A stretch of DNA of 64,000 bases from Prochlorococcus sp. AG-355-N16 (GCA_003278545.1 QCEF01000004.1:91194-155193), one strand, 5' to 3'. Shown: positions 1 through 64,000, counted from the first letter of the stretch. Numbers and translations: made by a program. The notes: generated from the letters alone by a model not told the origin.

Positions 1-868
1 GTGGTTGAATATCTGCGGTCATACCCATTGAGAATCTAGAAATTAATCTCTCTTGAATTCCCGACAATTGATTTGGTGGTCTGTCACTTGCAATAACTAT
101 TTGACTTCCCGATTCGTGAAGTGCGTTAAAAGTATGAAAGAATTCTTCCTGTGTATACTCTTTGCCTTCTAAGAACTGTATATCGTCTATTAAAATCAAA
201 TCTACATTTCTATATTTATCTCGAATAGCTGTCATTCCATCTCTTCGAATACCACTAATAACATCATTTGTAAAAGTCTCTGTAGATACATATTTAACTT
301 TTGCTTCTGGATCTATTTCTACTCGATAATGACCTATTGCTTGCATTAAATGAGTCTTACCAAGACCTACTCCTCCACAAATAAATAATGGATTGAATTC
401 TCTTCCAGGAGATTCGGCAACGGCTAAAGCTGCGGCATGAGCCAACCTACTATTTGGACCTACAACAAATCTTTTAAATACATAGCGTAAATTTAAACCA
501 TTAGGATTTTTGAATTGATTTTTTGAAGAATTATTTTGGTTATTACTAGAAAAAGATCTTGTTTTATGATTAACATTCTGTTCGTTTGGTTTATCTTCAT
601 TAGTTAAATCGCTGCTGGTATTTGTTTCAGATTTAAAAACAACTTTTACATCATGGCCGCATATTTCTTTCGCAGCCTTTTCGATAGTTTGACAATAATT
701 CTTTCTCAACCAATCACTGGAAAATGTATTTGGAGCAACTAAGGTTAATAAGCCATTTTCAAAACAATTAAATTTAGCAGGCCTTATCCATGTCTCAAAT
801 GAAGGCTTACTTAAAGTTTTTTGAAGTGATTGTTGAACTTCCGCCCAAATAGGATTAATTGCTTGCAA
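1..868 (-). CDS. dnaA: Chromosomal replication initiator protein DnaA, C-terminally truncated by window edge
   Basis: Minus-strand reading gives [18 protein letters not shown]...[20 protein letters not shown]...[46 protein letters not shown]. Walker A/B and DnaA signature are clear. Start codon is uncertain (TTG at 868 assumed). Confidence 0.95.
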
Positions 869-1035
869 AATTTTATTCTCTAGATTATTAATCTAGTTGG
901 AATTTAATAATTGGCCATTAGGAAATCACAAGATCACAACAAATTTAAAATTACTTAACAAAGTACAATACAAATTTATAAGGAAAATTTTATTTATTTT
1001 ATAGGCATATAATTATTTTAAATCGCACTAAATTA

Positions 1036-1671
1036 TTGGATAAAGCATTACTTATTATCATGGCAAAATGGCATGGTTTTGGAAGATGCAAAACAAGATT
1101 GTCTAAAGATATAGGTAAAAGTAATTCTGCAAAGATTCAAAGTTTAATGACCAAACACACTATTTCAGTCGCAAAATTTCTCCAGGAGAATAAACTAATT
1201 GATATTTCTATTGCTATATCTGGTTTGGGGGTAAGTAATTGTAAAAGATGGACTAGAGAATTAGGCATCAAAAAATTTAATTTACAGGGGAAAGGCTGCT
1301 TGGGAGAAAAAATGAAACGGCAAATAATTATTAATAAAAAATTTTGTGCAAGACATAAGATCAAAAATATTATTTTTATAGGTACTGACCTTCCAGATTT
1401 ATGCCATCAAGATTTATTGAATACTCTAAAAGAGCTTCAACAAAATGATCTTATTTTAGGACCATCTAATGATGGAGGATATTGGCTTATTGGTTTATCA
1501 GAAAAAATAATTTCATCTCATATATATTTACCTTTTATTAACATTAAGTGGGGGACAAAAAATGTTCTTCAAAATACAATTGATAATTTTTCTTCTACAA
1601 AATTAAAATTTAAGTTTTTAGAAAAAAAAATAGATATAGATACAATTATTGATATTGAAAATAGAGAGTAA
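1036..1671 (+). CDS. DUF2064 / CofC-like glycosyltransferase (arsenosugar-biosynthesis-associated TIGR04282 type)
   Basis: MAKWHGFGRCKTRLS, FIGTDLPDL, LGPSNDGGYWLIGL motifs. Followed directly by a GT2 gene, as in TIGR04282/TIGR04283 pairs. TTG start. Confidence 0.75.
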   Translation: MDKALLIIMAKWHGFGRCKTRLSKDIGKSNSAKIQSLMTKHTISVAKFLQENKLIDISIAISGLGVSNCKRWTRELGIKKFNLQGKGCLGEKMKRQIIINKKFCARHKIKNIIFIGTDLPDLCHQDLLNTLKELQQNDLILGPSNDGGYWLIGLSEKIISSHIYLPFINIKWGTKNVLQNTIDNFSSTKLKFKFLEKKIDIDTIIDIENRE

Positions 1672-1676
1672 CCGAC

Positions 1677-2360
1677 TTGTCTAAAATCTCAATTATCATT
1701 CCAACTATTAATGAAGCTAATAATTTGCCATTATTGCTTTCAGACTTGTCAAATATTCAGAAAGACGGCGAAATCATAATTGTTGATTGTGGAAGTGAAG
1801 ATAAAACTATTGATATAGCGAATATTTATGGAGCAAGAATATTTATATCCAAAGAAAGAAATAGAGGTTTACAATTAGATATTGGAGCTAAAAATTCAAA
1901 AGGAGAGTGGCTCATATTTTTACATGCAGACACAAGATTAACTCATGATTGGTTTAAAAAGATAAATTCATTTTTAAAGGGAAACAAGAATAGTATTTAC
2001 TATTTTAAATTCAAAATTAATCACAACAAAATAATTTATAGAGTCCTCGAAATTCTGGTGAATTTTAGAAGTAAATTTATTAAACAACCATATGGTGATC
2101 AAGGATTAATAATTCATAGAAGTTCATATTTTAATAATAATGGTTTTAGAAAAATACCTTTAATGGAAGATGTAGATTTTTTAAGGAGATTAAACAAAAA
2201 AAAAGATTTAAAACAATTAAATTTTCCTATTTTTATAAGTTCAAGGAAATGGGAAAGAACTAATATTTTTCTACAAGCCATCAAGAACTGGCACTTTAGA
2301 AGAAGATGGTTAAAAGGTGAATCGTTAAAATCTATTTATTCTGACTACTACAAAAAATGA
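1677..2360 (+). CDS. GT2-family glycosyltransferase (TIGR04283-like)
   Basis: SIIIPTINEANNLPLLL...IIVDCGSEDKT...WLIFLHADTRL...QPYGDQGLIIHRSSYF...LMEDVDFLRRL. TTG start. Confidence 0.8.
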   Translation: MSKISIIIPTINEANNLPLLLSDLSNIQKDGEIIIVDCGSEDKTIDIANIYGARIFISKERNRGLQLDIGAKNSKGEWLIFLHADTRLTHDWFKKINSFLKGNKNSIYYFKFKINHNKIIYRVLEILVNFRSKFIKQPYGDQGLIIHRSSYFNNNGFRKIPLMEDVDFLRRLNKKKDLKQLNFPIFISSRKWERTNIFLQAIKNWHFRRRWLKGESLKSIYSDYYKK

Positions 2361-2891
2361 TTAATTTGCATACCAAAAAGCACATTTAGAGCCTCTAGGT
2401 TCTAATATCCAACCTTGTCTTTTGTAAAATGAAACCACTTCAGCATCAGCAAAAAGGGTTACTTTAGAAATTCCAATATTTTTCAATTCTTTTAGGACAT
2501 ATTTCATTAACTCTTTCCCCAATCCAAGTCCTTGATAGACAGGGTTAATAGCTACATCCCAAACTGTTGCTTCTAGAATTCCATCTCCAGTGCATCTTGC
2601 AAATCCCACTAGTCTGGGGAATTTGTCATCATGACGCCATAACCCAACCACCAAAATACTGAAATCTAAGGCTCTTTTTACCCTCCTAATAGGTCTTCTA
2701 CTCCAACCAACAGTTTGCAAAAGTTGATCTAGTTCTATTAGATCTAAATCTTTATTTTTACTACATACAAATATTTCTTCTTTCTTTGTTTGAGTGAACT
2801 CATAAGAATTTAAACCATAGAGATCTATCAGCTCATCCCTTGATATACTGTTTGATTTTTTTATCAAAGATCCTTGGTTTCTAAAAATCAT
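2361..2891 (-). CDS. GNAT-family N-acetyltransferase
   Basis: VWDVAINPVYQGLGLGKELMKYVLKEL...ISKVTLFADAEVVSFYKRQGW acetyl-CoA binding motif. Start overlaps stop of upstream ABC gene. Confidence 0.85.
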   Translation of the reverse strand: MIFRNQGSLIKKSNSISRDELIDLYGLNSYEFTQTKKEEIFVCSKNKDLDLIELDQLLQTVGWSRRPIRRVKRALDFSILVVGLWRHDDKFPRLVGFARCTGDGILEATVWDVAINPVYQGLGLGKELMKYVLKELKNIGISKVTLFADAEVVSFYKRQGWILEPRGSKCAFWYAN

Positions 2892-4687
2892 TAAAAATTC
2901 ACGAATCCTTTTTGTTGAAGCTCTGAGAGCTGAAAATATAAACCCTTTTTCTGTCTCAATTCATTATGTGTTCCCTCTTCAACTAATGATCCCCCTTTTA
3001 AGACTAAAATCTTATCAGAACTTTCAATAGTTGCTAATCTGTGAGCTATTACTAATGCTGTTCTTTTTGACAGAATTCTTTTAAGATCTTTCTGCAAAGT
3101 AGCCTCTGTAGAGGGATCCATAAACGCTGTTGCTTCGTCCATTATTAAAACAACAGGATTTCTAATCGCTACTCGAGCTACTGAAAGAAGTTGTCTCTCT
3201 CCAGAAGAGAGATTTCCCCCTCTTTCTCTTAGCAAGGTGTTCAAACCTTCTGGTAATTTTTTTAACAAATTATCTAATCCTAATTCGTTACAAAAATTTT
3301 CTAATTGAAGATTGTCTACATTCGAATTAAGTTTTAAATTATCTGCGACATTTCCGCTAAAGATAAAGGTATCTTGCAAAACTACTCCCAACATATTTCT
3401 AAGAGTTGCAATAGGAATATCTTTGATATCTATATCGTCAATTAAAATTTGACCTGATTGAGGTTCATACAATCTACATAATAGCCTTATTATGGTAGTC
3501 TTTCCTGAACCAGTTGGCCCTACAAAAGCCACATGCTCTCCTGGTTTGATTTTGAAAGATAAATTCTTTATAATATGTTCTCCTTCGTTGTAGAAAAAAT
3601 TAACATTCTTGAACTCAATTTTTCCCTTAAATTTTTTATTTACATTTTTAGCATTTTCTAAAAAATATTTTGCGGAAGTAGAGTCCTTAATCTGTATTTC
3701 TTCGTCCAATAATTCGTTTATTCTTTCAACAGCTGTTAAACCTCCTTGTATTTGAGTAAATCTTTCTGCAAGCTGCCTTAAAGGTTCAAAAAGTCTTTGG
3801 GAATATAAAATAAAAGTTGTTAATGTTCCTAAACCAATATTTCCAGAAGTAACAAGATACCCTCCAACTGCCAAAACTAAGGAAACTGCGGCAAGAGAAA
3901 TCCATTCTATAAATGCCGAAATACTACTGTCATAAAATATTGTTCCATTAACTGCTTTCTTATAGGCAACTCCAGTTTTGGAAAATTTCTTGCTATTAAA
4001 AGCCTCTCTTCTGAACATCTGAACGACTTCTAAACCTTGAAGATTCTCTTGAAAATCAGAGTTGAGTTGAGACAATTCTTCCCTTACTTGATAATTGGCT
4101 CTTCTATAACGTTTTTGAAGCCAAATAATGAAATATGAAACTGGGATTTGAGTCAAAAGTAATAAAATGGCAAGCCCTCTATCAATTGACAGCATTGTCA
4201 AAGAAATTACTATCAGACTGACGAAGTCAGCAATGACTCCAACTGCCCCACTACCAAAAACCTCGGCTAAAGCATCAACATCATTTGTTAATCTCGTTAA
4301 TAATTTCCCTACAGGCATTTTATCGTGATACTTAAGAGATAAAGATATTGAATGATCAAAAAGTTCTCTTCTTATTCTTGCTGTTAAACGTTGACCCACT
4401 GCTTGGATATTGTAAGTTTGATATCCCTGAAGAACTAATCTGAATAATACAGTTATAAATAAAGTTAGGATTATGGCATTTATTGACTGCCCAAAGAAAG
4501 TTTTACTTAGCCAAACATCTGTAGTTTCGTTTTTTAGAATAGTAATGGCTTGACCAACTAATAATGGTTGAATTGCTCCAGAGAAAGAAACAGGTAACAA
4601 AACTATCAAGATTAGATAGATTGTTTTTTTATCTTTAGTTAAATATTTACCTAACTTTTTAATCCTTCTAAAATCTTTAAAAAACAT
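2891..4687 (-). CDS. ABC transporter, fused permease/ATP-binding (MsbA-like exporter)
   Basis: N-terminal TM domain; Walker A GPTGSGKTT; signature LSSGERQLLSVARV; Walker B VLIMDEATAFMD. Confidence 0.92.
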   Translation of the reverse strand: MFFKDFRRIKKLGKYLTKDKKTIYLILIVLLPVSFSGAIQPLLVGQAITILKNETTDVWLSKTFFGQSINAIILTLFITVLFRLVLQGYQTYNIQAVGQRLTARIRRELFDHSISLSLKYHDKMPVGKLLTRLTNDVDALAEVFGSGAVGVIADFVSLIVISLTMLSIDRGLAILLLLTQIPVSYFIIWLQKRYRRANYQVREELSQLNSDFQENLQGLEVVQMFRREAFNSKKFSKTGVAYKKAVNGTIFYDSSISAFIEWISLAAVSLVLAVGGYLVTSGNIGLGTLTTFILYSQRLFEPLRQLAERFTQIQGGLTAVERINELLDEEIQIKDSTSAKYFLENAKNVNKKFKGKIEFKNVNFFYNEGEHIIKNLSFKIKPGEHVAFVGPTGSGKTTIIRLLCRLYEPQSGQILIDDIDIKDIPIATLRNMLGVVLQDTFIFSGNVADNLKLNSNVDNLQLENFCNELGLDNLLKKLPEGLNTLLRERGGNLSSGERQLLSVARVAIRNPVVLIMDEATAFMDPSTEATLQKDLKRILSKRTALVIAHRLATIESSDKILVLKGGSLVEEGTHNELRQKKGLYFQLSELQQKGFVNF

Positions 4688-4699
4688 TTAGCTAATCTT

Positions 4700-5338
4700 C
4701 TATAAAGCATTAGTTGATTCTATTGATAAAATAGTATCTCTGAGATGATTATCATCTAACCTCATCGATAAAGGATTTCCAATTAGTCTTGCAGTTGAGT
4801 AATAAAGATCATCTATCTTAATTAAACCATTTTCTTTAAGAGTCTTTCCAGTCGCAACTAAATCAACTATTGCCTCTGCCATACCTGTAATCGGACCAAG
4901 CTCGACTGATCCTGTCAAATGAACTATTTCTACAGGAATATTTAATTCTTCAAAATAAGATCTTGCTGTTTTAATAAATTTACTTGCTACTTTACAATTC
5001 GCTGGAAGATCAGTTGGTTTTGAATAATTGCTATTTTTCTTAACCGCCAACGACATATGACAACCACCAAACCCTAAATCTAATAACTTTGCGACTTTTA
5101 ATTCAGATTCTCGTAAAACGTCATACCCAACAATACCCAAATCAGCCTGACCATAACTTACATAAACAGGAACATCTCCATTTCTTACTAATAAAGCTTT
5201 TGCCCGTTTGCAATTTGATTCAAAGGTTAATGATCTATTATTTTCGTCCAACGCATCTGAGAAATCTAACCCAGCTCTTTTAAAAGTTGAAATTGAATCT
5301 TTTAACAGAGCTCCTTTTGGTAAAGCTATAGTAAACAT
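4700..5338 (-). CDS. hisG: ATP phosphoribosyltransferase, short form
   Basis: [16 protein letters not shown]...[10 protein letters not shown]...[30 protein letters not shown]; 212 aa short-form HisG. Confidence 0.95.
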
Positions 5339-5378
5339 AGATCAATTTCTTCCAAGGATTATTCATTCTAAGTTAACA

Positions 5379-6119
5379 ATGGAATTTAATAAAGCTCGAA
5401 ATATAATCGGACTTAGAGTTTTAAGTGATAACGTCATTTGGTTGTTGGTAAAAGATAAATCCGTTGTGGTTGTAGATCCATCTGTTCACGAACCAGTTAT
5501 TAAATATATAAATGAAAACAATTTTCACTTAGAAGCTATTTTGCAAACTCATCATCATTCAGATCATATTGGAGGGACGAAGACTCTTATTGAAAAATGG
5601 CCAAATGTAAAAGTGATTGCCTCTTCCAAAGAAAAAAAGCGAATACCTTTTCAAAATATATCTGTAGAGGATGGAGAAACTTTGAGTATTTTAGGTGAAG
5701 AAGTAAAAATAATTGAAGTATTAGGACATACAAGCTCACATATTGCCTTCTTTTTGAATGGAGAAAATCCTGTTCTTTTTATTGGTGACACATTATTTTC
5801 TGGAGGCTGTGGAAGAATTTTTGAGGGAACTTATCAACAAATGTATTCTTCACTAGAAAAAATCAAATCTTTACCAAAAAATACTCTCATATATTGTGCA
5901 CATGAATATACAAAGGAAAATATATTGTGGGCAATGAATCTCAGGCCAGAAGATCAAGATATAAAAAATAAACTTTCAGAAGTTGAAAAAAAACTTTCTC
6001 TTAATGAATTGACAATTCCATTTTTACTTGATGAAGAGATGAAAATAAACCTTTTCTTAAGAGCAAAAAATTTAGAAGAATTTACTTTTTTAAGAGCAAA
6101 TAAAGATTTATGGGTTTAA
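5379..6119 (+). CDS. gloB: Metallo-beta-lactamase-fold hydroxyacylglutathione hydrolase (glyoxalase II)
   Basis: [33 protein letters not shown] motifs. The ORF track starts at 5208 inside hisG; ATG at 5379 ([10 protein letters not shown]) is the more likely start. Confidence 0.88.
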
Positions 6120-6143
6120 ATAGATAGGTATCTTCTTAAACAA

Positions 6144-6536
6144 ATGTCCCCCAAACAAGTAATTAAAACATCAAATGCTCCTGATCCAGTAGGACCTTAT
6201 AATCAAGCAATAAAAGCTGGGGATTTCATCTATTGTTCTGGTCAAATTGCTATAGACCCAGCTTTAAATGAAATAACATGTTTAGGTGATATAGAGAAGG
6301 AAACTATTCAAGTTTTAAAAAATCTCGCAGAAGTTCTTAAAGCTGGTGGAGCGAAAATAGAGGACGTAATAAAAACAACTATTTACTTAACGGACTTAAG
6401 TAATTTTCAAATTGTCAATAAAATTTATAGTGATTTTTTTAATATTGAGAATCCTCCAGCAAGGGCCTGTGTGGAAGTTTCATCTCTACCAAAAGGAGTT
6501 TTAGTTGAAATAGATTGCGTCGCATTTCTAGATTAA
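6144..6536 (+). CDS. ridA: RidA/YjgF family enamine/imine deaminase
   Basis: APDPVGPYNQAIKAGDFIYCSGQIAIDP...NPPARACVEVSSLPKGVLVEID. Confidence 0.93.
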   Translation: MSPKQVIKTSNAPDPVGPYNQAIKAGDFIYCSGQIAIDPALNEITCLGDIEKETIQVLKNLAEVLKAGGAKIEDVIKTTIYLTDLSNFQIVNKIYSDFFNIENPPARACVEVSSLPKGVLVEIDCVAFLD

Positions 6537-6621
6537 TTTCTAATTATTGAGAAATTTGAAATATAAACCAATTGTGCACCATAGTTGTATAGATTAATAG
6601 TTGATAATTCATCTTTGATCT

Positions 6622-6849
6622 ATGTCAGCAGCAAAGCTTAATATAGATGAACTAGAAGCAGGTTATCCTTTATTTTGCAAAGCTCTTAGACTATTAATTT
6701 TAAAAGGAAACTCAGTTAAAGATATAGAAAAGACAGTGTGTTGGAGTCATCTTGAAACTTTAAATAGATGTCTACCTGGTAGATATAAAGCACCAACATA
6801 TTTAATGGCTTTAATCAAAAGAGATATTGCAAAGCCTAATAATTATTAA
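6622..6849 (+). CDS. Small conserved-looking hypothetical protein convergent with acRAF at the edge of the carboxysome locus
   Basis: 75-aa ORF with ATG start and good codon usage: MSAAKLNIDELEAGYPLFCKALRLLILKGNSVKDIEKTVCWSHLETLNRCLPGRYKAPTYLMALIKR. Confidence 0.7.
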   Translation: MSAAKLNIDELEAGYPLFCKALRLLILKGNSVKDIEKTVCWSHLETLNRCLPGRYKAPTYLMALIKRDIAKPNNY

Positions 6850-6855
6850 AAAAAA

Positions 6856-7095
6856 CTAATCTTGCAAATAAAATTTATCAATATCCATTGAAAAGTCTTT
6901 TTCCTTTTCTGATATTTCTTTATTATCTAAAAATATTGAAAGACTTACAAAATTCTTACCGAAGCTGATATTTGGATAGATATCCCTTTCTTTGCATAAT
7001 TTCTCAATTTTCCCCATGAATTTACTGATTTTTGAGTATTGATCAAATTCAAATCTTTTTTCAATCCTCAAAGGTGATTCTCTTTCATTCCACAT
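6856..7095 (-). CDS. Pterin-4a-carbinolamine dehydratase-like alpha-carboxysome Rubisco assembly factor (acRAF)
   Basis: 79-aa PCD-like protein at the distal end of the cso cluster; position and size match acRAF. Confidence 0.75.
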   Translation of the reverse strand: MWNERESPLRIEKRFEFDQYSKISKFMGKIEKLCKERDIYPNISFGKNFVSLSIFLDNKEISEKEKDFSMDIDKFYLQD

Positions 7096-7170
7096 TACAT
7101 TCTTTATTCAAGACTAATTAACACTATACATTCAACAAAGTTTCTCAATAAATTTATGAAGTTAAAATTT

Positions 7171-7419
7171 TTAGTCACTCTCCCAATAATCAATAATACC
7201 GCCAATTGTTAAATCAGTTTGGACTTCTGGGTTAGGGCATGCAAATCTAGCGGCAGACCCACTAGCAGTAAAAACCCAGTTACCTTCTCTAGCTCCAACA
7301 GGATCAACAGCAACTAATTTCTTTCCTTTATTATTTTCTAAAATTCGTAAATTCATATGACCTAAGCCAGAGACTCTTTGAGTGCATACCATCCTTCCTA
7401 ATACCTTCATAATTTCCAT
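7171..7419 (-). CDS. csoS4B: Alpha-carboxysome pentameric vertex protein CsoS4B
   Basis: MKVLGRMVCTQRVSGLGHMNLRILE...VAVDPVGAREGNWVFTASGSAARF...DLTIGGIIDYW; EutN/CcmL fold, tandem with csoS4A. Confidence 0.93.
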   Translation of the reverse strand: MEIMKVLGRMVCTQRVSGLGHMNLRILENNKGKKLVAVDPVGAREGNWVFTASGSAARFACPNPEVQTDLTIGGIIDYWESD

Positions 7420-7436
7420 AATCTATATCCTCCTTT

Positions 7437-7688
7437 TTATAACTTGTCGGGATCCCAACGATCAATAATTCCAACAATTGTTAAGTCGCTTGGATAAGAT
7501 TTACTTCCCGCAGCTTCTCTAGCAGCAGAACTTCCAACACAAATAACCCAATCTCCTGGCTTACAGCCAACAGCATCAACTGCAACTTTATTAGAAGAAC
7601 CATCTAATACAACCTGCAGATGTTTATGTTCAAAACCAGGAATCCTATTGGTAGAAACAAGTGGTTTTACAACCTTGCAAATTAACAT
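7437..7688 (-). CDS. csoS4A: Alpha-carboxysome pentameric vertex protein CsoS4A
   Basis: MLICKVVKPLVSTNRIPGFEHKHLQVVLD...VAVDAVGCKPGDWVICVGSSAAREA...DLTIVGIIDRW. Confidence 0.94.
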   Translation of the reverse strand: MLICKVVKPLVSTNRIPGFEHKHLQVVLDGSSNKVAVDAVGCKPGDWVICVGSSAAREAAGSKSYPSDLTIVGIIDRWDPDKL

Positions 7689-7690
7689 AA

Positions 7691-9220
7691 TTAGTGAGCC
7701 TCCTCTGTTTTTTTATCTAAAGACATTCCAATAATTTGGGCGGAATGAATTTTGTCCCTATCTCTAATAGTAGAGCAAGTATGTAACAAACCTTGATCAA
7801 CTAAATTTTTATATCTAATTGATATCGCATTATTAACTCTTTCACAATCATTTATTGCCCTCTCTTTTGCGCCAGGTACTTTTCCAGAGTAATCAAATCT
7901 TATTACCACCGGAATAGGTAGATCTTGAGAAACATTCAATCCAGTAAAAATCTTTACTCCAACATCTAAATCGGGAGCCCCTTCTTCGACTGTATCTAAA
8001 TGAGCAAAATAAGTTAAATTTCTGAGATGTACTTCTTTGAAACCTATACCTACTCCAATAAACCTCTCTGCATGTCCAATATCTGCATATGAACCATTAT
8101 GAAAACTCTTAACATAATCAATTTGAGAAATATTATTGACAATTAATTTATACGTAAATTTTTCCAATCCACTGAGTTTGTCTTTTGAAGATTGCTTAGA
8201 AATTGTCTGGCAAATTTCTCTTTCCGCATCCTCTTTTGAAAAATTTATTGTTGAATTATAAATTTCTAATGTAGAAATAGTTTTTTCTAAATCTATACCG
8301 CCATCGCTATTTGATAAATGTATTTTTAATGAATCAGTGTCTGTATCAAGTCCAATTAACATCAAATCAACAGAAGCTCCGCAGCAAAAGCTATTCTCTA
8401 CAGCCTCTTTGAAAGCATATAATTTATTTCTACCTTCAGCTGCAGCTAACTCGTCATTACTGCCATGAGCTGCGCATCCCTGATGTAAAGGATCTACTGA
8501 ACTAAAATGATAAGTTACAACTTTTAAGTACCTGGTATCTTTATGAGCTTCATTAGGAACATTCTCTCTATATCTTTTATGTTCAGTTTTTACCCATCGA
8601 TTAACGGTATTTTCAATATCAAACAGTGCTCCAGCATGGGATCTTCTCCTTACTGAACTAAAAGGTATTCTCATTACATAAGCAACTGAATGAGCTAACC
8701 TTCCATCTGAACAAGGAGTTATATCAAGTAAATGTATTCCACAATCTAAGAGAAATTTTTCAAAATCTTCCGCATCCCTACTTCCAGCAGCACCTTCAAG
8801 TGGATCATTGTTAAAAAAATTGTCGCTAAGTTTCTCATGCTGTTTGAAAGCACACCATGCATATAAAGCTCTCATATCAAGTGGTTTTACCCAAGATTTA
8901 TCTAATACATGGAGAGGTAAATCTATTCCTAAATTTTTTCTTGATATTTTCTGAGCCTTATTTATAAAATCTTCGTGATGTTGGATTCGAGCAATTTCCT
9001 TGAGAGTTGGAACAATTTCGTCAAAATCACTTTTTATTTTGCTTTCATACCTAAATAGATTTTCATTTTGAATATTATTGGTTAATTTATGAGACTTTCC
9101 AGAATTTCGGAAATTATTTGATTCTTTAGTTTGTATATGTATATTTTCAGTAAAGGTTTTCATTGGAGCGGTTGGCCCCAATGTGAAATTCTTGGCTTTA
9201 GCCAGTCCTCTTAAAGGCAT
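7691..9220 (-). CDS. csoSCA: Carboxysomal carbonic anhydrase CsoSCA
   Basis: CsoSCA-type sequence (LDITPCSDGRLAHSVAYVMRIPFSSVRRRSHAGALFD; GCAAHGSND) in the canonical cso position. Confidence 0.95.
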   Translation of the reverse strand: MPLRGLAKAKNFTLGPTAPMKTFTENIHIQTKESNNFRNSGKSHKLTNNIQNENLFRYESKIKSDFDEIVPTLKEIARIQHHEDFINKAQKISRKNLGIDLPLHVLDKSWVKPLDMRALYAWCAFKQHEKLSDNFFNNDPLEGAAGSRDAEDFEKFLLDCGIHLLDITPCSDGRLAHSVAYVMRIPFSSVRRRSHAGALFDIENTVNRWVKTEHKRYRENVPNEAHKDTRYLKVVTYHFSSVDPLHQGCAAHGSNDELAAAEGRNKLYAFKEAVENSFCCGASVDLMLIGLDTDTDSLKIHLSNSDGGIDLEKTISTLEIYNSTINFSKEDAEREICQTISKQSSKDKLSGLEKFTYKLIVNNISQIDYVKSFHNGSYADIGHAERFIGVGIGFKEVHLRNLTYFAHLDTVEEGAPDLDVGVKIFTGLNVSQDLPIPVVIRFDYSGKVPGAKERAINDCERVNNAISIRYKNLVDQGLLHTCSTIRDRDKIHSAQIIGMSLDKKTEEAH

Positions 9221-9227
9221 TATTTAC

Positions 9228-11522
9228 TTAACCTCTTGCACCGCCTGAAAAGGTAACAAGTTGTCCTTCACGAGTATTTCCACTAGATCCAGTTATCAAG
9301 AAATCTGGTTTTTCTGTTTCCTCATTCCTTTTAACTTCCATAGGAGGCATTGCGCTCATGAATCCTGCTCTTGATGGATTTCGCTTTCTAGAAGAAGCTC
9401 CCTCTGTACCTGTTACTTTATCACCGCGATCCCAATCATCACCAGTTACGTTTCCTACTGATTGTCCTTCTCCAGTAATCCTTGATGCGACTCTTTTTTC
9501 TGGTGTCTTTGCAGCTCGATCTACCTCTTCAATTTCCATTTTTTGTTTATAAGTAATATTTTTATTCGGTTCAAATCTAAATTTTTCAGTGCCAGTGACC
9601 TTATCAACTGCCATATCAAAAGGTCCTGTTACCTTTGAACCATTTTCATATTCATTACCTGTAACACCTTGAGTATTTTTTTCAGAATATTTATCTCTTG
9701 ATGGTGATTTAACAGAGAATTCCTTCCAAGAGTTACCTGCCGACTTTTTCGGATTCGCATAAGCCGCATCATGTACAGGATTATCACAAGCTTGTGAGAG
9801 CTGATCTCCACCAACATAAGGAGTCCCTGTTAGATTTTTACAAGCACCTTTCTTAGCACCTGTCATTACTCCGCCAATTCCTGGTTGCTGTCCTGTAAGT
9901 CTGGCATTTGAATTATTTCCAGAATTAACTGTTGCTCGGGATTTCATATCTTCTGAAATCTCAGTACTACAATTTTCATTAATCTGATCTAAGCCTGCGT
10001 ATGGTGTTCCTGTTAACACTTTGCATGAACCTGGTTCATCTCCAGTTACTATTTCTGATCTTCCTGTCATAGTGCCGCTTATTAAATTTGACTTTGAAGA
10101 AAGGCTTAAACCTACTTTTCTAGCTTCTGGTTTTGGTTTTGAACCGCAAAACTTCTCATATTGTTGAGATCCTATGTACTCATCGCCAGTTACATTCTTA
10201 CAACTCCCATGTTCATTACCTGTCATATGGTCTGATCTTCCAACCCCTGTACCAGTTACATTATTCCCATTGAGAGTGTTGTAACTGCCTACTTTTTCAA
10301 ATGCTTTACCTTTTGGATTTGGCTCAGAGCCAAGATATTGATCTCCAGTTAATTGATGTCCAGAACCTGATTCATCTCCAGTAACTAGGGTGGATCTACC
10401 AGGAAGTGATCCAGATACTTTTAATCCATCGGTTGTAGTGCTTTGTTTAACCTTTGAAGGATTTCTTGGGACATCACCACAATACTTCTGCGATTGATTA
10501 GAAGATACATATTCAGTACCTGTAAGGTTTTTACAAGTTCCTGGCTCATCGCCTGTGACCCTATCAGATCTACCAACTTCATTTCCAGTTACTTTATTAC
10601 CTGATGTTGTAGAGGTAACAGTAGATCTAAGTGGCTGTTTATAACTTGGTCTATCTTGACAAAATTGATCAGTGACTTCTGCTCCCATATATTGGGTACC
10701 AGTTACAGTTCTGCATGTACTTGCTTCATTACCTGTAGTTTTTACAGATCTATTAGCTTGAGTTCCAGTAACTATTTGACCTGAATCAGTTTCACTTTTA
10801 CCAACTTTCCAGCTAGCATCTGCAAAATTTTGTTTGGCACCATTTTTGTTTGGACCACATGGTCTACATTTACCATTACCTTTTTTGCCTGTGGCACCAG
10901 TTTTACTTCTTAGCTCTCTCACTCTCTGAGAAATTTCTCTACTACTTAAATCTGGGTCTCCTCTTCTAGCTAATGAAGCGGCACTAGTATTTTGTTTAGT
11001 TGCGGATTTACCATGTTTAGATTGAGCTTCTCTTCTCGCCAAAACAATATCTCTACTTGTATTAGTAATAGGCTTTCTCTTCTGATTAATTCTTCTTTTA
11101 ACGTTGGGTTTTAGGGACTTAGATTCTGTACTAGTTGAATCCTGAATTTCTTGATTTTTATTTATCGTTGATTTAACTGTGTTTACGGGACTTTCTTTTT
11201 TAACATCAGTACGGGTTCTATCGGATGAAGTTATAGCTGATTTCCCATGGGTAGACATTGCTTTTCTTCTCTCTATTACTAACTCTTTACTAGATAAAGT
11301 TGTTGAAGAATTTATGTTTACCTGAGTTTTTGGAATATGTTTTGTAGCTGGTTTAGAAATATTATGATTATTAGGAGAAGACTGAGTCCCAGAAATCTGT
11401 ATATCTTGAGAAGATCGAACTCTATCTTTGGTAGTTGAAGAATAAGCAGCAGCTTTTTTACCGCTATCACTCATCGCCTTTCTTCTTTCAAGTGCAATCT
11501 CTCTACTGGTTTTTTTTGACAT
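9228..11522 (-). CDS. csoS2: Carboxysome scaffold protein CsoS2
   Basis: Four N-terminal (S/T)S(R/K)EI..RR.A.S..GK-type repeats, then multiple VTGxx...G(S/T)CxxxTG(T/D)xY M-repeats. ATG at 11522 (MSKKTSREIALERRKA) preferred over ORF start 11531. Confidence 0.96.
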   Translation of the reverse strand: MSKKTSREIALERRKAMSDSGKKAAAYSSTTKDRVRSSQDIQISGTQSSPNNHNISKPATKHIPKTQVNINSSTTLSSKELVIERRKAMSTHGKSAITSSDRTRTDVKKESPVNTVKSTINKNQEIQDSTSTESKSLKPNVKRRINQKRKPITNTSRDIVLARREAQSKHGKSATKQNTSAASLARRGDPDLSSREISQRVRELRSKTGATGKKGNGKCRPCGPNKNGAKQNFADASWKVGKSETDSGQIVTGTQANRSVKTTGNEASTCRTVTGTQYMGAEVTDQFCQDRPSYKQPLRSTVTSTTSGNKVTGNEVGRSDRVTGDEPGTCKNLTGTEYVSSNQSQKYCGDVPRNPSKVKQSTTTDGLKVSGSLPGRSTLVTGDESGSGHQLTGDQYLGSEPNPKGKAFEKVGSYNTLNGNNVTGTGVGRSDHMTGNEHGSCKNVTGDEYIGSQQYEKFCGSKPKPEARKVGLSLSSKSNLISGTMTGRSEIVTGDEPGSCKVLTGTPYAGLDQINENCSTEISEDMKSRATVNSGNNSNARLTGQQPGIGGVMTGAKKGACKNLTGTPYVGGDQLSQACDNPVHDAAYANPKKSAGNSWKEFSVKSPSRDKYSEKNTQGVTGNEYENGSKVTGPFDMAVDKVTGTEKFRFEPNKNITYKQKMEIEEVDRAAKTPEKRVASRITGEGQSVGNVTGDDWDRGDKVTGTEGASSRKRNPSRAGFMSAMPPMEVKRNEETEKPDFLITGSSGNTREGQLVTFSGGARG

Positions 11523-11562
11523 GATCTTCAAGTTTAAATTCTTTAAAAAGACTTTTGAAAAA

Positions 11563-11591
11563 CTTTCTCCAAAAATTTTTTTTGGAGAAAG
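11563..11591 (-). promoter_or_regulatory. Perfect 13-bp stem-loop between rbcS and csoS2
   Basis: CTTTCTCCAAAAA-ttt-TTTTTGGAGAAAG; on the transcribed (minus) strand the stem is followed by GTTTTTC. Confidence 0.75.
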
Positions 11592-11613
11592 ATATTAACT
11601 ACGAAAAGTAGCT

Positions 11614-11955
11614 TTAACGTCCTTGGAAAACTACAAAAGCTGTTCCTTGACTTTGAGTGTAAGCATCGTATCCGATGATTCTTACATGATGATCAGGGTA
11701 TGCTCTATGGCATGCCTCTAATTCGCTCACGATCAAGTTAAGATCTTTTTCCCCAAAGAATGGGAGTTTCCAATAAGACCAATAAGTTTGCATACATCCA
11801 CTTGGATGAACATGCTCAATAACTGGACTCCAACCTTGAGCAATTATGTACGCAATTTGGTCATATATTTCTTCCTGGGTCATCGGTGGTAAAAAACCGA
11901 ATGTTTCCAGGGTTGCAACTGTTTGATAGTCGCTTACTGTGCTCTGGAAAGGCAT
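11614..11955 (-). CDS. rbcS: Ribulose-bisphosphate carboxylase small subunit
   Basis: 113 aa; ETFGFLPPMTQEEIYDQIAYIIAQGWSPVIEHV...YWSYWKLPFFGEKD. Confidence 0.97.
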   Translation of the reverse strand: MPFQSTVSDYQTVATLETFGFLPPMTQEEIYDQIAYIIAQGWSPVIEHVHPSGCMQTYWSYWKLPFFGEKDLNLIVSELEACHRAYPDHHVRIIGYDAYTQSQGTAFVVFQGR

Positions 11956-12009
11956 AATTAATCAAAATGTGAATGAAAGTACTCGTAAAAACGAGATTTT
12001 AATAAGTCT

Positions 12010-12028
12010 GAGGAGAATAAATCTCCTC
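12010..12028 (-). promoter_or_regulatory. 7-bp stem-loop between rbcL and rbcS
   Basis: GAGGAGA-ataaa-TCTCCTC inverted repeat in the rbcL-rbcS spacer. Confidence 0.55.
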
Positions 12029-12044
12029 GATTTCGAAACTTGAG

Positions 12045-13460
12045 TTAACCCTGAACATCAAGTTTGTCGACAGTGTCAAACTCAAACTTAATTTCCTTCC
12101 AAGTTTCTAGAGCAATAGCTAATTCAGGACTATGCTTAGCAGCTTCCATGAGAATGTCTCTACTCTCTTTTTCGATTTCGCGACCAGCATTACGAGCTTT
12201 TACACAAGCTTCTAATGCAACTCTGTTAGCTGCAGCTCCAGCAGCTGAACCCCATGGGTGACCATGTGTTCCTCCACCGAACTGAAGGCAGGAATCATCC
12301 CCAAAGATCGCTAGAAGTGCAGGCATATGCCAAACGTGGATACCACCTGATGCAACTGCAAATACTCCAGGCATTGAACCCCAATCTTGATCAAAGAAGT
12401 TACCTCTTGATCTATCTTCAGGAACAAATGACTCTCTTAGGTTGTCAATATAACCAAGAGTTGTTTGACGATCACCTTCTAGTTTTCCAACAACGGTTCC
12501 AGTATGTAATTGGTCTCCTCCAGAAAGTCTCAAACATTTTGCAAGAACTCTGAAGTGAATACCATGCTTTGGATGTCTATCAATAACAGCATGCATAGCT
12601 CTGTGAATATGCAGAAGCATGCCATTTTTACGACACCAATTAGCTAATCCAGTATTTGCAGTAAAACCACCAGTTATATAATCATGCATGATGATTGGCA
12701 TATCTAGCTCTTTTGCAAATTCAGCTCTTTCATAGAGTTCTTCAGGAGTGTTAGCGGTACAATTTAGATAATGACCTTTAACTTCTCCAGTTTCCCGCTG
12801 AGCAAGCTTAACTGCTTCTGCAACAAACTCAAATCTTTCTCTCCAACGTTGGAATGGTTGAGAATTAATATTCTCATCATCCTTTGTTAAATCAAGACCG
12901 CCTCTAAGACATTCATATACAACTCGACCATAGTTTTTTCCAGATAATCCTAATTTAGGTTTGATGGTACAACCAAGTAGAGGTCTTCCGTATTTGTTAA
13001 GTCGATCTCTTTCAACTACGATTCCGTTTGGTGGACCACCGCAAGTTTTAATGAAAGCAATTGGGAATCTAATATCTTCTAGACGTAGATGTCTTAGAGC
13101 TTTAAATCCAAAAACGTTTCCTACAAGAGATGTTAATACGTTTGTAATTGAGCCTTCTTCAAAAAGATCTAAAGGATATGCAATAAAAGCATAGAAAGCT
13201 TCAGGATCTCCAGGAACGTCTTCGATTCGATAACAACGTCCTTTATAAAATTCTAAGTCTGTAAGTAACTCGGACCAAACTGTTGACCAAGTACCTGTTG
13301 AAGATTCAGCGGCAACAGCTGCTGCAACTTCTTCTCTTGGAACACCTTCCTGACCTGTACATTTGAAACAGGCTAGTAAATCGGTGTCTAGGGGTACATA
13401 TTCTGGAGTCCAGTAGGTATCTCTGTACTCCTTTACCCCTGCGTCATACTTCTTACTCAT
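12045..13460 (-). CDS. rbcL: Ribulose-bisphosphate carboxylase large subunit, form IA
   Basis: 471 aa; [54 protein letters not shown]. Confidence 0.98.
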
Positions 13461-13529
13461 AAGGATAAATTTAGGTCTGTGTAGGGAAAATAATTATTGT
13501 GCAAAATTTATAAATCTTGCTTTATTTAA

Positions 13530-13841
13530 TTAGTCCTTTTGACCAAGAAATTCACCGTTACCTAGAGCAGGTTCAACTTCTCTATGAGGACGAGCAATAA
13601 TGTGAGCTGCAACTAAACCGTCACCAACTCTTTCACAAGCGTCAGCACCAGCTCTTACAGCTGCGTTAACTGCTCCTGTTTCGCCTCTAACTAATACTGT
13701 GACATAACCGCCACCAACGAATTCACGACCAATAAGGCGAACTTCTGCTGCCTTTGTCATTGCGTCTGCTGCTTCGATTGCAGGTACAAGTCCGCGTGTC
13801 TCGATCATGCCGAGAGCGATACCCATTGTTTCTGTAGCCAT
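13530..13841 (-). CDS. csoS1: Carboxysome shell hexamer CsoS1
   Basis: 103-aa BMC domain: MGIALGMIETRGLVPAIEAADAMTKAAEVRLIGREFVGGGYVTVLVRGETGAVNAAVRAGADACERVGDGLVAAHIIARPH. Confidence 0.97.
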   Translation of the reverse strand: MATETMGIALGMIETRGLVPAIEAADAMTKAAEVRLIGREFVGGGYVTVLVRGETGAVNAAVRAGADACERVGDGLVAAHIIARPHREVEPALGNGEFLGQKD

Positions 13842-13859
13842 TGTCTACTAAATACTAAA

Positions 13860-13873
13860 TGTGGAATGTTCAA
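13860..13873. repeat. 14-bp direct repeat copy 1 upstream of csoS1
   Basis: tgtggaatgttcaa, identical to 14091-14104. Confidence 0.6.
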
Positions 13874-14090
13874 TTCGAAGAATGCTTCATTAAGTACTTA
13901 TAAGTCAAGCGTTTTCGACAAAATCTCCATTAATGTTTTTTCTATCATTCATAAGTTAAACTTATCACCCTTGGTACTATTGATATGTCAATACTTATGC
14001 AAATTAGTTAGTGCATCAAAACATACTGTTGTGTTAAGAAAAAATTTACATTATGTTATTTCCGTACGAGGCAGGCCCTGTCTACACAGG

Positions 14091-14104
14091 TGTGGAATGT
14101 TCAA
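14091..14104. repeat. 14-bp direct repeat copy 2 upstream of csoS1
   Basis: tgtggaatgttcaa, identical to 13860-13873. Confidence 0.6.
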
Positions 14105-14168
14105 CCTTTCCTGTCTCCGTATCAAGCTTTGAAGTAAGATAATATTCACAATAAATTTATTAGTTATT

Positions 14169-14753
14169 TTGAACCTTCCAGTTCTAACTATTGCGAGTGG
14201 CAATCAAAGGAAAGTATCTGAGATTTCAGAGATGCTGGATGTTTTATCTTTAAAGGTTGAGAAGCAACCAGAATATTTAAATGTTGAAGAGACTGGAAAC
14301 ACATATTTTGAGAATGCACTTCTAAAAGCAAAAGCAGCTGCTTTAGAGACTAAAACTTGGGCATTAGCTGATGACTCGGGTCTTGAAGTAGATGTTTTAG
14401 ATGGTCGACCAGGAATTTATTCTGCTAGATATGCCAAAAATAATGATGAGAAAATTAAAAAATTAATTAATGAACTTTCTGATAGCCCTTATAGGAGTGC
14501 AAGATTTATAAGTTGTATGGTTTTGTGCGATCCCTTAGGAAACTTAGTTAAAGATACAACAGGAATATGCTGGGGAGAAATTCTTAAGAACCCCAAATAT
14601 CCAAATGGGGAATTCGAATCTATTTTTTGGGTAAAAGAGGCTAACTGTGTTTACGGTGAGCTCTCACAATCACAACTAAATAAATTAGGTAGTAGAGGTA
14701 AAGCTGCAAAAATTATGTCACCTTTTTTAAAAAAAGAGATAGGTTTGAGTTAA
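14169..14753 (+). CDS. rdgB: Non-canonical purine NTP pyrophosphatase, RdgB/HAM1 family
   Basis: LTIASGNQRKVSEISEML...ETGNTYFENALLKAKAAA...WALADDSGLEVDVLDGRPGIYSARYA. Confidence 0.93.
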   Translation: MNLPVLTIASGNQRKVSEISEMLDVLSLKVEKQPEYLNVEETGNTYFENALLKAKAAALETKTWALADDSGLEVDVLDGRPGIYSARYAKNNDEKIKKLINELSDSPYRSARFISCMVLCDPLGNLVKDTTGICWGEILKNPKYPNGEFESIFWVKEANCVYGELSQSQLNKLGSRGKAAKIMSPFLKKEIGLS

Positions 14754-14760
14754 AAAATTC

Positions 14761-15531
14761 TCAATAATTCGAAATCTCTTCAATTGCTCTTATAGCAGCA
14801 GCTGCAGCCTCTTCTACATCCCCTTCTTTCCCGGCGAGAGTTAATCTACCAAAAGCTCCAACTGCCTTAACATCAACAACAGTTATATTAGATGCCTTTT
14901 CAGCTTCATTAGCTGCTTTTAAAACATAACCAGCTGGTTCAGTTTCTAATATAAACATGCTCATTCCAGATTGAATCATTGATCCACTTCTGTTTTGTCT
15001 ATTTATTAAAACAGCATGATCTGGAGTAATTGCTCGAATAACTTCAGTCCAACTCGTAGCAGGTTTTGTTCTTTTTCTAACTTCGCTCCCAATAGCATCT
15101 AGAACAACATCTCCAGAATGTAAAACCGTGCTTTGATCTTTATGGTAAAGAGCAAGAGATCCAAATGCTCTTTCAACAATCATCTGACCAAGTCTTACAT
15201 TACTTGCTTTTAGGGCAATATCTGTAACTCTATGAACAGCCATGCCGGGTGAAACTTCCATCCAAAGACATGAATCACCAGGGATAGGTAAAAAACCTCT
15301 ACTAACAGTTCCCATATATGCGGCTAATTGAGGTTGCAGAGAATCTAAAAAAACATATGTTCTTAACTCAATTTGTTCAACTTGACTTGCTTGTCTGGAT
15401 ACCAAAGACTTTTCTGAATCGGTAGTAATAAAACAGCTAGCACCACTTGCCTGAGATTGCACCTCAGATCCTGTGACTAGAGAACTCCCTTTTTTTCGTT
15501 CCCCTCTGTTTAAGCTAGAAGTTGGTTCCAT
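14761..15531 (-). CDS. csoS1D: Tandem-BMC carboxysome shell protein CsoS1D
   Basis: [23 protein letters not shown]...[54 protein letters not shown]; two BMC repeats. ATG at 15531 chosen over ORF start 15624. Confidence 0.93.
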
Positions 15532-15628
15532 TGAGGCGACTATAACGGATAATGGTTCATTTTTTCTATTAAATTTACTTGCATGCTTACCACAAAACGA
15601 TAACTTCAAGTAAAAGATATGCATTTTT

Positions 15629-15997
15629 ATGGGAATTTCTCAAAAAAAAGAACCAAATGTTTCTGGTACTGAAAAAGAATTAACTCCTGATCAAACTCTT
15701 GGATTAGTTAGCCTAAGCTTGATGCAAAAACTATCTCAGAAAGACCCATCTTTTAGCTGGTTAGAAGAAGATAAAATTGAGAAAGTTAATCTTAAAAACC
15801 TTAGAAATAGATTGGAGTTAACCCAATTAGCTATAAATACTGGAGCCCCTTTGACCACTTCAGAAGTGACAGCCCTAATTGGAGCTAAGCCAGGAAAATC
15901 TAAGTTAGAAAGAGCAGGATTATTGGCTACGAAAATAGCTAGAAATGTATGGAAGCTTTCAAAAACAAGTCAAGGAAATTCCTTCTATAGAAATTAG
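15629..15997 (+). CDS. Conserved hypothetical protein, divergent to csoS1D
   Basis: 122-aa ORF, no recognisable catalytic motif; ordered intergenic placement between csoS1D and chlN. Confidence 0.65.
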
Positions 15998-16145
15998 AAT
16001 ATACACTAAAAATAATTTTCATAATTCTCATTTAAGTATTTAAACATTCATATAAGTTTTTTAAATGTGTTCATTTTGTAAGAGAACTTATTAATTACTT
16101 TCTTAAATTAAAAAGTTTATGCAAGCTTGAAATATAAGCTCTTGA

Positions 16146-17411
<1,266 letters not shown>

Positions 17412-17416
17412 AAAAT

Positions 17417-18988
17417 ATGGAATTGACTCTATGGACATATGAAGGACCGCCACATGTTGGTGCGATGAGAATTGCCTCTTCAATGAAAGATATACATTAT
17501 GTGCTTCATGCCCCTCAAGGAGATACATATGCAGATCTTCTTTTTACAATGATTGAAAGGAGAGGGCAAAGGCCGCCAGTTACATATACAACTTTTCAGG
17601 CTAGAGATCTAGGAGGAGATACAGCAGAATTAGTGAAGAAAAATATTAAGGAAGCCGTAGAACGATTTAAACCAAAAACTCTTTTAGTTGGAGAAAGTTG
17701 TACAGCCGAACTAATCCAAGACCAACCTGGAGCCCTCGCAAAAGGGATGGGATTTGATATGCCAATTGTTAATCTTGAATTACCTGCTTATAGCAAGAAA
17801 GAAAATTGGGGAGCTTCAGAAACCTTTTATCAATTAACAAGAACTCTTTTGAAAGAGAAAGTAAGTTCTTCAGAAAAAATAAGTCCTCTAAGGTGGAAGG
17901 AGTTAGGTCGCAGACCAAAAGTCAATATACTGGGTCCTTCATTGCTGGGATTTAGATGCAGAGATGATGTTATTGAAATCCAGCGTATACTCTCAGAACA
18001 AGGTATAGATACAAACGTTGTTGCTCCATTAGGCGCTAGTCCTGATGATATTGAAAGGCTAATTGATGCTGAAGTAAATATTTGTCTTTATCAAGAAATT
18101 GCTGAAGCATCATGTGAATGGCTTAGACGAAACTTTGGAATGGAATATACAAATACTATTCCAATTGGAATAAAAAATACAATTGAATTTATCAATGAAG
18201 TTCATAACAAGTTGGATCTCCCTTTGACTAATAAAGAAGAATTAGAACACAAGTCAAAACTTCCTTGGTACTCAAAATCAGTTGACTCTAATTACTTAAC
18301 TGGCAAAAGGGTTTTTATTTTTGGTGATGGAACACATGCAATCGCGGCTGCAAAAATTGCCAAAGAGGAATTGGGTTTTGAAGTAGTTGGTCTTGGTACA
18401 TACAGCAGGGAAATGGCAAGACAGGTAAGAGCAACTGCAAAAGATCTAAATATAGAAGCTCTGATAACCAACAATTATCTAGAAGTGGAAGATGCTATGA
18501 AGAAAGCCGCCCCTGAACTTGTTTTAGGTACCCAAATGGAAAGGCATAGCGCAAAAAGGCTCGGTATTCCATGCTCCGTAATTAGTACTCCAATGCATGT
18601 TCAAGATGTTCCTGCAAGATATAGCCCTCAAATGGGCTGGGAAGGAGCAAATGTGATTTTTGATGACTGGGTGCATCCCCTAATGATGGGCTTAGAAGAG
18701 CATCTTATTGATATGTTCAAACATGACTTTGAGTTTGTTGATGGTCATCAAAGCCATTTAGGACATACAGCTACGCAAACAAAGGACTTTTTAAATTCTG
18801 CCGAAAAAAAAGAAAAAAATAGTAAAGAAGGAATTTTCTGGACAGAATCTGGTAGAGCTGAATTAACAAAAGTTCCATTTTTTGTAAGAGGTAAAGTCAA
18901 AACTAATACTGAAAAATACGCAATCTTGAAGGGAATTCTAAAGATAAGCGATGAAACTCTTTACGACGCCAAAGCATATTTTAGTTAG
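17417..18988 (+). CDS. chlB: Light-independent protochlorophyllide reductase subunit B
   Basis: [49 protein letters not shown]...[36 protein letters not shown]. Confidence 0.97.
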
Positions 18989-19021
18989 TTAATTTATTTA
19001 CTAATAAACTATAATTAAGTC

Positions 19022-19039
19022 ATGAGTATTTTCACTCAT
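19022..19039 (+). promoter_or_regulatory. Hairpin between chlB and chlL
   Basis: ATGAGT-attttc-ACTCAT, 6-bp perfect stem. Confidence 0.35.
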
Positions 19040-19184
19040 AATTCAATAGATTTCATGCAAAAATTTCAGTTATAAGAACATATTTCCCTTTTTTAATACA
19101 ATTAAATACATATTTGTTTAGAAACATATTTCATGTGTATTTACACTGCAAGAATATAAATAATAATGTGTTTTTAAGCTTTAA

Positions 19185-20072
<888 letters not shown>

Positions 20073-20078
20073 TCTAAA

Positions 20079-21089
20079 TTAATCTAATCCAACCAATTGG
20101 CTTGTTAAATCATAAGTTTGCTGAGAGGTCTTCGTATCAATTATTCTTTTTGACAATTTTTGAGAAAAAGCCTTTCTGCCAGTTTTTTGACGATTTCCCC
20201 AGCTCCAATGGACTGATGGTTTAGCAAATTCTTTGTAAGTTGCCACTTGAGCGACCCTCTCTCCTGCCAATCTTTGTGACACATATCCTTTTGTTATGAA
20301 TTTTTGAAATATCGGGAAAAGGAATCTAAATAACCAAGGTGTATCTCTAAAAAGTTTTGTCTTAGCAACACATCCAGGATATAGAGAATTTACAATAATT
20401 TTATCTACAGGATATCTTTTTGATAATTCCTGAACGGTCACCATATTGCATAGTTTACTATCCTTATAAGCCTTACCAGGTTTGAACTTCTTTCCATTCG
20501 CCATACTTATTGGAGATAAAAAACCATTTTTGAATCCAGATAAATTTCCCAAATCAGCTGGGGCAGGGATGGGGATCCTTCCTCCAAGTTCTGAATAATT
20601 AGCCGTAACAGTTCCTAATACTGTAATTCTTGGCTTGAATAAAGTTGATTTGCCATTTAAAACAATTTCTCTTTCAGAAGATAAAATATTTTCTATAAGT
20701 AGGTTTATCATAAGAAAATGCCCAAAATGATTTACTGCCATAGAGTTTTCAAACCCCTGAGGGGACCTTTCAGGTTTCTTTAGTCTGGGTTTATAAACTG
20801 CTGCATTACAGATAAGAGAATTTATTGGTTTTTTAAATCTTTCTAAGATTTCATCGCAACCTTGTCTCACATCATCCAAGTTAGAAAGATCTATTTCTAT
20901 AAAGTGAACATTTTTAACTTCCTCTTTTGTCAAGAATTCCTCAGCTATTTTTATAGCTCTTTTATTTGATCGATTAACAGCTATAACCTCCCAACCAAAT
21001 CTTAATAGAGGTTTTAGAGTATTTAATCCAACTCCAGAAGTTGTTCCTGTAATTAGGACTAAACCCTTATTGTTCTTACTCACTAGCAA
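20079..21089 (-). CDS. por: Light-dependent protochlorophyllide oxidoreductase
   Basis: SDR: LITGTTSGVGLNTLKPLL...ICNAAVYKP...NHFGHFLMINLLIENIL...KAYKDSKLCNMVTVQELSKRYP; VHWSWGNRQKTGRKAFSQKLS tail. Confidence 0.94.
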   Translation of the reverse strand: MLVSKNNKGLVLITGTTSGVGLNTLKPLLRFGWEVIAVNRSNKRAIKIAEEFLTKEEVKNVHFIEIDLSNLDDVRQGCDEILERFKKPINSLICNAAVYKPRLKKPERSPQGFENSMAVNHFGHFLMINLLIENILSSEREIVLNGKSTLFKPRITVLGTVTANYSELGGRIPIPAPADLGNLSGFKNGFLSPISMANGKKFKPGKAYKDSKLCNMVTVQELSKRYPVDKIIVNSLYPGCVAKTKLFRDTPWLFRFLFPIFQKFITKGYVSQRLAGERVAQVATYKEFAKPSVHWSWGNRQKTGRKAFSQKLSKRIIDTKTSQQTYDLTSQLVGLD

Positions 21090-21137
21090 AAAAGATAATA
21101 GAAAAATGAAAAGTAGAATGATTCAAGATCATACTTA

Positions 21138-21485
21138 TCAACGCCATATTACTCGGATAATGTCTCTAGAAATTATTTGATCCTGATCCTTCATAAATCT
21201 TTGCTCACCTTCAGAAGATAATAAATCATCAAACTTATTTGTAAAAACATTAAATCTATATTTTTCGTATAAAAATGAGTCTTCAATTTCCTTTAATCTG
21301 GTTAACCTTACTTTGGAGCTATAGCCAAGTTTAATCAGGCTTACAATTGCTAAAAGGGAAAAGCTTATTTTTATAATTAAAAAAATCAGAGATACAAAAT
21401 TATCCTCTTTCTGTTGTCTTTTTATAAATACAGTCCCTAAATATTTTTTGTAAAAAATACTATTTTTATAAAAAGATTTTGACAA
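21138..21485 (-). CDS. Small membrane hypothetical protein
   Basis: 115-aa ORF with one hydrophobic segment (FVSLIFLIIKISFSLLAIVSLIKLG). Confidence 0.5.
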   Translation of the reverse strand: MSKSFYKNSIFYKKYLGTVFIKRQQKEDNFVSLIFLIIKISFSLLAIVSLIKLGYSSKVRLTRLKEIEDSFLYEKYRFNVFTNKFDDLLSSEGEQRFMKDQDQIISRDIIRVIWR

Positions 21486-21570
21486 ATTAAATACTTGATA
21501 TTTTTACTGAATAAATCAATTCAGTCTTATTTTATTATTACCTTATTTATTTGTAATTTTCTAATAAACT

Positions 21571-21675
21571 TTAGTTTCTACCTAAACTAATTCCAAGTCT
21601 TAGTGCTAAAACTCCTGCATGCATAACAACTATGAGACTTAATGCAATAAGATTAATTGTTTGAGTTGGCTCCAT
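21571..21675 (-). CDS. psaM: Photosystem I reaction centre subunit XII (PsaM), 34 aa
   Basis: Not in the ORF track; minus-strand translation [34 protein letters not shown], a PsaM-type single TM helix. Confidence 0.88.
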
Positions 21676-21776
21676 GGTAAAAAAAATATTTTCTATATTC
21701 TCCATCGAAAAGAGGAGATTTGAAACACTATTACAAAATGATGTTACGTAATTAACAAATTGAAAGAAAAAAATTA

Positions 21777-22505
21777 TTGAAAATTATCATAAATAAACCT
21801 ACAAAGTTAATTTTGGGAATAGAAAATCAGGCTCTAATTTTTTCGACAAATAATTTACCTGGATTTGATCAAATGGCTTTAGATTTAAATTCTTTAGATC
21901 AGACAATTTCGAATCCTGAAATAATTCTCACATTAAGGTTCTACTATTGGACTGGGGATTGGCTTTCAATTGGCTATCACCAAAAGGAAATTCCTCTTCA
22001 TTGGGAAAATTTATTATCAAATGGGGAAATTAATATTGTTAGACGTCCCTCTGGAGGGGGCGCTGTTCTGCATTCAGGAGGTATAACTTATGCGTTAACA
22101 TTTAAAAAAACTTACTATAAAGTTTTAAGTTATGAAATGGTTAATAATTGGCTAATTAAAAGTTTCAGAGAATTAGGTCTAAACTTAAGATATGGTAATT
22201 CACGAAAATCAAGCATTAAAACAAATTGTTTTGGGACTTCATTAATTTCTGATTTAGTTGATCAGGATGGGTTTAAGAGAATAGGTAGTGCCCAACTTCG
22301 TAAAAAAGGTGCATTCCTTCAACATGGAGAGATTCAAACAAATCCTTCAAGAGATTTGTGGTTCAAATTATTCAAAGAAGAAGCTCCACCAAAAATAAAT
22401 TTAAAACTAACAAATGATGAAATAGTTCAATATTTGAGAAATTCGTTCCTGAAAAATAAACCAAATATAAATTTCAAAAATATTGCCATAGATAATAAAA
22501 AATAG
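21777..22505 (+). CDS. Lipoate/biotin protein ligase (LplA-like)
   Basis: [14 protein letters not shown]...[24 protein letters not shown]; RRxxGGGAVxH motif. TTG start. Confidence 0.82.
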
Positions 22506-22527
22506 AAAATTTTAATGAGAATATTTA

Positions 22528-23751
22528 TTAAAGATCTCCTTTCTGCTTCATTGAATTAATTATTCTTGGCAATTCAATTCCTAAAGGATAATGATTTTTA
22601 AAATTTAATTTGTTAACAATCTCTGAAGGCAAATTAAAACCTAATTTATTCAATACAAAGTTTCCAATTTTTGACCTATCAATTATACCAATAGGGATAT
22701 CTGCCGCATTGAGAACCAACAAAAAACCTTCATTTGTTTCTTCAATTCTTTCTACAGTTCTCCATAATTTATAGTCATAAGAAACAGTTTCAAAACTATC
22801 GATCGGTTTCTTAAAATCTCCAACAAAGTTCCGTTCCCATTTTTTTAAGGAAACAGTTTTTAAAATATTCTCATCAACAAAACCGGTCCATCTCCCATTA
22901 TTCGTAATAAAAAAATATTTATCCGATGCATCCTTTTTATTTTTTATTAATGTATTAAACTCTGAGAGATTTGAATCGTATTCAATTTTCCTCAAAGGCT
23001 TTAATTTGATCTCAGAAACTTTACTAAATTTAAGTATGTTTTCAATTTTAAAAAATTGACTTTCAGATTTTGAAAAATTTACTCCAAACAAGCCCAAAAA
23101 AGAAAGAATAAATCCAAAGTAAAAGTTAAATCTAAATAAACAAACTATCCCAAAAAATAAAACAAAAAAAGATAAAAATAAATTTACTTTATTGAGGAAA
23201 TTTCTTCCTTTATTTTTACTCCCTGAGAAATGCCAAATAATACTTTTTAATAAATTCCCCCCATCTAAAGAACCAATTGGAATCAAATTTAAGAAACCTA
23301 AGAATAAATTAAATATACCTACTCTAGAAATTACATTAACTGCTATTTGTTCTTGAGATGCAATGTTATTACTAATTAAAAGTAGGATAGATGCTGTAGC
23401 AAAACATAAAAGAGGTCTAACAATTGCAATTTTTATATTACCTAAAGCAGTTTGACAATATTTATCTATTTGTAAAATTGCTCCTAGAAAATAAAAAGTA
23501 ATTTTTTTTATTTTTACACCCTGATTAAGTGAAACAAAAGTATGAAAAACCTCATGAAAAATAATTGAAGATAATAAGAAAAAAGAAGTTAAAAATCCAA
23601 TAATCCATGATTCTTTAATATTATAAATATCACCAGAAGTTAAATTAACCTGATTACTTATACTCCATGAGAATAAAAAAAGAACAGCAAACCAATAAGG
23701 ATGAACTTTAAAGGGAATTCCCCATATTTTAAAAATTTGCCAACTTCTCAA
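22528..23751 (-). CDS. Site-2 protease family (M50) membrane metalloprotease with CBS-like domain
   Basis: HEVFHTF zinc motif, NLIPIGSLDGGNLLKSI second motif, C-terminal soluble CBS-like region. Confidence 0.88.
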   Translation of the reverse strand: MRSWQIFKIWGIPFKVHPYWFAVLFLFSWSISNQVNLTSGDIYNIKESWIIGFLTSFFLLSSIIFHEVFHTFVSLNQGVKIKKITFYFLGAILQIDKYCQTALGNIKIAIVRPLLCFATASILLLISNNIASQEQIAVNVISRVGIFNLFLGFLNLIPIGSLDGGNLLKSIIWHFSGSKNKGRNFLNKVNLFLSFFVLFFGIVCLFRFNFYFGFILSFLGLFGVNFSKSESQFFKIENILKFSKVSEIKLKPLRKIEYDSNLSEFNTLIKNKKDASDKYFFITNNGRWTGFVDENILKTVSLKKWERNFVGDFKKPIDSFETVSYDYKLWRTVERIEETNEGFLLVLNAADIPIGIIDRSKIGNFVLNKLGFNLPSEIVNKLNFKNHYPLGIELPRIINSMKQKGDL

Positions 23752-23807
23752 AAATAATCTCCGCTATATTTATTAATAATATTAATCTTACATATCAGAA
23801 TAATTAT

Positions 23808-24464
23808 ATGCCCAAGACTAATACCTTAATTAAAATTTGTGGCCTAACATCAGAAGAACAAGCTCTTCAAGTCGCAAAATTAGGAGCAGATGCTATTGGC
23901 ATTATTTCAGTAGAAGAGTCACCAAGATATATATCAGCTGAAATTAAGAAAAAAATTTTTAAAACTTTAGAAAACTTGCATCCAAAAATCGAGAGAGTAT
24001 CAGTTGTACAAAATTGTCCAATAGACTTAATTATTAAAAATTTCTTAGGAAACCCGAGTGAAACTATCATTCAATTACATGGAGATGAAGATATTGATTA
24101 CTGCAAAAAAATAAGGAAAAAAATCCCCAATATTGGCCTATGGAAGGCTTTCAGAATAAAAACGGAAAAGGATATAGATAAAATTAAGCCTTTTGAGGAT
24201 TTTGTAGATGCTATCCTACTTGATTCTTGGAATGAAAAAACTTATGGAGGTTCAGGGGAAAAAATAAAATCTACTTATTTAAAGAATCTCCAATTTAGCA
24301 AACCTTGGTGGTTAGCAGGTGGAATATCAATTGAATGGATTAATGAAATCCTTACAGATATCAAACCTGATGGACTAGATATATCAAGCAGTATTGAATT
24401 TTCTCCGGGTTTAAAAGATATTAAAAAAACAAAAGATCTTTTAAATTTTTTAAAAAAAAATTAG
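23808..24464 (+). CDS. trpF: Phosphoribosylanthranilate isomerase
   Basis: IKICGLTSEEQALQVAKLGADAIGII...IQLHGDE...LLDSWNEKTYGGSGEK...WWLAGGISIEW. Confidence 0.93.
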   Translation: MPKTNTLIKICGLTSEEQALQVAKLGADAIGIISVEESPRYISAEIKKKIFKTLENLHPKIERVSVVQNCPIDLIIKNFLGNPSETIIQLHGDEDIDYCKKIRKKIPNIGLWKAFRIKTEKDIDKIKPFEDFVDAILLDSWNEKTYGGSGEKIKSTYLKNLQFSKPWWLAGGISIEWINEILTDIKPDGLDISSSIEFSPGLKDIKKTKDLLNFLKKN

Positions 24465-25201
24465 TAATTATTAGTAGCGGACTGCTGTTTTACAAGCTCA
24501 AAAAATTCTTGTTTTAAACTTAAATCGTGTCTAAAATCGCCTCTAACCACAGAATTAATCATACTTGTATTTGGTTCTTTGACTCCCCTCCACTTCATAC
24601 AATAGTGTTGGGCCTTTACAATAATGCCTAAACCTTTAGGTTCACACAATTTTTCAATTTCATCTGCAAGAATCATTACAGCTTCTTCCTGGATATGAGG
24701 TCTTGAAAAAACCCAATCAGAAACTCTCGCAAATTTTGAAAGTCCTATGACTTTTTTCCCAGGTTTAATACCTATCCAACACTCTCCTAGAATTGGAACT
24801 AAGTGATGTGAACATGCAGATCTTACCGAAATTGGACCAACTGTATAGATTTCATCAAGATTCTTGTCATTAGGGAAACTTGTAACTTTAGGTTGTTCAT
24901 GATATCTACCTTTAAAAACTTCATTTAGATACATTTTTGAAACTCTTTCAGCAGTTTCTTGAGTATTATGATCATTCTCAACATCAATTACTAGGGACTT
25001 TAGTAAGTCTTTAACTCTTGAGGCTACCTCTTTTTCTAAAATTACTAATTCACCAGGATTTATAAAATCAGAAATATTATCGTTAGCACTAAATCTTGAA
25101 CCAGAATTCTTAATTCTGTCTCTTATGATTTCAGAAATTAGCTTATTAGTAATCTGGTCGTCAAAGTTTTTAATATTATCGTTGGGTAATGTAGAGGTCA
25201 T
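24461..25201 (-). CDS. folE: GTP cyclohydrolase I
   Basis: ETAERVSKMYLNEVFKG...VRSACSHHLVPILGECWIGIKPGKKVIGLSKFARVSDW...AQHYCMKWRGVKEPNTSMINS. Confidence 0.96.
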   Translation of the reverse strand: MTSTLPNDNIKNFDDQITNKLISEIIRDRIKNSGSRFSANDNISDFINPGELVILEKEVASRVKDLLKSLVIDVENDHNTQETAERVSKMYLNEVFKGRYHEQPKVTSFPNDKNLDEIYTVGPISVRSACSHHLVPILGECWIGIKPGKKVIGLSKFARVSDWVFSRPHIQEEAVMILADEIEKLCEPKGLGIIVKAQHYCMKWRGVKEPNTSMINSVVRGDFRHDLSLKQEFFELVKQQSATNNY

Positions 25202-25354
25202 AAAATTTTTAACAGAAAATTGTATGCAACTTAATTTACTGTATCTTCCAAAAGCTTAATTGCTCATATACTATATCACATTCTCTTGTTCAATCGGGTT
25301 CAAATAGCACTAAAAAAAATCACTGTTTTAAGATTAATCAGATAAGCAGAATGT

Positions 25355-26062
25355 TTAAAAGGCTCCGCCAGAAGGCATCAAAGTCAAGTCTTCGATCAAT
25401 TGTGATTCAGGTTTTTGAGCCATGTAGAGAATAGTTTCTGCTACCTCTTTTGAGGAGAGCATAGAAGTTCTATCAAAATCAGAATTAATTGATTCGGAGT
25501 CCCAAAGAGGAGTATTTACTGAACCCAGAGTTATTGTGCAAGCTCTTATTGAATTAGATCTCTCCTCCTCTCTCAAGCATTTAGTAAACATAGCTATTGC
25601 AGATTTTGAAACACAATAAGCTCCCCATTGGGGGAATGCATTATAAGAGGCATGACTACTGACATTAATAACTAAACCACCATTTTTTCTCATTTGAGGA
25701 ATTATTGAACTACAAATTTGAAAAACACTTGTGAGGTTTGTTTGAATAGTTTGTTCCCATTGACCTAATTCCATTTCAACTAAAGGGCCATTAAATGCGC
25801 AACCGGCATTATTTATCAATACTGAAGGGCACCCATACTTCTCAATTGCCTCTTTAACACAATGCTCTATTTCTAGAGGATTTGATAAATCACATTTTAT
25901 TAGGTTAATTTTTGATTTAGTGATCAATAGTTCGCTCTTTAATTTCTCCATTAAATCCATATTCCTGGAGAGTAAAATTAAATCCCAGCCAGCATTGGCA
26001 AAAGTAATTGCGGTAGATCTACCAATACCTTTCGTAGCACCCGTTATAAAAGCTAGTTTCAA
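25355..26062 (-). CDS. SDR-family oxidoreductase
   Basis: LAFITGATKGIGRSTAITFANAGWDLILLSRN...LINNAGCAFNGPL...NVSSHASYNAFPQWGAYCVSKSA. TTG start at 26062, just overlapping the accA stop, preferred over ORF start 26104. Confidence 0.88.
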   Translation of the reverse strand: MKLAFITGATKGIGRSTAITFANAGWDLILLSRNMDLMEKLKSELLITKSKINLIKCDLSNPLEIEHCVKEAIEKYGCPSVLINNAGCAFNGPLVEMELGQWEQTIQTNLTSVFQICSSIIPQMRKNGGLVINVSSHASYNAFPQWGAYCVSKSAIAMFTKCLREEERSNSIRACTITLGSVNTPLWDSESINSDFDRTSMLSSKEVAETILYMAQKPESQLIEDLTLMPSGGAF

Positions 26063-26063
26063 G

Positions 26064-27071
26064 TTATTCAGTTTTTTGGGGGATTTCACTATAAATCTCT
26101 TCAATATTATTTGCTTCGATAAATTTACCTAAAACCCTAAACTTTTTGTATCTTTCCTCAATTAATTCTTCTTCAGGCATTTGCAGTAAGGCGTTAAGGT
26201 GTTTCTCAATAGCCTCTTTTAGTGTGTTACCAGCATCTAGAGGAGCCCAATTATTCCCACCAGAAGGTTCAGGTAATACCTCATCTATTATACCTAATTT
26301 AAGTAAATCTCTACCTGTAATTTTAAGTGCTGATGCAGCTTCTGGTGCCTTCGCAGCATCTCTCCACAAAATTGATGCACATGCTTCAGGACTAGCAACT
26401 GTGTAAACACTGTGTTCAAACATTAGTAACCTATCGGCAACACCTATTCCAAGTGCTCCTCCAGAACCTCCTTCTCCAATGACAGTAGCCACAATTGGAA
26501 CTTTCAATCCAAACATCTCTCGGAGGTTTCTTGCAATCGCTTCACCTTGACCTTGTTCTTCAGCTTTTAAACCAGCATAAGCTCCAGGAGTGTCAATAAA
26601 TGTAAGAATTGGCAAAGAAAATCTATTTGCATGCTGCATTAATCTAAGAGCTTTTCTGTAACCTCCTGGTTTTGCCATCCCAAAGTTTCTTACTACATTT
26701 TCTTTTGTGTCCCTCCCTTTCTGATGCCCTAACATCAACACTGGTCTATTATTTATCGAACCTATCCCCCCAATTAGTGCCATATCATCGCCACCATTTC
26801 TGTCTCCATGTAATTCTATCCAGTCATCACAAAACATTTGAACAAAATCCAAAGTACTAGGTCTTTGAGGATGTCTAGCTACCTGAATCTTTTGAGCAGG
26901 AGTAAGAGATTTAAATATTTCCTCTCTTCTCCTAGCAGCTAAGGTTTCAAGCTGCAGAAGCTGTTGACTAACATCTACTTCTGAATCTCGAGCTAATTCT
27001 TTAATTTGCTCTATCTGCTTCTCAAGTTCAACAAGAGGCTTTTCAAAATCAAGGAGGTAACGTTTAGCCAT
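26064..27071 (-). CDS. accA: Acetyl-CoA carboxylase carboxyltransferase subunit alpha
   Basis: [21 protein letters not shown]...[29 protein letters not shown]...[40 protein letters not shown]. Confidence 0.97.
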
Positions 27072-27074
27072 AAT

Positions 27075-28115
27075 TTAAACAGTTAATACGTTAGGCTGCT
27101 TATCAAGTCCAATCGCAGAAAAACCATGCTTTAAAGATGCTGCTCCAATAAACTCCATCTTTTCAAGGGAAATGTTATTTCTTCCCCAACTAAAGTTTGT
27201 ATGACACTTTTCAAATTCTAAAATCATAGCTTCTGCAAAGCAAGCAAACATCTCTCTCTGAGGGTTTTGCATCTCCGCAAGTTCCATCATATTCCAACCA
27301 ATATCATTGAAAAACTCAACTATACCTCCTTTTAAAACATGAATATTTTCACCCTGAAATTTCTCATCAAGATTTTTGGGGTATCCGCCATCAATCATTA
27401 AACATGGTTTTTTTAAGTTATCTGTATCAATTTCAATAGTTTTAGGCATACTTGCAACCCAAACAACAATATCCGCCTGTGGCAATGCCTCATTTAAGCT
27501 TGTTATGGTGCCACCATCTAATTCTTTTTGTAACAGCGCTAGTGGTTCTTGTTGTCTTGCTACCATAAGAAGTTCTGAAATCCCAGTTTTATTGATAAGC
27601 CATCTACAAACAGCACTACCAATATCACCTGTAGCACCAATTACAGCAACAGTTGCTTTTTTAAGGTCTATCCCAATGCGAGGCGCATTTATTTCTAGTT
27701 GCTTACAAATAACCCAGGCGGTATGAGTATTGCCAGTAGTAAACCTTTCCCACTCTAATGAAGTATTTCTAATTTGTTTATGCTGTAGAAGATTAAAATT
27801 CTCAAAAATAATAGAAGTAAATCCTCCTAAAGCAGTAATGTTAATCCCTTTTTTCTGAGCTAGTTCCATAGCATTTAGTACTTTTCTTCTAGCCGTTTTA
27901 AACCTAGAAAGCATTTCAGGAACAAAGCAGGAATCTATATAAGAACCTTCAATAGATATTCCAGTAGCACTTTTAACTTCTACATTTTCAACAAGCTGAG
28001 GAGGAGCAGTACACCAAACATCCAAGTTGCCATCAGCAATATGATCAAAGCCTAGCATCGAAGCTTTTCTTTTCGCATCTTCAAAACTGGTTGAGTGGCC
28101 TATTAACCCAAACAT
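27075..28115 (-). CDS. aar: Long-chain acyl-ACP reductase
   Basis: [40 protein letters not shown]...[14 protein letters not shown]...[18 protein letters not shown]; upstream of ado. Confidence 0.95.
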
Positions 28116-28223
28116 TTAAAATTTATAAATGGTTTCTATACGATGTTATGAACAATAGCACAAAGGTAACTACTTAAATAGGATTGATTAATTATTAAAA
28201 GCCTTTATTAATTAGAAATGTAA

Positions 28224-28979
28224 TTAGACGATAGCTGCCATAGCCATTCTTGCAATTTCTCTATTATCTAAACCAATTTCCATCAATGTATCTTGATAAG
28301 CAATCATAAATTCTTCCATTAATTCTTCTCTGTCCATAGCTAAAACTGATGCGTCATCTGCTACTTCATCTAACATTTTTTTAATTAACGGAAGATTGAC
28401 CTTATTAGCTTCCATTAATTCCTCTTTACAAGTAGATAAATTCTCTTTAAGCCACTCTTGACCGTAATTTAAATGAAGATATTCATCTTTAACCACTCCT
28501 TCTGTTATTTTTTTTGCAAAAGGATCCGCTACTCTTATGTAGACGTTATAAGCAGAAATTGCAAATGCTTCAATTAAGATTGCTTGTATTAAAAGACATG
28601 TTGTTAAATTTCCTTTTTCAAGAGCAACTTGAAAATTACCATGTAATTTTGAAAAGAATTTTTTAGCAAATTCCATATCAGCTACTACACCTAAATTTCT
28701 TCCACATGCAGTAAAACCTTTTTTATGCTTCATTTCCATTCTCGCCAGTTTAGTTAACTCCTCTAACTCATTTGGAATTAAAGTTGCTATAGAAATGTAA
28801 TTATCATGAGCCTCTTGCTCTCCCTCTATAACAATTGCATTTATTCTGCTGTATGCATCCTTATAAGAATCTGTAGTGAAGTCGGGTAAATCTAAAGAAA
28901 TCGGATTAGTCGTTTCTTCAGTAATTTTTTTATTTGATTCTAGAGTTTGCATGTCAGTAATCTTTAGCTCATTATGCAT
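28224..28979 (-). CDS. ado: Aldehyde-deformylating oxygenase (alkane biosynthesis)
   Basis: Ferritin-like: DAYSRINAIVIEGEQEAHDNYISIATLIP...ELTKLARMEMKHKKGFTACGRNLGV...VKDEYLHLNYGQEWL. Confidence 0.96.
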   Translation of the reverse strand: MHNELKITDMQTLESNKKITEETTNPISLDLPDFTTDSYKDAYSRINAIVIEGEQEAHDNYISIATLIPNELEELTKLARMEMKHKKGFTACGRNLGVVADMEFAKKFFSKLHGNFQVALEKGNLTTCLLIQAILIEAFAISAYNVYIRVADPFAKKITEGVVKDEYLHLNYGQEWLKENLSTCKEELMEANKVNLPLIKKMLDEVADDASVLAMDREELMEEFMIAYQDTLMEIGLDNREIARMAMAAIV

Positions 28980-29063
28980 GAATATTACATGATTATAGAG
29001 AGTTTATTTAAATATCATGAAAATAGTTTCAATTGTTAAGTCACATTTTTTACTTAAACTTAT

Positions 29064-29858
29064 TTAAGAATTGTTTGGCCAATCTGATTGCATTAGATTC
29101 ATAATCAATTTGAACCAATGATTAATCAATAATTCCTTCAAATTTTTTCCTAAAGACTCATTTGCTCCTCTACTATCTCCAATAACACCTGATTTACTGA
29201 AGTCGTCAGTAAGCCAAGCAGTAGGCGCATTGCCCTCCAGACTCCAACCTTCAGGGATCTCTAATTTATAACCCTCATTTGGGCGTTCATCACCTACTAA
29301 TTCTGGTTTCAAAGCCATCATCAAACTTGTTTCAGCTAAAGAAGCATGAAGCCCATCCTCAATCTCAGTTTTTGTTAACAATTCACTTAATCCATTCACA
29401 CCACTCCATAAGAAACAAGGGAAAACTGCCATTCCTGGTGCGACACTTCTTAGCTCTCTTGCAGCTGTATTTAATAGTGAAATTTGACCTCCATGTCCAT
29501 TAATTAATATCAATCTCTTAAAACCCATTTCAGATAATTGACCTCCGACTTCCTTAATCATTGAGGTTATTAAATTTGAGGAAAGTGAAATTGTCCCGGA
29601 GAAACCCTTATGTTCAGGAGAAAACCCAATATATTGAGTTGGAAGTTTTTTTAATGGCATATCGGTAGAGAATAATTTAAAAACTTCGCTAATAATTTCA
29701 TCAACAAAAATACTGTCTGTAGCAAGAGGCAAATGCGGCCCATGTTGCTCAACAGCGCCGAATGGCCAAATCACTGTTGATCTTTTGTTTTTTGCAACAC
29801 ACTGAATTTCTTGCCAATTTAAATATTCAAATTTATTAGGTATTGGTTTAAAGTTCAT
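29064..29858 (-). CDS. Creatininase family protein
   Basis: VIWPFGAVEQHGPHLPLATDSIFVDEI...LILINGHGGQISLL...DGLHASLAETSLMMAL. Confidence 0.9.
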   Translation of the reverse strand: MNFKPIPNKFEYLNWQEIQCVAKNKRSTVIWPFGAVEQHGPHLPLATDSIFVDEIISEVFKLFSTDMPLKKLPTQYIGFSPEHKGFSGTISLSSNLITSMIKEVGGQLSEMGFKRLILINGHGGQISLLNTAARELRSVAPGMAVFPCFLWSGVNGLSELLTKTEIEDGLHASLAETSLMMALKPELVGDERPNEGYKLEIPEGWSLEGNAPTAWLTDDFSKSGVIGDSRGANESLGKNLKELLINHWFKLIMNLMQSDWPNNS

Positions 29859-29924
29859 TAATTTTAATTTTGAGTACTAACATTTAGAGTATGTTAATAA
29901 TTAATTATTCTTATTTTACCTACG

Positions 29925-31127
29925 ATGGGAGTCAGTAATAAAAATGCCCAAGATAATATCCAACCAAAGGGCAATAAAAAACCTCTTCAGGTCCTTCACA
30001 TAAGCAAGAAAGATACTCAAAAAATAGATAATGAGCAAACCAATTCGCAAGAAGACATTAAAAAAGAAAATATTGCAGTCAAACCTCAAATTATTAAAGA
30101 TGATTCGGTAAAAGATATTAAGGAAAGTAATGAAAAGACCAAGGATTTTGATATTCTTCAACAAGATTTAACTCAACAAGACTTAAATAGACCCCTTAAT
30201 TTTTCTGATCAAAACACAGATTTTCAATTAGAAAGAACAGTTGATGAATTCGATTTTGATGAAAGTGCTTTTTTGGAGGCTTTAAATGCAAATGAGCCAA
30301 TTGGGGCTACTGGAGAAACAATTTCAGGTAAGGTTATAGCAATCGAAAGTGATGGGTTATATGTTGACATTGGTGGAAAAGCGCCTGGTTTTATGCCTAA
30401 AAAAGAATGTGGTTTGGGTGTCATAACTAACTTTAAAGAAAAGTTTTCTTTAGGTTTTGAAATGGAAGTTTTGGTTATCAAAGAACAAAATGCTGATGGG
30501 ATGGTAACAGTTAGCGCTCGGGCATTAATTCTTAGGCAAAGTTGGGAGAAAGTATCAAGTTCGGCAAAAAATGGAGAATTAATTAATGTTTTAATTAATG
30601 GATTTAACAGAGGTGGGCTTACTTGTGATGTTGATGGATTAAGAGGATTCATCCCTAGATCTCAACTTGAAGATGGTCAAGATTATCAATCTTTTGTTGG
30701 CAAAAATCTAAAAGTCGCATTTCTTGAAGTTAATCCAGAATCAAGAAAATTAGTTCTCTCTGAAAAGAAAGCATCATTAGTCTCTAAACTTTCAAGTCTA
30801 GAATTAGGTCAATTAATTGAAGGAGAAGTTTTAGCTGTCAAACCATATGGCTTCTTTATTGATTTAGGTGGAGCTAGTGGACTTCTTCATCAATCCTCAC
30901 TAACAAATGGATCGATTCGTTCTTTAAGAGAAGTTTTTAGAGAAGGGGAAATTATAAAAGCTTTAATATCTGAAATTGACCTCGAAAAAGGCCGCATTGG
31001 TCTCAATACAGCACTCCTAGAAAACTCTGCAGGAGAATTAATTATTGATAAGCAAAAAGTTATGCAAGAAGCCACAGCGAGAGCACTAAAAACTAAAGCA
31101 CTCTTCAATAAAAAAGAACAAAATTAA
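29925..31127 (+). CDS. S1-domain RNA-binding protein (30S ribosomal protein S1-like)
   Basis: Multiple S1 repeats: GETISGKVIAIESDGLYVDIGGKAPGFMP; LGQLIEGEVLAVKPYGFFIDLGGASGLLHQSSL. Charged low-complexity N-terminus. Confidence 0.88.
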   Translation: MGVSNKNAQDNIQPKGNKKPLQVLHISKKDTQKIDNEQTNSQEDIKKENIAVKPQIIKDDSVKDIKESNEKTKDFDILQQDLTQQDLNRPLNFSDQNTDFQLERTVDEFDFDESAFLEALNANEPIGATGETISGKVIAIESDGLYVDIGGKAPGFMPKKECGLGVITNFKEKFSLGFEMEVLVIKEQNADGMVTVSARALILRQSWEKVSSSAKNGELINVLINGFNRGGLTCDVDGLRGFIPRSQLEDGQDYQSFVGKNLKVAFLEVNPESRKLVLSEKKASLVSKLSSLELGQLIEGEVLAVKPYGFFIDLGGASGLLHQSSLTNGSIRSLREVFREGEIIKALISEIDLEKGRIGLNTALLENSAGELIIDKQKVMQEATARALKTKALFNKKEQN

Positions 31128-32032
31128 TGAACATCAATAAAAAAATGGAGTCGAGTCTTAAATTAAAAATTTCAGATTGGGAATTAGACTTTTACTCAAG
31201 ACCAATTATTGAATCAAATGGAAAAAAAAGGTGGGAGTTAATTATTTGCTCTACAAGAAGTTATAAGACACAAGATACTTTTCTTTGGCATAAAAAATGC
31301 CCTGCCAATGAAGTCAACTCAGTTTGGCTTACAAATGCGCTAAATGAAGCAATAAGTGAGGCAAAAAAACAAGGTTGGGAGAAACCGTCAATAGTTCGAT
31401 TCTGGAGGTCGTCAATGAAATCGATCATTAAAAAATCTCTGGAGGCCCTAAGTATTGAGCCTATTGTGAGCAGGAGAACGTACGATTTATTAGATAGAAT
31501 CGAATTTCTTGAAAAAGAGATTTATCCAAAGGAAAAAGGTTATGTAAGAGGCGTATTAGCCCCTACTTTTACTTCTAAAATGGAAAATCCTCCTCAACCT
31601 CTGCCAGAAGCGGTAAGGGGGGATGCTTTAACTATCTCTGAGATATCAATCGGCGAATTAAAATCAGCAGAAAATTGGCCTATGGAATTTGGAGATATTT
31701 TCCCAATTCAGAAAGATTTAGATGAAAATAACTTAGTTCCGGGATTAAGACTTTTTAGCAAAGATAGATCTTTAGCACTTTCTGCTTGGTTCAGTTGTTT
31801 AGAACCCATTAAATTAGTCATCAATAAGAACCAACTCATTCTTGAAGCTTCAGAAGACGATAAGTGGCTAGTAACAGATTTGCCCGAAAAAGATGCAAAC
31901 ATTTTAAGTGCAAAGTTTTTAGAGAATAAAAAAAATTCTTTTGGTTATCAATTTATTTCCATACAGTCAACGCCATATGTCGAAAAATTTGCAGGATTCT
32001 GGATCTTGAGAGATATTGAATTAATATCATAA
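31127..32032 (+). CDS. Tab2/Atab2-like RNA-binding protein (DUF1092)
   Basis: WELDFYSRPIIESNGKKRWELIICS...IVRFWRSSMKSIIKKSLEALSIEPIVSRRTYDLLDRIEFLEKEIYP. Confidence 0.85.
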   Translation: MNINKKMESSLKLKISDWELDFYSRPIIESNGKKRWELIICSTRSYKTQDTFLWHKKCPANEVNSVWLTNALNEAISEAKKQGWEKPSIVRFWRSSMKSIIKKSLEALSIEPIVSRRTYDLLDRIEFLEKEIYPKEKGYVRGVLAPTFTSKMENPPQPLPEAVRGDALTISEISIGELKSAENWPMEFGDIFPIQKDLDENNLVPGLRLFSKDRSLALSAWFSCLEPIKLVINKNQLILEASEDDKWLVTDLPEKDANILSAKFLENKKNSFGYQFISIQSTPYVEKFAGFWILRDIELIS

Positions 32033-32054
32033 ATTTATTTAAGGAGAAGAAACT

Positions 32055-32837
32055 ATATCTTATAAAGAAATATATTTTTTAAAATCTGAAATTTTTATTC
32101 AAAACAAAAAATTTGAGTATTATTCATCGCCTATCCTTAGTCAATATAACTTCAAACATGCATACTTTACGAAGTCAAGCCATGAGAACTTTCTTCAGCT
32201 ATTGGGGAATTACTTTAATGAAAATTACATAAATTGCGTCTCCAATCAAATTCACAGTAATGTGATTGTCTTTGGATCACTTTCGCAAGAAGGGAGTAAA
32301 ACTGATGCAGATGGTCTTATTGGAAATCAACGTAATCAAAACTTATGGATTTACACAGCTGATTGCATGCCAATATTTTTTGCCGATAAAAGGACAAGAA
32401 ATGTAGCAGCCTTACATTGTGGAAGAAAAGGTTTAGAAAAAAAAATAATAAAAAATCTAGTTAAAAATTTCGATAATTTTGGGACATCTAGAGATGACTT
32501 ACTTGTTGCAATAGGACCAGCAATTTCGAAGGAACATTATCTGGTTGATGAATTGACACTCGAAGAATTTTATAGAAAGGCCGAAAGCAAAAAAATGACT
32601 TTGAATTTAACTAAAACCGAAAAAGATCTTTGTTTTAGTGATTCAAATTACTTCAAAGAGCAAAACTTAAATCAACTTGATCTCAAAAAATCTGCCTATA
32701 GACAACTTTTAAGTGAGAACATTCCTAATACAAATATAGACATTTCAAATTTATGCACATACAAATTTAAAAATGAATTTAATTCCTGGAGAAAAAACAA
32801 AACAATCTCGAGGCAATGGAATTTTATTTGCTCATAG
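32055..32837 (+). CDS. Laccase-domain/polyphenol-oxidase family protein (PgeF/YfiH-like); start codon non-canonical
   Basis: Conserved frame extends upstream of listed start 32202 (...YNFKHAYFTKSSHENFLQLLGNYFNE). C-terminal DADGLIGNQ...YTADCMPIFFADKRTRNVAALHCGRKGL is PgeF-like. AAGGAG SD at 32041-32046 precedes ATA at 32055; no ATG/GTG/TTG occurs in frame between the upstream stop and 32202. Confidence 0.8.
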   Translation: MSYKEIYFLKSEIFIQNKKFEYYSSPILSQYNFKHAYFTKSSHENFLQLLGNYFNENYINCVSNQIHSNVIVFGSLSQEGSKTDADGLIGNQRNQNLWIYTADCMPIFFADKRTRNVAALHCGRKGLEKKIIKNLVKNFDNFGTSRDDLLVAIGPAISKEHYLVDELTLEEFYRKAESKKMTLNLTKTEKDLCFSDSNYFKEQNLNQLDLKKSAYRQLLSENIPNTNIDISNLCTYKFKNEFNSWRKNKTISRQWNFICS

Positions 32838-32843
32838 AGATAG

Positions 32844-33194
32844 TTAACTTAGACATATTTCACTAGTTAAGTCTTTTGCGACTAATAATTCAGTCATCTC
32901 CTTATTACTTTTAATATTAAAAACTTTCGCTAACAAAACATTCTCTTTAGAACCAAAAGGTTTTATTTTCACTTTGCTTCCCCTTGGGAATTCACTCTTA
33001 AGTAAATTAATTGCTTCGAGCTCATCATTTTCATTTACATCTACACAAAATAATCGAATAGTTAAATTCCTATTTTGATCCCCCACCAATATAGTATTTG
33101 AACTTTTAATTTGAAGAATTTCAGCCGAATTAACTATTACAGGATTAAGAACAATCAGGCAGACTATAATTAAAATTTTTGATAATTTTTTCAA
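32844..33194 (-). CDS. Secreted/periplasmic hypothetical protein, SNase-like fold suspected
   Basis: Signal peptide MKKLSKILIIVCLIVLNPVIVNSAE; then LQIKSSNTILVGDQNRNLTIRLFCVDV, reminiscent of TNase N-terminal strands. Confidence 0.6.
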   Translation of the reverse strand: MKKLSKILIIVCLIVLNPVIVNSAEILQIKSSNTILVGDQNRNLTIRLFCVDVNENDELEAINLLKSEFPRGSKVKIKPFGSKENVLLAKVFNIKSNKEMTELLVAKDLTSEICLS

Positions 33195-33260
33195 TTCAGA
33201 AATATCTAAGCTTTTAAATTATCTTAAGGTTAATTTTTTAAAATGATGAATTAAAAAAAA

Positions 33261-35024
33261 TTAGTCTTCACAATTAACATATCCAACCATTTGAGCATTA
33301 CTTTTACCGGGAGGAACCATTGGATAACAATTTTCACCTCTTCTTACAAGGATATTAATCAAGGCAGGACCGTCATGATCAAGCGCATTTTTTAATTCAT
33401 TCTGTAGTTGTTTTCTCTCAGAAATTAAGTATCCTTTAACTCCAAAAGACTCAGCAAGTTTTACAAAATCAGGTTCTCCACAACTCATATCAGATGAGGA
33501 ATATCTTTCATCGTAGAAACTTTCCTGCCATTGTCTTACCATCCCTTGCCAGCGATTATTGATAATAATCAATTTCACCTTTAGACCATATTGAGATAAA
33601 GTTCCTAATTCTTGAATATTCATTAAAACACTTGCATCTCCTGCAATACAAATTACATCCGAATTAGGTAAGGCTGCTTTTACTCCAATTGCTGCTGGCA
33701 ATCCAAAACCCATAGTTCCTAAGCCTGCACTACTAATCCATTTTCTTGGAGAATTCCTAAGGTATTGAGCAGCCCACATCTGATGTTGTCCTACATCTGT
33801 AGTTACATAAGCTTCTGGTGAAAGTTCCTTCACTTTTAATAGAACCTCCTGAGGATAAATTTCTCCTTCTTTGGGCGGGTCATATAAAGGGTGTTTATTT
33901 TTCCAAAAATCAATTTTTTCTAACCAGTTTTTCGTCTGACAAGTAAATTTATTTTTTAGAGATTGTTCATTGATTTTGAGAACAGCTTTTGAAACATCAG
34001 AAACAATTGCAACATCTACACGTTTATTTTTATTAACTTCTGCCGGGTCGATATCTATATGAATTACCTTTGCATTAGGTGCAAAAGTATCTAATTTTCC
34101 TGTCACCCTATCATCGAATCTAGCTCCAACAGCAATTAAAAGATCGCATTCTGTAACAGCGAAATTTGCATAAGCAGTTCCATGCATTCCTAACATCCCT
34201 ACTGATAAATTATCTTTCTCGTCAAAAGCGCCCTTCCCCATTAAGGTTGTAGTAACTGGTATTTGATAATTCTTTGCTAGAGTTTTTATCTCATCATGGG
34301 CCCCTGAAGATATTGCCCCACCTCCAACATATAGAAGAGGTCTTTCAGAATCTTCTATTAATTTAATTGCTTTATTGATATCGCAATCATTAATTTCTCC
34401 ATTCCTTTTGAATCCTTTTGGAATAATCTCACCAGGCAAAACTCTTTGGTAATTAAAGAACTCCTGACCTACATCTTTTGGTATATCAATTAAAACAGGG
34501 CCAGGTCTTCCAGATGAGGCTATAAAAAAAGCTTCAGAAACTACTTTCGCGATATCTAAAGGATCTCTTATTACCCATGAATGTTTCACTATTGGAAGAG
34601 TTATTCCAAAAATATCAGTTTCTTGAAAAGCGTCTGTCCCTATAGCAGGTCTTGGGACTTGACCTGTAACTACAACTAGGGGTACTGAATCCATTTGCGC
34701 AGTGGCAATTCCAGTTACCAAATTTGTTGCACCTGGACCTGAGGTCCCAAAACATACTCCAACTTCACCAGTAGATCTTGCATATCCATCAGCCGCATGT
34801 GAACCACCTTGTTCATGCCTAACCATATAATGCTTTAACCAACCTTCTTTTTCTGCCTTATGCACAGCATCATATATTGGTAGTATGGCGCCCCCAGGAT
34901 ATCCAAATATAACTTTTACTCCATGAATTTTTAAAGAATCCATTAGTGCATCTGCACCAGTTATCCAAATTGGATTTTCATGTTTTGAACTACCCTTTGA
35001 AAAGGATCTCGAAGTGAGGGTCAC
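33261..35024 (-). CDS. ilvB: Acetolactate synthase large subunit
   Basis: [19 protein letters not shown]...[57 protein letters not shown] motif [34 protein letters not shown]. Confidence 0.97.
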
Positions 35025-35160
35025 TAAAGAAATTCAATATTTACTATAAATATTAAACTTAATTAAATACTTTTGCCTCATTTAGAAATGTAATGTCAGA
35101 AATGTATTCGAAATAATCTTTCAAAAAATTAAAAATTAGCAAATAAATTTAACTTGTTCT

Positions 35161-36336
35161 TTATAAAATGCCTAATCTATGTAGAGGTCCAGAGCCTGAA
35201 ATAAGTTCAATAAAAAGCACAAGAAAAATAATCATTGCAACCCTCCCGTTCCACACTTCTGAACTATTATTCCAACCCCATTGCCACTTCTCTTGGGGGT
35301 AAAGTTTAACTTTTTCAGGCAACTGTGAAGCCTCCTCTATATTAACAAGAGGTCCTTCCAAACAGGAAATCACTAGATCACTAAGGCCTTCAATAAAAGT
35401 AGGATGAGTATTTAAAGCCTTAACTCTACGAAAGTTTTTAATACCAGCCTTTAGAGCAATTTCTTTATATTCAATATCAATTTCTTGCAATGTTTCGATA
35501 TGCTCTCCAACAAAACTAATAGGGACCACAATCAGGTCATTAACATTTGACCTTCCAAGATCAGCTAACACTTCTTCTGTATAAGGCTTTAACCATTCAA
35601 CGGGACCAACTCTACTTTGATAAGAAAGTGTATAAGGATTACTATGCCCTAAACATTTTTCCAGCTCATTTATAATCAATAAAGAACAATCTTCAATTTG
35701 TTGTTTGTAAGGGTCTCCAGCTTCCTCTACGTAACTCTTAGGAACTCCATGAGCAGTGAAAAATATATGGGCTTTTGAAGGTAATTCACAAAGTGAAATT
35801 TGTTCAGAAATTAATTCGACCATAGACTTTAAATAACCTGATTGACTGAACCAACTCCTTACACATCTCATTGGAACCTTCTTAAATTCATCATCAGAAT
35901 CTCGCAATTTTTTTAATTCCCTAAAGCTCGAACCACTAGTACTTATCGAAAAATGTGGATACAAGGGTATTACAACAACTTGATCTATGCCATCTGCTTT
36001 CATATCAGCAATTGCCGATTCAGTAAAAGGATGCCAGTACCTCATAGCGATATAGGTAGTAGCATTAAACCCTTTTTCCCTTAATTTAGATTGTAATTCT
36101 CTTGCTTGTTGTTCTGTTATCCTTCTAATAGGTGAACCTCCTCCTATAGAAAGGTAGGCCTGTTGTGAAGTAGTGCTCCTAAGCGTGCTAATTAACCAAG
36201 CTAGGGGCTTTTGAAAAACAGGGAAAGGTGTCCTGATAATTTCTGGATCAGAAAAAAGATTATATAAGAATGGGCCAACATCAGTAATGCGTTCAGGCCC
36301 TCCTAAATTCATTAGTAAGACGCCTATTTTATCCAT
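35161..36336 (-). CDS. hemH: Ferrochelatase with C-terminal CAB/Hlip-like helix
   Basis: [32 protein letters not shown]...[18 protein letters not shown]...[17 protein letters not shown]-terminal [25 protein letters not shown]. Confidence 0.96.
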
Positions 36337-36401
36337 TTAAAATTTATGGAGATTGAAAATCAACATTAAAAACGTCATTATATGGACAATTATATAAGTA
36401 A

Positions 36402-37571
36402 ATGAACGTAATTCAGGAAATTAATAATGTCAATGATAAATTTGCTACTCAAGGAAGCAAGCTTAAAATTGAAAAAAGAGGAGAGAAATTAAATATTCGT
36501 GGTTCACTACCCTCCAAAGAAGATAACAATAACTTTAAAATTCAAAGAATATCTCTTGGTTTAAAGGCTGATATTTCTGGATTAGAGGAGGCCAAAAAAA
36601 AATTACAATTAATCAATTTGCAATTGGAATTGAATCAATTTGATTGGATTAATTGGATAGGCAAACCATATAAAAAGGAAATAAAAGATGGTTTTGAATT
36701 CCCAAAAAGATTAAATCAATTTGAGGAATTTTTTTTTAAAGAAAATAAAAGTGATTTTCGAAACAGCACTAGAAAAACTACTTGGAGAAGTTCTTACAAA
36801 CCATATATGAAAAGAATCCTTAATATTTACAATGACTATGAAAATGAAGCTTTAGAAAAAGTATTTCAAAAAACACTTGAAAGTTATAAGGAAGGTACCA
36901 GAAGTAGGAAACAATGCGCTACTTCTTTAAGTGTTTTGGCTAAGTTTTTGGACATTAAACTACCAGAAGATTGGAAGTTAAATTCTAGGGGATATTCTCT
37001 GAACAAAGCAGGATTTAGGGATCTTCCTAAAGACGAATTAATAGAGAAACTGTGGGAGACTATACCAAACAAGTCTTGGAAATTTGTTTTTGGTCTGATG
37101 GCTACATATGGATTAAGGAATCATGAAGTATTTTTTTGTGATTTAAGTTCTCTTACTAATTTTGGGGACAAAATTATTAGAGTTTTACCTACGACTAAAA
37201 CTGGGGAACATCAAGTTTGGCCATTTCATCCTGAATGGGTGGAAAAGTTCGAATTATCAAAACTTGGAGAGAATCCAGAACTTCTACCAAATATTAATAG
37301 AGACCTTAAAATTACAACCCTACAGAATATTGGAAAAAAAATTACAGATCAGTTTAAGCGTTACTCTTTACAAATAAAACCTTATGATCTAAGACATGCT
37401 TGGGCAGTTAGAACAATTTTTTATGATTTACCTGATACTGTGGCTGCCAGAATGATGGGACATTCGGTTAGTTTACATACTCAAACTTATCACCACTGGA
37501 TTACTAAAAGAGATCAACAACAGGCAGTGAATAATTCACTTTTAAAAGTTAAAAGAGTTGAAAATATTTAG
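36402..37571 (+). CDS. Tyrosine recombinase/phage-integrase-family protein
   Basis: ATYGLRNHEVFF (box I R), LRHAWAVR (box II), MMGHSVSLHTQTYHHW (H and catalytic Y). Confidence 0.85.
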   Translation: MNVIQEINNVNDKFATQGSKLKIEKRGEKLNIRGSLPSKEDNNNFKIQRISLGLKADISGLEEAKKKLQLINLQLELNQFDWINWIGKPYKKEIKDGFEFPKRLNQFEEFFFKENKSDFRNSTRKTTWRSSYKPYMKRILNIYNDYENEALEKVFQKTLESYKEGTRSRKQCATSLSVLAKFLDIKLPEDWKLNSRGYSLNKAGFRDLPKDELIEKLWETIPNKSWKFVFGLMATYGLRNHEVFFCDLSSLTNFGDKIIRVLPTTKTGEHQVWPFHPEWVEKFELSKLGENPELLPNINRDLKITTLQNIGKKITDQFKRYSLQIKPYDLRHAWAVRTIFYDLPDTVAARMMGHSVSLHTQTYHHWITKRDQQQAVNNSLLKVKRVENI

Positions 37572-37605
37572 ACATTTATAATAATTAAATAAAAATAAGG
37601 GTCAT

Positions 37606-38298
37606 ATGCAAGAAAAACCTTCACCTTCCGAGAAAATATTTAACCTCGATAATCAAGCAAATAAACTTGGAATGGGAGGTAAATTTTCACCGGAAAGCGA
37701 TGAGAGCTCATATAAAGAAAGAATGCAGCAAAGAAAAGATATTCAAGCCGAAAGACTACAAATCAGAAAAACAAAAAAAGGATTATTGATTGTTTTTACA
37801 GGAAATGGCAAGGGCAAGACCACTGCATCATTAGGTATGGCTTTAAGGACGGTAGGGCATGGCTATAAAGTAGCAATAATTCAATTTATCAAAGGAGGCT
37901 GGAAAACTGGAGAAGAAAAAGCACTTAAAAACTTTTCTTCAAACATATCTTGGCATTCATTAGGAGAGGGATTTACTTGGGAAACACAAGACAGAATTAG
38001 AGATGAAAAATTAGTTCAAGAGGCTTGGCAATTAGCCAAAAAATACATCCAAAACGAATCTTATAAACTTATCATTCTTGATGAAATTAATATTGCGACA
38101 AAACTTGGTTATCTTGCACCCGAGGAAATAATCACTTTTTTAAAAAGCTTAAATAATAGAAAAAATCATATTGTTTTAACTGGAAGGGGAGCATCTAATT
38201 CAATTATCAATTACGCTGATCTTGTTACAGAAATGAAACTAATAAGACATCCATTTAAAGAACAAGGAATAAAAGCACAAAAGTGTATTGAATTTTAG
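37606..38298 (+). CDS. cobO: Cob(I)yrinic acid a,c-diamide adenosyltransferase
   Basis: KGLLIVFTGNGKGKTTASLGMALRTVGHGYKVAIIQFIKGGWKTGE; LIILDEINIATKLGYL; VLTGRGA. Confidence 0.95.
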   Translation: MQEKPSPSEKIFNLDNQANKLGMGGKFSPESDESSYKERMQQRKDIQAERLQIRKTKKGLLIVFTGNGKGKTTASLGMALRTVGHGYKVAIIQFIKGGWKTGEEKALKNFSSNISWHSLGEGFTWETQDRIRDEKLVQEAWQLAKKYIQNESYKLIILDEINIATKLGYLAPEEIITFLKSLNNRKNHIVLTGRGASNSIINYADLVTEMKLIRHPFKEQGIKAQKCIEF

Positions 38299-38425
38299 TT
38301 AAGGTAAGTTATTATTTAAAATCTCTTCAGGCAGGTTTAGAAATGTTTAAAGACGCAAGCAATATCTGAACAAAAAATAAATTTGGTGCTTTTACTTGCT
38401 AAGGTCTTACAAGTACAATTATTGA

Positions 38426-39130
38426 ATGACTTACAAAAGAGTTCTCTTAAAACTTAGTGGTGAAGCACTAATGGGTGAAAAACCTTATGGTATTGATCCT
38501 GCTATAGTTCAGTCAATAGCAGAGGATGTTTCGAAAGTTGTCGAAAATAATGTAGAACTAGCGATAGTTGTTGGGGGCGGGAATATTTTTAGAGGGCTTA
38601 AAGGGTCTGCAGATGGCATGGATAGAGCGACAGCTGATTATGTTGGGATGCTCGCAACAGTAATGAATGCTATTTCACTTCAAGATGGATTAGAAAGAGT
38701 AGGAGTTGCAACAAGAGTTCAAACTGCAATAGAAATGCAGGAAATTGCCGAACCCTACATAAGAAGAAGAGCCATGAGGCACTTAGAAAAAGGTAGAGTT
38801 GTAGTTTTCGGAGGTGGATGCGGAAATCCATTTTTTACAACCGATACTACGGCAGCTTTAAGAGCAGCAGAGATAAACGCTGAAGTTGTTATGAAGGCTA
38901 CTAAAGTTGATGGAGTATACGATCGTGATCCTAATCAATTTAAAGATGCAAAAAAATATTCCTCTCTCAGTTATCAACAAGTTCTTAGTGACGAAATTGC
39001 CGTAATGGACAGTACTGCGATTGCACTTTGCAAAGATAATAATATCCCAATTATGGTTTTTGATATATTCAAAAAAGGGAACATTTCTAAAGCTGTTGCT
39101 GGTGAGCCAATAGGCTCTTTAATAAGTTAG
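38426..39130 (+). CDS. pyrH: UMP kinase
   Basis: [14 protein letters not shown]...[35 protein letters not shown]...[20 protein letters not shown]. Confidence 0.98.
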
Positions 39131-39152
39131 AGATCATTTAATTTTTTTAATT

Positions 39153-39701
39153 ATGAAAGAAAAAGAAATTCAAGAAAATATGAATAAAAGTATTGAAGCC
39201 ATACAAAGAAACTTTAATACAATTAGGACAGGCAGAGCTAATGCTTCCTTGTTAGACAGAGTAAGTGTTGAGTACTACGGAGCAGAAACACCAATCAAAT
39301 CGCTTGCCACTATAAGCACTGTTGATTCGCAAACAATTTCAATACAACCTTTCGATATTTCATGTTTGCAAGCGATAGAAAAATCTATTTCTATGAGTGA
39401 TTTAGGAATTACTCCAAATAATGATGGGAAAGTAATAAGAATAAATGTTCCTCCGTTAACAGAAGAAAGAAGAAAAGAATTTTGTAAATTAGCTTCTAAA
39501 TATGCAGAGGAAGGAAAAGTAGCTTTGAGAAATATCAGAAGAGATGCTGTTGATAAAGAAAAAAAAGACGAAAAAGATGGCCTTATTTCTATTGACGAAT
39601 CGAGAGATAATCAATCTGAAATTCAGAAAATTACTGACAAATATATTTCCTTAATAGAAACTAAATTGTCTGAAAAAGAAAAGGAAATTCTAAAAGTTTG
39701 A
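39153..39701 (+). CDS. frr: Ribosome recycling factor
   Basis: [46 protein letters not shown]...[15 protein letters not shown]. Confidence 0.98.
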
Positions 39702-40831
39702 TAGGATTTGACGTTGTAATAATTGGTGGAGGTTTATCAGGATCCTCAACCGCTCTTAACCTATCAAAGAAAGGATATTCTGTTTTAATTATCGAAAAAG
39801 AAAATTCCCAAGATTACAAACCATGTGCAGGCGGGATGGCATCTTCAATGCAAAGATTTCTTCCTTTAGATATAAAAGATGCCATAGCATCAAAAATTAA
39901 GAATGTTGAATTCAGATGGAAGGCTACAGATAATGTAACTGCTGATCTGACTGGGGAATCCCCATTTTGGATTATTAAAAGAGAGAAACTTGATCAATTA
40001 TTACTTGATGAGTCCTTAAGTAATGGAGCTCAGATAATGAGACCATTATTGATAGAAAAAATTATAAAAAAAAATGATAAATGGGAAATTACTTGCAATA
40101 ACAAAATAAAATATATTTCAGAATTTCTTGTAATTGCAGATGGGTCCCAATCGAAATGGGCGAGTTATTTCAATTTAGGGCCAAGAAAACCGAAATTTGC
40201 GAACACAATCTCATTAAGATTAAAAGGGTTAGGTGAAATCCCTAGAGATGCAGTTAGATTTGAGTTTGGATTTATAAAATATGGGTTTGCATGGGCATTC
40301 CCCCTAAGAGAAAGCTTAAATATTGGTTTAGGTACTTTTATAAACAATGGTCTTCTAGAAAATCAGGCTATAAATAAACAAGTAATCAGAAGCTTCGGTT
40401 TTGATGATTATCCTAATAAAACAATTACTAAGAAACTGAGAATATGGAATGGCTTCAACTCAATTAATGGTGACAAAGTTTTAGCGGTTGGAGATGCAGC
40501 ATCTCTATGTGATCCATTCTTAGCTGAAGGGATTAGACCATCTTTAATTAGCAGTTTTTATGCTGCAGAATATATAGATCAGTTTCTATCAGGAAAAGTA
40601 GATGATTTAAATCTTTATACGAAAAAAATTAACAGCATTTGGGGAAAATCAATGGCTTGGGGGAGGAGAATAGCCCAAGTATTTTATAGATTTCCCAGAA
40701 CTGGATACCAATTAGGTGTCAAAAGAAAAACAGCACCTAAACGTATTGCTCAAATATTATCAGGAGAAATGAGTTATGAAGATATTGCAAAAAGAGTTAT
40801 CAGAAGACTTTTAACAAAAAGTGGGACTTAA
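39698..40831 (+). CDS. Geranylgeranyl-reductase-family FAD-dependent oxidoreductase
   Basis: [31 protein letters not shown]...YKPCAGGM...[29 protein letters not shown] start overlapping frr stop. Confidence 0.88.
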
Positions 40832-40855
40832 TTCTTTTTCAATTCAAACTTAAAT

Positions 40856-41857
40856 TTAGTTAGCAGAAATCAATTTGTGATTTTTAATCTCTGAATATCT
40901 CTTAAGTAGCAGTTCTTCCAATTCTTCTATAGCTTTACTGAATCCAGTGATACCTTCACTAAGCTTTTCACTTGCCATTTGATCTTCTAACATACTTAAT
41001 CTAAAATCTTTTTCTTCAAATTCGTAGTCAATAGAGTTATTCATTTGGATACTTCCATCTAATTTCCTAACTAACTCTCCTTTTTCTTTTTTCAGTTCCT
41101 CAAGAAATTTTGGTGCGATTGTTAAAAGATCGCAACCTGCTAATTCTTTTATTTCATCAAGATTTCTAAAACTGGCTCCCATTACTTCTGTCTTGAATCC
41201 CTTTTCTTTAAAGTACTTGTATATTTGCGTAACCGAAATAACACCAGGGTCTTCAGCACCAACAAAACTGGTTTTACCAGTTTTTGCTTTATGCCAATCC
41301 AATATACGGCCAACGAATGGAGAAATTAGAGTTATCTTTGCATTGGCACAAGTTACTGCTTGGCAGAAGTTAAAAAGTAAAGTTAAGTTACACTTAATGC
41401 CCTCTTTTTCCAAAATTTCAGCGGCCTTAATTCCCTCCCAAGTTGCAGCAATCTTAATCAGAATTCTTTCCTTTTTAATTCCAAAATTTTTGTAAAGATT
41501 GATCAATTTTCTAGCTTTTTCTACCGTAGCTTCTGTGTCAAAGCTCAGTCTTGCATCAACTTCTGTAGATACGCGCCCTGAAATAATTTTCAATATTTCT
41601 TTTCCAAAAAATACTGAAACTTGGTCAACAGTTTCTTTGATTAATTCGATTTTGGAGAATCCTTGGGGCAATGCATTTTCTGAACTTTCTAAAGCTTTAT
41701 CAATTAATTTCACATAATCAGGGTTCTTGGCAGCGGCAAGTATTAGCGATGGATTGGTGGTAGCGTCCCTTGGTTGAAATTTTTTTATCGAATCTAAATC
41801 TCCAGTATCAGCAACAACAACGGTCATTGAGGACAATTGTTCTAAAATTGATTTCAT
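40856..41857 (-). CDS. tal: Transaldolase
   Basis: [41 protein letters not shown]...[42 protein letters not shown]...[11 protein letters not shown]. Confidence 0.97.
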
Positions 41858-41947
41858 GTCTAGATAATCATATATATACATAAACTAGCTTTTATTCCTG
41901 ATGAAATCATCAGATAATCAACTAAATATTTATAAAATTGGAAAATT

Positions 41948-43702
41948 TTAGGGTTTTTTAACAATCATTCCAGGATCTTTAATCATAGGAGGTATTTTTT
42001 CAATTACTATCAAACTCTCGATAATTTCTTTCGCAACTGGTACAGCAACAGTTGAACCATATGCAAAAGATTTAGATGGCTCATCAACTACTACTAGGAC
42101 AGCATATTTCGGATCATTAACTGGTAAGGTCGCGACAAAACTACAAACTTTTTTGCTTGTATAGGAACCATTTAAGGCTTTTTGGGAAGTGCCCGTTTTT
42201 CCCGCTATCCTATAACCCTCGATTTTCACTCCAGATCCACTACCTTTATCAACTACACTCTCCATCCATTCAAGAACAGTTTTAGAGACTTCGTCTGAAA
42301 AAAACTGTTTTCTTGGATTTTTATTAACTCTTTCTTTGAAAGTTGAGGTTACATGAGGAGTGACTTCAAAACCACCATTTGCTAGAGCCGCATGAAGTTG
42401 AACCAATTTAAGTGGAGAGATTGAGAACCCCTTACCAAAAGAAGTTACGGCAGGCTCAATTGATTGATTTACAAATAAATCTTTTCTCTTTAGTTGGCCA
42501 GCAGTTGATTCAAATAAGTCAGTCTTTAAATTTTTATTTATACCTAAATTTTTTAGCCAGTCCCAATAAATTTTAGGGTCTAAATTTTGCATTATTTTTA
42601 CCATCCCAACATTACTTGAAACCTGTAATACTTTTGGATAGTCAATGTACCCGTTACCTTTTTTATCCCAATTAGAAAGTGTCCATCCTCCAACATTAAT
42701 CTCTCCAATATCTTCAACTACTCCATCTTTCTGGATTACTTTTTCTTCTAAAGCTAGGGCAAGATTAATAGGTTTAAAAGTTGAACCAGGCTCAAATAAA
42801 TCTTGAGAATACCAACCTCTAAAGAGTTCAGAATTGTACTGCCAAAATTTATTTGGATCATATGATGGGAATGTAACCAAGGAAAGAATCCGGCCACTAT
42901 TAACATCCATAACTATGGCAAATCCCTTCTTGGCTTTCCATTTGCTTACTTGCTTTGATAATGCATTGAATGAAGCTTTCTGTAATTTTGAATCTATAGT
43001 TAAGCCTAAGCTTTTGTAATCAGAAATAAAATCACCTGGGGCTGAATTATCCGGTAGAGGAGTTCCGTCTCCTCCCCTTTTTATTAAATTACTTTTATTA
43101 AAAACTTTAATTTGATTATCTAAATGAAGCTCTAAACCTGCTGAAGCCTTATTCTCATCATTAACAAAACCTACAAGATTAGAGTAAAGCTCCCCTTGTG
43201 GATAATATCTTTGCGAATATTTAAACAAATCAAGTCCGCTTATTTGAAGGTTCTTAATCTTTTCTGCCTTTTCTTCAGAAATTTTATCCAAAAGCTTGAT
43301 ACCGCTCATTTTATTACTAAATTTACTCAAGAGTATTTCGTCATGTATATCCAAGATAGATGACAATTTTTCTGTAACTTCTTCAATACTGCGAACTCTG
43401 TTAATTGAATCACCAGGAAAATTAAAATATTTTGGATGAGCCCATAATTTATAGAGCGGTTTATCGTAAGCAATTAGTCTATTATTTCTATCAACAATCG
43501 CTCTCCTTTTTTTTAAGGCGTAAGTTTTAGAAGACTGAATTAATCTAGCTTTCCTTTGTAAATCAGAAGCGTTAAAGACTTGCAATTTAACTAATCTACC
43601 AAACAAAGAAAATATTAATATTAAGCTAAAAATATAGAGATATTTAAATCTTCTTTGATCAAGGGGTATTAGACGAACAATTTTTTTGTATTTTTTCATC
43701 AA
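41948..43702 (-). CDS. ftsI: Division-type penicillin-binding protein (FtsI/PBP3-like)
   Basis: FEPGSTFKPI (SxxK), VSSNVGMVK (SxN), GKTGTSQKA (KTG); N-terminal TM anchor. Confidence 0.92.
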   Translation of the reverse strand: MMKKYKKIVRLIPLDQRRFKYLYIFSLILIFSLFGRLVKLQVFNASDLQRKARLIQSSKTYALKKRRAIVDRNNRLIAYDKPLYKLWAHPKYFNFPGDSINRVRSIEEVTEKLSSILDIHDEILLSKFSNKMSGIKLLDKISEEKAEKIKNLQISGLDLFKYSQRYYPQGELYSNLVGFVNDENKASAGLELHLDNQIKVFNKSNLIKRGGDGTPLPDNSAPGDFISDYKSLGLTIDSKLQKASFNALSKQVSKWKAKKGFAIVMDVNSGRILSLVTFPSYDPNKFWQYNSELFRGWYSQDLFEPGSTFKPINLALALEEKVIQKDGVVEDIGEINVGGWTLSNWDKKGNGYIDYPKVLQVSSNVGMVKIMQNLDPKIYWDWLKNLGINKNLKTDLFESTAGQLKRKDLFVNQSIEPAVTSFGKGFSISPLKLVQLHAALANGGFEVTPHVTSTFKERVNKNPRKQFFSDEVSKTVLEWMESVVDKGSGSGVKIEGYRIAGKTGTSQKALNGSYTSKKVCSFVATLPVNDPKYAVLVVVDEPSKSFAYGSTVAVPVAKEIIESLIVIEKIPPMIKDPGMIVKKP

Positions 43703-44127
43703 TATCCCCTTTGATATTTGCTATCACTAAAACCTGCAATGAAACTACTTAAATTTTTCTTAAATAAACTTTCTTTTTTTTCTGGAATTTTATCAAGATA
43801 GATTAAGTCTTCAGGTTTAGTTTTTCTAAAAATATTAATAGACTCAAGTTCACTAATATAAAACTCCTCAATTTTAGAAATATAATCAATGAGATTATTA
43901 TTAATAGCTCTTGTTTTAGATAAGTTTTTATATGTATTTGACCATTTTCTTTGACTATTAAAAGACAAGAAAAATAAGGTGAAAATTAATAACAAAAGAG
44001 AGATATTAATGGTGTCGAAAATTTTATGTATTAATTTGATATTAATTATGGATTTTTTTTCAGAATTTTTTTTACTTTCGTATGAAACTTTTTTTTTTAA
44101 ATTAAGTTGATTCCCATAAGGTTTCAT
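43699..44127 (-). CDS. Bitopic membrane protein with short coiled coil, FtsL-like candidate
   Basis: Basic N-terminus, one TM (TINISLLLLIFTLFFLSF), then helical region; overlaps ftsI start by 4 bp. Confidence 0.55.
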   Translation of the reverse strand: MKPYGNQLNLKKKVSYESKKNSEKKSIINIKLIHKIFDTINISLLLLIFTLFFLSFNSQRKWSNTYKNLSKTRAINNNLIDYISKIEEFYISELESINIFRKTKPEDLIYLDKIPEKKESLFKKNLSSFIAGFSDSKYQRGY

Positions 44128-44213
44128 CTAAGATTTTTATTTAAATAAAAGAAGTGTTATAAATTAAATAAACATCTTTTTGTTTGATTCGCAAGCAAAA
44201 AAAAATAAATTCT

Positions 44214-45575
44214 TTATGTCCTCAATAAAAACAAATTTAAAAAAGTCAATCCATTCCATAAAGAATGCATAATCACTGAGGAAAACAAACTCCCTGAAGC
44301 AATTCTTGTGATTGCTAATCCAATCCCTAGAACAAATAATGGCGGCATTTCTCCCAAACTTAAATGGGCTAATGCAAAGATAAAAGCTGAAACTATGATG
44401 CCCGAAATTACTCCAAAATCTCTTGAAAGAGTTGGCAGTAAAATACCGCGAAATATAATCTCTTCAAATAGAGGAGCTAATAGAGTTGTTGTTACAAATA
44501 ATAGAAAAAATGATAAGTAATTATTATTATTAAGAACAATTTCCAGCAAGGGGTTACTACCATTCTGATTATCGATCAGACTATTCATAATTAGAGAGAT
44601 CAATAAAACAAAAGGAACAATTGTTAACCAACCTTTAATTCCCTGAATAATTGCATATTTTATTGGCAAGAAATTGAACTGTAAATAATCCTTTTTAAAA
44701 GTAAATTCACCATTCAAGGATTTAATTTGATAAAAAACTATCCACAATGGAGGAATAGCCATAAAAACATATCCAAAGAAAATTTTTAAAGATTGAGACA
44801 ATTCATTAGAGATATTTTTAGAAAAAAGTTCGACCAAACTTATAGAAAATAAAGGTGATACCACTTCTCCTAAAACAACAAATCCACCTGCAATTAATAA
44901 AACCATATCTATTAATTCTAAATCTAAGGATTTAATTTCTTTCCAACCAAACTTTTTCAAAGATATAGTTGTCCATAATATTTTTAAAGCCAGAATAGAG
45001 CCAATAAATATTGTTAAAAGTGGTATTAATCTTATGGCTAATATTTTAAAAAACATTTTGCTTGAAAATGATTTTGTTATTAATGTACTATCGTCAAAAT
45101 CAAATTTCCGGCTCAAAATGTGATATAAAAATCTATCACCTTTAAATAAATCAAATTTTTCAGAATTTACCTTATATGAATTATTATTAGATTTTTTTTC
45201 TATCTCATCAATCAGAAATTTATAGTTTTTATCTTCAAAATCTTTTGATATATTTTTATAAATTAAAGGATCATTTGATTCTGAAGTAATTATTCGAATT
45301 AATTTATTTCTTTCTGTTAGCTCTTCAAATGAGACTTCAGAGAGTGATTTATTTATTTGATCAACAGGATCATTAATGATAAAAAATTTTTTAAGATTTA
45401 CAGGTATTGATTGGACAGATAATTCAGCAATTTCTTGCTCTTTTTGATTAATATCAAATGAAACAGATGGTCTATTTAAACTGTCTCTTAATCCTTGTTG
45501 CCATAAAAAAAAAGTTATGACGATAGAAATAAAAGCTAAAGTGAGTTTTGATTTAGAAGTATTTTTAAAGATCAT
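44214..45575 (-). CDS. CPBP-family intramembrane metalloprotease
   Basis: TLLAPLFEEIIFRGILLPTLSRDFG...AFIFALAHLSLGEMPPLFVLGIGLAITRIASGSLFSSVIMHSLWNGLTF. Confidence 0.92.
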   Translation of the reverse strand: MIFKNTSKSKLTLAFISIVITFFLWQQGLRDSLNRPSVSFDINQKEQEIAELSVQSIPVNLKKFFIINDPVDQINKSLSEVSFEELTERNKLIRIITSESNDPLIYKNISKDFEDKNYKFLIDEIEKKSNNNSYKVNSEKFDLFKGDRFLYHILSRKFDFDDSTLITKSFSSKMFFKILAIRLIPLLTIFIGSILALKILWTTISLKKFGWKEIKSLDLELIDMVLLIAGGFVVLGEVVSPLFSISLVELFSKNISNELSQSLKIFFGYVFMAIPPLWIVFYQIKSLNGEFTFKKDYLQFNFLPIKYAIIQGIKGWLTIVPFVLLISLIMNSLIDNQNGSNPLLEIVLNNNNYLSFFLLFVTTTLLAPLFEEIIFRGILLPTLSRDFGVISGIIVSAFIFALAHLSLGEMPPLFVLGIGLAITRIASGSLFSSVIMHSLWNGLTFLNLFLLRT

Positions 45576-45690
45576 AACTTATTATATTCTTGAAAACTAT
45601 AGTTAGTTATCATTTATTTCCTTATATTTATGTATCTATTTTAATCACGCCATGAGATGATTAAATTATCTTAATTTTCAAATTTATATA

Positions 45691-47019
45691 ATGGCTATAA
45701 GATTAGTTTTAGTTAGGCATGGACTAAGCAGTTTCAATGCAAAAGGATTAATTCAAGGAAGAACAGACGATTCATTATTAACTGATGAAGGATACCAACA
45801 AGCCCAAAAAGCAGGAAAAGCATTATCAAAAATAAACTTCGATAAAATCTATTCCTCCCCACTTGTCAGAGCGGCAGAGACTGCAAAAACAATTAAAAAG
45901 ACCTTCAATAAAGAACAAAGTATTGTATTCGACGATAATTTGCTAGAGGTAGATCTTAGTGAATGGTCTGGTCTAAAAATTGATGAAATAAAAAAGAAAT
46001 TCCCAGAAATTTACCCTATATGGAAAAATGATCCAGAAAATCTTATCTTAAAAAGAAATGATAATAAAACTTATAAACCAATTCAAGAGTTATTTTTTCA
46101 AGCAACAAATTTTGTAGAAGATATTTTAAAAATTTATCTAGACAAAGATGATGTAAATATTTTAGTTGTTGGACATAATGCAATTCTCAGATGTTTAATA
46201 CTCTTGTTATTAGGAAAGCCTAAGCAAGGTTTTAGAAAAATAAGATTAGAAAATGCTTCTTTCTCAATACTCAATATTTCAAAGAAAGATAACTCTTTTA
46301 AGACTCAAATTGAATGCTTAAATCAAACTTCCCATCTTAATAAAAATATTCCAAATAGAATTGGAGATTCCAGAATATTTCTTATAAGGCATGGTGAAAC
46401 TAACTGGAACAAAGAAGGTAGATTTCAAGGACAAATTGATATCCCTTTAAATGAAAACGGAAAAGATCAAGCAAGAAAGACTTTTGAATATTTGAGAAAT
46501 ATTTCTTTCAATAAGGCATTCTCAAGTTCAATGCATAGGCCATATGAGACTGCACAAATAATCCTTCAAAATAACAAAAATTTAAAAATTGAGAAAATAG
46601 ATTCACTCGTAGAAATCAGTCACGGATTATGGGAGGGTAAATTGGAAGCAGAAATTAGAGAAGAGTGGCCTGCTTTACTAAAAAATTGGCATTATAAACC
46701 TGAAGAAGTAATAATGCCCGAAGGTGAATCTATAAAAGATGTATCAGAAAGGTCAGTAGAAGCTTTTGACAAAATTTGTTTATGTCAAAAGGATAATGAT
46801 CAAACCCTCATGGTCGCTCATGATGCAGTCAATAAAACTCTTATTTGTAATATCCTTGGGATTGATTATTCAAATATTTGGATGATAAAACAGGGTAATG
46901 GTGGCATAACCATAATTGATCTTTTTAATGATCCCCAAAAGCCTCCTGTAATTAGCGCTCTTAACATTACAACACACCTAGGGGGAATACTTGATTCAAC
47001 TGCTTCAGGAGCACTTTAA
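45691..47019 (+). CDS. Tandem histidine phosphatase / phosphoglycerate-mutase-family protein
   Basis: Two RHG domains: LVRHGLSSFNAKGLIQGR and FLIRHGETNWNKEGRFQGQIDIPLNENG. Confidence 0.93.
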   Translation: MAIRLVLVRHGLSSFNAKGLIQGRTDDSLLTDEGYQQAQKAGKALSKINFDKIYSSPLVRAAETAKTIKKTFNKEQSIVFDDNLLEVDLSEWSGLKIDEIKKKFPEIYPIWKNDPENLILKRNDNKTYKPIQELFFQATNFVEDILKIYLDKDDVNILVVGHNAILRCLILLLLGKPKQGFRKIRLENASFSILNISKKDNSFKTQIECLNQTSHLNKNIPNRIGDSRIFLIRHGETNWNKEGRFQGQIDIPLNENGKDQARKTFEYLRNISFNKAFSSSMHRPYETAQIILQNNKNLKIEKIDSLVEISHGLWEGKLEAEIREEWPALLKNWHYKPEEVIMPEGESIKDVSERSVEAFDKICLCQKDNDQTLMVAHDAVNKTLICNILGIDYSNIWMIKQGNGGITIIDLFNDPQKPPVISALNITTHLGGILDSTASGAL

Positions 47020-47083
47020 ATTAAGCTTTTTTAAAAATTTATTTTGATGAAGTCAGAGTCAGAAAAAAGGCCATCTTCGTAAA

Positions 47084-47248
47084 CTAACCAAGAGAGTCTA
47101 AATCTCTACGATGGTGAACTGTATTTCCATCATCATATGGAACTTTCTGTTCTTTCATTAAATCTGCAATAGTTGGATAATCTTTTGCATTATCAAGATC
47201 TCTTGCATTTTTATCTTGAATTGCAAATGGTGATCTTTTTAAATTCAT
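47084..47248 (-). CDS. Small hypothetical protein (54 aa)
   Basis: Not in ORF track; MNLKRSPFAIQDKNARDLDNAKDYPTIADLMKEQKVPYDDGNTVHHRRDLDSLG*, directly downstream of the 61-aa ORF. Confidence 0.6.
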   Translation of the reverse strand: MNLKRSPFAIQDKNARDLDNAKDYPTIADLMKEQKVPYDDGNTVHHRRDLDSLG

Positions 47249-47259
47249 AATTAATTTCC

Positions 47260-47445
47260 TCAAAATTTTTGTTGGATTCTGATTACAGATCCTGGATTAT
47301 CATGTACGTAAGTGTTGAATTCTCTCGCAAGCATTAGGCAATCGTATGCATCGCGTGCGTAAAAACCAATTTGATGTGTATTATTTGTTGAATCTTTGTA
47401 ACTCAACACATATTTATTACAAGATTTTATTGGTGTTGAAGGCAT
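47260..47445 (-). CDS. Small hypothetical protein (61 aa)
   Basis: MPSTPIKSCNKYVLSYKDSTNNTHQIGFYARDAYDCLMLAREFNTYVHDNPGSVIRIQQKF. Confidence 0.65.
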   Translation of the reverse strand: MPSTPIKSCNKYVLSYKDSTNNTHQIGFYARDAYDCLMLAREFNTYVHDNPGSVIRIQQKF

Positions 47446-47698
47446 TTAATTTAGTTCCGTAACAGATAAGTTCTAACTAGGCATGCTTATAAATCGACTA
47501 ATAAAAATGTACGGTTTAAGGCACAAATATATACGGATAGAGGACCAACAACCTAATTTAAAAATTAATATAATATTGAGGTAGATTTTGCAAAAAAAGT
47601 AAAGACAATATTTCCGTTAAATTTTAAAATTATTTTAAATGTTGGCTCGTTTTTGCAAGTAACTTCTCTTGAAACTATTTTTTATATAAACATCAATT

Positions 47699-47842
47699 TT
47701 ACGCAAAATTAGAGCGCTCCAGATTATAAATATACTTTTCTCCATCATCATCACCATCGTCATCATCATGGAAGGATGAGATTAGTACATACACTCCTCC
47801 AAGTCCGAGTAACATCGATAAATAAAGGATTGGGTCTGTCAT
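47699..47842 (-). CDS. Tiny single-TM protein with Asp-rich tail (47 aa)
   Basis: Not in ORF track; MTDPILYLSMLLGLGGVYVLISSFHDDDDGDDDGEKYIYNLERSNFA*. Confidence 0.6.
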   Translation of the reverse strand: MTDPILYLSMLLGLGGVYVLISSFHDDDDGDDDGEKYIYNLERSNFA

Positions 47843-48031
47843 TTATTAAGTTTGAAGCATTCAAATTAAATTTGAGGAAGCTTTTCAATATCTATATTTT
47901 CTTTTAATTATTTAGATGAAAAACTTTCTAAGATCAAAAAATTATTTTTTATTTGAGAAAAATGAAAGTAGATCTAAAATAGGGTAAATTTAATTTTTTT
48001 TAAGTAAGTTTTACAAATAATTTAAAAATCC

Positions 48032-48670
48032 ATGTGCGGAAGATTTGAGCTGAAAACTAAATTTGAGAAGTTGCCAACGGCTTTGAAACAAGACTATCCA
48101 AGTAGACTTGATTCTAAATATGAGACTCAAAATCTAATAAGACCTAATGATCCTGTTCTTGTAATTAAAAACGAAGGAAGAATTAAAACTACTTTTATGA
48201 CATGGGGCTTTATTTCTCCTTGGGCCAGAGACCCATTTGATAACGAGAGCCCAAGACCATTTAATGCAAGATCAGAAACCGTAGAAGAAAAAAAATTATT
48301 TAGTGGAAGTTGGAAACATAAAAGGTGCCTAATACCTGCTAGCGGTTTTTTTGAAAAAAAATATCGTGTTCGAAAATCGAATTATGAGACTTTTTGGTTG
48401 GGAGGAATTTGGAGTAAGTGGATTTCACCAGATGGAGCAGAACTTGAGAGTTGCTGCGTTTTAACCACTGAACCAAATGACTTAATTAAACCTATACATC
48501 ACCGCATGCCTGTGATCGTTCCTAATGGATATGAGGAACAATGGACAGAGCAAGTTAAAGATGCAGATGAATTAAGAGGATTATTCGCAATCATGATAAG
48601 TTGGTCCCCTGATGGTTGGCTATTAGAGGATGTAAAGAAAAAAGAAACTGATCAAATGAGTTTGTTTTAA
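48032..48670 (+). CDS. SOS response-associated peptidase (SRAP/YedK/HMCES family)
   Basis: MCGRFELKTKF catalytic Cys2; PRPFNARSET; RCLIPASGFFEK; TTEPN...HHRMPVIV. Confidence 0.95.
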   Translation: MCGRFELKTKFEKLPTALKQDYPSRLDSKYETQNLIRPNDPVLVIKNEGRIKTTFMTWGFISPWARDPFDNESPRPFNARSETVEEKKLFSGSWKHKRCLIPASGFFEKKYRVRKSNYETFWLGGIWSKWISPDGAELESCCVLTTEPNDLIKPIHHRMPVIVPNGYEEQWTEQVKDADELRGLFAIMISWSPDGWLLEDVKKKETDQMSLF

Positions 48671-48702
48671 ATGGAACGTTTACTAATTCCAAGGTTACAT
48701 TA

Positions 48703-48948
48703 ATGGCTAAATCTTATTGGCTGATTAATTCAAATAGGTCAGAAGTAAAAAGATTTATTAAAAATGATAAGAGTATTGATGGAGTTTTTGAATATATGTT
48801 TATAGATACTGGGAAAATAGTGGGGGGATTAGGAAACAAACAACCAGTAATGACAAATACAGTTTCTGTTGAAATAGATTTAGCTAGAGAAATTTATGAA
48901 AGATTACTTTCTATGGGATGGAGAAAAATTGAAAAAAATTGGAATTAA
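48703..48948 (+). CDS. Small hypothetical protein, DUF1651-like
   Basis: 81 aa; WLINSNRSEVKRF...QPVMTNTVSVEIDLAREIYERLLSMGWRKI resembles the picocyanobacterial DUF1651 pattern. Confidence 0.6.
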   Translation: MAKSYWLINSNRSEVKRFIKNDKSIDGVFEYMFIDTGKIVGGLGNKQPVMTNTVSVEIDLAREIYERLLSMGWRKIEKNWN

Positions 48949-49098
48949 AAAGAGACTTAGATCTGTGCGGTATAAATTACTTATGAAAATAATCTGAAAA
49001 TCAATAATGAGAATATTAACTAAAATTGACATCCAATCTAAACTATTAGGGGATTAGTAAATTATTTTTTTAGTGCAGATAAAAATGAAACATCAAAA

Positions 49099-49821
49099 AT
49101 GGCTACCAGAATAAATAAATATTTAAGTGAAGTCGGTTATTGTTCTAGAAGAGAAGCAGATAGATTAATCCAAGAAGGAAAGGTAACCATTAATGGCAAG
49201 ATTTCAGAAATTGGAACTAAAGTAGAAGATACTGACCAAGTTGAAGTTAAAGGTCAAAGAATAGAAAAATCAAAGAGACAAAAAAACATATACTTAGCCT
49301 TTAATAAACCTGTAGGAATTGTTTGCACAACAGATAGAAAAGTAGAACCCAATAATGTAATAGATTTTATTAAATATCCTAAAAGAATTTTCCCCATTGG
49401 AAGATTAGATAAGCTCAGTGAGGGATTGATTTTCTTAACTAATGATGGAGATATCGTAAATAAAATACTCAGAGCCAGAAATAATCATGAAAAAGAATAT
49501 ATTGTAAAAGTTAATCGTCCTATTAATAGCGACTTTATTCAAAGCATGAGTAATGGAGTTGATATTTTAGACACAACAACTAAAAATTGTTTCGTAAAAC
49601 AATTGGGTCCAAGAAATTTTAAAATAATACTCACACAGGGACTTAACCGTCAGATTAGAAGAATGTGTGAGGCCTTAGGATATAGAGTACGATCATTAAA
49701 GCGTGTAAGAATTATGAATATTAAGTTAGATGTGCCAAAAGGGAAATATAGAGAACTTAGTAAAGAAGAACTCTTGGAATTAAATAGATTACTCGAAAAC
49801 TCCTCAAAAACATATGACTAA
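49099..49821 (+). CDS. RsuA/RluB/RluF-family pseudouridine synthase
   Basis: S4 domain RINKYLSEVGYCSRREADRLIQEGKVTING; FPIGRLDKLSEGLIFLTNDG; LTQGLNRQIRRMCEALGYRV. Confidence 0.93.
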   Translation: MATRINKYLSEVGYCSRREADRLIQEGKVTINGKISEIGTKVEDTDQVEVKGQRIEKSKRQKNIYLAFNKPVGIVCTTDRKVEPNNVIDFIKYPKRIFPIGRLDKLSEGLIFLTNDGDIVNKILRARNNHEKEYIVKVNRPINSDFIQSMSNGVDILDTTTKNCFVKQLGPRNFKIILTQGLNRQIRRMCEALGYRVRSLKRVRIMNIKLDVPKGKYRELSKEELLELNRLLENSSKTYD

Positions 49822-50012
49822 TCAAAACCCAATAAAAGTAATTGGGAAGTCATAGTGAATTGGTTAGAAAAAATGCAAGATTTATACTTCTCTACTTTGG
49901 TAGAAATAATTTTAATAATATGAAACACTTACTACTTGAATCGCAATTGGTTAGTAATTGAGTGTTATTTAATCGTCTATTAAGAATTAACAGTCCTAGC
50001 TCTCTTTTTTTG

Positions 50013-50189
50013 TCAAATCTTCCTCGGTTCTTCTCCAACCCTAAGCAATTCATATTTCCATTCTTCTCTATCTGCTGCTTTATTTAATTCTTCTCTGGTT
50101 GTCATGACAGGTTGCTCTTTCCACCATTTAGAAGTAATGTTTCCAGAATTAATAAACATATATTTAAGAAATTGATCTTTATTATTCAT
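50013..50189 (-). CDS. Small hypothetical protein (58 aa) sharing a motif with the 48703 ORF
   Basis: Not in ORF track; MNNKDQFLKYMFINSGNITSKWWKEQPVMTTREELNKAADREEWKYELLRVGEEPRKI*. Confidence 0.55.
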   Translation of the reverse strand: MNNKDQFLKYMFINSGNITSKWWKEQPVMTTREELNKAADREEWKYELLRVGEEPRKI

Positions 50190-50259
50190 ATTTTCGATAA
50201 ATCTTTTTATCCTTGATCAATTTGAATTAACAATCCAATAAGACCTATCCATTACTTTT

Positions 50260-50487
50260 TTAAGGATAAAAGTCTACTTTCCAACGCATCACGCAATAAC
50301 CTAATGGGTTATATCCATTCCAATTCCAGAATTTGAATATTTTTATGGTGAAATGGTGGAAATTAGCATCATTGAAAAATGCCCAACCAAAATAAATAGC
50401 AAATGCAGTTACAACAAACGCAGCATATTGGAGCCAATGTGTTCCAGAATTATCTACACCATTTTTGTCAAAATTAGAATTACTCAT
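50260..50487 (-). CDS. Small membrane protein immediately downstream of an Hlip gene
   Basis: 75 aa, TM segment WLQYAAFVVTAFAIYFGWAFF; its ATG abuts the Hlip TAA. Confidence 0.55.
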   Translation of the reverse strand: MSNSNFDKNGVDNSGTHWLQYAAFVVTAFAIYFGWAFFNDANFHHFTIKIFKFWNWNGYNPLGYCVMRWKVDFYP

Positions 50488-50742
50488 TTAAAGGATTGGA
50501 TAAGCTATCCATCCGAATAGGGTGTAGTTAATAATGACAGCCATGAAGCCTATCATTGCAAGCCTTCCATTTGTTCTTTCAGCAATAAACCAATATGTAT
50601 TTGGCCATTCAAAATCGCCCCCCATATTGGATTTTTTATCTTTTGAAATTGGGTTCTCTTTAGGAGAGTTGTCCTGGTCAAGATAATAATTACTATCTGG
50701 ATAAAAACTTTCGCTTGAAAAGTTATCTTTAAATTTACGCAT
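50488..50742 (-). CDS. High-light-inducible protein (Hlip/CAB-like)
   Basis: FIAERTNGRLAMIGFMAVIINYTLFG chlorophyll-binding motif. Confidence 0.92.
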   Translation of the reverse strand: MRKFKDNFSSESFYPDSNYYLDQDNSPKENPISKDKKSNMGGDFEWPNTYWFIAERTNGRLAMIGFMAVIINYTLFGWIAYPIL

Positions 50743-50834
50743 TATTATTAGAGTATTATCTTTAGATATATTAAAAAATAAAAAAACTAAATAGGTTAAA
50801 TAAGCATTTTATTATTTAATCGTTAAACGGAATA

Positions 50835-51056
50835 TTGAGAATACTTAGATGTCAATCGGGGCGAAAGGCTTCGAGTGACTTTGATGGTGATGGTTTCCAA
50901 GAGGTTTACTGGAAAACTAATGATGGAAGTGCTTATCTAAGAGCTCTTATGCATGCAGATGGAAATATCCAATATGCAAATTATCAGAGTGAATTACAGA
51001 TGAAGGAGTACTTGATTACATCTGGATATGATGAACATATTAATGAGATTATCTAA
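50835..51056 (+). pseudogene. Probable fragment of an FG-GAP/VCBS-type calcium-binding secreted protein
   Basis: TTG-start 73-aa ORF: SDFDGDGFQEVYWKTNDGSAYLRALMHADGNIQYANYQSELQMKEYLI; DxDxDG loop without signal peptide or repeat array. Confidence 0.45.
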
Positions 51057-51247
51057 TAAAGTTAATTAAGAATGGCATCATACTAATTACAAAAAAATAT
51101 CGAATTAAATTTTAAGTTTAGATTTTTATTTAAAAATTGCTATTTATTTTATGTAAACTCTTAAGCGTTATGTTAAATATTTGAGCATTTTTAATCCTCA
51201 TTTTTTGGACTTTCTAAGAACTATCACAATAACTACCCAGGCGATAT

Positions 51248-51284
51248 GATTCAAACCTGCGGCCTAGCGCTCCTCAAGCACAAG
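51248..51284 (-). other. Degenerate tRNA 3'-half-like sequence
   Basis: Reverse complement TGTGCTTGAGGAGCGCTAGGCCGCAGGTTTGAATC: anticodon-arm-like stem-loop (4/5 pairs) plus GCAGG-TTTGAAT T-arm 5' half. No D-arm; T-stem 3' side does not pair. Confidence 0.35.
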
Positions 51285-51488
51285 AGGTATTTTTTAGGAG
51301 ATTCGTTAGAAATATTGCTATTATTGAATATATATATATATAATCTTGGATCATTCTTGAGACATAAAAAGTGGTTTAGATATTGATTGAAATAGCATGA
51401 TATAAGATAGGAGGGGTTTATATGTAGGTATAACTGAGATTAATATGAGTCTCATAATTAGTAGTTTTGATGCAATCTATGGCATAAA

Positions 51489-51505
51489 ATAGCAAATGAT
51501 CGCCC
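51489..51505 (+). repeat. Left copy of an imperfect 17-bp direct repeat flanking the R-M cassette
   Basis: atagcaaatgatcgccc versus ataggaaatgatcaccc at 56181-56197 (15/17 identical). Confidence 0.45.
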
Positions 51506-51538
51506 GAGAATCGCCTTCATTTGTTTTTTTGAATTTCT

Positions 51539-53173
51539 ATGTCGGAATTTATTAAAAAAAATATAAAAAAAGAGGAGGTTGTATATGGAAGTAAAGGTCA
51601 GAATTGGTCAAAAGAGTTTATTGAATATATGAATTTTATAGTTAGCCATAAAGAATATACTGGAATGCCTGATGCAATAAAAAATGATGGTAAAATCCAG
51701 TGGGAAGCACCATCTAACAGATCTAGTGGTCAATATCAATTTACTCATAATAAAAGAAAATCATGGTGGATTAAGAAAGCTAAGGAAATTGGTATAGATC
51801 CAGAGTCCAATCAATGGATAAGCAAAACAGCAAAGATTATTCACCCCACAGGTGAAAAACCTTGTAAGAAGTGTGGGAGAACTATGAAGTTGGCATATGT
51901 TTACCCAAAAAAGATATTGATAAATAGATTAATAAAGATATATAAAGATAAATATATATTTGATCAAAATGAACCTATTAACTTAATTTTTGAGAGGATA
52001 ATTACTGATTATGGCAAAGAGGTGCTAAAGGAAATTAATTTTTTATTATCATCTAAAAGTATAACAATTCCAAGTTTTGAAAATACTGATAGTTTTTTAA
52101 TTTGGCTAGAAAATCACTATTTAAAAACTGAATCTTCACTTTTAAGTCCTGGGGCCATGTCAAATGCTCCTGATAGATTTGATGGCTTTCATTCATTTAA
52201 TAAATGTTGTAGGGGGAAGGCAGATAAAGGAAGGAGCAAAGAAAATCTTAGTAAATATGTTACCGATAGGAGAGTTTTTGAGTTCTGGTCAGATGGGGAT
52301 TGGATTGCTGCTGACAAGTTAATGGGTATCATAAGATCTGAAATGAAATTTGAGAATTCAGCTGACGGAGGTGTCGGGAGTCCAACTGCTGATCATATTG
52401 GACCACTTTCACTAGGGTTTCGGCATATGCCAAAATTTCGTCTTCTAAGTCAATCAGCAAACTCAGCTAAAAATAATCGAATGAGTTTTGATGATGTTTT
52501 ATATCTTAGGGAACTAGAAAAAAGCATTCCGGTCACTTCATGGTACGCGAAATCATTGTGGGATCTTAGAAAAGAATCTGTAAGAAACGAAGAAAATGCT
52601 CTAAGGATTTCGAAAATGCTTAGAGATAATCAAAGATTGGCAATGAGAATATTATCAACCCTTTTCGAAAAATATCAAATACCTTTTTTAATTTATTTAC
52701 TAAATTTAGATTATGCAAATTATGACAATAATTTCTTGAACTTAAGAATAGATAATTATGTAACTGTTTATGACAAAGTTCTAAAGAAAGAAAGATCTAC
52801 AAAATATAGTATTGAACAGAAAATAAGGAGAATTAGGGTTGGGTTATCTGCATTAGAAAATTACATATCGAAAGAAAATAGACATTATCAAAATGATTTT
52901 GATGAAGAGGTAAAGAATGTTGTATATAAGTCAGAGGAATTACTTAATAGTTCAAATAATAATTACCAAAAATTTAAAATTGAGCTAAAGAAAATAATTT
53001 TCGAAAAAGACAATAAAAACTTAGAGAGTGATTTAAAAAAAATTATTCCAAATTTGGAAGAAAAAAAATTAGAAGATTTTGAGGCGGTAAAACAATTACT
53101 TAAGTCTTCAATGGATAAAATAGCTAAAAAGATCGCCAGCCAGTGGGGAAGTGAAAGATATGTAAGGGATTAA
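51539..53173 (+). CDS. Alw26I/Eco31I/Esp3I-like HNH type II(S) restriction endonuclease
   Basis: CKKCGRTMKLAYVYPKK zinc-finger-like motif; PTADHIGPLSLGFRHMPKFRLLSQSANSAKNNRMSFDD HNH-type core; adjacent m5C and N6A methyltransferases. Confidence 0.75.
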   Translation: MSEFIKKNIKKEEVVYGSKGQNWSKEFIEYMNFIVSHKEYTGMPDAIKNDGKIQWEAPSNRSSGQYQFTHNKRKSWWIKKAKEIGIDPESNQWISKTAKIIHPTGEKPCKKCGRTMKLAYVYPKKILINRLIKIYKDKYIFDQNEPINLIFERIITDYGKEVLKEINFLLSSKSITIPSFENTDSFLIWLENHYLKTESSLLSPGAMSNAPDRFDGFHSFNKCCRGKADKGRSKENLSKYVTDRRVFEFWSDGDWIAADKLMGIIRSEMKFENSADGGVGSPTADHIGPLSLGFRHMPKFRLLSQSANSAKNNRMSFDDVLYLRELEKSIPVTSWYAKSLWDLRKESVRNEENALRISKMLRDNQRLAMRILSTLFEKYQIPFLIYLLNLDYANYDNNFLNLRIDNYVTVYDKVLKKERSTKYSIEQKIRRIRVGLSALENYISKENRHYQNDFDEEVKNVVYKSEELLNSSNNNYQKFKIELKKIIFEKDNKNLESDLKKIIPNLEEKKLEDFEAVKQLLKSSMDKIAKKIASQWGSERYVRD

Positions 53174-53181
53174 GAGATGAT

Positions 53182-54369
53182 TTACTTTTGAAAAGTCTCA
53201 AGGTAATCCGATGGAGATAATATTGAACGCATAAACTTTTGATAAGTTGAGAGTTTTTGATCTTTATAAAATTTATGGGAACCATCTTCGCTGTGAAGAA
53301 TTTCAGGTAAATCAGAAATAGCCTCTTCGGAAGAAATTAATGGTTTTAAATAGGAAAATAATTGGTTTTTTTCTTGTTGAGAAGTTATTTGAGGAGGAAT
53401 AGAAATTTTTATATTCTTATTTTTATTACCTATAAGAAAAACCCTTTTTCTTTTTTGAGGTATGCCGTAACATTCAGAGGAAATCAACCAGTTATCAAAA
53501 TATGGCATTAATTTCATAAATTGTTTATTGACCTCACGGAATATTTCCCCATTCTTCATTGTTAAAAGGCCAGATACATTTTCAAAAAGAAATCCATCAG
53601 GAGATAGAGCCTTCACTAATTCACAATATCGATAAAAAAGATGATTCCTTGGATCGTCCATTGATCTTCTTTTACCTGCTGTTGAGAAACCTTGACAAGG
53701 TGGTCCCCCAAGAATCCAAAGAGGTTTATCAGGGAACTTTTTTCTGGCATTTTTAGCATTTTTTATAATCTCTTCAAAAACATCATTATTATTTATACTC
53801 CCATGAATTATTTGATTATGAATATTATAGGAATAACTATCTAAGAAGGATTTCTCTATATCATTAGCCACTATTGGTATCCAATTATTCCACTTAAATC
53901 CCAATCCAATGCCCCCAGCTCCCGAGAAAAGATCTATGAAAATCCCATTACTATTTTGTGCAAAACTTATTGATTTTGATATTTGGAAAGCTAATAATGG
54001 AGGGACAGCATTTCCAATCTGCATGTTTATTTGACGTTTCGATCCTTTAAATAAAAAATAATCAGGAAATGATTGAAATCTAGCAGCCTCTCTTTGGGAA
54101 ATTACTCGATTCTCTTTGTAGTGGATATTACATCCGTTCCCTGGTCTATTAAAGTAGGTATTTATTGTATAAGAGGGTTTACTAGGATTTAGTCGTCCAT
54201 AGTATGTTGATCTGCTACCCTCTCCACGAGCATAACTATCTCTAATAGTTTGCAGTCTCTTTGAAGGGATCTTAAGAGGAATATTTTTCCAATTACCTCC
54301 AATGGGGACATGAGAAATAATTTCAATATCAAGTTCACTCAATTTTGCTGAGTAATGATTGTTTATCAA
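53182..54369 (-). CDS. C5-cytosine DNA methyltransferase, circularly permuted motif order
   Basis: Motif IX (REAARFQSFPDYFLFKGS) and X (QIGNAVPPLLAFQI) precede motif I (IDLFSGAGGIGLGF), IV (GGPPCQGFS), VI (ENVSGL), VIII (QKRKRVFLIG). Confidence 0.92.
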   Translation of the reverse strand: MINNHYSAKLSELDIEIISHVPIGGNWKNIPLKIPSKRLQTIRDSYARGEGSRSTYYGRLNPSKPSYTINTYFNRPGNGCNIHYKENRVISQREAARFQSFPDYFLFKGSKRQINMQIGNAVPPLLAFQISKSISFAQNSNGIFIDLFSGAGGIGLGFKWNNWIPIVANDIEKSFLDSYSYNIHNQIIHGSINNNDVFEEIIKNAKNARKKFPDKPLWILGGPPCQGFSTAGKRRSMDDPRNHLFYRYCELVKALSPDGFLFENVSGLLTMKNGEIFREVNKQFMKLMPYFDNWLISSECYGIPQKRKRVFLIGNKNKNIKISIPPQITSQQEKNQLFSYLKPLISSEEAISDLPEILHSEDGSHKFYKDQKLSTYQKFMRSILSPSDYLETFQK

Positions 54370-54413
54370 TGCTCTACATTCATAAAATTAGAATTATTTT
54401 AATGGGTATATTT

Positions 54414-56063
54414 TTAATATTCTTGAATAAGTTTAATTTTGTCTTCTTCAGTATATTTTTCAAAACAATATAATATTTCTTTGAATTGTTCTTTAGTTAA
54501 ACCATAAATTTTTTTTGAGACATATATCTCAATTTGGTTTTCAAGGTTATGCTCACCTTTAATAACCCTATCGACAAGGTTAGCAAGATTCTTATGTTTA
54601 TTAATTTCATCAATATTAGGAATACATACTTTTCTTATGGATCCTAAAGATATATGCCCAGTAAATAAGTAACTTCTTAATTGAAATTCAAAACAAAAGG
54701 AGTTCATTATTCCTAATAAGGTTTTTAAAGTTGAATCATTTTCACTTGATATAGAAACAACTCCTAAAGAATTTCCTGCAATAATATCTGGTTCAACCAA
54801 AGTTGCAATCATTCTTCTTTTTTGATTTCTTCGAGAAATATCCCGCCAAATAATTCTCGTATATCTTGAACTTTTTGGGACTTTCAATTCCTTAGATATT
54901 CTTTTAAGGGAATTATTATTCTTTTCATATCTAGAAATATTTTTACCTTTTATAAACAAAGGACCATTGCCTTTGTCTTCTAACCAGTTTTTGCTACCTG
55001 TCTCATCTAATTCCCGCCCAGCCCAAAAAGTGGGTTTGTTATTTTTTTCTACATAGTGCCATGAAGGAAATTTATTGGAAATAAAATTAAGTAAATCTAT
55101 TCTTTTTTGCCCATAATTTACTGGAATAGTGTAATCAAATTTTAAAAATTGCTCTTTGGTTAATAGTATTTTCTCACGATAAATTAACTTGCATTTCTTA
55201 TCATAAATGCCTGAGAAAAATTGTTGATTTTTAACAACCTTTTTCTTGAAGAGACAAGATATCGCTCCAACATCCGCACCTATAAATAATTTGGACTCTG
55301 CAGGAAAACTATTTATTAAAAGTATTTCGTATGAATCAATAAAAGATTTTCTTAATTGATATGATTTTTGATCAGCCAAAAAAGATGGGGGTAAAACAAT
55401 ACCTATATAGCCATTATTAACAACTAAATTATGACATAATTCCAAACCAACTCTGGAAAGGTCTGTCCCCCAACCACCAAATTTAACTTTAGGTTTAGAG
55501 AGAGGAAATGTACGGTTTATAAAAGTATCATATGCCTTATATTCTTTGATTAAATCATCTTTCTTATTATCTTTGGCATCGGAAATCTTTATCCTACGAT
55601 CTGGTTTGATTACATACCATGGTGGATTTGTTAAAACAAAATCATATTTTTGAAAATTACTTTGGATTGTTTTTTTATATCTAGTAAAGGCGTCACTATG
55701 AATAATCTCAAAAGTAAGATTTTTTTTCTTCCTAAGCTCTAATAATTCTCTCTTTGCTTGATGTAAACCTATATCATTTATGTCCCATAGTGTTACTTCC
55801 CAAGATAAATTTTCAAAATTTCTTGTATTGGCTTCTTCAATTAGCCATTTAATGAGTCTTCCATCACCGCCAAAAGGGTCGATTATTTTAAGCCTTTTTT
55901 TTTGCCCAGGTTTTAAAGAAATTTGATTAATAAATTCATTAATTATCCCTCTTGCAGCAATTTTTGGGGTGTAATATTTTCCAAAAAATCGTTTTTCAAG
56001 ATTTGTAGATGTATTAGATATCTTATTAAAAATGTCTTCATTATTTAGCACTTTAAAACCCAA
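54414..56063 (-). CDS. N6-adenine DNA methyltransferase of the R-M cassette
   Basis: Motif I region IIDPFGGDGRLIKWL, motif IV FVLTNPPWYV; C-terminal specificity-type region (LLGIMNSFCFEFQLRS...HISLGSIRKVCIP). Confidence 0.88.
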   Translation of the reverse strand: MGFKVLNNEDIFNKISNTSTNLEKRFFGKYYTPKIAARGIINEFINQISLKPGQKKRLKIIDPFGGDGRLIKWLIEEANTRNFENLSWEVTLWDINDIGLHQAKRELLELRKKKNLTFEIIHSDAFTRYKKTIQSNFQKYDFVLTNPPWYVIKPDRRIKISDAKDNKKDDLIKEYKAYDTFINRTFPLSKPKVKFGGWGTDLSRVGLELCHNLVVNNGYIGIVLPPSFLADQKSYQLRKSFIDSYEILLINSFPAESKLFIGADVGAISCLFKKKVVKNQQFFSGIYDKKCKLIYREKILLTKEQFLKFDYTIPVNYGQKRIDLLNFISNKFPSWHYVEKNNKPTFWAGRELDETGSKNWLEDKGNGPLFIKGKNISRYEKNNNSLKRISKELKVPKSSRYTRIIWRDISRRNQKRRMIATLVEPDIIAGNSLGVVSISSENDSTLKTLLGIMNSFCFEFQLRSYLFTGHISLGSIRKVCIPNIDEINKHKNLANLVDRVIKGEHNLENQIEIYVSKKIYGLTKEQFKEILYCFEKYTEEDKIKLIQEY

Positions 56064-56180
56064 GAAAATAAATTAATAAAATTAGGACTTTTCTAGAATT
56101 ATAATGATTACTTCTTGGGAAATATTTAAATCAATATTCTCTTAATTTTTTATAAGCAAAGAAGCATAGTGCGGTAAGCC

Positions 56181-56197
56181 ATAGGAAATGATCACCC
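56181..56197 (+). repeat. Right copy of the imperfect direct repeat flanking the R-M cassette
   Basis: ataggaaatgatcaccc; see 51489-51505. Confidence 0.45.
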
Positions 56198-56477
56198 AAA
56201 AGGTTTTCAATAATCATAATAAGTCAACACTTGTAAATAATAATTTAGTAAAACCTAGTAAAAAAAACTTTTTGAAAATATTGGTAAAATTTATAATTTC
56301 CCTATAAATAGTTACTCTAAAAAATTTACTTGGTCAATATATGGAGCAGTTACAAAGATACCGTTAATTATTATTTACCTTGTATTTATGAAATTGTGCA
56401 TATTCAAATTTCCCACTAAGACCAAGTTGAGCGTATTTTCTTTACTAAATTAAAATTCTTAATGGATATGTAAATAA

Positions 56478-56666
56478 TTAAAATTCATCCTCTCCCACAT
56501 GCTTCTCAACATATTCACTAACTATTTCTGATAATTTAGATTGCAAATCGTATTTTATTTGATCTTTTTCCGCTTTCATAACAATTACTTTTACCTCAGG
56601 CAGATTTAAAGTTGCTTCTGCTTCCCACAATCCTAGATCATTTTTTTGTATTTTGATATCAAGCAT
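56478..56666 (-). CDS. Small hypothetical protein (62 aa)
   Basis: MLDIKIQKNDLGLWEAEATLNLPEVKVIVMKAEKDQIKYDLQSKLSEIVSEYVEKHVGEDEF; ATG start, coding-like composition. Confidence 0.6.
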   Translation of the reverse strand: MLDIKIQKNDLGLWEAEATLNLPEVKVIVMKAEKDQIKYDLQSKLSEIVSEYVEKHVGEDEF

Positions 56667-57206
56667 AATTAATCAAATTTTTTAAGAATTATAATTGTGA
56701 AGCGTTTAATTAATATGCAAAATAAATTAACTTAATATCTAGAAATATTTTTCTATATAAGTCCTGATCTAATCTATTTACTAAATCATGTGTAAGTTAG
56801 ACCTCATTTTATTTCATATCAATACTCGAATATCATTAAAGGAGAATTTTTAATTCAATTGCTAGATTTAATCAAACTTACTTGAATATATTTACTTCAA
56901 CTAAGTTTTTTTTAATATTTTTAAGGCTTCAAAGAAAATCATATGTGACAATTCACAAAAAGAACATTCGCAAAAGACATTTTTATTAATCCCTCTAAAA
57001 TTAGTTTAAGACAAAACCTGACTGTCATTAAAACCCCCTCAATTCATTTGAGAACAGGCTTAGAAGTATATTTTTATATTATCCATCACTTATTAAATAT
57101 TATTTATTCAACTTTTGGAATCCTTTCTGGTTTCTTAAAAGAATTTAAATCCTAAAATAAGTTCTTCAAATTAAAGATATGCATCAAAATAAACTAAATA
57201 AATATC

Positions 57207-57314
57207 ATGACAAAGTTTTTCAGAGTAATACTTATCCTCAGACCAAAGGATTTTCAACCAATATTCGGATTTTTCACTTTTTTAATCGTTCTTCTTATTA
57301 ACTACTTCTCATGA
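57207..57314 (+). CDS. Tiny membrane protein (35 aa), start of an overlapping ORF chain
   Basis: Not in ORF track; MTKFFRVILILRPKDFQPIFGFFTFLIVLLINYFS*, stop overlaps next ATG (ATGA). Confidence 0.4.
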   Translation: MTKFFRVILILRPKDFQPIFGFFTFLIVLLINYFS

Positions 57315-57718
57315 AACACATTCTTTTAGCATCATTATTTCTTATTCCATTTCCTTTACTTGCACACAACAATAAAAACTTTGAGGAATGTACAAGATAT
57401 GAGATCAAAGAAACTTACCACGAAGGATATTATAACTCTCATGGGAACTATGTTTCTGGTTATGTTTCATCGAACAGGGTTAAAGTACCATGCGTGGTAT
57501 CACAAGCATCAAATCATTACCATTACGATACTAAACCTGTACGTGAATCCTTTAACCAATATAATCTGATCTCAAAATGTAATTCGAGCGGAACTTTAGG
57601 TGGACTTTTGGGTGGAGGATTAGCAGCAAGTCTTTCTAAAAAAGATGCTTATGGATGGTCTATACCACTCGGCGCAGTATTAGGAGCAGGTTTAGGGCGA
57701 TCTGGGTGCGTACAATGA
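57311..57718 (+). CDS. Secreted/lipid-associated protein with glycine-zipper region
   Basis: Signal peptide MKHILLASLFLIPFPLLA; GTLGGLLGGGLAASLSKKDAYGWSIPLGAVLGAGLGRSGC. Confidence 0.75.
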   Translation: MKHILLASLFLIPFPLLAHNNKNFEECTRYEIKETYHEGYYNSHGNYVSGYVSSNRVKVPCVVSQASNHYHYDTKPVRESFNQYNLISKCNSSGTLGGLLGGGLAASLSKKDAYGWSIPLGAVLGAGLGRSGCVQ

Positions 57719-57888
57719 TAGAAGAACACGTTATTGAAGACATGATTGACACTTTAACGAAGAGTATTCGTGAAGCAGATGACCTTTTAGATCAAATGTC
57801 TCTAGCATGTGAATGGAGAGAATGGTTCAACAAGAATCAGGAAAATGAGATTCTCTTTGTTTCGGAGGTTCTAAATGAAAATCACTAA
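57715..57888 (+). CDS. Small acidic helical protein (57 aa)
   Basis: MIEEHVIEDMIDTLTKSIREADDLLDQMSLACEWREWFNKNQENEILFVSEVLNENH; ATG overlaps preceding TGA (ATGA). Confidence 0.6.
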   Translation: MIEEHVIEDMIDTLTKSIREADDLLDQMSLACEWREWFNKNQENEILFVSEVLNENH

Positions 57889-58054
57889 CCATAATCCTCG
57901 TAGAATAAGAAAAGAAAAATTACAAAAGACCACCGACATTTTCAGATGTAAGTTTTGCGGTCAACTTCAAGGATGTTCTCCTGATGGAAAGATTGGAATG
58001 TATTCATATAAAATCCTTCGAATTCACGAAAAATTATGCAGTAAAAGGGTATAA
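57875..58054 (+). CDS. Small Cys/His putative zinc-finger protein (59 aa)
   Basis: Not in ORF track; MKITNHNPRRIRKEKLQKTTDIFRCKFCGQLQGCSPDGKIGMYSYKILRIHEKLCSKRV*; CxxC...HxxxxC; overlaps preceding ORF by 14 nt. Confidence 0.6.
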   Translation: MKITNHNPRRIRKEKLQKTTDIFRCKFCGQLQGCSPDGKIGMYSYKILRIHEKLCSKRV

Positions 58055-58340
58055 AGTTCAACCTTTAATGTTATTTTTGTTCTTTTATCAATGATGGCAA
58101 ATTACCCACTGAAAATAGTCCAAAAGGTATTCGAATGAGTGCAGGTTTAACTTGCAGTTTTAGAAATTATAAAAATTAAATTATTTTTGTTTAATTAAAA
58201 ACCTCTGCTCTTTAATCAAAAGAAGAGATTTAGATAAGTTGATGATACTGGTAATTTAATTGATATTATTAACCATTAATATTCTGCGGATCTTAATAGA
58301 TTTTCTTTCTATTTGATTCTCATTTAACTTTTCTGTAAAT

Positions 58341-61300
58341 TTAAATATTACTGATTTTGCAAAATGTATTGATCAGTTCCGCATCCTTTATTGATTTAAC
58401 TAATGTAGAAGATAGATGATTGGAGCCGACTACTATTGATAGACATTTTGCCCTACTTATAGCAACATTAATTCTATTTGGTTGTAGTAAAAAATCTAAT
58501 CCTCTGGGGGCATCATGTCCACTACTAGCAGTTAAAGAAAAAATTGATATTGGGGCTTCTTGTCCTTGAAATTTATCAACAGTACTTATTCTTGCCTTAT
58601 CATTTAAATATTTTTTTAATAGGTTAACTTGGGCATTATAAGGCGCAATTACCAGAATATGTTTTTTAGTAATTTCTCCCGAGATTATATTAGATTTGGA
58701 GAAATACTCATATTTACTCCCATATAGCTTATCAACTATCTCTTTAATTTTAATAGCTTCTTCTTTTGATGATTGACTATTGCCAATATGTGGTACGTTT
58801 TCAAAATGAAATCCTTGACTTGGAATATAATTCCCATTCGATGATTGAATAGGATTTGTCAAAATTAGTTTATTTTTATTATTTTTTTCATTGCTTTTTA
58901 GTTTTCCTTCATAAAAAAGTTCAGAAACAATAGAGGTTATTGAAGGTTCCATTCTCCAACTTTTCCCTAAGAAAATCCCAAGATTTTCAGGAACTACTTT
59001 TTTATTATTTATCCAATATTCCAAACAAGATAAACCCCCACCAAATTGATGTTCTGCTTTAGTCGGTTGTGAAAGTTGTTGTTGATCTCCTAAAAGAATT
59101 ATAGATTTTGCACATCTCGAGATAACTGCCGTGTTAGCAAGAGACATCTGTCCAGCTTCTTCTATAACTAATAGATCATAATTGTTAATTGATTCTTCAG
59201 TTGAATGTGCCCAAGCTGTTCCTCCGACGATAGGCATTTCTTTTGTGATTTTTTTTGATTGAATTGTACTTATTGAATATTTATTTAGTTTATTTATTCT
59301 TTCGATTGATTTACTATTATCACTTTTTACTACTTTTAGATCTATAGATTTATCATTAGATATCTCTTTAATCTTTATTAGCAAGTTATCTATAGCTGGA
59401 TGACTATTAGCACAAATAGCAATTCTTTTATCCTTTAAAGCCAATCCGATTATTACTTCCGCTATTAATGTTGACTTCCCAGTTCCAGGCGGTCCTTGTA
59501 AAGCCAAAATAGTAGAAGTTTGATTTTTAATATATTCAGTTATTTGCTCTGCAAATCCAGAATTTGAATTTTTAAGATTGGTATTTAACTTAACTATTTC
59601 ATCATTCCCTCGCCTTTCTAATAAATTTTTAAGGGATTCTGGGACTGTTTCTTTATCCTTTATCCATGCTTCAGCTTGAGGAAATAATCTATCTATTAAT
59701 GTTATCCCAAGATCTCTCTCTCTTTTGAATAAAGAGCAATTTATTGGTAGCCCAGGAAAATCTTCTATTTCAAAATTTTTAATTTCTTTATTTTCCTTCT
59801 TCCATCTTTCACATTTTTTGTCTTGCTTCTTAAAACTTATTATTCCTTTATTATCATCTAATTTCTGAACATTAAGGCTTAAACCAGTCTGTTGTATTTC
59901 CATTTCTAATCCCCCATCTAAGAAATCAGATTGTAATTTTGAGTTTTGAGATGGTTCATACTTAAAATTATAAAGTAGCAATTCTTTATTTTTAATTAGA
60001 TCTTTTTTCTTATCTATGAAAATAGCTTCATGAATACATTCTGAATCTTTTTCTAATTCAAAAATATCAGCTCCTTTTCTATCAAAGTATCTCCACCACA
60101 AAGCTTTTGCTTCATTAGAGTGAAATCTCAATAATTGAGATAGAACTCTTTGTGATTTCCACGAGATTCCAAGTGGACCAATATGCGTAAGAGGATGATT
60201 TGGTTCATTAATAATATTTTCTTCATCAAGATTTCTTAATTTTTTTGGAATTTGAGTAAATAAAATATCACTTATTTTATTAATTTCATCATAAGCATTA
60301 GGTTCTTTATTTTCTGAAATTTTTTTATCAATTTTATTTTCAAAGAATAGATTAATTTTTTTATGTTGACCTTTTAAATTAAAGAGAAATCTATGTAATT
60401 CTTCTGTTGACTCGCAATCATCCTTATTATATTTTTCTATGTTTTGTAGAAGAGGACTCTCTTTTAATTCTTTTTTCTCCCCTGATTCTAGAAATCTTTG
60501 ATAAGCCACAACAGAATCTGCAGCATTAGTGATTTCTGTTTTTCTTTTTTCTCTATATAGTTTCTCTACTTTTTTTATGGAATAACTTTCTTCTCCAAGG
60601 AAAATTGCATTTTTAACTATTGGAAGAAGATCTATCAACAAACCATCTCTTAACCAATTATTTATTACCCCCACAGCATTTGAGTTTGGATGTTTTTGCT
60701 GCAGTTTTCTCATCGCATCTTTTTCATAATTTCCATAGTGATAAATATGCAGTTCTGGATAATTAATTCTTCTTTCTTCTACCCAAGTTGCCCATTGTTC
60801 GAAACTTTCTCCTTCTTCCTGATGATCATGAGCCCACCATTTTTCAAATTTAATTTTTCCATTTTTTGAATAACAGGCGCCAAAAAGATATTCAAGCTTT
60901 ATACCTGTTACAGAGTCATGAAAACCTTCCATATCAAACCAAATATCTCCATCATTTTTTAATGGAAGTATATTTTTGATATTGTTATTATCTTTCTTGA
61001 GCTCGGACCAAATGCGTGGCTCTAAATTTGGTCGATCATCGGTTAACTTTGGCAGGACTTGAACTTTAGATTGCTGATATAAGTTTCTTAAAGTGTCTTT
61101 TTTACTTATAAATATTTTGTTTTTTGATTTCAATGCTGCAAACTCATCTATTGTCTTAATGCCATTCTTAATTAGTTTACTTCTTTGAGATTGAGTCATA
61201 CCTGCCACAAGTATTAAATCTCTTTTTGTTTTAAGTTTCTCATTGACATAATCTGTCCATTTCCCATGGTCTCCGGGTGTTAAAAAAGGTTCAATTTGTT

Positions 61301-61892
61301 CATCGAAATTAGCTATAAAATCTTTATATCGTTTTTTCAATAAAGAGTACCAATTCCAATATTTTTTAGTTTCAAATTTTGCAAAATTCTTTCCTCCAAG
61401 ATAAAGTTCAAAGTAATTTGCTTTAATACCCTGAATAGATTCCAGCAAATCGCAATATGCACAAGATTGAATAATGAAGGTTGTTTTAGATTTAGATGAA
61501 AGCTTGCATTCAATTGGAATATAAGACCAATCTCCTAATCTAGAAGGCTTATTAGTTCGCTTTAATACATCTGCTGACCCTTTAATCTCTGAATTTTTTA
61601 GAGATCCCTGATAGATATATGCGACTTTTTTTTTCATAGAATTTATTGTTTCTTTAAATCTTTGATTAGCTGGAAAATCTCCTATATTTACAATATTATT
61701 ATTTTCATCTGCAAGGCTTTCTAAAAGAATTCTTTCATGTCTTTCCCCATCCTTAATTAATTGCTTTTCTAATTCAGATTTTGGAGGGATTTTTCCAGTA
61801 AATCTTTTTCTTATTACTAACTCCTCAAGCTGAGCAGCAAGTTCTGAAATTGCGAATAAAGATATTTGAGTTGGAGTGATTATTCTTTGCAT
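58341..61892 (-). CDS. TM0106-type RecB-like nuclease + RNase H-like domain + UPF1/DNA2-type SF1 helicase fusion
   Basis: RecB-like KGSADVL...YIPIECKLSSKSKTTFIIQSCAYCDLL; RNase H-like DIWFDMEGF...YHYGNYEKDAMRKL; helicase GPPGTGKST, IEEAGQMS, GDQQQLSQP, DKFQGQEAPISIFSL, NVAISRAK. Confidence 0.9.
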   Translation of the reverse strand: MQRIITPTQISLFAISELAAQLEELVIRKRFTGKIPPKSELEKQLIKDGERHERILLESLADENNNIVNIGDFPANQRFKETINSMKKKVAYIYQGSLKNSEIKGSADVLKRTNKPSRLGDWSYIPIECKLSSKSKTTFIIQSCAYCDLLESIQGIKANYFELYLGGKNFAKFETKKYWNWYSLLKKRYKDFIANFDEQIEPFLTPGDHGKWTDYVNEKLKTKRDLILVAGMTQSQRSKLIKNGIKTIDEFAALKSKNKIFISKKDTLRNLYQQSKVQVLPKLTDDRPNLEPRIWSELKKDNNNIKNILPLKNDGDIWFDMEGFHDSVTGIKLEYLFGACYSKNGKIKFEKWWAHDHQEEGESFEQWATWVEERRINYPELHIYHYGNYEKDAMRKLQQKHPNSNAVGVINNWLRDGLLIDLLPIVKNAIFLGEESYSIKKVEKLYREKRKTEITNAADSVVAYQRFLESGEKKELKESPLLQNIEKYNKDDCESTEELHRFLFNLKGQHKKINLFFENKIDKKISENKEPNAYDEINKISDILFTQIPKKLRNLDEENIINEPNHPLTHIGPLGISWKSQRVLSQLLRFHSNEAKALWWRYFDRKGADIFELEKDSECIHEAIFIDKKKDLIKNKELLLYNFKYEPSQNSKLQSDFLDGGLEMEIQQTGLSLNVQKLDDNKGIISFKKQDKKCERWKKENKEIKNFEIEDFPGLPINCSLFKRERDLGITLIDRLFPQAEAWIKDKETVPESLKNLLERRGNDEIVKLNTNLKNSNSGFAEQITEYIKNQTSTILALQGPPGTGKSTLIAEVIIGLALKDKRIAICANSHPAIDNLLIKIKEISNDKSIDLKVVKSDNSKSIERINKLNKYSISTIQSKKITKEMPIVGGTAWAHSTEESINNYDLLVIEEAGQMSLANTAVISRCAKSIILLGDQQQLSQPTKAEHQFGGGLSCLEYWINNKKVVPENLGIFLGKSWRMEPSITSIVSELFYEGKLKSNEKNNKNKLILTNPIQSSNGNYIPSQGFHFENVPHIGNSQSSKEEAIKIKEIVDKLYGSKYEYFSKSNIISGEITKKHILVIAPYNAQVNLLKKYLNDKARISTVDKFQGQEAPISIFSLTASSGHDAPRGLDFLLQPNRINVAISRAKCLSIVVGSNHLSSTLVKSIKDAELINTFCKISNI

Positions 61893-61905
61893 GTTTTTTA
61901 TAAGA

Positions 61906-63273
61906 TCAATCTTTTAATACCCAACCTTTTTTAATATTTGATTCTATTAAATTATTCGCAATTTTCTTTGCTTCTTCCATATTAATGGCTGTTTTTAATT
62001 TTTTATCAAGTGGTGACTTTCTCCCAGGACTATAGTCGGAATAAAAAACAATCCATTCAGGCCAGCTATCCCAAGTCTCAGATTTGAAAGTTTTCAATAT
62101 TATTATTTTCCTGATCGAAATTCCATTTTTAACATCTTTTGTCCAGACTTTTCTTTCTATTAATTTACTTTTTGGTAATTGAATTTGTTTTATTTTTTCT
62201 TCCAATTTCTTTGAATCTAAAAAAAATTCTATTTGGGATATTCTTACATCTGATTCATCGGCAAGTTTGTCATGTCTCTCACGAATTACTACAGGGTGGA
62301 TTAAGCTAACACATTCTGAAAGTGCGAGGGGTTGCCAAATATTATCTTTAAAATCTAAAACCATTCGCTTAATACTATTTGCGTTGCTATCTTCACACTG
62401 GATTTCAGTACTCTTTATCTCTAAAACTATTTCTGGCCTAACAAAACGATAAAGATTTCCGTCACTGCTTGAATGTCTGAATTTACTTTCACATTCAATA
62501 CTTACTAGCTTTTTATATAGATCTTCTTTTAAAGATCCTAAAAAATTGCCGCAGGCTCCAATTAATTGAATTTTATCGTCCTTTCTCTTTAATCCAAGTA
62601 AAACAGATCTTACTTTGCCTGATTCATTAACTTTATCTGTAAATCCAACTATCAATGCATCTATAGATATTGATGGCTTTACTTTATATATTATTTCACT
62701 CCCTGTACGAATAATTATCCCTTCAGCATTTTCTTTATTGACACATTTTTCGTAAAAATCTTTAATAGAATTTTTATCACTAATTTCTTCCGTCTCAATA
62801 ACTTTTAAATTACTTTTTGGTGTCTTAAAAATTGCTTGAAGTTCTTCTAATCTTTTTTCATAGTTTAAAGAAAGTATTTTGCCTTCAATTTTTACTAAAT
62901 CGAAAATAGCAAAAGATAAATTATTTAAGTCATTTTCAGAAATAGCTTTAGAAACATCACCAACTCTCTCTCTAGTTTCTTTTTTGATATGTAATTCACC
63001 TGCAACAATTAAATTTGTCACATTATAAGGCAAACAACCTCTTAGAGATTCTATTATTTTGCCTTCTTTTATAAATCTATCACCTTTAGCAAATAACGTT
63101 ACTCCCTCTTTATCGATGTGAGCCATCCATAACTCACCATCAATTTTTTTGCTAACAAAATTTTTCCCAGAGGTTACTGAGCTTATTTCATCAGGTTTTA
63201 ATGGGCGATATTTTGAAGCTACTGCGCATTTATATTGTTTTGCAATTGATTCGAAATTTATTACTTTTTTCAT
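61906..63273 (-). CDS. ATP-dependent DNA-ligase-like nucleotidyltransferase
   Basis: Motif I VSKKIDGELW (KxDGE), Ia-like FAKGDRF, motif III LSFAIFDLV, motif IV EGIIIRT, motif V YKVKPSISIDALIVGF. Confidence 0.85.
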   Translation of the reverse strand: MKKVINFESIAKQYKCAVASKYRPLKPDEISSVTSGKNFVSKKIDGELWMAHIDKEGVTLFAKGDRFIKEGKIIESLRGCLPYNVTNLIVAGELHIKKETRERVGDVSKAISENDLNNLSFAIFDLVKIEGKILSLNYEKRLEELQAIFKTPKSNLKVIETEEISDKNSIKDFYEKCVNKENAEGIIIRTGSEIIYKVKPSISIDALIVGFTDKVNESGKVRSVLLGLKRKDDKIQLIGACGNFLGSLKEDLYKKLVSIECESKFRHSSSDGNLYRFVRPEIVLEIKSTEIQCEDSNANSIKRMVLDFKDNIWQPLALSECVSLIHPVVIRERHDKLADESDVRISQIEFFLDSKKLEEKIKQIQLPKSKLIERKVWTKDVKNGISIRKIIILKTFKSETWDSWPEWIVFYSDYSPGRKSPLDKKLKTAINMEEAKKIANNLIESNIKKGWVLKD

Positions 63274-63965
63274 GAAGTTAATGTTTTAAGTTCTAAGTTA
63301 GCCAAACGCATTAATAATGCATACGAGTCATCTTTAACACGACCTTCAAGAAAAGCCCTCCAAGGTAATCCATTATTTTGAAAAATTAAGGGATCCCTTC
63401 CTTTCTCTCCACTTCCAACTAGCATCATTTCATCGTTTTCATCTAATTCCTTTGCAATATTAAAGAGAAATTCAAAAGTTAAACCATCTGAGTGCCAAAG
63501 TTGGAGAGTCCTGCTAAAAACAAATTTTCTTACAGCATCTTTTCTTTTTAATTTTAATTTGGTAAATCTTATTGGTAGTTCATCAGTTATATTTGATAAT
63601 TTATCTTCTGGGATTCTCCTCTCTTTTTCATAACCATCCTTGTCAAATATTAATTCAATCCAATTAGGTGCTGTTTTCATGATTTCATTTTTTTTATTTA
63701 TAAAAACAGTATTTGTTTTTTCAATAGGCCTACCAATTAACTCTGTATCCAATTCGGGGTCTTCATCTATTAATTTTTGAGGCAGCTTATCTTTATATCT
63801 CGATAAAAGACTTTCATAATCATTATTTTCTCCAGAGACCAAAAGCCTTTTTGAAAAAACTTTTTCTTTGCCAAAAGCTCTAAAAAAATTTTTGGGACAT
63901 TTTATTGGTACAAAATGTACGAATGTATTTTTTGAATTTGAATCTGATATGTGTATTTTTCTCAT
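63270..63965 (-). CDS. Unknown 231-aa protein, operon partner of ligase and helicase-nuclease
   Basis: Overlaps the ligase start by 4 bp; no family recognised by eye. Confidence 0.75.
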   Translation of the reverse strand: MRKIHISDSNSKNTFVHFVPIKCPKNFFRAFGKEKVFSKRLLVSGENNDYESLLSRYKDKLPQKLIDEDPELDTELIGRPIEKTNTVFINKKNEIMKTAPNWIELIFDKDGYEKERRIPEDKLSNITDELPIRFTKLKLKRKDAVRKFVFSRTLQLWHSDGLTFEFLFNIAKELDENDEMMLVGSGEKGRDPLIFQNNGLPWRAFLEGRVKDDSYALLMRLANLELKTLTS

Positions 63966-63967
63966 TT

Positions 63968-64000
63968 TTAAAACATTTCAAAATCTAATTCATCTTCATC
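63968..64000 (-). CDS. C-terminus of a further upstream gene, truncated by window edge
   Basis: Open frame reading ...DEDELDFEMF*, stop 2 nt before the ATG of the 231-aa gene. Confidence 0.5.
   Translation of the reverse strand, partial: DEDELDFEMF

Follow-up and report, generated by a model that had tools for sequence, protein, structure and literature searches.

Bacterial end joining (NHEJ) has been described with a Ku homodimer. In the Ku-LigD system, the functional list of LigD is given as POL-PE-LIG (PMC8656161), and the tails of bacterial Ku are described as basic (PMC9638933). Here we compare such systems with a four-gene operon found at the right edge of a 64,000-nucleotide stretch of a Prochlorococcus genome (the window; contig 4, 91194-155193). 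On the minus strand and in order of transcription, the operon encodes protein A (199 aa), protein B (231 aa), an ATP-dependent DNA ligase (455 aa) and a TM0106-family nuclease-helicase (1183 aa).

The upstream gene was read by extending the contig past the right edge of the window. A sequence-only reading of the window had seen just the end of this gene, DEDELDFEMF, and the extension revealed a 199-aa ORF, with 2 nt between it and the 231-aa gene. Only the last 33 nt of A lie inside the window (63968..64000, minus strand, continuing to window-equivalent position 64567; L004:5162-5761). The tight minus-strand packing proposed in that reading was borne out for the ORFs, for the 2 nt between A and B and for the 4-bp overlap of B (63270..63965) with the ligase gene (61906..63273); the gap between the ligase and the helicase gene (58341..61892) is 13 nt, not 12. 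We also accept as correct its view of a single operon with an ATP-dependent ligase of its own. Comparison of the Prochlorococcus copies gave dN/dS values of about 0.1-0.2 for A, B and the ligase (about 0.1 for B), a sign of purifying selection; the 231-aa ORF, which has alignable homologues, is therefore coding, as had been assumed.

We propose that A, B and the ligase probably form a module for joining the ends of DNA double-strand breaks (NHEJ-type) without detectable sequence similarity to Ku, and we put the probability of this reading at roughly 0.7. The operon is rare and patchy: searches of 201 genomes at family level and 299 at order level turned up B in four and the ligase in six, respectively. 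A, B and the ligase were nevertheless found together in 18 further loci from two phyla, with the order A-B-ligase in 17, and the arrangement is thus above chance. These loci came from three further Prochlorococcus contigs (L012, L013 and L014), three Synechococcus-type genomes (core proteins 43-55% identical), four larger cyanobacteria, four Acidobacteriota genomes related to the Pyrinomonadaceae MAG L015, and, elsewhere in Acidobacteriota, three loci of another class of the phylum plus G816. The genes therefore co-occur elsewhere; the unit that is conserved is the A-B-ligase triad rather than the ligase plus helicase.

Individual loci depart from this layout in several ways. In L037, A is on the opposite strand with genes intervening, B and the ligase lie some 3.7 kb apart in L094, the contig ends inside the ligase in L091, and L015 itself carries B and the ligase only. 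G919 holds three copies of the set, and decayed copies were seen as remnants of A and the ligase (L030) and as a broken B (L096). The A proteins of Acidobacteriota are only about 24-28% identical to that of the window (tblastn). A and B had no match in the viral collections searched, B likewise had none in plasmids, and ligase queries against plasmids and phages matched general ligases only. A Ruminococcus match of 47 residues (L016) was judged spurious. The open-licence papers searched yielded no account of these genes as a set.

The surroundings of the triad bear on its strongest rival explanation, anti-phage defence, in which the TM0106 nuclease-helicase would attack invading DNA while the other three proteins guard or reseal that of the host. 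The patchy distribution is in line with this idea, as is the variable fourth gene, which is typical of defence loci. Furthermore, the copy in the window adjoins a complete restriction-modification set of the Alw26I/Eco31I/Esp3I type (type IIS), the L014 copy adjoins a GHKL-type ATPase and a probable Z1 protein, and the L012 copy adjoins a C5-methyltransferase and a probable Vsr gene. Because these neighbours are restriction-modification or defence-like genes, the Prochlorococcus operon is taken to be kept in variable islands; this island position is the only hint at defence that the surroundings provide.

However, the triad occurs without the nuclease and flanked by ordinary genes in the larger cyanobacteria, and a fourth gene with polymerase motifs, as described below for Acidobacteriota, is more natural in repair. 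PADLOC gave no match for A, B or the ligase, which agrees with the earlier statement that the combination was not recognised as a named defence system, and its matches for the TM0106 protein were to shared helicase and nuclease domains only. recB- and recC-like genes, recognised by reading, lie divergently beside A in two Acidobacteriota copies, G816 (L041) and G918 (L089), and a BRCT-only ORF is located just upstream of A in all three Synechococcus-type loci and 1.5 kb upstream in L013. Of the two functions offered by the sequence-only reading, break processing is supported; the anti-phage role gained no direct support, given a triad that sits among ordinary genes, near recBC-like genes and with no viral copy found. 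We therefore favour repair, and regard defence, for example the resealing of breaks made by restriction or phage, as unlikely.

The evidence for end joining in particular comes largely from A, which had no family match in Pfam, NCBIfam, PHROGs or PADLOC; PDB sequence profiles returned nothing for either A or B. An AlphaFold2 model of A, built from a six-sequence alignment, had a mean pLDDT of 63 and is confident at residues 1-20 and about 90-170, with residues 22-78 and the tail unreliable. When this model was compared with the PDB by Foldseek, all 50 of the 50 matches listed were Ku or Ku-complex chains, the best being Ku of M. tuberculosis (E 7.5e-5, probability 1.00) and B. subtilis (E 4e-4), followed by eukaryotic Ku70/80. 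Among viral models, two matches were significant and both are annotated as Ku of phage (E 4.7e-5 and 3.9e-4); the third had an E-value of 0.08 and a probability of 0.10. Such specificity for Ku in two independent libraries would be hard to get by chance. In addition, the order of the confident elements in the model (N-terminal hairpin, strand, helix, three strands) agrees with the Ku barrel. The unreliable part of the model makes the rmsd large, and the TM-scores were only about 0.4.

Sequence comparison did not mirror these structural matches. The Pfam Ku model (PF02735) matched 0 members of the A or B families, and the alignment of the A or B profile with 30 bacterial Ku sequences (hhalign) was no better than with shuffled columns, and the ligase profile likewise gave no significant score against Ku; in one run, the best path between A and Ku was collinear over nearly the whole length, with a score that was not significant against shuffles. 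Because this profile comparison is not significant, the Ku-like reading of A rests on one model of moderate confidence. We consider A to be Ku-like by its predicted fold, with moderate confidence, and have kept it out of the Ku family since sequence profiles give no confirmation of homology.

At 199 aa, A is also shorter than the usual Ku, and it carries an acidic C-terminal tail that ends in [DS]F-x-[ML]-[FLM] in all 19 A sequences (an acidic stretch followed by DELDFEMF in the window). SSB and gp32 likewise have an acidic C-terminal tail with a hydrophobic end residue. The shared tail, together with helicase, RecBC-like and primase-type neighbours, would suit a module for single-strand-break or gap repair or for recombination, in which A, acting in the manner of SSB or gp32, uses its tail to recruit the ligase and a helicase or primase. 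Against this, no SSB or OB-fold protein was among the PDB matches listed for A and its significant viral matches were to Ku only, so we find the SSB-like alternative distinctly improbable and retain the Ku-like reading.

B also lacked a family match in Pfam, NCBIfam, PHROGs and PADLOC, and a search of every member of the A and B families against Pfam was equally negative. Its structure model is poor and Foldseek gave no match, a result that serves as a rough specificity control for the Ku matches of A. B accompanies A and the ligase throughout and must matter; it is possibly a ligase adaptor or a second end-binding (Ku-type) subunit. Profiles of A and B were weakly above shuffles (5/60 and 5/100 shuffles reached the score), a similarity too slight for us to treat the two as paralogues. 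More tentatively, and with odds that we place somewhat below even, A and B might build a two-subunit Ku ring in bacteria, serving an end-joining kit of modular design in which lineages swap the processing enzyme.

The fourth gene differs between lineages. The protein in the window scored 198 bits against TIGR03491 (curated cut-off 97), making it a full member by score, and it also matched RNase_H_2 and AAA_11/AAA_12; with its nuclease and SF1 motifs located, the fusion of a RecB-like nuclease, an RNase H-like domain and an SF1 helicase stands as first described. The helicase part resembles solved structures of UPF1 and Dna2. Each of the four Prochlorococcus loci, which differ in their chromosomal surroundings, has a TM0106 helicase after the ligase. 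These helicases fall into two types, with 72-74% identity inside a type and 48-50% across types. The core genes of L012 most resemble those of L013 (82-91%), but its helicase groups with the L014 helicase; the fourth gene has therefore been swapped with respect to the core. In our reading, the nuclease-helicase would be an accessory end-processing module of the Prochlorococcus version. A further possibility is that this helicase is an unrelated neighbour, all four genes having come to share one island by chance: the family is common on plasmids without A-B-ligase, and none of the loci examined outside Prochlorococcus showed it next to the triad. However, the same gene follows the ligase in four loci with different surroundings and two helicase types, and coincidence is accordingly very unlikely. 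This alternative says nothing against the triad itself.

In five Acidobacteriota loci of the L015 group (L037, L038, L039, L040 and G618), the gene directly after the ligase encodes instead an AEP-type primase-polymerase with a C-terminal HAD-like domain, which is probably a phosphatase. For G618, the ligase contig ends 32 nt past the ligase, inside the start of the AEP gene, and its last 18 bases are the start of the contig with the rest of that gene. PF22548 was over the cut-off in three of the five genomes and just under it in the other two; the window genome had no PF22548 match. The AEP motifs DxD and SNGxGGxHV were found in all four copies checked, and the HAD motifs DLD[GA]VL and DDRA were readable in the same four. 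LigD_Prim-Pol reached only E 0.07, in one of these genes.

The ligase, which lies directly within the operon in nearly all loci, was confirmed as such (DNA_ligase_A_M, E 2.9e-15; DNA_ligase_A_C, E 4.5e-8). It consists of a nucleotidyltransferase and an OB domain followed by a C-terminal region of about 100 aa without an assigned family; a WGR-type domain suspected there by eye gained no support from Pfam. The motifs KxDG, E, EG, KxK and RxDK are kept in 19 of 19 homologues. Its best NCBIfam match was the NHEJ ligase domain TIGR02779 (E 7.9e-19), below the cut-off, and LigD models scored far below theirs. Action on RNA instead of DNA, to which a weak, below-cut-off match to Pfam RNA_ligase might point, is highly improbable in view of the DNA_ligase_A_C match over its cut-off, the RxDK motif and the DNA-repair-type neighbours. 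The presence of an ATP-dependent ligase had been called unexpected in this genome, a view that does not hold, as the genome has two more.

From these observations we infer the following order of events for end joining. A, either by itself or in a two-subunit ring that includes B, would grip broken DNA ends through its Ku-like fold, and the dedicated ligase would be recruited, possibly via the acidic DFxM tail of A or via the extra C-terminal region of the ligase, and would then seal the gripped ends. Ends that cannot be sealed directly would be prepared by the accessory enzyme encoded beside the triad, which could be the primase-type polymerase with its HAD-like, probable phosphatase domain in Acidobacteriota and the TM0106 nuclease/RNase H/SF1 helicase in Prochlorococcus.

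Conventional Ku, searched with PF02735, was absent from 13 of 13 carrier genomes tested and from all 299 genomes of the window's order. In Acidobacteriota it was found in 34 of 119 sampled genomes and in 0 of 6 tested carriers; mutual exclusion of A and conventional Ku is not proven by this, a sample of six being too small. We infer a resemblance of the set to NHEJ, yet it fails the Ku sequence test. Judged by the lack of conventional Ku in this marine picocyanobacterial order and in the other carriers tested, one would conclude that they have no template-free break repair. If our reading is true, a Ku-type system has escaped sequence search, surveys of Ku and LigD understate how widespread and how modular end joining is, and such a system travels horizontally into streamlined ocean genomes. 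It would also provide a compact group of individual proteins on which end binding, end processing and sealing are testable singly. Were B a second Ku-type subunit, the set would bear on the origin of two-subunit Ku.

Among known systems, bacterial Ku-LigD NHEJ shares with the operon the predicted Ku fold of A and a dedicated ATP-dependent ligase, and the Acidobacteriota loci, which pair the ligase with an AEP-type polymerase and a domain that may clean ends, resemble a LigD split apart. It differs in that A is unmatched by the Ku model and has an acidic rather than a basic tail, in the extra, ever-present B and the exchangeable fourth gene, and in that the LigD activities are here on separate proteins, with a HAD-like domain in place of the LigD phosphoesterase. 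Eukaryotic Ku70/80 with DNA ligase IV is similar in that Ku70/80 is among the fold matches of A, that there are possibly two Ku-type subunits, and that accessory polymerase and nuclease are separate proteins; unlike eukaryotic Ku, A and B are without vWA or SAP domains, B gave no match to Ku, and the genes form a bacterial operon. The TM0106 family (TIGR03491) includes the Prochlorococcus fourth gene as a full member and is usually without A-B-ligase, for example on plasmids. The TOTE-type archaeo-eukaryotic primase (PF22548) matches the AEP domain of the Acidobacteriota gene, which differs by its HAD-like domain and its place after the triad. Finally, the exonuclease-ATP ligase-helicase cluster of the ligase-associated DNA damage response likewise sets nuclease and helicase genes beside an ATP-dependent ligase, and a separate copy is present in the same genome on contig 22 (L006); that cluster has another ligase, another helicase and no A or B, and its metallo-beta-lactamase-like exonuclease is absent beside the operon ligase.

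The triad of gene A (Ku-like by predicted fold), gene B and the ATP-dependent ligase was found in more than one copy in one genome and in damaged form elsewhere. Three separate copies lie on three contigs of a single genome of about 11.6 Mb (loci L090, L091 and L092). We also saw broken copies: in locus L030 an intact B is flanked by remnants of A and the ligase (8448-9869), a frame change splits B in L096 (8273-8985), and another splits A in the Prochlorococcus locus L014 (30-630), where it may be a sequencing error. The AG-355-N16 genome itself encodes two ATP-dependent ligases beyond that of the triad, on contig 22 (L006) and contig 1 (L005:6104-7432), and one of these two lies within an exonuclease-ligase-helicase cluster that is cut off by the contig end.

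Stand-alone BRCT-domain ORFs occur close to A in picocyanobacterial loci (L017:10864-11151, L018:63-377, L026:8225-8521 and L013:6613-6891), and are possibly an additional accessory part. Genes with SocA/Panacea antitoxin domains adjoin the operon in two Acidobacteriota loci (L037:5907-6710 and L038:4101-4940). In L041 and L089, two further loci of that phylum, recC- and recB-like genes adjoin A divergently (L041:3-7301 and L089:10620-17203), with a recD-like gene additionally present in L041.

The window also carries a complete type IIS restriction-modification set of the Alw26I/Eco31I/Esp3I type (51539-56063). Its endonuclease (544 aa) scores above cut-off for TIGR02986, and its adenine methyltransferase (549 aa) does so for TIGR02987. 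The third member, a C5-cytosine methyltransferase of 395 aa, appears to be circularly permuted, with late motifs coming before motif I. A gene for a SRAP (HMCES/YedK-type) protein lies a few kb from this set (48032-48670). Elsewhere, we noted a tyrosine-recombinase-like gene (389 aa; 36402-37571), and no tRNA genes were found across the whole window.

Other genes adjoin the Prochlorococcus copies. Upstream of A in L012 (805-7195) are a C5-methyltransferase fusion (686 aa), a probable Vsr-type endonuclease and three uncharacterised genes, one of which encodes 654 aa without a Pfam match. In L014, the TM0106-type nuclease-helicase is immediately followed by genes for a GHKL-type ATPase (HATPase_c_3) and for an apparent Z1-type protein (6258-10327), a pair resembling an MZA-like defence locus.
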